A stretch of 25,393 nucleotides of DNA, from the IMG/VR virus record IMGVR_UViG_3300007708_000024, positions 1-25,393 of that record. One strand, given 5' to 3'. Shown here one piece after another: positions 1 to 25,393 of the stretch. The position numbers and the translations under genes were made by a program. Within the stretch, counting starts at the first letter, position 1; each line of letters starts with the position of its first letter. The notes beneath the pieces are model-generated. The model saw only the letters and a list, made by a program, of their open reading frames with translations. It did no database searches and was not told the DNA's origin. The stretch comes from a virus.

Positions 1-243
1 AAGCATTACGAATACAGCCGTTTGATTGAAGATATTGTCGAAGCCCAAGCCTTGAACAGCTTGCGTAACTTCTATACCTCTGACGCTGGTTATGCTCTGG
101 CTAAACAAGTCGATACTGACTTGGTTCAGTTGGGTCGTTCAACCAATGGCGGTGCTGGTACAAATGCTTATGCAACTGGTGCGTTTATCGGTGGTGATGG
201 TACTACTGCTTATGTTGCCGCAAACAACAATGAGTCAGCATTG
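1..243 (+). pseudogene. Inverted fragment of a second major capsid protein gene
   Basis: The plus-strand frame open from base 1 reads as the interior of a major capsid protein. It begins KHYEYSRLIEDIVEAQ and 44 of its first 50 residues match the minus-strand MCP beginning at 971; later surface-loop residues (NGG..FIGGDGTT) diverge. Similarity ends around NNNESAL, near base 243; the remaining plus-strand frame to 333 is antisense to the minus MCP and is not real protein. The start lies outside the window. Because the two copies differ at many synonymous and some coding sites, this is not a simple foldback of one molecule. It is either a second capsid gene or allele joined head-on by rearrangement, or a chimeric assembly of two related phages. 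It is certainly capsid-derived; its biological reality is uncertain. Confidence 0.75.
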
Positions 244-971
244 CTGGAAGTGAACACAGGGATACCATACAGGTTGCCGATTTCACCATTGCGGATAGCA
301 TCGCCATTACCGACAAATGCTTGTTCGGTGTAACGAGCCAGACCCATCAAAGTGTTGCGGCTTGATGGAGGGATGATGAAGAAACGATTGTCCATAGGAG
401 TATCGTTGTCATCCAAACGCTGAATGGTTCTACGAATAGCCGAATCAGTCAGAGCAGACGCATTACCAGTGTTGGTGTTTGCAGTGTAGTCAAAGGTAGT
501 TGTACCGTCACCGCCAATGAAACCAGCGTCATAACGAGCAGAACCAGCAGTGCCACCATTGGCTGAACGACCCAACTGAATCAAGTCAGTATCAACTTGA
601 CGAGCCAAGGCGTAACCAGCATCAGCAGTGTAGAACTGACGCATTGAGTTCAAAGCCTGTGCTTCGACAATATCTTCAATCAAACGGCTATATTCATAGT
701 GCTTGTTGATAGACACATTGACTTCAGACTCTGTAGCGGCAATCAAAGTGACTGCTGTTTCAGCGGCTTTAGCAGAAGCAGAACCACGAGTAGGTGCAGG
801 AATGTGAACAGTGTCACCTTTCTTGCCCTTGAAGTTCATCTTCATAACCAAGTTCGCAAGAACCAAGTTTTTCTTGTAGGCGGCTACGATTTCATCTGAC
901 CAAATTTCAGGGATGAATGTTGCGCCTGTGGTGGTAGTCACCGAGTTTGTGGGGGAAAATGATGTTGCCAT
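210..971 (-). CDS. Major capsid protein, C-terminus missing
   Basis: This gene encodes the main shell subunit of the phage head. It starts MATSFSPTNS with the Shine-Dalgarno sequence TTGGAG a few bases upstream, follows the scaffold gene, and has features usual in HK97-fold capsid proteins of environmental phages: an N-terminal segment with IPEIWSDEIVAAYKKN, then GDTVHIPAP, then an E-rich helix (SRLIEDIVEAQ). Genuine similarity appears to run to about GIPVFTSSNADS. The last residues before the stop (LLFAAT) are antisense to the plus-strand capsid fragment, so the natural C-terminus is lost at a junction near 232-243. At 253 residues it is shorter than the roughly 300-350 usual for such proteins. 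Family assignment rests on context and motif memory. Confidence 0.85.
   Translation of the reverse strand: MATSFSPTNSVTTTTGATFIPEIWSDEIVAAYKKNLVLANLVMKMNFKGKKGDTVHIPAPTRGSASAKAAETAVTLIAATESEVNVSINKHYEYSRLIEDIVEAQALNSMRQFYTADAGYALARQVDTDLIQLGRSANGGTAGSARYDAGFIGGDGTTTFDYTANTNTGNASALTDSAIRRTIQRLDDNDTPMDNRFFIIPPSSRNTLMGLARYTEQAFVGNGDAIRNGEIGNLYGIPVFTSSNADSLLFAAT
232..243. other. Capsid-capsid inversion junction
   Basis: The 12 bases GAGTCAGCATTG can be read both as the end of the plus-strand capsid fragment (ESAL) and, on the minus strand, as part of the truncated MCP (NADS). This short shared sequence marks the switch of strand. Microhomology of this size is typical of template switching during amplification, of short-homology assembly errors, or of illegitimate recombination. 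Confidence 0.6.
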
Positions 972-1001
972 TTGTGTACTCCAATAAAATCAAAAGTTAA
1001 G

Positions 1002-1763
1002 TTATTTGACCCTACCCTCTGCGTATGCTGACATGATTTCATCACTTAAAGCATCGTAGCGGTTCGGGTCTTGCATCTTCAGCCGAATAAGGTCTGCCCT
1101 TCGGTAAACTCGTTTTCCAGACTCTCCAGTACCACCTACATCAACAGTTGCCGCTTTAAGGTTTGACTTGCGTTGGGTTTCCCCTGCATCGCTAGTCTGT
1201 TTTGCCTTAACGCCCTTCAACTGCTTGTAGGTGCTCAACAATTCGTTAGCACTGTCATAGTCAAACTCACCATCAGCTTTAGCGTACAAACCAATACGAA
1301 CAGGTGAAGATTTCACCCAATTCACAAAGTCTGAGTCTTGAACAATCTGACCGAAATCAGGGTGTTCTTGCGCCAGCTTTTGCTGAATCTGCATCTTTTT
1401 GAAGTCTTGACCCGCTTGGCGAGCCGCAACAACATCAGGATGGTTATCAACAGTCTTACGAACAGCCGCCTGTGGATTCTCGAAAAAATCTACTTCAGGT
1501 TCTTCCTCTTTAATAGGTTGAGACTTATCAGCAAGGTTTTGCTTAATGAGTTCATCGGCGAGTTTTCTAACTTCACCAACTTCTTGAGCTTGCTTGCCAA
1601 TTAGCTTTTCAGCCTCTTGGTGCATCCTGATAATGTCAGATAACTGTTTGCCCCGATACTTATCAGGAATATCATCTGAACTATGCTCAATTGTTGATTC
1701 AAGTTTCTTCTGCTCAACAATGTCTAACTCACTCTGCATCTCGTCTGGATTGTCAATCAACAT
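1002..1763 (-). CDS. Capsid scaffold / assembly protein
   Basis: This is probably the internal scaffold that directs shell assembly and then leaves or is degraded. It is 253 residues, charged, Lys/Glu/Gln-rich and predicted to be helical, with no Cys. It has an acidic patch (EEEPEVDFFENPQ) in the middle and a basic C-terminal part (KRVYRRADLIRLKMQDP...YDALSDEIMSAYAEGR) of the kind scaffold proteins use to bind the capsid. It lies directly upstream of the MCP, the usual place. The frame is open to a GTG at 1784, but the ATG at 1763 has the better ribosome site (AAGGAAAAAT) and is preferred. Assignment is by composition and position; no catalytic motif is expected. Confidence 0.75.
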   Translation of the reverse strand: MLIDNPDEMQSELDIVEQKKLESTIEHSSDDIPDKYRGKQLSDIIRMHQEAEKLIGKQAQEVGEVRKLADELIKQNLADKSQPIKEEEPEVDFFENPQAAVRKTVDNHPDVVAARQAGQDFKKMQIQQKLAQEHPDFGQIVQDSDFVNWVKSSPVRIGLYAKADGEFDYDSANELLSTYKQLKGVKAKQTSDAGETQRKSNLKAATVDVGGTGESGKRVYRRADLIRLKMQDPNRYDALSDEIMSAYAEGRVK

Positions 1764-1818
1764 ATTTTTCCTTTTTCCTGCCACTTTTGGGTTCTAGGAT
1801 ACACAACGGCATAAATGC

Positions 1819-2046
1819 TTATGTTGTGGTTTTGCGCTCTTGCACCAATTTATCCCGATGTTTCTTGTCAAATTTCATCCATGAAGATGGAAAATGACCC
1901 GACCAACCTTCTAAATTGACGCTAGGTGCGCTGATTGTGCGATTGGCTGAACCACCGCACTCACATTGAGTTACTTGCGCCTCATAATCGCAGTATCTCT
2001 CAATTCTGTGTCCACTCTCGCAGACAAATTCATACATTCTTTTCAT
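1819..2046 (-). CDS. Small FmdB-like zinc-ribbon protein
   Basis: This 75-residue protein has an N-terminal zinc-ribbon pattern: MYEFVCESGH at the start, then C-x-C in QCECGG after about 20 residues, with RTISAPSV following, as in FmdB-type putative regulatory zinc ribbons. The rest (GWSGHFPSSWMKFDKKHRDK) is basic and aromatic. Such proteins are common between portal and capsid genes of environmental phages, and their role there is unknown. It starts at 2046 with GAGGA upstream and overlaps the end of the preceding gene by 17 bases, suggesting coupling. A start four codons on at MYEFVC is possible. Confidence 0.7.
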   Translation of the reverse strand: MKRMYEFVCESGHRIERYCDYEAQVTQCECGGSANRTISAPSVNLEGWSGHFPSSWMKFDKKHRDKLVQERKTTT

Positions 2047-2275
2047 TCAATTCCTCGTAGGCTCGTTCGCTGACCTCTTTCAAGGTTTTCAGCCAAGTCA
2101 AGATGGAAAGTTCACCCTTGCGAAACTGCAAAGTCTTTTCATCAGGAATCACGCTTATATTATTGAGTGACTCTATCATATTGTCAATATCAATAATTAA
2201 ATCCTTCCAACCTTCCATCCCCATCATCTCGAATCTACTTTCGTAGTACTTTTGTAGTGATTGGTCAAGTGCCAT
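2030..2275 (-). CDS. Conserved-type small phage protein, function unknown
   Basis: This 81-residue acidic, helical protein (MALDQSLQKYYESRFEMMG...) has no signal peptide or metal motif. Its central IDNMIESLNN and C-terminal WLKTLKEVSERAYEEL segments could form a short helical bundle or coiled coil. Its start overlaps the end of the upstream HNH gene by 11 bases (ATGGCACTTGA), and its end overlaps the zinc-ribbon gene by 17 bases. It sits among head genes, so a structural or assembly role is possible, but I do not recognise the family with certainty. Confidence 0.6.
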   Translation of the reverse strand: MALDQSLQKYYESRFEMMGMEGWKDLIIDIDNMIESLNNISVIPDEKTLQFRKGELSILTWLKTLKEVSERAYEELNEKNV

Positions 2276-2687
2276 AAGATTTTTCCAAATACTGATGAAG
2301 TCTTGTTAAAGTTTGCAAATTGTCTTTAATCAATCCTAAAGCTCTATTGCAATTACCACAAAGAAGTCCTCGAATAATTCCTGTTTTATGGTCATGGTCA
2401 ACATTTAATTTTTTATCTAATTCATTTTGATGTGTTCCACATCCTGCACAACAAAAATGCTGTAATTCAAGCAATTTTTCATAATCTTCATTTTTCATTC
2501 CATAAGCATTTACAAGCCTTCTATTTCTGTTTTTTTCTTTTACTTCAGGCTTGTTTCTATAATTATCTCGTGCCGCTTTACAAGAGGCATGATTTTTCGT
2601 TCGTTCTTTGCATATTTCTTTATTTTTTTCATAGTATTTCTTTGAATACTCTTTGCGTTTTTGCTTAAGTTTTTCCTCTGGAGTCAT
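2265..2687 (-). CDS. Endonuclease VII-like HNH endonuclease
   Basis: This 140-residue protein has a basic N-terminal half (Lys/Arg-rich, probably DNA-contacting) and a C-terminal endonuclease VII/HNH domain. C80-x2-C83 and C110-x2-C113 form the structural zinc site, and D97-H98-D99-H100 supplies the catalytic HNH-type motif, followed by RGLLCGNCNRALGLIKDN, which is diagnostic of the family. Free-standing genes like this are usually homing endonucleases in phages. It is AT-richer than its neighbours. Its start overlaps the upstream gene by ATGA and its stop overlaps the downstream start, so it is wedged into the operon without disturbing translation. A true Holliday-junction resolvase role is less likely, because a RuvC-like protein is also present. 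Confidence 0.85.
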   Translation of the reverse strand: MTPEEKLKQKRKEYSKKYYEKNKEICKERTKNHASCKAARDNYRNKPEVKEKNRNRRLVNAYGMKNEDYEKLLELQHFCCAGCGTHQNELDKKLNVDHDHKTGIIRGLLCGNCNRALGLIKDNLQTLTRLHQYLEKSYGT

Positions 2688-2920
2688 GGCATAGCCGCTT
2701 TAATTGCGTCAGTAGTGGTTGCCGCATCAATGGCTATCTGCATGGTGGTGTACTTGTCCCGCACAGCTTGTCTTGCCGCTTCTGCCGCTGTTGCCTCGGA
2801 GGGAATGGTTGCCTTAATGTCCAAAGGCGCAAACTCAGCAGATCGTGCTGTGCGTCTAGCATTATGGGCAATGGTCTTGGCTTTATCAATGTTGATGGTA
2901 ATCACTCTGAATACTCCCAT
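2684..2920 (-). CDS. Small tail-associated phage protein (XkdW-like)
   Basis: This 78-residue protein contains INIDKAKTIAHNARRTARSAEFAPLDI, the pattern of small phage proteins in which a Lys/Arg-rich helix is followed by a short linker and a second Ala-rich helix (EAARQAVRDKYTTMQIAIDAA). I recall this as the XkdW-like or tail-fibre-assembly type found next to fibre genes. It lies just downstream of the fibre gene and overlaps the preceding small gene by 19 bases, so a role in fibre attachment or folding is a reasonable inference. The family name is from memory and not secure. Confidence 0.6.
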   Translation of the reverse strand: MGVFRVITINIDKAKTIAHNARRTARSAEFAPLDIKATIPSEATAAEAARQAVRDKYTTMQIAIDAATTTDAIKAAMP

Positions 2921-3093
2921 GCGTTGCGAAATGTGCGGTCTGACGGAATGTCAGCGACATCCACAATCTTGTAAGGCTTGCCAGCGGGAACATCCTTAGC
3001 GGCAATTTCCTCAATGGTTAAACCACACTCAGCGGCTGGAATGATGACTGCAACACCACCATCATCGTTTGGATAAATAATTCTTGAGTTCAT
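2902..3093 (-). CDS. Small fibre-adjacent phage protein
   Basis: This 63-residue acidic protein begins MNSRIIYPNDDGGVAVIIPA and ends ADIPSDRTFRNAWEYSE. The ending DRTFRNAWEY is a pattern I recall from small proteins that travel with the XkdW-like partner encoded immediately downstream, sometimes as one longer protein. It follows the fibre gene by 9 bases and has AAAGGAC just before its ATG. No enzyme motif is visible. A tail-assembly role is inferred from context. Confidence 0.6.
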   Translation of the reverse strand: MNSRIIYPNDDGGVAVIIPAAECGLTIEEIAAKDVPAGKPYKIVDVADIPSDRTFRNAWEYSE

Positions 3094-3102
3094 TTTTGTC
3101 CT

Positions 3103-5706
3103 TTAGCGGAATACAGAAACACCGTTATATGGAAGATCAATGTTTGTTGTGAAATTTGCATAACTGTTTCTTATTCTTAATGACCCTGCCAGCATCCTTG
3201 TTGTTGGGTCAACAGGGTCAAGTGCTAACCAATTGGTTTGACCAGTTCCTGAACCAGCCCCTGTTGAACCCGACCAAACATAATTTGCATCAGGCATTGC
3301 TGTTGTAAAATTAATTGTTTGATCTCCTGTTCCATTATCCGTAATACTCGACACATTGCCACTTGCACGAATAGATGGTGTGCCAGTTCCGTCAAAGTTC
3401 ACCCAAGCTCTACACATATACAGAGGTGCAGTGCCTGACACAGTTGCAACTTGTGCAGAGTTAATTGTTGGTGTTGTTAATGTTGGTGATGTGCCTAATA
3501 CATTTGCACCTGAACCAGTTGAAGTTGTTACCCCAGTACCACCATTAGCAACAGGTAAAGCAGTACCTGATAAACTAATTGCCAATGTTCCACTACTTGT
3601 AATTGGTGAACCAGTGATAGATAGGAATGCAGGAACTGTAGCGGCAACGCTTGTAACTGTTCCTGTTGCAGAAACTGTTGCCCAACTGGTTGTAGTCCCA
3701 TTAGTAGTTAGGTATTTACCCGAATTGCTTGTTTGACTAGGTGCAAGAGCATCAAATGCCGCTGTTGCCGTGGTCTGTCCTGTGCCGCCATTTCCAATTG
3801 CAACAGTACCAGTGACATTGCTTGCAGTACCAGTAGTATTCTGGTTCAAGGTAGGAATATCAGCGGCAACAATTGCTCTGAATGTCGGTACTCCAGCAGA
3901 CCCATTAGGTGCGGCTAAGACAAAGTTTGCAGTCTTAGATGCGTAGGGATTCTGAGTGTCACCATAACTTGCCGCCAAACTGATTGTTGGAGTTGTTCCA
4001 CCAGTAGACGCAATAGGGGATGTAACGCCAACAGAAGTAACACCTGTATTGGAAATAGTCACATTACCAGTAGCACCTGAAACAGAGATGCCAGTACCAG
4101 CAATGGCTGATAACACGCCTGAGTTGGCAATAGTGATAGAACCAGCACCCTCAGTAATGCTAATGCCAGTTCCATCAGTTAGGAAAGCATTTTCCCAAAC
4201 ACCAGATACAGCATCGTAAATCAATGTGTTTCCAGATGCTAATGATGTGAAATTCACATTTCCATCTGTTCCACCCAATACAGAACCGTATGTCGGGCGA
4301 ACAAACAATACGCCATTTGATGAGCTAACATGAACAACAGCCGCCACAAGGCAAATAGCATTAGGCACTGCTGGTTTAGTCTTGGTCAATCCACCTGTTA
4401 CAGATGGGTTGTAGTAAAGAACATCACCTTGCGCCCAACTCTCTGCTCCACCAGTTGTATTGATTGACTTGACTTCACCAAAAGTCGTGACAAATACCCA
4501 ATCGTTTGTAGAGCCAGTTTCAGCGGCAACACCAAGAATGTAACTTGATTCTTCTGGTTGCAAACTTGTAGCTGGTGCGGCTGTCAATCCACCACTAGCA
4601 CCAAGAGTACCAGTGAACATCAGCACTTGACCTTTAGTAGCCGCTGAAGATAACTTAACCCGATAATACAGTTCTTCACCAATGTGTTGAATCTGATTGC
4701 CATTCATCTGGAATGACAATGTTTGGAATTGATCTTCAGCGTTGTAATACAACTTACCAGTTGCATTTGTAACTGTTGCGGCAGTATCAAACTGGATGAA
4801 GTCAGGTGATGAAATACCACCTGTAATCCCTGTCATTGATGTGATGTTGTTGTTTACGCCAGCAGTTGCCCAACTTTGGTCAATTTTCTGCCAAACAGTA
4901 CCATTGAAAACTAACCAATCCCCTGCTTGCCAATCTGTAATGCCATCTAAGTTAGTAGAACCAGCAACAGAAACAATGTAGTAGTAGCCACTAACACCAG
5001 TGCTACTCGCAAGAGTTGGTGTATTGGTAGATGCGTTCCATGTACCTTGATATGTCAGTCCACTGCCACTGACAGTAGCCCATGAAAGAGCAGTGCCATT
5101 GGTAGTTAGATATTTACCTGAGTTACCTGTCTGGCTAGGAATCAGATTGTTAATCTGAGTTTGAAGTGAGGCTAGAGTATCAAGTACAGACTGAGAAGTG
5201 CCGCCACCATTAGTAATGACTTTGATGCGTTCTGCAAGGTCAGGAGCAACAACCTCACCAACATTGAGTTCAACACCAGAAGAAAGTGTAATGATAAGTG
5301 AACCATCAAAATCAATACGAGCAGAGGAAACAGAAATACCATCAACACCATCCATTCCATCACGCCCATCTCGACCAGAGTCACCCTTATCACCCTTTGC
5401 GCCATCTCGACCTGCTTTTCCATCTTTGCCATCCCTTCCATCCTTGCCGTCACTACCATCACGACCATCTTGGATAGAAGCAACACGCTTTTCAATAGCA
5501 TTGCCTACATCGTCAAAACGAGAACGAATATCAGATTCGATCTTCTTTAGGGCTTGGACAACTAAGTCAACATTCTCACCAATCTTCTTCTTTTGCACTT
5601 CTTTGGCTTGAAGAACTGACTGACGCACTGAATCCAAAACAGCCATCTGCTGTTCAGGAGTCATATTCTTGAGAATTAACTCTTTGGCAAGTTTTTCTAC
5701 ATCCAT
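3103..5706 (-). CDS. Tail fibre with collagen-like stalk
   Basis: This 867-residue protein is the likely receptor-binding or tail-appendage protein. Residues 1-80 are helical and charged and probably trimerise or anchor to the tail. Residues 81-123 are fifteen uninterrupted Gly-X-Y triplets (GRDGSDGKDG...), a collagen-like triple-helix stalk. The remainder is Thr/Ser/Gly-rich beta-structured repeats such as VAIGNGGTGQTT, SGKYLTTNGT..SWATVS (two copies) and ALPVANGGTGVTT, the pattern of phage fibres; the C-terminal ~100 residues (MCRAWVNFDGTG..) may be the tip domain. Its ATG overlaps the portal stop (TAATG). The repeats and stalk length are likely to vary between relatives. Host receptor unknown. 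Confidence 0.9.
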   Translation of the reverse strand: MDVEKLAKELILKNMTPEQQMAVLDSVRQSVLQAKEVQKKKIGENVDLVVQALKKIESDIRSRFDDVGNAIEKRVASIQDGRDGSDGKDGRDGKDGKAGRDGAKGDKGDSGRDGRDGMDGVDGISVSSARIDFDGSLIITLSSGVELNVGEVVAPDLAERIKVITNGGGTSQSVLDTLASLQTQINNLIPSQTGNSGKYLTTNGTALSWATVSGSGLTYQGTWNASTNTPTLASSTGVSGYYYIVSVAGSTNLDGITDWQAGDWLVFNGTVWQKIDQSWATAGVNNNITSMTGITGGISSPDFIQFDTAATVTNATGKLYYNAEDQFQTLSFQMNGNQIQHIGEELYYRVKLSSAATKGQVLMFTGTLGASGGLTAAPATSLQPEESSYILGVAAETGSTNDWVFVTTFGEVKSINTTGGAESWAQGDVLYYNPSVTGGLTKTKPAVPNAICLVAAVVHVSSSNGVLFVRPTYGSVLGGTDGNVNFTSLASGNTLIYDAVSGVWENAFLTDGTGISITEGAGSITIANSGVLSAIAGTGISVSGATGNVTISNTGVTSVGVTSPIASTGGTTPTISLAASYGDTQNPYASKTANFVLAAPNGSAGVPTFRAIVAADIPTLNQNTTGTASNVTGTVAIGNGGTGQTTATAAFDALAPSQTSNSGKYLTTNGTTTSWATVSATGTVTSVAATVPAFLSITGSPITSSGTLAISLSGTALPVANGGTGVTTSTGSGANVLGTSPTLTTPTINSAQVATVSGTAPLYMCRAWVNFDGTGTPSIRASGNVSSITDNGTGDQTINFTTAMPDANYVWSGSTGAGSGTGQTNWLALDPVDPTTRMLAGSLRIRNSYANFTTNIDLPYNGVSVFR

Positions 5707-7781
5707 TATTCAGTACCAGTTTGTGCAGAACTCAATTGCTTGGTAAGTTGGTTCAAGAAATCTTCTTCCATGCCTGAAATCTTGTTGTTTTTCTCTGCCA
5801 TTTGCAGTTCAACAATCTTAGACTTGTTCTTGATGTCAGCTTCTTTCAGCATCAACTCGGCAATCTTAACTCTCTTGTCAAACTCTTTGGAGGCTTGGTC
5901 ATCTTCATTAGGAAGATTCTTAGTCATTGCCGCCATGTTTTTGGCTTGCATTTCTTGAGGCATTAACTGAGCCTCAACAGACAATTTCGTAGCTTCAGCC
6001 CGATTTTGTTCAGCCTGAGTGGTGTTTACAGCAATCTGAGCCTGTGCCGCTTGTAATGCCAACTGCTGTTGAGCCTGTTGCATCTGCTGTGCTTCAGGAT
6101 TTGGTTGCATCATCTCATCCAACTTGGCAATCAACTCCATTCTGTTGCTCAAACTAGAGTTTGCAACGATACCTTTAAGGATAATCGGCAAAACAGGAGT
6201 CTCAGCACCCAAAGTCTGCAACAAACCAATGAATTGCTGTTGCTCATACTCACGAGCAATGATGCCAAGGGTAGCAGTAGGCACAAAATTCATGTCCACA
6301 GAGGGGTAACGCTCTGGGTCAAACTGCATATAGCGGAAAGCCGCCTTTTTGATGAATGGAATCAAGAAATCTTCTTGGAAATTCACCAAAGTACGCTTGT
6401 ATTTCTTGATGATCGAGGCTACTGCCATCGACATACCACCACCATCACGAGCAGATTGGCTGACCATACCCTGAGAATCCAATGTTCCAGTGGCTTGGAG
6501 CAACATACGCTCAAATTCTTTGGCAGTGGCTAGGTTGTTGGGGTCAGTTTGACCAAACTTGAATGGGTAAAGAATCTCGCTTGGTGAGCCATTGGTAAGA
6601 ATAGCTTTTCCGGGCTTTACCTCAAACTTCATACCCCTTGGCAAACGAGTTGCATCCATTGCAATCATGGGGGAAGTGCTTAATGCCAGTGAATCCAAGT
6701 GACTGCGAGTCTGTGCATCAATGGCTTTTTGCATATTGAATGCTTTTTCCACTGTGCCACGACCCAACAAACGATTAGGAATCGTATCGTCTTGGTAACT
6801 CAAGACAGGACGATCTTTCATCATGTATGGGTTTTCTTCAGCCTTCAACAACAAACCATCATTGGCAATCACAACAATGGCTTCAACCATGTCGGTGTAG
6901 TCTTCAGCCGCTGAGTTCTCAGGGAACAATTCAACTATGTCTTTGTTTTCTGCTAAGTTGTTCAGGTACTCACGAGGCACAAGACCATAGTAGGTCAACA
7001 GCAATACCTTTTCATCCTGATACTGAGATACCTCTTGGGTAGGCTCAAGGTCAGTGTCTTCATAGGTAGCGGTAATGTCCACCTTGCGGTAGATGCCCTT
7101 CTCAATACCAGCAACCACCTTGTGTATTGAGACATACTTCTCAATAGCAACACCCATACAGTCATCAATGGATGTGCCGTTAGGGTCAAACAAGAAGTTC
7201 TTGGGATTGATCGGCATGATTTTCACGCCAATTCTGTCTCTCTCAATCACACCAATTGCCGCCTGACCTTGCATATTGGGAATGGGCTGAGTAGCAGGGA
7301 TATATTCTTTTTCGGTCTTGACAATAATCTCGCCAATGCCTGTTCCATAGATTTCAGCCATCAACTCGATCTGATCGATAGATTTTCTGATTTTGTCTTT
7401 TTTGAAGTCTTCCATCAGTTGAGCCTTGATTAACTCAACATCAATGGGGTTGCCGTTTACATCTTGGATATTGTCTTCAATGTCAAAGAACTCGCCTTGA
7501 CCAAAGATTGCTTCCATGATTTCAGCGTGACGAGTCTCAACTGCTTGTTGTGTGGCAGGGGTGACGATACGGCTACGCTCTGACTCACGAGTCTTATCTT
7601 CTACAGCCCATTGACCTCGGAAGATGCGCTCATATTCAAGCCAATCAGGGAGGAAGTTTGTGTCTCGGTAGTCACGCCACTTAGTGCAATGGTCAGTAAC
7701 AAATGCTGTCAGTTCTTTATCAGCCTCAGTAGGCTCATAAAATTCGTTTTGTTCAAGTTTGACTTGTTTATCTGTTGCCAT
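5706..7781 (-). CDS. Portal protein
   Basis: This 691-residue protein is the dodecameric head-tail connector through which DNA enters and leaves. It lies directly after terL. The start (WRDYRDTNFLPDWLEYERIFRGQW, then SRIVTPATQQAVETRHAEIMEAIFG) matches the pattern of large portals from podoviruses of aquatic bacteria. The middle carries typical wing and stem sequence (NRLLGRGTVEKAFNMQKAIDAQTRSHLDSLAL), and the C-terminal 130 residues are Gln/Ala-rich coiled coil (PNPEAQQMQQAQQQLALQAAQ), consistent with a long barrel. No internal scar or frameshift is visible. Assignment is by length, position and sequence pattern. Confidence 0.9.
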   Translation of the reverse strand: MATDKQVKLEQNEFYEPTEADKELTAFVTDHCTKWRDYRDTNFLPDWLEYERIFRGQWAVEDKTRESERSRIVTPATQQAVETRHAEIMEAIFGQGEFFDIEDNIQDVNGNPIDVELIKAQLMEDFKKDKIRKSIDQIELMAEIYGTGIGEIIVKTEKEYIPATQPIPNMQGQAAIGVIERDRIGVKIMPINPKNFLFDPNGTSIDDCMGVAIEKYVSIHKVVAGIEKGIYRKVDITATYEDTDLEPTQEVSQYQDEKVLLLTYYGLVPREYLNNLAENKDIVELFPENSAAEDYTDMVEAIVVIANDGLLLKAEENPYMMKDRPVLSYQDDTIPNRLLGRGTVEKAFNMQKAIDAQTRSHLDSLALSTSPMIAMDATRLPRGMKFEVKPGKAILTNGSPSEILYPFKFGQTDPNNLATAKEFERMLLQATGTLDSQGMVSQSARDGGGMSMAVASIIKKYKRTLVNFQEDFLIPFIKKAAFRYMQFDPERYPSVDMNFVPTATLGIIAREYEQQQFIGLLQTLGAETPVLPIILKGIVANSSLSNRMELIAKLDEMMQPNPEAQQMQQAQQQLALQAAQAQIAVNTTQAEQNRAEATKLSVEAQLMPQEMQAKNMAAMTKNLPNEDDQASKEFDKRVKIAELMLKEADIKNKSKIVELQMAEKNNKISGMEEDFLNQLTKQLSSAQTGTE

Positions 7782-9041
7782 TTATATCCCCGAAATTACA
7801 TCTAGTGGTTGCCATTCATCTGAGTCATCTTCCTCAAAGTATGAAGTGACAGCAAGTTGATCGATGTATGACAAAGAGTCGGGTAAGTCATCATGTACAC
7901 CATTGGCAGGGAACATTAAGAGTTGGTCTTTGAATTCATCCCAATCTTCCTCAGAGTTCAGCACAATGCGCCCATGCTCAAACCGCCCTTGGAGACTCCA
8001 GATAATCCTGTCTGTCTTTTTCCTGTTGCCATGCGTTAAGTCAACTATGTGTGAATATACATTATTTTTCCGCATTAAGTCACTCAAATACGGCAAAACT
8101 GCATTTTTTAACGCTCCCCTCTCAATTCCAACTGCCAAAGGGCGGTATTCCCTCATTTTCAGCAGAATCGTAGCGGCTGTTTCCCTAATGTCCCACCGAC
8201 CAAAAGCAATCTCTTTGACAAACCACTTCCCATCATCTGTCACCTTAACCACAGAAATAGCTGTCTGATCTAGTCTTTTCTTGGAATTGGCGGCTTGTTT
8301 GGCAACTTCTTCAAATCCAGCCAAGTCCACAGCAATGTAGTAGCTTCCATATTCAGGCTCAACGCCATACTTCAACCATTCTTCTTTGAAGACATCACTC
8401 CCCGCATTGTCGAAAGAAGCCATATACTCTTGCTTGAAAGCGAAGCTCGAAAGGGTTTTCTTTGCGCTCTCGATTTCAGAGGGGTCTATCAGGGGGTTGT
8501 CTTTGGTGGTGAAATGCCAACTTTTCCAATCTTCATCGGATTCTGAGTTTCCAAGTTTGAAGATGTCATAGAAGAAGTTACGACCCTTGGGAGTACCGAT
8601 GAACATAGCCCGACCTTTTTTGTCAGACAGAGAAGCACGAATAACCTGTTCCCATGCTTCTGGTTTGATGTCGGCAACCTCGTCAAGCACAGCGTAGGTG
8701 AGTGACACTCCTCGCAAAGTATCTGGTCTATCCGCACCTCTAACATAGATTTTTGCTCCGTTTATCAGGGTGATGTCCATGTTATTGATGTGGCTAGACT
8801 GAATCACTTCTCTGCCCAACTCCATCAAGACATCCCAAATAATCTGTCTAGCTTGTCCATTGGTAGGCGCAACATACAGCACAGCAGAGCCAGCAGTACA
8901 TTGGAGTCCTTCAATCAGGAGGGTAACGGCTGAGAGTCGTGACTTACCGCATCTTCGACCAGCGGCAATGACTTTAAACCTTGTTTTATCACTAAAAACA
9001 ATTTGTTGCCAAGGTAACAAGCTAAAATTTAAATCAGACAT
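7782..9041 (-). CDS. terL: Terminase large subunit
   Basis: This 419-residue protein is the DNA-packaging motor and headful or end nuclease. The N-terminal ATPase shows Walker A A27-GRRCGKS-34, Walker B with YAVLDE ending at E121 and the coupling motif IGTPKG at 148-153. The C-terminal RNase H-like nuclease shows AVDLAG (D239), GIERG (E307) and HDDLPDSL (D384/D385). Its ATG overlaps the end of the upstream HNH gene (ATGTCTGA). The first ~25 codons are unusually AT-rich compared with the rest. A separate second copy of the first 13 codons lies at 9662-9624, upstream of the HNH gene, so the present start is a rebuilt one. All catalytic residues are intact and the protein should work. Confidence 0.95.
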   Translation of the reverse strand: MSDLNFSLLPWQQIVFSDKTRFKVIAAGRRCGKSRLSAVTLLIEGLQCTAGSAVLYVAPTNGQARQIIWDVLMELGREVIQSSHINNMDITLINGAKIYVRGADRPDTLRGVSLTYAVLDEVADIKPEAWEQVIRASLSDKKGRAMFIGTPKGRNFFYDIFKLGNSESDEDWKSWHFTTKDNPLIDPSEIESAKKTLSSFAFKQEYMASFDNAGSDVFKEEWLKYGVEPEYGSYYIAVDLAGFEEVAKQAANSKKRLDQTAISVVKVTDDGKWFVKEIAFGRWDIRETAATILLKMREYRPLAVGIERGALKNAVLPYLSDLMRKNNVYSHIVDLTHGNRKKTDRIIWSLQGRFEHGRIVLNSEEDWDEFKDQLLMFPANGVHDDLPDSLSYIDQLAVTSYFEEDDSDEWQPLDVISGI

Positions 9042-9564
9042 TGTGATCTTTCAAATACTGCATTGCCTTTAACAAGACATCTTGATTGTCCTTGAAAGAG
9101 CCTAATCCTGTGTTGCAGTTTTTGCAAAGTAACTTCCTTGTTTTTCCAGTTAAATGACAATGATCTACAGCTAACCTTGCTAGTTCCTTTGTCTTTGAAT
9201 GTACAAAAGTTTCTGGGTTATTACAAATAGCACATAAACCTTTTTGTTGTTTGTGCATCTGCTCGTAATCTTCGTATGAAAGACCAAACTTCCTTAAATT
9301 TGTTGTTCGTTGATATTTCTTTACCTTATCAGGATTGTTCTTTTTCCACAACAACGATGCAACTTCTAACTTTTCCTTGTTTTCTTCTTTATATTTTTTA
9401 AGTTGGACTTTAAGTTTGTCTTTTTGATCTACATAGCGTTTTGCATGGTATTTCTTACTGCAATCAATGCAATGATACTGAAAGCCATCCTTTTCTTTTT
9501 TTGCTTTATGGAAGCATGAAGTTGGCTTGTACTCAACACAGCTAAAGCAAAGTTTTGTTTCCAT
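9034..9564 (-). CDS. Endonuclease VII-like homing endonuclease
   Basis: This 176-residue protein has an N-terminal zinc knuckle (C6-x2-C9 and C32-x2-C35), a Lys-rich helical linker and a C-terminal endonuclease VII domain: C111-x2-C114, D134-H135-C-H137, C147-x2-C150, followed by NTGLGSFKDN. It separates terS from terL. Upstream (9576-9662) lies the 5' end of an older terL, and downstream its last codons overlap the start of the intact terL. This is the signature of a free-standing mobile endonuclease that inserted at the terL start while bringing, or rebuilding, a terL start. It is AT-rich relative to its neighbours. AAGGATGG precedes the ATG. A resolvase role in packaging is an alternative. 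Confidence 0.88.
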   Translation of the reverse strand: METKLCFSCVEYKPTSCFHKAKKEKDGFQYHCIDCSKKYHAKRYVDQKDKLKVQLKKYKEENKEKLEVASLLWKKNNPDKVKKYQRTTNLRKFGLSYEDYEQMHKQQKGLCAICNNPETFVHSKTKELARLAVDHCHLTGKTRKLLCKNCNTGLGSFKDNQDVLLKAMQYLKDHNV

Positions 9565-9575
9565 GTAGCCATCCT

Positions 9576-9662
9576 TTATAGATGGTTCATTATATCACAA
9601 ACATTCTTTAAAGCAAAGACTTCTTGTTGCCAAGGGAGGAGACTGAAGTTCAGATCAGACAT
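9576..9662 (-). pseudogene. Orphan 5' end of terL left upstream of the HNH gene
   Basis: On the minus strand an ATG at 9662 opens a 28-codon frame beginning MSDLNFSLLPWQQ, identical over 13 residues to the start of the intact terL at 9041, then EVFALKN, which still resembles IVFSDKT, before running into unrelated sequence and stopping at 9576. It overlaps the terS stop through ATGTCTGA, the natural terS/terL coupling. The two DNA copies differ mainly at synonymous positions, so this is not a recent exact target duplication. It is a remnant of the pre-insertion terL and may still be translated as a short peptide. Confidence 0.85.
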
Positions 9663-10089
9663 CTTTGCTTTCTATATCTTCTGCATCTATAGGGTTTTCA
9701 CCAATGACTACACCACCTATGCCTGAGATGGTGATGTTGACAGCGGAGCGTTGTTTTCCTTCTTTTTCAAACAAGGAGACAGGAAGCATTCTGTCCATAC
9801 AGAGTTTGAGTGCCGCCATTTGAGCAGGGTGTTCATCATTCATGGCAATCTCAACTGCCTTGTAGACAACATTAGAACCAGCACTGTTTATCAGGAGTTC
9901 TTTGAGTTCTTTGATTTTTTGTTGTTCAGTCTTGGGTAAGACGAGTGCCGCAGGGTTGTCTGCGTACTTTGATAAGGTCATCTTTCCTGTACCACGGGGG
10001 CGACCTCTTGGCATCGCCAAGTTGTCTTGTTCCTTCGGAGGACGACCCTTTTTCTTCAGGTTATCAGGAAGTGCATCTACAGCGTTCAT
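9655..10089 (-). CDS. Terminase small subunit
   Basis: This 144-residue protein is the likely DNA-recognition subunit of the packaging enzyme. Two AT-hook-like basic motifs occur near the N-terminus (KKKGRPPK at 12-19 and PRGRPRG at 28-34), fitting minor-groove DNA binding. They are followed by a helical region (TEQQKIKELKELLINSAG, then HPAQMAALKLCMDRMLP) that could form the oligomerisation core, and a short acidic C-terminus. It lies immediately before the original terL start, overlapping it. Sequence conservation of small terminases is poor, so the call rests on position, size and DNA-binding features. Confidence 0.75.
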   Translation of the reverse strand: MNAVDALPDNLKKKGRPPKEQDNLAMPRGRPRGTGKMTLSKYADNPAALVLPKTEQQKIKELKELLINSAGSNVVYKAVEIAMNDEHPAQMAALKLCMDRMLPVSLFEKEGKQRSAVNITISGIGGVVIGENPIDAEDIESKDV

Positions 10090-10289
10090 CTTTTATCCAG
10101 TTAGAGGAAGAAGTTGTTGGTGGCTTCCATAAAGCAGGATTGGGTTCAATTCAACAACAAACAAAATCCCACGGAGCTAAACCGTTTCCACCAACACGGC
10201 TGGTGACTATTACTAATAGTACCTAGTGACAATCCCCATGCGTCTTGATGTTGGTACTCACTTTACATCAAAAAGCGAGTCCACAACAA
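10090..10289. other. Non-coding leader before terS with inverted repeats
   Basis: This 200-base gap holds no convincing gene. A 9-base inverted repeat (TGTTGGTGG at 10115-10123, CCACCAACA at 10188-10196) encloses 64 bases. A hairpin lies at 10202-10223 (arms GGT.ACTATT and AATAGT.ACC, minus strand). At 10250-10263 is an operator-like AAGTGAGTACCAAC on the minus strand preceded by TGATGTAAAGTG, a string that recurs upstream of the next gene. Together these look like a structured leader and promoter/operator region for the late operon. Confidence 0.4.
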
Positions 10290-10574
10290 TTAAAGTTTTT
10301 TCCATTCTTCAAAAGACAGTTTCAAGGCATTAGGGTCACCAGCAGAACGCTCGTGGTTATATTGTGAGCGGCTATTTATCTCTCTTACCTTTTCAGCATT
10401 TTCATCTTTTGATTTTTTAATATCTGACATAACAGCACCTTGAATTGCCGCACCACCAAGGATTGAGCCTCCAATTACACCTATATCACTCAAACTGCTT
10501 CTATAGCCGCCACCACCTCCACCACCTTCAATTGGTGTAAGTTCATCATTACGCTTTTGAATACCTTTAGGCAT
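10290..10574 (-). CDS. Small Gly-rich protein, function unknown
   Basis: This 94-residue protein starts MPKGIQKRNDELTPIE, has a run of seven glycines, a hydrophobic Gly/Ala segment (IGVIGGSILGGAAIQGAV) that could be a weak membrane or fusion-type helix, and a charged C-terminus (DIKKSKDENAEKVREINSRS). Ribosome site AAAGGAAA lies just before its ATG. It is the first gene of the leftward late operon, ahead of terS. The Gly/Ala hydrophobic centre resembles small ejection or membrane-active virion peptides, but I do not recognise it. Confidence 0.6.
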   Translation of the reverse strand: MPKGIQKRNDELTPIEGGGGGGGYRSSLSDIGVIGGSILGGAAIQGAVMSDIKKSKDENAEKVREINSRSQYNHERSAGDPNALKLSFEEWKKL

Positions 10575-10596
10575 GATTTTCCTTTAGCAGAATTTG

Positions 10597-10618
10597 AAGT
10601 TAGCACACACTTTACATC
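10597..10618 (-). promoter_or_regulatory. Operator-like element before the late operon
   Basis: On the minus strand TGATGTAAAGTG is followed by TGTGCTAACTT. The same TGATGTAAAGTG recurs at 10258-10269 followed by AGTACCAAC. Both lie upstream of leftward genes (the Gly-rich protein and terS) and both overlap a copy of the AGTGAGYAC palindrome found elsewhere in the window, suggesting common regulation. Confidence 0.4.
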
Positions 10619-10758
10619 AGAATCAGATTCTTGTATAGTGGAGACAAACGGGGGCATCACCCACCCCTCTATGCGGTTGAGCCGACCAAGTAGGATAAGC
10701 GTAGTGAACCATGTAGTTCTTCAGTAAAGAGTAATCTTGAACGGGGCTGGTAGCGTGG

Positions 10759-10783
10759 AGAGATAGCACTGACAAGCATCTCT
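10759..10783 (+). other. Hairpin in non-coding region
   Basis: AGAGAT and GC pair with GC and ATCTCT around an eight-base loop with a single bulged A, giving an eight-pair stem. Nearby TCCTTT..AAAGGA (10807-10820) and CACCC..GGGTG (10825-10839) form further hairpins. None is followed by a T-run, so these look more like RNA structure than terminators. Function unknown. Confidence 0.35.
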
Positions 10784-10969
10784 AACTTAGTATAAACGAG
10801 AGGCTCTCCTTTAAAAAGGATTACACCCACACACGGGTGACTTTCCTATTCCGTCCTCTCCCCTAATCCAGATTACCTTATTGTGTCGTACAGTCTGATT
10901 TAGCTTTTCGTGTGCGTAGGAGGGTTCACAAATATTTACAACACCACGCATACCCCCTCCCCCCTATCA

Positions 10970-11050
10970 AAGTGAGCACTCACTTACAAGTGAGCACTCA
11001 CACACATAGAAGTGAGCACTAACTAACCTACCCAGTAAGCACTTACTAAC
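10970..11050. repeat. Array of four palindromic iteron-like repeats
   Basis: Four copies begin at about 10970, 10988, 11010 and 11033. The first is a perfect 7-base-arm palindrome (AAGTGAG-CA-CTCACTT). The others are AAGTGAGCACTCACAC, AAGTGAGCACTAACTAAC and CAGTAAGCACTTACTAAC. Spacing of 18, 22 and 23 bases is close to two helical turns, so dimers of a DNA-binding protein would sit on one face. Related single copies occur at 10250, 10597, 13141 (half) and 19907. This may be an operator array or a replication iteron cluster. Confidence 0.6.
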
Positions 11051-11145
11051 ATTCCACTTGATGCGATAAATATTATGTTAAGTCAATCAAGCATATAGGG
11101 GCTATGCACCATTATCCCTAGACCTGATAAGAATCCTATTCTAAA

Positions 11146-11334
11146 TTTCACAATGCGAAATGAAAACTATGTATTTCACGATATGGAATTGCACCTATAT
11201 AGTGCAGAGTGAATACTAACAACACCTAAACGGTGCATGATTTTATAATGTGAAATGCTGTGCACCATATTGGGTTTTCCACAATATGAAATTCTATATA
11301 AATCAATGGGTTATAGTGTCGCACAATATGGCAT
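11146..11334. repeat. AT-rich imperfect repeats (CACAATATG type)
   Basis: Related elements appear at 11146 (TTTCACAATGCGAAAT, itself an inverted repeat), 11174 (TTTCACGATATGGAAT), 11276 (TTTCCACAATATGAAAT) and 11319 (TCGCACAATATGGCAT), plus an inverted version near 11261 (GCACCATATTGG). They directly precede the plus-strand GP88-like module and probably form its control region. The element is different from the AGTGAGYAC family. Confidence 0.45.
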
Positions 11335-11392
11335 GAAACATGCATAGTATTATTGTCCGATATTGGACTACTCTTGAATAGGTGTTGATAAA

Positions 11393-12151
11393 ATGAAAAA
11401 TCCGTACAAAGCAATTTTAAAAAACCTAGATTTAACCTATAAGACAATTCTAGGGGAATCCTCTGCTAAGACCGTCAAAGGGGAAAAGATAGGTTATTTG
11501 ACGGGCATTGTGTATTTAGTCCCTGATAATAAGCTTTGTCCCTTAGCTATCTCTGCGGGATGCATCACGGGATGTTTAGCTACTGCGGGACGGGGTGCAT
11601 TTAATTCCGTACAGTTAGCCCGTAAAGCTAAGACCGATTATTTTTACAATCATCAAAAAGCCTTTTTATTGTCTTTATGTGCTGACATTTGGACATTGTC
11701 AAATAAAGCTAAAAAATTAGGTCTTATTCCTTTGATCCGTCCTAACGGTACATCCGATATTCCTTATGAGAATATAGTAGTGCTGGACGAAAAAAATATT
11801 TTTCAGCTATTCCCTACAGTTCAATTCTATGATTACACTAAACACCCGTCCCGTAATTTGACAGGGAAAACGACAGGTAACTACGATCTAACCTATTCAT
11901 TCTCTGCAATTACCCCTAAGCCTATCAGCATCAAAGGGTTAACTAATCCTAATAATTCCCGTGTAGCTGTCGTTTTTCAAAGCCAAATCGATATCCCTAA
12001 AACCTTTAGATCATGGGATGTAATTGACGGGGATAATTCTGACGTACGTCATATTGAACCTAAAAACGTAGTAGTAGCTTTATACGCAAAGGGTAAAGCT
12101 AAACGGGAAAATAACGGATTTGTTCAGATCAAAGGGGTACATTATGCATAA
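11393..12151 (+). CDS. GP88-like conserved phage protein
   Basis: This 252-residue protein follows the pattern I recall for phage gene product 88-like proteins (Pfam GP88, also seen as DUF7227-type): a Cys cluster C-P-x6-C-x3-C at LCPLAISAGCITGCLATAGRG, then FNSVQLARKAKTDYF, then IRPNGTSDIPYE, then QLFPTVQFYDYTK, and later NYDLTYSFS. Biochemical function of the family is not established; the conserved cysteines and polar motifs suggest a metal or nucleotide site. It heads a short plus-strand module. Codon use is unlike the rest of the window (many GGG, ACG and CGG codons), hinting at separate origin. Its stop overlaps the next start (ATGCATAA). Confidence 0.75.
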   Translation: MKNPYKAILKNLDLTYKTILGESSAKTVKGEKIGYLTGIVYLVPDNKLCPLAISAGCITGCLATAGRGAFNSVQLARKAKTDYFYNHQKAFLLSLCADIWTLSNKAKKLGLIPLIRPNGTSDIPYENIVVLDEKNIFQLFPTVQFYDYTKHPSRNLTGKTTGNYDLTYSFSAITPKPISIKGLTNPNNSRVAVVFQSQIDIPKTFRSWDVIDGDNSDVRHIEPKNVVVALYAKGKAKRENNGFVQIKGVHYA

Positions 12152-12347
12152 ACAAAACAAATTCAATACATTATCCGAAGCTTTAGAATCGGAAAATATC
12201 TCTCATATGTGGGATAGTAGACCGTTAGCCTATGATCAAACCCTGTCGTTAACCTATCAGGACGGGACTAAATACGGTCATTATGTGTCGATTTATAGGG
12301 ATGAACGGGGCTTATATGAGCGGCCTATTCATTATTCCCGTAATTAA
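12144..12347 (+). CDS. Small protein coupled to the GP88-like gene
   Basis: The true start is the ATG at 12144, which overlaps the previous stop by eight bases and has AAAGGGG upstream; the open frame extends further back but that part is antiphase coding of the GP88-like gene. The 67-residue product (MHKQNKFNTLSEALESENIS...) contains a tyrosine-rich C-terminal half (TKYGHYVSIYRDERGLYERPIHYS). There is no known motif. Tight coupling suggests it works with, or is regulated with, the GP88-like protein. Function unknown. Confidence 0.6.
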   Translation: MHKQNKFNTLSEALESENISHMWDSRPLAYDQTLSLTYQDGTKYGHYVSIYRDERGLYERPIHYSRN

Positions 12348-12437
12348 AAGCATAGACTGTAAACCCTTAATTTAGGGGTTTATGGCCTAGGTTTTCACAA
12401 TCTAGGGTTTTCCATCAATCAACTAATAGGTGTAAAT

Positions 12438-12677
12438 ATGACAATCGAAAAACGCTCAATTCGTGCTATTGCTTTAGATATCCGTAAAGACTGGGTAAAA
12501 GTTAACTATGCGGCTAAGCCCTATCTCGATGCTATGCTTGAATTAGATTCTATAAATGATAAGTATTATGAAGATTCTGCAAAATCCGTAGTGCTCTATT
12601 TTTTGTCCAATGCTTCAAGCTTTAGGGGTGAACGGGCTAAAGCATTGAAGACTGAATTAAAAGCTTTGGGAGCATAA
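12438..12677 (+). CDS. Conserved-type small phage protein, function unknown
   Basis: This 79-residue helical protein contains RAIALDIRKDWVKVNYAAKPYLDAM, DSAKSVVLYFLSNASSFRGERAKALKTELK, a pattern I have seen in small early proteins of many tailed phages without a known role. The ribosome site AGGTGT resembles that before the GP88-like gene (AATAGGTGTTG). The 90-base gap before it holds an imperfect AAACCC/GGGTTT hairpin without a T-run. No catalytic motif is visible. Confidence 0.65.
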   Translation: MTIEKRSIRAIALDIRKDWVKVNYAAKPYLDAMLELDSINDKYYEDSAKSVVLYFLSNASSFRGERAKALKTELKALGA

Positions 12678-12679
12678 AC

Positions 12680-12763
12680 ATGGAAAAAATCGACCAAATT
12701 ATTGTAGGTGTATCGCTTACCGGTTTTTTTTGCTTGATGCTAATCATTAGCATATGGGGGTAA
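12680..12763 (+). CDS. 27-residue membrane peptide
   Basis: A very small frame starts two bases after the previous stop: MEKIDQIIVGVSLTGFFCLM and seven more residues, ending IWG. It is a short charged start followed by one hydrophobic helix long enough to cross a membrane. Spacing and placement inside a compact operon support translation, but no independent evidence such as a strong ribosome site is visible. Possible roles include membrane localisation of module proteins or host interference; none can be shown. Confidence 0.45.
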   Translation: MEKIDQIIVGVSLTGFFCLMLIISIWG

Positions 12764-12765
12764 AA

Positions 12766-13092
12766 ATGAAATACTTTTATGTTCGTCATCAGCACTATTC
12801 AGAAAATACATCAGTCTACGGATACGGAGATTTTCCCGAGCAAATAGCATTTTTGGCCTTAATTGTCGAAGCAGATACCCTAAGAAAAGCGCAAAATAAA
12901 GTTAAAAAGGTTTATCCTAGGGTACATTTCAATGCGAATAGCCCGGTAAATACGCATTTTTTACTGCCAGAAAATGATAGGTTTTTGGACTATTACATCA
13001 AATTACCCGAAAACCACGATTCTAGATTATCTCCGGCTAATCAGGAATTGCACAATCGATGCATTCAATCAATGGAAAAGGCTATAGCATGA
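12766..13092 (+). CDS. Hypothetical phage protein
   Basis: This 108-residue protein begins MKYFYVRHQHYSENTSVYGYGDFPEQ; a start four codons upstream exists but would overlap the membrane peptide, and GGGGGT lies at good distance before the ATG at 12766. The middle, EADTLRKAQNKVKKVYPRVHFN, is basic and helical. The C-terminus includes NQELHNRCIQSMEKAIA. No motif I can name. It is the last sizeable gene of the module before the terminator. Confidence 0.65.
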   Translation: MKYFYVRHQHYSENTSVYGYGDFPEQIAFLALIVEADTLRKAQNKVKKVYPRVHFNANSPVNTHFLLPENDRFLDYYIKLPENHDSRLSPANQELHNRCIQSMEKAIA

Positions 13093-13139
13093 TATACGCC
13101 ACAATAGCCCTACTGCTAAAAATAATACTCAGAAAATAG
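13089..13139 (+). CDS. Possible 16-residue hydrophobic peptide
   Basis: The ATG overlaps the preceding stop (ATGA), and the product MIYATIALLLKIILRK is entirely hydrophobic with a basic end. It ends 22 bases before the terminator. ATGA coupling and composition favour translation, but a frame this short can arise by chance. Confidence 0.25.
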   Translation: MIYATIALLLKIILRK

Positions 13140-13161
13140 TTAGTGAGTACTTTTCAAAATT

Positions 13162-13182
13162 AAGCCCTTCGGGGCTTTTTTT
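13162..13182 (+). terminator. Rho-independent terminator of the GP88-like module
   Basis: AAGCCC-TTCG-GGGCTT is a perfect six-pair stem with a stable UUCG tetraloop, followed by a run of T. It ends the plus-strand transcription unit and lies where plus and minus genes converge; the hairpin could also act weakly on the opposite strand. Confidence 0.9.
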
Positions 13183-13247
13183 ACGCCTACCTATACCCTA
13201 CCATAGACCTACCTATAAAAATCGATTCTAGCCACTTTTAAACCCGT

Positions 13248-13457
13248 TTAATCGATATCATTGTCACCTGTTAAGCATAGCCCTATCCGGTTTATATCGT
13301 GCTCAGGTCTTAACCCTAGATTGTAAAAGTGACTAGCCCATTGCAAAGCCACTCTAGCCCCTACTTGATCCCTGCCATCACCCAGCGTTTTAAGGATCAA
13401 CATTTCGTCACTAGTGAGCGTTAAGTAGATGTTATTCGGGTGTTTTTTGTGCGCCAT
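13248..13457 (-). CDS. Small protein downstream of ruvC, function unknown
   Basis: This 69-residue protein (MAHKKHPNNIYLTLTSDEMLILKTLGDGRDQVG...) starts inside the ruvC-like gene, overlapping it by 26 bases. The pattern YLTLTSDEMLILKTLG followed by ARVALQWASHFYNLGL could be a strand-helix-helix unit like a ribbon-helix-helix regulator, but this is a guess. It is the last gene of the leftward replication operon. Confidence 0.55.
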   Translation of the reverse strand: MAHKKHPNNIYLTLTSDEMLILKTLGDGRDQVGARVALQWASHFYNLGLRPEHDINRIGLCLTGDNDID

Positions 13458-13914
13458 GTAGGGTATGTCTTAGGTATTCTGCGATCAATAGGGCTTCCGC
13501 TTTGTTTATGTCCTTTTTGAGCTTTAATTTGGCTTCAGGCCATAGGTATCGCGCCATGTCCAGCGATTCATTCTTATCTGCTGTCAAGTGAAAATGCTTT
13601 TTCCATCGTTGGGGTGTGACTAAATGCACAGGGTATCGGGTCAAATCACATACTGCCGAAATGACCCCTACTGCCCGACCAAATGTAAAAGTGCTGGAAA
13701 CCCCTTGGCTTGGCATACTATGCACCTGTTCCATGCATATCTCTGCGCCTTCTTTTGGGTCAACAATGCTCAGAATTCGACTTTTAAAGACCAAAGCCAA
13801 TATGTGCTTGTCTTTATGCTCAATGTCAAACGCTTCTAAGTAGTTTCCCTCATGGTCGACAGCACCTAGTGCGCCTGATACAGCTCCGGGGTCTATGCCC
13901 AAAAAAATAGTCAT
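13432..13914 (-). CDS. RuvC-like Holliday-junction resolvase
   Basis: This 160-residue protein has the RuvC/RNase H-fold acidic residues: GIDPG with D8, MEQVHSMPSQG with E62, and KKDINKAEALLIAEY with D135 and E140. The block SSTFTFGRAVGVISAVC between them is also typical of phage RuvC-like nucleases. It would resolve four-way or branched DNA during replication and before packaging. Its ATG overlaps the end of the upstream HNH gene (ATGA). The HNH gene itself starts with MIYIGID, which looks like the start of another ruvC copy, so this start is probably a rebuilt one. All acidic residues needed for catalysis appear present. Confidence 0.88.
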   Translation of the reverse strand: MTIFLGIDPGAVSGALGAVDHEGNYLEAFDIEHKDKHILALVFKSRILSIVDPKEGAEICMEQVHSMPSQGVSSTFTFGRAVGVISAVCDLTRYPVHLVTPQRWKKHFHLTADKNESLDMARYLWPEAKLKLKKDINKAEALLIAEYLRHTLHGAQKTPE

Positions 13915-14447
13915 AAAGATATACTTTCCGCATCTTGTATGCGCTGTTGTCTGGTTTTGCGCTTTCCTCTTTTGACATCAAAAATTAAATGTCTTGGCAA
14001 AGGATAAAGCAAATTTTCTAATTGTTTGAGCTTCATTTCAGCATTATTTTTTATCGCATCTTGTATTTTTACAATGTCATCATCTTGATAAATTGTGTTT
14101 GGATGTGTGTTTCCAGCTTGCCAAGTGCCATTTTTTAACTTGTCTCTTATGTTGTTTTTTTGTGTGTCAACTCGCAAATTGGAATAATGATTGTTTAAGA
14201 CATTGCTATCAATGTGACAACAAACCATGTTTTTTGGAATTTCTCCATTCCAAAGCATATAAACAAGCCTATGAATAGCAAAATTTGTTTGCTTTCCAGT
14301 AAAACCAATCCGTAACGAAACTTTTAGATACCCATCTTTATCAGAATAAGGTTTAATTGTTTTTGTTCCATATATTTCACCATCTTCACAAACCCAGTAT
14401 TTGTGAAACTGTTTCCATTCCCTGTTATCAATCCCGATGTAAATCAT
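13911..14447 (-). CDS. HNH homing endonuclease fused to a ruvC start
   Basis: This 178-residue protein has the HNH_3 pattern: EWKQFHKYWVCEDGEIYG at the N-terminus, AIHRLVYMLWNG with H59-R60, then CCHIDSNVLNNHYSNLRVDT with H78, N85/N86 and H87, and a basic C-terminal DNA-binding part (LIFDVKRGKRKTRQQR). The first eight residues, MIYIGIDN, precede the usual domain start and look like a RuvC start (GIDPG type), so the gene appears to have inserted after codon 7 of an older ruvC, using its start and ribosome site. It is followed by an intact ruvC overlapping by ATGA. It is AT-richer than neighbours. Confidence 0.85.
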   Translation of the reverse strand: MIYIGIDNREWKQFHKYWVCEDGEIYGTKTIKPYSDKDGYLKVSLRIGFTGKQTNFAIHRLVYMLWNGEIPKNMVCCHIDSNVLNNHYSNLRVDTQKNNIRDKLKNGTWQAGNTHPNTIYQDDDIVKIQDAIKNNAEMKLKQLENLLYPLPRHLIFDVKRGKRKTRQQRIQDAESISL

Positions 14448-14713
14448 TGATTTCCTTCATTATTTTGGTCAATTCCTGACTGATGCCCTTGAATATCCCT
14501 GTTGGGTGCGTTTCCAATTCTTTCGCCCGATGCCATGCCTGAGCTTTCCAACCATTCGTTGATGCTAGTTTCACCAAATGGGCGAGTGTGGATTGGTATG
14601 TTTCTAACGCAATCCCCTGTCGTGTAAAGTGCTTCGGTGATTCTGACAACGGGGTGGAGTCTGTTTCCATCTCTGACTTCATCGAGGAGTCTGTTTGCTT
14701 CATTTTTTGTCAT
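14428..14713 (-). CDS. Small gene split between two frames (frameshift)
   Basis: Two overlapping frames cover this interval. The frame starting at 14713 (coupled to the upstream stop by ATGA) begins with protein-like sequence MTKNEANRLLDEVRDGNR..ITEALYTTG; beyond that it becomes low-quality sequence. The frame starting at 14703 is poor at first but protein-like from IALETYQSTLAHLVKLAS to HRAKELETHPTGIFKGIS and ends at 14428. The switch falls at a GGGG run (14614-14617); with one G fewer the two halves join into a single ~94-residue protein, ...ALYTTG-IALETYQ.... This is a one-base insertion, a sequencing error, a +1 programmed frameshift, or two overlapping genes. Function unknown. Confidence 0.6.
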
Positions 14714-15516
14714 GCCTGTCTTCCTAAAAGTGCTCTCATTCGTGCCAGAACTTCAGGGTTTGGTGGTGCTGTCTTCAGCCTGTCTTCATCCAGTTTGACA
14801 AGGGCAGGGTCACGCTGTGAGCTTGAGGGTACGGTCTGATGGACAATATCTGCCTTGTTGAACAAGGGTTTGGCAATGTTCTGGTTTCTTACCCAATTGC
14901 GCCATGTGGCTTGCCAATCCAACTTCACACCTGCCGCACCTGCTTTTGCTACCCAATAGTCTTTGAACGAGTCAAACACCTTTTGAGGGTTTAAGTCTGG
15001 TCGTTCTGTTTGGCAGAATTCTGTCCAAGAATCAGGTAACTCAAAATCTGTTGAAAGGCGTGAGCCTTTTGTTCTTTGTTTTGTTGGCGGTTCATCAATA
15101 CTATGGTTATTGGTTATTGGTTCTTGGTTATTGGTTGGTTGCACGACCGTTGAACATGAATCCAACGACCGTTCAACGACCGTTGAGTTTCTGTTGAGTG
15201 CTCTTTTTGCGGCTGATGCTTTGCCAGCTTTTGATGCTGTTTCAAGTTGTTGTTTATAAAAGGAAATTTCTTTATCGCATCTATTGTGATGCCATTCGTC
15301 ATTTCGTAATGTGAAAAACATCCCCAAGATTCCGTTTAGAGCATCTTGTTGGTCACGAGCATTGACTTTTATTGATAACTCGAAAATTGAGTTCGGCAAT
15401 GGATGTTCAGTATCGTAATAAAGCCAAAGAAGTTTGAGATAAATCCCCACTTCCTCATTTGTTAAGAAAGAAGTGTCTTTGATAAAGTCACCAATGTGAT
15501 GTTGGTAATAGTGCAT
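14710..15516 (-). CDS. DUF1376-type phage replication protein
   Basis: This 268-residue protein is a likely replication initiator or helicase-loader-type protein. The N-terminal DUF1376 (YdaU-like) domain, MHYYQHHIGDFIKDTSFLTN to ~90, shows the family pattern; residues ~110-140 are a low-complexity linker (STVV.., PTNNQEPITNNHS); the C-terminal part has LPDSWTEFCQTERPDLNPQKVFDSFKDYWVAK then WQATWRNWVRNQ, typical of phage primosomal/replication proteins. The frame is open to 15600, but the ATG at 15516 begins the known domain and has GGGA upstream. The linker DNA contains phased repeats resembling an origin. It lies at the head of the leftward replication genes. Confidence 0.85.
   Translation of the reverse strand: MHYYQHHIGDFIKDTSFLTNEEVGIYLKLLWLYYDTEHPLPNSIFELSIKVNARDQQDALNGILGMFFTLRNDEWHHNRCDKEISFYKQQLETASKAGKASAAKRALNRNSTVVERSLDSCSTVVQPTNNQEPITNNHSIDEPPTKQRTKGSRLSTDFELPDSWTEFCQTERPDLNPQKVFDSFKDYWVAKAGAAGVKLDWQATWRNWVRNQNIAKPLFNKADIVHQTVPSSSQRDPALVKLDEDRLKTAPPNPEVLARMRALLGRQA
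15105..15184. repeat. Origin-like repeat cluster inside the replication gene
   Basis: Three copies of ACGACCGTT lie at 15143, 15165 and 15176 (spacing 22 and 11 bases, i.e. whole helical turns), next to a 36-base AT-rich run of GGTTATT/TTGGTT direct repeats at 15105-15141. They fall in the DNA for the protein's linker, the same arrangement as the lambda-type origin inside its initiator gene. Origin function is inferred. Confidence 0.45.
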
Positions 15517-15626
15517 TTTCCCACGCCCTAAAATCCACCCTGAAAAGAAACTGCGGCAGGAGGGGTGGGTTCTCTTTTCAATGGGGTAGCTACTCCCCAT
15601 TTAGCCGTGTTTCAAACAATCATACA

Positions 15627-15776
15627 TCAATAACAGTTGGTGTTGCAATTGTTTCCGTAGCAACAAGTGGTGCAAGTGACATATTTGCCGTTTGCATAGT
15701 ATGTATGCGTTGAACAAGCCGCCCACAATGTGAAGCTGGAAAGTGCTAAATATGCGCCAATGATGACTTTTTTCAT
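15627..15776 (-). CDS. Small secreted Cys-rich peptide
   Basis: This 49-residue protein starts MKKVIIGAYLALSSFTLWAA, a good signal peptide, followed by C-S-T-H and a mature part with six more cysteines (TCTTCCYGNNCNTNC). Strong ribosome site AGGGG precedes the ATG, which overlaps the previous stop (ATGA). The residue at -3 of the first Cys is Trp, so lipid attachment is doubtful; cleavage by signal peptidase I after LWA is more likely. Periplasmic, probably disulfide-bonded. Possible roles are superinfection exclusion or envelope modification, but these are guesses. Confidence 0.75.
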   Translation of the reverse strand: MKKVIIGAYLALSSFTLWAACSTHTYYANGKYVTCTTCCYGNNCNTNCY

Positions 15777-15940
15777 GGTTTCCCCTGTTGTTGACTCTTT
15801 TGAAGTTCGATTAAATTCTTGAGGTAATTTCGTAACCAGACAGAACCGCCTAACCTACGAAACTCTGACCATTGGTCAAAAGTAACTCTGGTTGCGATTT
15901 TGTGTGGACTACCTGTGATTTCTGATTTGTTTCGTGCCAT
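15773..15940 (-). CDS. Small putative DNA-binding protein (paralogue A)
   Basis: This 55-residue basic protein (MARNKSEITGSPHKIATRVT, then FDQWSEFRRLGGSVWLRNYL) has a strand-helix-helix layout like small ribbon-helix-helix regulators. It is related to the protein at 16716-16868: both read M-x-R-x-K-S-E-x-T, then RI/KIA, then W/EFRRLG-x-S-x-WL. Its gene starts at the divergent control region 15941-16048 and is coupled to the secreted peptide gene. It is a candidate for autoregulator of that region. Shine-Dalgarno is weak (TTTAGGCGC). Confidence 0.7.
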   Translation of the reverse strand: MARNKSEITGSPHKIATRVTFDQWSEFRRLGGSVWLRNYLKNLIELQKSQQQGKP

Positions 15941-16048
15941 GCGCCTAAAGTATCAGTGAGGTTAGTGTTTGACAATAAGGGTATATCCTAGTGTACAACA
16001 GAATATATAGTGTCGTACATTATCCATTCAACAACTTGAGAGGCGTAC
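15941..16048. promoter_or_regulatory. Divergent promoter region
   Basis: This short region separates leftward and rightward operons. Rightward, TTGACA (15969-15974) is a perfect -35, but the hexamer 17 bases on (TGTACA) matches the -10 consensus only in part. Leftward, TTGTCA with TACTTT 17 bases on is a possible promoter using the same position. The dyad at 15992-16019 lies between the rightward elements and the gene. Confidence 0.5.
15992..16019. promoter_or_regulatory. Dyad operator candidate TGTACNACA-N10-TGTNGTACA
   Basis: TGTACAACA (15992-16000) and TGTCGTACA (16011-16019) are inverted with one mismatch, ten bases apart, so centres are about two turns apart. Half-sites with the same ATxGTGTCGyACA occur at 10880-10892 and 11313-11325 in the other control region. 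It probably binds a dimeric regulator. Confidence 0.5.
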
Positions 16049-16297
16049 ATGAAATTTGATATTTTTCCTGATGAACTGCAAGATATTGACTATCGAGATG
16101 AAGACTATGAACTCAGGGTTAAATGGTCGTATGACCCTGATTACAGTCCCAAAGAGGGACTCTACAGCAAATACTGTTTTGAGCTACAGAAAAAAACCAA
16201 TGGCATTTGGGTAGACATCACTGATGACCTGACTGACAGAGACTTTGCCAAAATACTTAAATTCATTAAGGAGAACGACCATGATGACATTCTCTGA
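16049..16297 (+). CDS. Acidic early protein, function unknown
   Basis: This 82-residue protein (MKFDIFPDELQDIDYRDEDYELRVKWSYD...) is strongly acidic with many Asp/Glu and aromatic residues, a composition seen in phage DNA mimics and inhibitors, though nothing proves that here. It is first in the rightward early operon, preceded by GAGAGGCG, and its last 17 bases overlap the next gene. Confidence 0.65.
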   Translation: MKFDIFPDELQDIDYRDEDYELRVKWSYDPDYSPKEGLYSKYCFELQKKTNGIWVDITDDLTDRDFAKILKFIKENDHDDIL

Positions 16298-16490
16298 ATT
16301 GTTTGGGCGTGTGGCACTCATTGTTGCTTTGCTGATGGGTGTAAACCATGTCTTGACACGGCCTGTCACGCCACAGAGCATCCAAGTGGCCAGCAAGAAG
16401 AAAAGTCTTCTAAAGGCTTGTATCAGGCTTCACAAAAAGAAAGCAAAAAACTATGCCACCGTTTGCGAAAAGAGAGGAATCTATGTCTGA
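16281..16490 (+). CDS. Small membrane-anchored basic protein
   Basis: The start is the ATG at 16281, preceded by AAGGAG. The 69-residue product begins MMTFSELFGRVALIVALLMGVNHVL, one transmembrane or signal-type helix, and continues with a very basic, helical tail (KKKSLLKACIRLHKKKAKNY). It would be anchored to the inner membrane with a positively charged domain; sidedness unclear. Function unknown. It overlaps the next gene by ATGTCTGA. Confidence 0.6.
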   Translation: MMTFSELFGRVALIVALLMGVNHVLTRPVTPQSIQVASKKKSLLKACIRLHKKKAKNYATVCEKRGIYV

Positions 16491-16740
16491 ATTCAACAAG
16501 CCATCAGAACCCGATTTCTACAATCATATTGAGAGCATGAACAGGGTAAAGAAAGCATTTGATGAAGAAATGCAAATGCGAGCTAAGACACAACAACAAG
16601 TCTATGACGAACTCAGGAACGACATTCTTGAACAAGTGGCACTTGATATTGAGAAGATGACAGGCTTTGGTAAAGATACTATTAGCAGTTTTGCAATTTA
16701 CATCAGGAACATGAAATGCCTAGACCAAAATCAGAGTTAA
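16483..16740 (+). CDS. Small early protein, function unknown
   Basis: This 85-residue protein begins MSEFNKPSEPDFYNHIESMN; the ATG at 16483 has AGAGAGGA upstream and overlaps the previous stop, so it is preferred over the longer frame. A long charged helix (KKAFDEEMQMRAKTQQQVYDELRNDIL) is followed by EKMTGFGKDTISSFAIYIRNMK, a pattern I recall from small early phage proteins of unknown role. It overlaps the next start by 25 bases. Confidence 0.65.
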   Translation: MSEFNKPSEPDFYNHIESMNRVKKAFDEEMQMRAKTQQQVYDELRNDILEQVALDIEKMTGFGKDTISSFAIYIRNMKCLDQNQS

Positions 16741-16868
16741 CCACTACAGCAAAGCGTATTGGCGCAAAACTTACGACATGGCAGTATGAGGAATGGAAAC
16801 GAATTGGCGCATCAAAGTGGCTTAAGCAATTGCTGACAGAGAGCTATAAAAAGAGGGTGCAGGAATGA
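16716..16868 (+). CDS. Small putative DNA-binding protein (paralogue B)
   Basis: This 50-residue basic protein starts MPRPKSELTTTAKRIGAKLT and ends with WKRIGASKWLKQLLTESYKK. It is clearly related to the divergently encoded 55-residue protein at 15773-15940, with matching KSE-x-T, RI, and helix ending IG-x-S-x-WL. The layout suggests a strand followed by two helices, as in ribbon-helix-helix proteins. Its start lies within the upstream gene and its stop overlaps the next start (ATGA). Confidence 0.65.
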   Translation: MPRPKSELTTTAKRIGAKLTTWQYEEWKRIGASKWLKQLLTESYKKRVQE

Positions 16869-17032
16869 CAAACGCATTTGACTACAAAGGTCAACCATCA
16901 ATCTGGACACGAGATGCTGAATTGAAGATGATAAATAATGGCAAAATTCTTGGTTTAAAACGCAGAGAACAAATCAGAGAAAAAGAAATTCAAGGCCATC
17001 ATCCACTACAAGCAAGAAAGAATAAAAAGTGA
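16865..17032 (+). CDS. Small tandem paralogue 1 (AFDYxG family)
   Basis: This 55-residue basic protein begins MTNAFDYKGQPSIWTRDAEL and continues KMINNGKILGLKRREQI. Its first half matches the next gene's product (AFDYQGPSVWLRDKQLK). The motif AFDY-x-G-x-S-W/V-W-x-RD is followed by a basic helix. Coupled on both sides by ATGA and GTGA overlaps. No known family; duplicated gene. Confidence 0.65.
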   Translation: MTNAFDYKGQPSIWTRDAELKMINNGKILGLKRREQIREKEIQGHHPLQARKNKK

Positions 17033-17196
17033 AGACAGCATTTGACTATCAAGGGCCGTCAGTCTGGTTGCGTGATAAACAACTCAAACGCTACATACAG
17101 GGCGAACAGAGCGCAAAGAAACGACAGGAAAAAGGCGACATTAACGACAAGAATCAAGTATTGATTTACTCAAAATCTTTGTTTGACAAGAAATGA
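17029..17196 (+). CDS. Small tandem paralogue 2 (AFDYxG family), GTG start
   Basis: This 55-residue protein starts at a GTG that overlaps the previous stop (GTGA) and reads KTAFDYQGPSVWLRDKQLKR, then a charged tail. It is a paralogue of the preceding gene. The rest (QSAKKRQEKGDINDKN..) has diverged. The pair probably arose by tandem duplication; the two proteins may form a heterodimer. Function unknown. Confidence 0.65.
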   Translation: MKTAFDYQGPSVWLRDKQLKRYIQGEQSAKKRQEKGDINDKNQVLIYSKSLFDKK

Positions 17197-17378
17197 TTCA
17201 GCAAATAAGAACATTCTTTGGCAAACAAAGAGGTGAGAGTGGTAAGCGTAGAACTGAAGTAAAGATGGGAATTGCTTGGATTTGCTTGGGTTGCGGCAAA
17301 GTGTTCACTAACAAGTCTCTTGCAGACATTCATAAGTGCATTAGGGAAACTCCCTATAGTAATTATGATAATGTCTGA
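17193..17378 (+). CDS. Small zinc-finger protein
   Basis: This 61-residue protein has a basic N-terminus (GKQRGESGKRRTEVK) and a C-terminal C2HC-type finger: ICLGCGKVFTNKSLADIHKC, with two Cys two residues apart and His-x-Cys 12-14 residues on. It may bind DNA or protein. It is coupled to the previous gene by ATGA. Function unknown; possibly a regulator. Confidence 0.65.
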   Translation: MIQQIRTFFGKQRGESGKRRTEVKMGIAWICLGCGKVFTNKSLADIHKCIRETPYSNYDNV

Positions 17379-17416
17379 CAGAATACACACATTGATAGGT
17401 TTTTTAACAGGAGTGA

Positions 17417-17758
17417 ATGATGATTGATTTAGAAAGAGAAAAGTGGATGGCACTGCAAGACATCAACTCAGAAGATGTTGCAGATGCGATATGTGATAGC
17501 CAAGCTATCGTAGAAGCAATACAGTCAAACGCATGGGCTGATGTTGCAGACATGGTTCGATCAAGAGTCGAACTCAAAGCAGAACGACTTGCACAAACAG
17601 CATTAGAAATACCGCTGACTCCTTGGGTTGACAGTGATGAAGAATTGCAATTGTGGCGTTATTACCGCATGGAATTACAGCGTGAAGCTATTGAACAGAA
17701 CAAGCCTAAATTGCCTAAAATCAACCCTTACCACAGCGAGGCCAGCAATGAAAACTAA
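17417..17758 (+). CDS. Early protein, function unknown
   Basis: This 113-residue acidic helical protein (MMIDLEREKWMALQDINSED...) has no metal or catalytic motif. The central AWADVADMVRSRVELKAERLAQTALE may be amphipathic. The start has AACAGGAG upstream in a 20-base stretch identical to that before the winged-helix gene at 19938. It overlaps the next gene by 11 bases. A start one codon later is equally possible. Confidence 0.65.
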   Translation: MMIDLEREKWMALQDINSEDVADAICDSQAIVEAIQSNAWADVADMVRSRVELKAERLAQTALEIPLTPWVDSDEELQLWRYYRMELQREAIEQNKPKLPKINPYHSEASNEN

Positions 17759-17936
17759 GCTGAATCTTGAAAGAATCATTGAGGAGCATTCCAATGAGTA
17801 TTACTGTTCGTTCTGCATTAAACCTCGCAACCCAACAGATAAATGTTGCGATGACTCGTTTTTTATCTTATTTTCAGATTTGGACTCCCACACTCAGTTT
17901 GAGCGAGCGCACGAAATTGCGACAAAAGGCGGCTAG
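17748..17936 (+). CDS. Small Cys-rich protein, possible zinc ribbon
   Basis: The start is the ATG at 17748, overlapping the previous stop; the longer frame upstream is antiphase. The 62-residue product MKTKLNLERIIEEHSNEYYC contains C-S-F-C followed by KCCD about 10 residues on, a possible zinc-binding knuckle, and an acidic, aromatic C-terminus. Function unknown. Confidence 0.55.
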   Translation: MKTKLNLERIIEEHSNEYYCSFCIKPRNPTDKCCDDSFFILFSDLDSHTQFERAHEIATKGG

Positions 17937-17973
17937 AAAATTGAAAGAGAAGCCTAAGACGCAAAGGGTGGTT

Positions 17974-18168
17974 ATGCCATCCAAACTAATCACCGACCCA
18001 TCATTCGGGTATGTGAACTCAGCCCTGACCGATGTGTCAGCAACATGGAAGAAGCATTCAACAGGAGTGAAAAATGCTGGATTATTCAACAATCCTAATG
18101 CGGATAGAGAGAACGACAAAGAAGTTAGAGGAGAAGTGCCTACACAAAAAATTCGAAGGGTTCAGTAG
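17974..18168 (+). CDS. Small early protein, boundaries uncertain
   Basis: A frame open from 17767 becomes protein-like only after the preceding gene ends: ARKLKEKPKTQ, then MPSKLITDPSFGYVNSALTD and VSATWKKH. I choose the ATG at 17974 with AAAGGG upstream. The last ~95 bases overlap the next gene in another frame and look unreal (NNPNADRENDKEV), so the functional part may be only ~35 residues, or the gene may be frameshifted. Function unknown. Confidence 0.4.
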   Translation: MPSKLITDPSFGYVNSALTDVSATWKKHSTGVKNAGLFNNPNADRENDKEVRGEVPTQKIRRVQ

Positions 18169-18271
18169 CGATATTGCCCTAATCCACAGTGATCTAACAC
18201 TGTTGGCAATGTGGGCAGTAAACAAAGAAGCGATAGATATTTTTAACGATGCGATGGGAGTCAAGGAATGA
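18074..18271 (+). CDS. Small early protein, function unknown
   Basis: This 65-residue protein (MLDYSTILMRIERTTKKLEE, then SSDIALIHSDLTLLAMWAVNK) is predicted to be two helices. It has a strong ribosome site (AACAGGAGTGAAAAATG), the best local evidence for its frame. It overlaps the start of the recombinase gene by ATGA and is probably co-expressed with it. No known family. Confidence 0.65.
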   Translation: MLDYSTILMRIERTTKKLEEKCLHKKFEGFSSDIALIHSDLTLLAMWAVNKEAIDIFNDAMGVKE

Positions 18272-18828
18272 ATCAAGAACAGGTGTTAAGTCTTCTCGGT
18301 AAGAATGTCAATGAACATACTGAGAAGAAAGGAAAATTGACATATCTTTCATGGGCGTGGGCATGGGCAGAAGCAATAAAAGCAGACCCCGATGCAACTT
18401 ACAAGATCGAGATGTTTGGGGACAAATGTTTCATGGACATAAACGGCACTGCAATGGTGTTCGTAACAGTCACTATGTTTGGCAAACCAATGACTTGCCA
18501 ACTTCCAGTGATGAATCATCTTAATAAAGCAATTGAAAATCCTGATGCATTTGCAGTCAACACCGCCATCATGCGTTGCATGACTAAAGGATTGGCACTG
18601 CATGGACTCGGTATGTACATCTATTCTGGAGAAGATTTGCCTGAAGGCGAGGGTTCAGACATAGATGTAGGCATGATGATTGACCATTTAGCGGCTATTG
18701 AAGCGGCATCAACAATGGATGAATTGAAGGAGGTTTACGCCACTGCTTATAGAGCTTGCAATGCTGATAAGACTTGGCAGAAAAAAGTAATTGATGCCTA
18801 TGAAAAGCGTAAAGGAGCATTGAAATGA
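18268..18828 (+). CDS. DUF1071/Sak3-type DNA annealing protein
   Basis: This 186-residue protein is a likely single-strand annealing protein for phage recombination. The motif KLTYLSWAWAWAEAIKADPD at 23-42, the block PMTCQLPVMNHLNKAI, and AVNTAIMRCMTKGLALHGLGMYIYSGEDLP are diagnostic of the DUF1071 (Sak3) group. It would work with the exonuclease and SSB-like protein encoded just downstream, the usual gene order for annealing-exonuclease pairs. The acidic C-terminal third is more variable. Confidence 0.88.
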   Translation: MNQEQVLSLLGKNVNEHTEKKGKLTYLSWAWAWAEAIKADPDATYKIEMFGDKCFMDINGTAMVFVTVTMFGKPMTCQLPVMNHLNKAIENPDAFAVNTAIMRCMTKGLALHGLGMYIYSGEDLPEGEGSDIDVGMMIDHLAAIEAASTMDELKEVYATAYRACNADKTWQKKVIDAYEKRKGALK

Positions 18829-19019
18829 ACAACCCACCAGCATTTCCAATGTGCATTGATGATGGAGAAACCCGCAAATATATGATTGGCATGACCTTGC
18901 GTGACTACTTTGCGGCAAAGGCTATGCAAGCGTTAATCGATAATGATGGTCTATTTTCAGAAATACCAACACAGGCTTACGCTTTGGCAGACGCAATGCT
19001 GAAAGCGAGGGAAGCATGA
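18825..19019 (+). CDS. Small conserved-type phage protein
   Basis: This 64-residue protein contains MTLRDYFAAKAMQALI and [15 protein letters not shown], a common pattern in small proteins of many tailed phages of unknown role. Coupled by ATGA to the annealing-protein gene and to the exonuclease gene. Probably an accessory of the recombination group, but this is by position only. Confidence 0.7.
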   Translation: MNNPPAFPMCIDDGETRKYMIGMTLRDYFAAKAMQALIDNDGLFSEIPTQAYALADAMLKAREA

Positions 19020-19636
19020 GCGATATTGAACAAGGCACACCAGAATGGTTTGCACAGCGTTGCGGCAAAGCTACGGCTTCTCGTATCTCTGACATTGTTG
19101 CTAAGACAAAGACAGGCTACAGCACCAGTAGAGCAAACTACATGGCACAGTTGGTAGTCGAGCGCATGACTAACCAAGTGGCAGAGTCATACTCAAATGC
19201 CGCAATGGAGTGGGGTGTTGAGAACGAACCTTTTGCCAGAGCCGCATACGAGGTTAAGACAGGCAATACAGTCGATCAGGTAGGTGCTATTGACCATCCA
19301 AGGATTGCTATGTCTGCCGCCTCTCCTGATGGCCTAATTGGTGACGATGGATGCTTAGAGATTAAGTGTCCTAACACCTCAACCCACATTGATACCATTT
19401 TGGGAGATGAGCCAGCAAAGAAGTATTACGACCAGATGCAGTGGCAAATGGCGTGTGCAAACAGAAGTTGGTGTGACTTTGTGAGTTTCGACCCACGAAT
19501 GCCAGCGCACCTACAACTGCTTGTCCAAAGAATCGAGCGCAATGACTTATATATTGCAGAACTCGAAAAAGAGGTTGTCCAGTTTCTTGTGGAAGTGGAT
19601 GACAAAGTGAAAAAACTCAATGAAATTAAGGTGTAA
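19016..19636 (+). CDS. YqaJ/lambda-type alkaline exonuclease
   Basis: This 206-residue protein is the 5'-3' exonuclease partner of the annealing protein. It has [19 protein letters not shown] at the start, then [14 protein letters not shown] (E69/E71), SPDGLI with D105, and LEIKCP with E115 and K117, the PD-(D/E)XK catalytic set; [14 protein letters not shown] follows, with the glutamines usual in YqaJ-type nucleases. Length is typical. It digests duplex ends to single strands onto which the annealing protein loads. Confidence 0.92.
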
Positions 19637-19638
19637 AT

Positions 19639-19884
19639 ATGGAACAGCGTGATAACTCAGGTGTATTGTTTAAGAACGACAAGAAAGAAACAGGAAACCA
19701 TCCCGACTACAAAGGGAACATTATGGTCAATGGGCAAGCCTATTGGCTGTCAGCATGGATTAAAGAGGGCAAGAACGGCAAATTCATGGGACTAGCAGTC
19801 AGCCCTAAAGAAGAACAAACAAGCCAGCCTCAAAGCAAGCCTAAAGCCAAGATTGAGGACATGGATTCGGATATACCTTTTTGA
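19639..19884 (+). CDS. SSB-like single-stranded DNA binding protein
   Basis: This 81-residue protein has [19 protein letters not shown], then [20 protein letters not shown], a beta-rich segment like a small OB fold, and ends DMDSDIPF, the acidic tail with terminal Ile-Pro-Phe used by bacterial SSB to recruit partners. It lies after the exonuclease gene in the recombination set. It is shorter than bacterial SSB, so it may be a minimal version or a different small ssDNA-binding family. Confidence 0.75.
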
Positions 19885-19906
19885 TGTGACTCAATGGGGA
19901 AAGCGT

Positions 19907-19926
19907 AAGTGAGTACCCACTAACTT
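19907..19926. promoter_or_regulatory. AGTGAGTAC operator-like dyad before the winged-helix gene
   Basis: AAGTGAGTACCCACTAACTT is a near-palindrome related to the array at 10970-11050. It lies in the only gap of the late part of the early operon, 12 bases before AACAGGAG. It may separate a second transcription unit beginning at 19938. Confidence 0.5.
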
Positions 19927-19937
19927 AACAGGAGTGA

Positions 19938-20282
19938 ATGATGAGTAAACTTGACAATATACATTTTGGCGGTGAAGTGAAAAGATTCTTTGACTTGCCT
20001 ATCTTTAATCGGGTGAGAACATCTGACCCAATAACCAGTTATGAAGCCGCTGATTCTGCAAAGGACTTGGCTTCTAAGCATTTTTCCATGATTGTGGACG
20101 CTTTAAAGGCTCATGGCTCGCTTGGTAAAGATGGAATAGCCCAACATAGTGGGTTAGAGTCTAATCAGGTTGCAAGGCGTTTAAACGAGTTGTCCAACAT
20201 GAACTTAATTGAGTTGACAGGACGCACAGTCAAATCAAAATCAGGACGCAACGAGCGTGAATGGAGAGTTACACATGATTGA
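19938..20282 (+). CDS. Winged-helix DNA-binding protein
   Basis: This 114-residue protein contains RTSDPITSYEAADSAKDLAS, then HFSMIVDALKAHG..KDGIAQHSGLESNQVARRLNELSNMNLIELTG and SKSGRNEREWRV, the pattern of small phage winged-helix proteins with a MarR-like helix-turn-helix and wing. Its gene lies directly after an AGTGAGTAC dyad, making it a candidate for the protein that binds that motif; this is inference. Role may be late control. Confidence 0.75.
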   Translation: MMSKLDNIHFGGEVKRFFDLPIFNRVRTSDPITSYEAADSAKDLASKHFSMIVDALKAHGSLGKDGIAQHSGLESNQVARRLNELSNMNLIELTGRTVKSKSGRNEREWRVTHD

Positions 20283-20373
20283 AAATGTACTTCACATAAT
20301 CACTGTTTTGGCAATTGGTGGAGGAGCACTCATACTCGGCATATGGGTCTTCCTCCACTTCTTTGACGATTAA
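20275..20373 (+). CDS. 32-residue membrane peptide
   Basis: This short frame overlaps the preceding gene by eight bases and encodes MIENVLHIITVLAIGGGALI then LGIWVFLHFFDD: one hydrophobic helix with an acidic end. Its stop meets the stop of the convergent endolysin gene (20370). Small size and operon position favour reality. Function unknown; possibly related to lysis or exclusion. Confidence 0.5.
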   Translation: MIENVLHIITVLAIGGGALILGIWVFLHFFDD

Positions 20374-20834
20374 GCAACTAAGCCATTGAGGTAGGTGGTC
20401 TTACCAGCTATCTTGGTGGCAGTCAGTTCTTGTTTCTTGAGGTTGTTTGGGTCATAGCTGACATGAACCCAACCAGAATCAGGGACTCCTTGGGTATAGA
20501 ACTCTAAGATCAATTGCGTGTAGTCGAGGTTGTCCATAATCCACTGAGCCAGATCAGCATTGGCAACACCAACTATCTCAATGTCAGCGGCTTGGCCTTT
20601 GCAGTGGTCAGAGGTTTTAGAACCTCCTACAGCGGCATTGGACTCAGGACTGCGATAACCTGAGTTCACAGTCACAGACTTTCCAAAGTGTTCACGAACA
20701 GGTTGAAGAACCATTTCGCAAAGAGTTTTCAAGTTCTCTAATGCCTCATCATCAGGTGTATTGTCTAGACCCAAACGAGTGGCAGTGTCTGACTTGGTGA
20801 GTTCTTTCAGGGTGAAGTTGGCTGATAAGTTCAT
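20370..20834 (-). CDS. Endolysin, M15-type peptidase
   Basis: This 154-residue protein is the likely endolysin, cutting peptide cross-links of peptidoglycan. The M15 zinc-peptidase pattern is clear: VNSGYRSPESNAAVGGS, SDHCKGQAADIE with zinc ligands H77 and D84, and GWVHVSY with H124; E111 may be the catalytic acid. There is no signal peptide, so release depends on the holin-like protein encoded upstream. It overlaps the Rz gene by ATGA. Confidence 0.9.
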   Translation of the reverse strand: MNLSANFTLKELTKSDTATRLGLDNTPDDEALENLKTLCEMVLQPVREHFGKSVTVNSGYRSPESNAAVGGSKTSDHCKGQAADIEIVGVANADLAQWIMDNLDYTQLILEFYTQGVPDSGWVHVSYDPNNLKKQELTATKIAGKTTYLNGLVA

Positions 20835-21313
20835 GGTTTTCCTTTCAAGGTTTGGTAGATGGATTCGTAGGCTTGCTGACAGGCTGTGAGTTGTCTGATT
20901 GCTTCATCTCCTGAGTCGGTGATGGAGACAAGAGATCGAGCAGTCTCTGCGTCAAGTTCGGCTCTCTCTTGACCGCTATCTCCGCTGGCAGGGGCGGTAT
21001 CTGTGGTGGTTTGTACGGGGCAGTAGGTTGCTTTGACAGGAATCCGCAACCGTAAAGCACCAGAATCAATGTCAGCATTACGCTTTTGTTGAACAAGTTT
21101 TGCATCTTGATTTGCTTTCTGAAGTTTAGTGGCTTGGGTTTGGATTGCTGAGACTAGGATTTGTTCTTTCTGCCTAGCCTCTGCATTGAGTTTGGCAATC
21201 TCAAGTTGCTGACGAGTAATCTCATCCTCTGAGCCTTTCCAATACCCACTACCAAATGCACTCAGCACCGCCAAAACGATGCCAAGAAGCACATAAGGGT
21301 TGAAGATACTCAT
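20831..21313 (-). CDS. i-spanin (Rz-like)
   Basis: This 160-residue protein starts with an inner-membrane helix (PYVLLGIVLAVLSAFGSGYW) followed by a long periplasmic coiled coil (DEITRQQLEIAKLNAEARQKEQ...), as in Rz. It would disrupt the outer membrane with the lipoprotein encoded in its own second reading frame. Its gene lies between the holin-like and endolysin genes, the standard place. Confidence 0.88.
   Translation of the reverse strand: MSIFNPYVLLGIVLAVLSAFGSGYWKGSEDEITRQQLEIAKLNAEARQKEQILVSAIQTQATKLQKANQDAKLVQQKRNADIDSGALRLRIPVKATYCPVQTTTDTAPASGDSGQERAELDAETARSLVSITDSGDEAIRQLTACQQAYESIYQTLKGKP
20845..21105 (-). CDS. o-spanin (Rz1-like lipoprotein), nested in Rz
   Basis: This 86-residue frame lies wholly inside the Rz gene in another phase. 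It starts MQNLFNKSVMLTLILVLYGC, a signal sequence with lipobox L-Y-G-C, and the mature part is Pro-rich (PTAPYKPPQIPPLPAE), both hallmarks of Rz1. It is an outer-membrane lipoprotein that meets Rz in the periplasm. Nested genes of this kind are an established spanin arrangement. Confidence 0.85.
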   Translation of the reverse strand: MQNLFNKSVMLTLILVLYGCGFLSKQPTAPYKPPQIPPLPAEIAVKREPNLTQRLLDLLSPSPTQEMKQSDNSQPVSKPTNPSTKP

Positions 21314-21633
21314 GGCTTTGGTGGCTCATCAGAGTCAGCATCAGCATCAGCCTTGGCAAAAGCCTTGGCACTGGCTGAAACAGCACTACGACCAGCTACA
21401 CCACCTAAAACACCAGTGATGAACACCATGATGGTATTGATTTGCTGTGTATATACCTTGTCAATTGCCGCCATGCCATTCATAGGCTGAGTCACAAATG
21501 AAACTGAGTACAAGAACATTGCCACTGAACCAAAAAGAATCATTGTCAAGCAGAAGATGACAAGTGCCCAAATTCTGACTTCAATTTCTTCAGCAGTCAT
21601 GCGTGTGTTTTGTTTATATCCAACTGTAGGCAT
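21310..21633 (-). CDS. Holin-like membrane protein
   Basis: This 107-residue protein has two hydrophobic helices (about 22-47, IWALVIFCLTMILFGSVAMF..., and 65-85, INTIMVFITGVLGGVAGRSA) and a charged, Asp/Ala/Pro-rich C-terminus. Size, topology and position immediately before the spanin and endolysin genes fit a class II holin. The ATG at 21633 overlaps the stop of the lipoprotein gene (TAATG) with GGAG upstream. Confidence 0.75.
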   Translation of the reverse strand: MPTVGYKQNTRMTAEEIEVRIWALVIFCLTMILFGSVAMFLYSVSFVTQPMNGMAAIDKVYTQQINTIMVFITGVLGGVAGRSAVSASAKAFAKADADADSDEPPKP

Positions 21634-21806
21634 TATTTTTTCTCCACTTCAGGTTTAACAAGTTGCTCAGGACAAGTGCCTGTTGCAACACAAATAGGGG
21701 GCTTACATTCAGTATTTTCCCAATTTTGAGGGTCTTGGCAAGGGTAACGAAATCTGTCTTCACAGGCAGACAACAGAACCAATGCCATCAAACAAATAAC
21801 TCTCAT
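21633..21806 (-). CDS. Small lipoprotein in the lysis cassette
   Basis: This 57-residue protein begins MRVICLMALVLLSACEDRFR, a lipoprotein signal with lipobox L-S-A-C at residue 15. The mature part (YPCQDPQNWENTECKPP, then CVATGTC) has four further cysteines. It is too different from the Rz1-like protein to be a duplicate, so the cassette may carry two lipoproteins. Coupled by ATGA and TAATG to its neighbours. Function unknown. Confidence 0.75.
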   Translation of the reverse strand: MRVICLMALVLLSACEDRFRYPCQDPQNWENTECKPPICVATGTCPEQLVKPEVEKK

Positions 21807-21967
21807 TTTTCTTTCTCCCTGTCTTTCTGTTCAACTTGTCTTCTCAATTTCTCTACTTTTTCAATCTGAGACTTAGCCTCATTTTTAGTCTCCAAGATGT
21901 CAAGATAAAGAATACCCATGATTGGCAATAGCAGAGCAATCAGTACGCAAGCGGCAATCCAACCCAT
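21803..21967 (-). CDS. Small membrane protein with coiled coil
   Basis: This 54-residue protein is MGWIAACVLIALLLPIMGIL, one transmembrane helix, followed by a charged coiled coil (ETKNEAKSQIEKVEKLRRQVEQKD). The start at 21967 overlaps the stop of the upstream gene (TAATG) with GGGGGAAG before it; the longer upstream frame is antiphase. It may be a small spanin-like or holin-associated protein. Confidence 0.7.
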   Translation of the reverse strand: MGWIAACVLIALLLPIMGILYLDILETKNEAKSQIEKVEKLRRQVEQKDREKEK

Positions 21968-22701
21968 TACTTCTTCCCCCAATGACTTACGAACAGTAAC
22001 CACAGCCAAAGGTAGAGGAGGAATATAGAAGTCGCTATTACTGCTCCTAGCTTTGCTTGTAGGTTTCTTTCCTCCTCTTTGCGTAGCCATACCTCTTGCC
22101 TCTTAATTGCTTCTTGTCTCAACCTTGCCTGAGTCTGCTCCTCCTCAATCTTGTCCTTCATGCTAAAGACCTCTGAGTACAGTGCGCCCATCTCAGGAGG
22201 GCTTTGATACACCATACACTCACGAATCTGCACAACTAACGCATCCATCTCTTGCTGTGCCATCACCCTCTTTAAAGCCGCTTCCATGTGGTTTTGTTCA
22301 GGGTCATAAACTGTCAGACTCTTTTCTTCTTCTTCTCTGATGTGTGCCGCAAGTTGTTCTTGAAGTTTGAAAAACGATGTCAGGTTCTTAACGATTTCAA
22401 CTTTGACTTGAGTTTCGTCAACAGCGACATAAGCAGACTTCTTGATTTTTGCCACAGGCTTTGCCGTGGTTGGCTTTCTCTGAGTGACTGATCCAGCATT
22501 GCTTTCGCTTTGAAAAAACCTTCCAAAGAATTTTCCAATTGACCCAAAGAATCCATGCACCTCTTTGCCAATTGCAATGGCTTCATCAGCAGTGGCTTTA
22601 ATTTCAACAAAAGATTCTTTTGCTTGCTTATAAAGTTCACAGCCAGCTTGAATCTGTTTGACAAGTCCTGCCGCAAGGAGGCAAATACTGATTGGGTCAA
22701 T
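21967..22701 (-). CDS. Membrane-anchored virion-region protein with ATT start
   Basis: A 244-residue protein is supported if translation starts at ATT (22701): IDPISICLLAAGLVKQIQAG, then a helical, charged body and a C-terminal transmembrane helix (AVIATSIFLLYLWLWLLFV). No ATG, GTG or TTG lies in frame between the stop of the upstream gene (TAA at 22711-22713) and residue 1, and AAGGA sits six bases before the ATT, good placement for a ribosome site. A shorter start at GTG 22560 would discard 47 protein-like residues. Relatives I recall begin MDPI, so ATT appears to replace ATG, or is a sequencing error. Role: possibly ejection or membrane interaction. Confidence 0.65.
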   Translation of the reverse strand: MDPISICLLAAGLVKQIQAGCELYKQAKESFVEIKATADEAIAIGKEVHGFFGSIGKFFGRFFQSESNAGSVTQRKPTTAKPVAKIKKSAYVAVDETQVKVEIVKNLTSFFKLQEQLAAHIREEEEKSLTVYDPEQNHMEAALKRVMAQQEMDALVVQIRECMVYQSPPEMGALYSEVFSMKDKIEEEQTQARLRQEAIKRQEVWLRKEEERNLQAKLGAVIATSIFLLYLWLWLLFVSHWGKK

Positions 22702-22710
22702 TTTGTTTCC

Positions 22711-24681
22711 TTAGCGTAATCTTTGTTCTAGCATTTCTAACTCTTTAAGCTCATCAGGTGTAATGGCTTGATTGGGTTGATTGCCTTGATTGGGTTGATT
22801 GGGTTGTTCAGGCTTGGCAATACCCAAATCTTCCTCTGTTATACCTGCTGTCTTATAAGCCTCATTCATAAAGCCAACTGTTTTTAAAGCCAATTTTGTT
22901 TTTTCTTCTCCTGTGGCTTTAAGTGCTTGAGAATATGTTTGCTCTGCTTTTAGCAAGTCTCTAACACCGTTTTTACTGGTTGCAAATTTTGCCAAAGCTA
23001 AAGGTGTTAAAAGTATTCCACCAGCAGATAAAACTGTTCCTGCCAATCCAATTCCACCAGCAACAGATGCACCTGCTGTTATACCCAATAACACTTTTTG
23101 AGCCGAATCAGCTTGGGCAGACGCAAGAGCAAGAGAAAAAGTATTTTGTGGTTTTGCTTGGCTTAATCTTGCGGCATTCACAAGTGTTTTAATGTTATTT
23201 CGTATTTCTTCATCAGGTATTGCGGCATCAAATGTTCTTTTGAATTTTTTGTCTTGTAACTTTTTATCAAGAGACAACAAAGAAGCAACAGCAGTTTCTT
23301 GACCTTCAGTTCCTATCAATCCAGAAAGATAATTTTTTTGTAAAGACGCTTTAATTTCACCCACATTTAATTTTGGATTTATCGTTTGCGCTCTTTCTAA
23401 TGATTTATATAGTTGGTCTATTTCTGTGACATTTCCAGTGGCAAATATGGTGTCCCCAACTCGCTCAACTGTTTTGTTATTAAGTTTTGCAAGTGATTCA
23501 GGAAACAACTCAGTCGTACTTTCTCTATAAAAATTAGATGTTTCTCTATAAGCCTCTTTTAATCTAGGATTTAGTTTTGACGCTGATAAATCCATCGCCT
23601 GTTCAATTGCGTTAATATTTTGAGACAAAACAGCTACCAATGGGCTATTTGCTCCAAATTCATTCTTAACATCTCTTAACTGAGCATTTAAATCAGAACG
23701 CAATTTATGTGCTTGAGTAAAAGTTATGTTGCCTTTTAGGTCAGAAATATTTTTAAGTTGAGTTACAACTTGATCGCTCAATGCAATATTAGGAGTCCCT
23801 GATCTAGAAATATCAGCCGCTTCTTTTAATCTTGCTAAAGCATTATTTGCTATTGGACTTACATCCACAGAAACATTTTTTCCTGCGTTCTCAATTACAC
23901 CATAAGCCTCATTAGCCGCTAAACTTAGTTCTGATTGAGCATCCTTTATTGCCTCTTTATAACTTTTACCTGCCTCTACATCATCAACAATTTTAGGAGT
24001 AAATTGATTTAAGATTTTATCTCTTTTGTTTTGCAATGCTGTTGTATTGGCTTCTTCAAGTTTTGCAAATGTGCCTTTACCAGCTATTGAGCCTCTACCA
24101 ATTGACTCAATAACTCCAGATGTAGATGATGGCTTAACTTGAAAACGAGTTAATCCACCCAAACCTTCTTCTTCCAATAAAGTTTGTACTTGTCTTTTTA
24201 TTTCTATGTCTGGTGGAGCTTTTGTTGCAAATAAACCCAATGAAGGTAATTTTGCTTTTGCAATTTTAAATAAACTTCCACCTAATTTAAAGACAACATT
24301 CCCTGCCGCATCTATAGTTACTTCATTGATAGTGTTTGATAACTGTTCAGCAAACTGTTTAGTCAATGGCTGACTCTTGCCTTGGAACGCTTCAATTTGT
24401 TGTTTTGTTGCAGTGCCAGCAAGCGCACCAGCACCTGTACCTACTAGACCTCGAATTACTCCTGCTGTGCCTACTCTTGCTTCTGCTCCAAGCACTGGAT
24501 TTTTTGTGCCAAATGTTGTAAGCGCACCACCAACTAAACCACCTATTTCTGGCAAAGCCTGTACTGTTGCTTGCCCCAATTGTTGACCAAATGATGGCTG
24601 AGGTTTTGGTGTATCAAATACAGACCCATATTGTTGCTCAAGAGCTTCTAACTCTTGTTGTTCAGCAGGTTTTAATGCCAT
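22711..24681 (-). CDS. Large internal virion / ejection-type protein
   Basis: This 656-residue protein is probably a DNA-ejection or internal core protein. It has an acidic start (QQELEALEQQYG), two Gly/Ala-rich hydrophobic regions that could insert in membranes (near residues 45-95, IGGLVGGALTTFG, GLVGTGAGALAGT, and near 540-580, GASVAGGIGLAGTVLSAGGIL), a long helical middle, and a short NQPNQ repeat before the C-terminal ELKELEMLEQRLR. There is no signal peptide. Downstream of it the frame continues after one stop codon into the next gene. Assignment from composition and neighbours. Confidence 0.6.
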   Translation of the reverse strand: MALKPAEQQELEALEQQYGSVFDTPKPQPSFGQQLGQATVQALPEIGGLVGGALTTFGTKNPVLGAEARVGTAGVIRGLVGTGAGALAGTATKQQIEAFQGKSQPLTKQFAEQLSNTINEVTIDAAGNVVFKLGGSLFKIAKAKLPSLGLFATKAPPDIEIKRQVQTLLEEEGLGGLTRFQVKPSSTSGVIESIGRGSIAGKGTFAKLEEANTTALQNKRDKILNQFTPKIVDDVEAGKSYKEAIKDAQSELSLAANEAYGVIENAGKNVSVDVSPIANNALARLKEAADISRSGTPNIALSDQVVTQLKNISDLKGNITFTQAHKLRSDLNAQLRDVKNEFGANSPLVAVLSQNINAIEQAMDLSASKLNPRLKEAYRETSNFYRESTTELFPESLAKLNNKTVERVGDTIFATGNVTEIDQLYKSLERAQTINPKLNVGEIKASLQKNYLSGLIGTEGQETAVASLLSLDKKLQDKKFKRTFDAAIPDEEIRNNIKTLVNAARLSQAKPQNTFSLALASAQADSAQKVLLGITAGASVAGGIGLAGTVLSAGGILLTPLALAKFATSKNGVRDLLKAEQTYSQALKATGEEKTKLALKTVGFMNEAYKTAGITEEDLGIAKPEQPNQPNQGNQPNQAITPDELKELEMLEQRLR

Positions 24682-24708
24682 GACTAATTCCTTTATATCT
24701 ACAAATCA

Positions 24709-25393
24709 TTATTTAGATTGGTTTTGTTTTTCTCTAAGCTCAAGAAGGCGTTTTTTATCTTTCCTGATTTGTTCAGTTATTCTTTTTCTCTCTGAGGGGA
24801 AATTGTATTTATTCAAATCTCCACCTTTGTCAAGATAAGTTGCAAGTGCATCATTTACGCCATTATCAATTAAGGCATTTTCCTCAATCCTATCTGCAAC
24901 ATATTGCAAAGTTCGTAATGACAAACCTCTTGAACCAATGGTATCTTTTAAGAACTTTACATCTTTGTCGGACAATGAGCCTTTAAGATTTGATGCCGCA
25001 CCAATTGTTAATTCACCCAAAATAGTGTCAATAATTTGTGATGCTGGAACACCTTGTATGTTTATACCAAATACTTCTGCTAATCTACTTGCATCCAAAG
25101 CAACATCACTACCAAATCCTGTAAATGCTTGTGGCAAAAGAGTTTTAAGATTTCTTGCAAGAGTTAGTCGATCAGATGCGCCATAAGCATCTGTTTCAAC
25201 AGTTTCTGCAAGTTTGGCTTTGTTATCTAAAATTGCTTTCTCTTGTCTTTGTTGTTGGGATGCTCCAGCTTTTGCTTTTTCTTTTTCTGATTTTTCAACA
25301 GCCGCATCTACTTTTCCTGATTCTTCAGGACTTAATTCAGCATAAGGTTTTCCATACATTGTTTTAGATTTTCTTTCGGCTTCTGTTCCAAAA
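24709..25393 (-). CDS. Large virion protein, C-terminal part only
   Basis: This frame is open to the right window edge; the sequence upstream of the first Met (FGTEAERKSKTMYGKPYAEL) is in frame and protein-like, so the gene starts outside. The visible ~227 residues are helical and charged, with DRLTLARNLKTLLPQAFTGFGSD, SDKDVKFLKDTIGSRGLSLRTLQYVADRIEENA. This looks like another internal or ejection protein preceding the 656-residue one. The stop lies 28 bases before the next gene. Confidence 0.6.
   Translation of the reverse strand, partial: FGTEAERKSKTMYGKPYAELSPEESGKVDAAVEKSEKEKAKAGASQQQRQEKAILDNKAKLAETVETDAYGASDRLTLARNLKTLLPQAFTGFGSDVALDASRLAEVFGINIQGVPASQIIDTILGELTIGAASNLKGSLSDKDVKFLKDTIGSRGLSLRTLQYVADRIEENALIDNGVNDALATYLDKGGDLNKYNFPSERKRITEQIRKDKKRLLELREKQNQSK

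Follow-up and report, generated by a model that had tools for sequence, protein, structure and literature searches.

Organization of the locus

The window, i.e. the whole stretch of 25,393 nucleotides analyzed here (positions 1-25,393 of IMG/VR record IMGVR_UViG_3300007708_000024), is DNA of an uncultured virus. Among its reverse-strand genes are those for the major head protein, the portal, the large terminase, an endolysin and an Rz-like spanin; an annealing protein similar to Sak and an exonuclease similar to RecE are encoded on the plus strand at 18-20 kb. Six plus-strand genes form an operon that is flanked by the reverse-strand packaging genes on one side and a RuvC-like gene on the other; it encodes a GP88-family protein, three small proteins (67, 79 and about 108-112 residues), a 27-mer and a 16-mer, referred to below as p27 and p16. 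The GP88-family protein (11393..12151; 252 aa) matched Pfam GP88 (PF17338) over residues 25-243 with E 1.4e-34 and 120.4 bits, against a cut-off of 24.4, as well as phrog_1617 with E 6.8e-54. The start of the next gene (12144..12347), encoding the 67-residue protein, overlaps the GP88 stop, and no family match was found for its product in Pfam or PHROGs. The 79-residue protein (12438..12677) matched phrog_13953 (E 4.7e-20) and has 27 relatives in viral contigs; it is followed by p27, a hydrophobic 27-residue peptide of a single helix (MEKIDQIIVGVSLTGFFCLMLIISIWG; 12680..12763). The protein of about 108-112 residues (12766..13092) matched phrog_25600 (E 4.8e-09) and has 11 relatives, its start being uncertain between the ATG at 12754 and that at 12766. 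The last gene encodes p16 (MIYATIALLLKIILRK; 13089..13139), whose start codon shares an ATGA with the stop codon of the gene before it.

An earlier reading of the same DNA, made from the sequence alone, had described a repeat-rich region upstream of these genes and a terminator downstream of them, and we found both. A pattern search located four palindromes with the consensus ATTTCACAATATGAAAT at 11145..11292 (11145, 11173, 11240 and 11276); with up to three mismatches, the consensus matched the window seven times at five sites, these four included, in comparison to 0.28 matches expected. The distal part of the control region holds four palindromes of another type, AGTRAGYACT (10971..11043), which the sequence-only reading had not named, and a fifth copy (13142..13151) follows the stop codon of p16, ahead of the terminator, giving five matches in the window versus 0.24 expected. 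The terminator itself is an intrinsic terminator-like hairpin on the plus strand (13162..13184), with its stem at 13162-13177 and a T tail; the genes 3' of it are convergent, with no plus-strand gene directly behind. Since a promoter scan of positions 10500-13500 found 10 sites against 9.8 expected by chance, no promoter is proposed.

Composition of the cassette

The genes had also been said to use codons in a foreign manner. The deviation is real: the synonymous-codon chi-square of the cassette was 129.9, in comparison to a mean of 66.1 (sd 24.7) for equal-sized blocks of the other genes in the window, and nine of the 226 overlapping reference blocks reached the cassette value, which places it at about the top 4%. 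GGG makes up 29% of glycine codons (9% elsewhere), CGG 21% of arginine codons (6%) and ACG 15% of threonine codons (4%), with TCC and CCG likewise overused. By tetranucleotides, the five listed windows with the largest deviation begin at 10001-12001 and cover or adjoin the cassette with its control region. The deviation is moderate, however, and gives no clear separation at the level of single genes, where several other genes of the window deviate from pooled usage as strongly as those of the cassette. In relatives, the GGG excess of GP88 genes is mild (27% versus 17% in the other ORFs of those loci, for 80 of 331 GP88 genes). Because of these two observations, codon usage by itself argues only weakly for foreignness, and a foreign origin of the cassette is only suggested by its composition.

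Two forms of GP88

The GP88 protein of the window represents one of two forms, here called A and B, both of which are clear members of the family; form B also matched Pfam GP88, with E 4.6e-22. All 30 aligned rows of form A share C49, C57 and C61, spaced as C-x7-C-x3-C, and the motifs NGTSDI and FYDYTK accompany these cysteines. In form B, C44, C58 and C61 (C-x13-C-x2-C) are invariant in 36 rows together with C188, C197, C200 and C203. When the profiles of the two forms were compared, they aligned over the motifs with E 0.017 and a probability of 2.7%.

The predicted model of form A (mean pLDDT 70.7) places the three cysteines after the first strand. Its best Foldseek match had E 8e-3, so that nothing was found at E 1e-3 or better, and VIA-align ranked spore photoproduct lyase on top (Z 6.1, 178 residues, 4.9 A), followed by QueE, TYW1, RlmN and viperin; 15 of the 16 best VIA-align structures are what we take to be radical-SAM enzymes. 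The model of form B (pLDDT 92.7) gave viperin-like structures (Z 5.7), BtrN (5.1) and lipoyl synthase (5.0), interspersed with chitinases, unrelated barrels and STAS domains, and again nothing in Foldseek at E 1e-3 or better. The profile search of solved structures returned nothing for form A and one ribosomal-protein match (E 0.39) for form B, and no radical-SAM family of Pfam matched GP88 at E up to 1. The classical radical-SAM motif is C-x3-C-x2-C. This motif is absent from both forms and, because the cysteine spacing departs from it, we do not class GP88 as a radical-SAM member. It is a fair hypothesis that GP88 is an Fe-S enzyme acting in the manner of radical-SAM proteins.

A conserved gene of 16 codons

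Relatives of p16 were searched for with a degenerate DNA pattern for the first 13 codons, run through viral contigs, which fixed neither the first base nor the length nor the stop. The pattern matched in at least 120 viral stretches; the loci listed contained 189 matches, which left 149 non-identical sites after 40 duplicates with identical contexts had been dropped. All 149 end after 16-20 codons, and though the first base was unconstrained, the start codon is ATG at 131 sites, TTG at 16, GTG at 2 and CTG at none. The sites comprise 141 distinct DNA sequences that encode 63 peptides, with third positions varying freely (alanine-4 and alanine-7 each use all four alanine codons), and the peptides are hydrophobic throughout with a basic C-terminus. 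Since so many DNA versions with free third positions retain a constant peptide character, selection acts on the protein, and the comparison of sequences establishes p16 as a real conserved gene.

The same pattern gave only four matches in 257 Gb of genomes. One of them lies on a phage contig of 3.9 kb, next to a RuvC gene; the contig had been placed in the bin of a metagenome-assembled genome. The other three lacked the start or the length of p16, having a CTG start or a run-on of 100 codons. A 20-residue p16-like query, which is short and insensitive, found no match in cultured phages at E up to 10, and neither Pfam nor PHROGs holds a family for p27 or for the 20- and 26-residue forms of p16. 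The hydrophobic core of p16, 12-13 residues, is short for a transmembrane helix. We had also considered an amphipathic peptide and dropped this idea, as the hydrophobic moment of p16 was no higher than that of shuffled sequences.

The p27 peptide was found at 42 non-identical sites and has 27 aa at all of them, and p16 lies downstream in 32 of the 36 sites with 1.6 kb of downstream sequence. Two matches at E 10 in cultured phages, inside a Streptococcus phage tail gene, were taken as chance. The claim that the two tiny hydrophobic peptides are genuine genes therefore stands, with lengths conserved at the 149 sites of p16 and the 42 of p27.

An ORF of at least 25 codons stops at a TGA overlapping the p16 start in 109 of 148 sites; the overlapping TGA had been built into the search pattern, but the ORF ending at it had not. 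The proteins encoded directly upstream of p16 fall into 41 clusters. On the other side, 110 of 148 sites have a terminator-like hairpin no more than 90 nt past the p16 stop, in most cases at a distance of 3-26 nt. At the remaining 38 sites there is no terminator within 90 nt and another ORF comes immediately after; as half the sites also lack RuvC to their right (it is present in 66 of 130), p16 is not always the last gene.

A fixed slot with exchanged cargo

Of the p16 loci with enough upstream sequence, 53 of 55 encode a putative small terminase on the other strand, 45 of 55 have terL and 18 of 20 have portal. The small terminase was called by its position, as it has no family match in Pfam or PHROGs; it had no match among cultured phages at E 1e-3 either. 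Between its gene and p16 we delimited 90 slots, with a median of 2.7 kb, containing 522 plus-strand and 154 minus-strand ORFs. The plus-strand ORFs form 170 families, called mechanically and some surely spurious, and 70 of these recur in at least two loci. Representatives of recurrent families matched GP88, ArdC N-terminal domain, SprT-like, DNA polymerase III beta, HNH and DUF7249; the ArdC N-terminal family (representative E 4.1e-7) occurs in 9 of the 90 slots, as do homologues of the 67-residue protein of the window. For 26 further recurrent families, Pfam gave only DUF7222 (once) and a weak NMD_SH3 match, and PHROGs gave eight families without description.

The palindromes of the window recur in these relatives, in counts that close relatives enter more than once. 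With 400 nt added to them, the slots contain 79 AGTRAGYACT copies (0.286 per kb) versus 4 outside (0.007 per kb), and copies on the right flank, like the fifth one of the window, occur in relatives as well. Of the operator-like palindromes, 46 are in the slots (0.191 per kb) versus 19 outside (0.032 per kb). At least two operator-like copies are present in 16 of the 90 slots, often paired 20-31 nt apart; directly upstream of GP88 they were found in 3 of 22 loci and are not conserved in every relative. We regard ATTTCACAATATGAAAT as a candidate operator, and AGTRAGYACT as a candidate flank or replication/packaging-related site.

It had been proposed that the neighbours of GP88-like genes be surveyed for the same small proteins, which might be partners of GP88. 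From 331 GP88-selected loci 80 were used, 10 of which were dropped for too little downstream sequence; p16 is present in 59 of the 70 loci that extend 1.5 kb or more downstream and absent from 11. All 59 copies are on the strand of GP88, 2-1215 nt downstream of it. The result was unchanged when the p16 model was rebuilt from sites whose DNA is absent from the test loci, and the lowest match scored 17.8 bits in comparison to 9.7 for the best of 57,037 decoys. The survey thus bears out the association in this lineage, but not beyond it. Among loci selected by form B (80 of 104 used, 11 dropped for too little downstream sequence), p16 is present in 6 of the 69 with room, and these six are all among seven loci at least 89% identical to the query. 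Nine GP88 loci of more distant relationship, that of Limnohabitans phage DC31 among them, were scanned and none has it. Taken from the side of p16, the 99 sites with 3 kb upstream (50 of 149 were dropped for having less) carry form A in 40 cases, form B in 17, both in none and neither on that strand in 42. The peptides as partners of GP88 are thereby contradicted, p16 so often standing without GP88 on its strand, and form-B and distant GP88 genes mostly without p16. As GP88 was found in 1 of 72,556 plasmid records, we see no plasmid link for it.

The two histories were compared on a tree of 89 small-terminase proteins. Changes of p16 type, for which the labels are coarse, numbered 16 against a shuffled mean of 42.4 (minimum 35), those of GP88 state 32 against 39.5 (minimum 33), and those of the last cargo family 60 against 68.0 (minimum 65). 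For the 795 small-terminase pairs at least 90% identical, the p16 type was common to 467 (33% over all pairs), the GP88 state to 330 (36% over all pairs) and the last cargo to 77 (7% over all pairs). By these comparisons p16 follows the phage backbone, whereas GP88 and the last cargo gene are replaced almost at random. The slot is a fixed position with hypervariable gene content, and GP88 is one exchangeable cargo. What had been read as an accessory cassette with its own regulation holds up in this form, as an accessory operon with a control region and a terminator of its own.

Possible roles of the slot and its peptides

The position, the turnover of cargo, the conservation of the peptide, the coupling overlap, the terminator and the palindromes are all observed, and from them we propose that the locus is probably an accessory operon open to exchange, in which a micro-peptide that is probably active at the membrane is resident, in a lineage of uncultured tailed phages. 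The slot would be transcribed as one operon from the palindromic control region and closed by the terminator. Its middle would be swapped freely between phages, bringing in either form of GP88, ArdC N-terminal, SprT-like, sliding-clamp-like, HNH or orphan genes, and this exchange may proceed by homologous recombination between the conserved flanks, perhaps via the Sak/RecE-type proteins of the phage. As the resident last gene, p16 would be kept by selection on its amino acids and translated by start-stop overlap with any gene that precedes it; we propose that it stands at the operon end, coupled to the last cargo gene, because it is needed whatever the cargo. It may insert in the host inner membrane as a short helix with a basic end, as may p27 where present. 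The slot could then deliver early accessory functions, with p16 serving the phage early in infection, and GP88 would probably act on a substrate as a radical-SAM-like Fe-S enzyme. A bolder version, which we hold only tentatively and consider somewhat doubtful, would have the whole lineage keep p16 as the gene with which an exchangeable operon for counter-defence must always end; co-translated with any cargo that is brought in, the peptide would be a universal effector or sensor of the host membrane, and its cargo would include a new radical-SAM-like GP88 class in two interchangeable versions.

The peptides might instead harm the host: p16 and p27, hydrophobic, basic-ended and of 16 and 27 residues, could be membrane-depolarising toxins of the type I kind or helpers of lysis, fired together with the accessory genes. 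With a full lysis set (endolysin and Rz-like spanin) elsewhere in the window and an unremarkable hydrophobic moment of p16, this strikes us as rather unlikely. We find it improbable that p16 is a regulatory leader-like peptide, whose translation before the hairpin would control readthrough through an action of the nascent chain on the ribosome. Its fixed short length, the overlap of 109 of 148 starts with a preceding stop and the closeness of the hairpin at 110 sites would fit such a role, but in the window the genes behind the terminator are convergent, with none on the plus strand directly after it, the other 38 sites have an ORF immediately after p16 in place of a terminator, and the hydrophobic length and basic tail resemble a membrane peptide more than known arrest motifs.

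Two further explanations concern the cassette as a whole. That it moves as a single transferable unit in which p27 and p16 act together with GP88 would agree with its deviant composition and with p16 in 59 of 70 GP88-selected loci, and is nevertheless very unlikely given the 42 of 99 p16 loci without GP88 on that strand, the GP88 genes of other lineages without p16 and the different histories of the two on the backbone tree. Finally, p16 lies at the border of variable cargo and conserved flank, which would fit a mere homology anchor for recombination at the 3' end of the operon, its coding look being incidental. The 141 DNA versions with free third positions, in which DNA identity is not kept across clades, make this explanation extremely improbable, and we retain the exchangeable operon with a resident peptide as the preferred reading.

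Relation to known systems

In a literature text search, no paper was found with the peptide strings, 'GP88-like' or 'PF17338'; the name 'gp88' mostly denotes progranulin there. Small phage genes are reportedly the subject of a 2022 study by Fremin et al. The catalogue of PMC11364881 takes ORFs from 30 nt, and p16 may for that reason stand in it unnamed. Genes of 16 residues fall under the usual limits of annotation, and comparative evidence nonetheless finds p16 conserved. Searching with it leads to the whole slot and to a cargo from which candidate genes for counter-defence and takeover can be drawn, and the slot makes testable both the role of GP88 and the use of a very short membrane-like peptide to a phage.

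Both slot forms are clear members of Pfam GP88, form A matching phrog_1617 as well, and what is new for this family is the presence of two mutually exclusive forms in one slot, along with the radical-SAM-like reading. GP88 resembles radical-SAM enzymes in its three invariant cysteines after the first strand and in its best Z matches, form B having in addition a second, C-terminal group of cysteines; it differs from them in the cysteine spacing, the lack of a Pfam match and the modest Z values.

Small hydrophobic peptides of bacteria and phages include IbsC, TisB, KdpF and IlvX, and Ibs and TisB are type I toxin peptides. Although p16 and p27 are similar to IbsC, TisB, KdpF and IlvX in length and hydrophobicity, they are tied to a phage cargo slot and have no family in Pfam or PHROGs. 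The slot itself is like the accessory and anti-defence islands of phages and the T7-type early regions in its fixed place, its turnover of small genes and its cargo with SprT-like and ArdC N-terminal domains, the latter being an anti-restriction domain. It differs from these islands in that it ends in a resident 16-residue peptide gene, and an accessory slot with such a resident micro-peptide is what we describe here as new.

Hydrophobic peptide genes and the 79-residue product in related loci

In one phage (viral locus L005; 860-919, minus strand, and 3027-3089, plus strand), we noticed two divergent operons that share a common short start region, each with its own copies of the genes for the 27- and 16-residue hydrophobic peptides, p27 and p16; GP88 was confined to one of the two. 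In another locus (L135, 199-1177), two differing p16 genes were located on the same strand with 650 nt between them, and a terminator followed only the second. Among the p16 loci compared, codon 8 (Leu-8) was CTA in 94 of the 141 distinct DNA versions, whereas for Leu-10 all leucine codons were used.

Relatives of the 79-residue product were embedded in far longer proteins, of up to approximately 580 residues, encoded on other, larger contigs (L102, L106, and L107). The 79-residue gene may represent a free-standing domain.

Other features of the record

Another operator-like palindrome, with 3 mismatches, was present within the primosomal-protein gene (15301-15317). One segment of the major head protein (LIEDIVEAQALNS...) was encoded twice at the record's left end, in opposite orientations (22-333, plus strand, and 210-971, minus strand). 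The second, inverted copy was close to the first in sequence, without full identity, and this near-duplicate probably arose where sequences from two related phages were joined during assembly.

Two genes (9034-9564 and 13911-14447) were endonuclease VII/HNH-like by family match, and a third candidate nuclease (2265-2687) was indicated by sequence reading only; all three could possibly encode homing-type nucleases. On the minus strand, an Rz-like spanin gene (20831-21313) contained a lipoprotein-like ORF (20845-21105), nested out of frame, giving an Rz/Rz1 arrangement.
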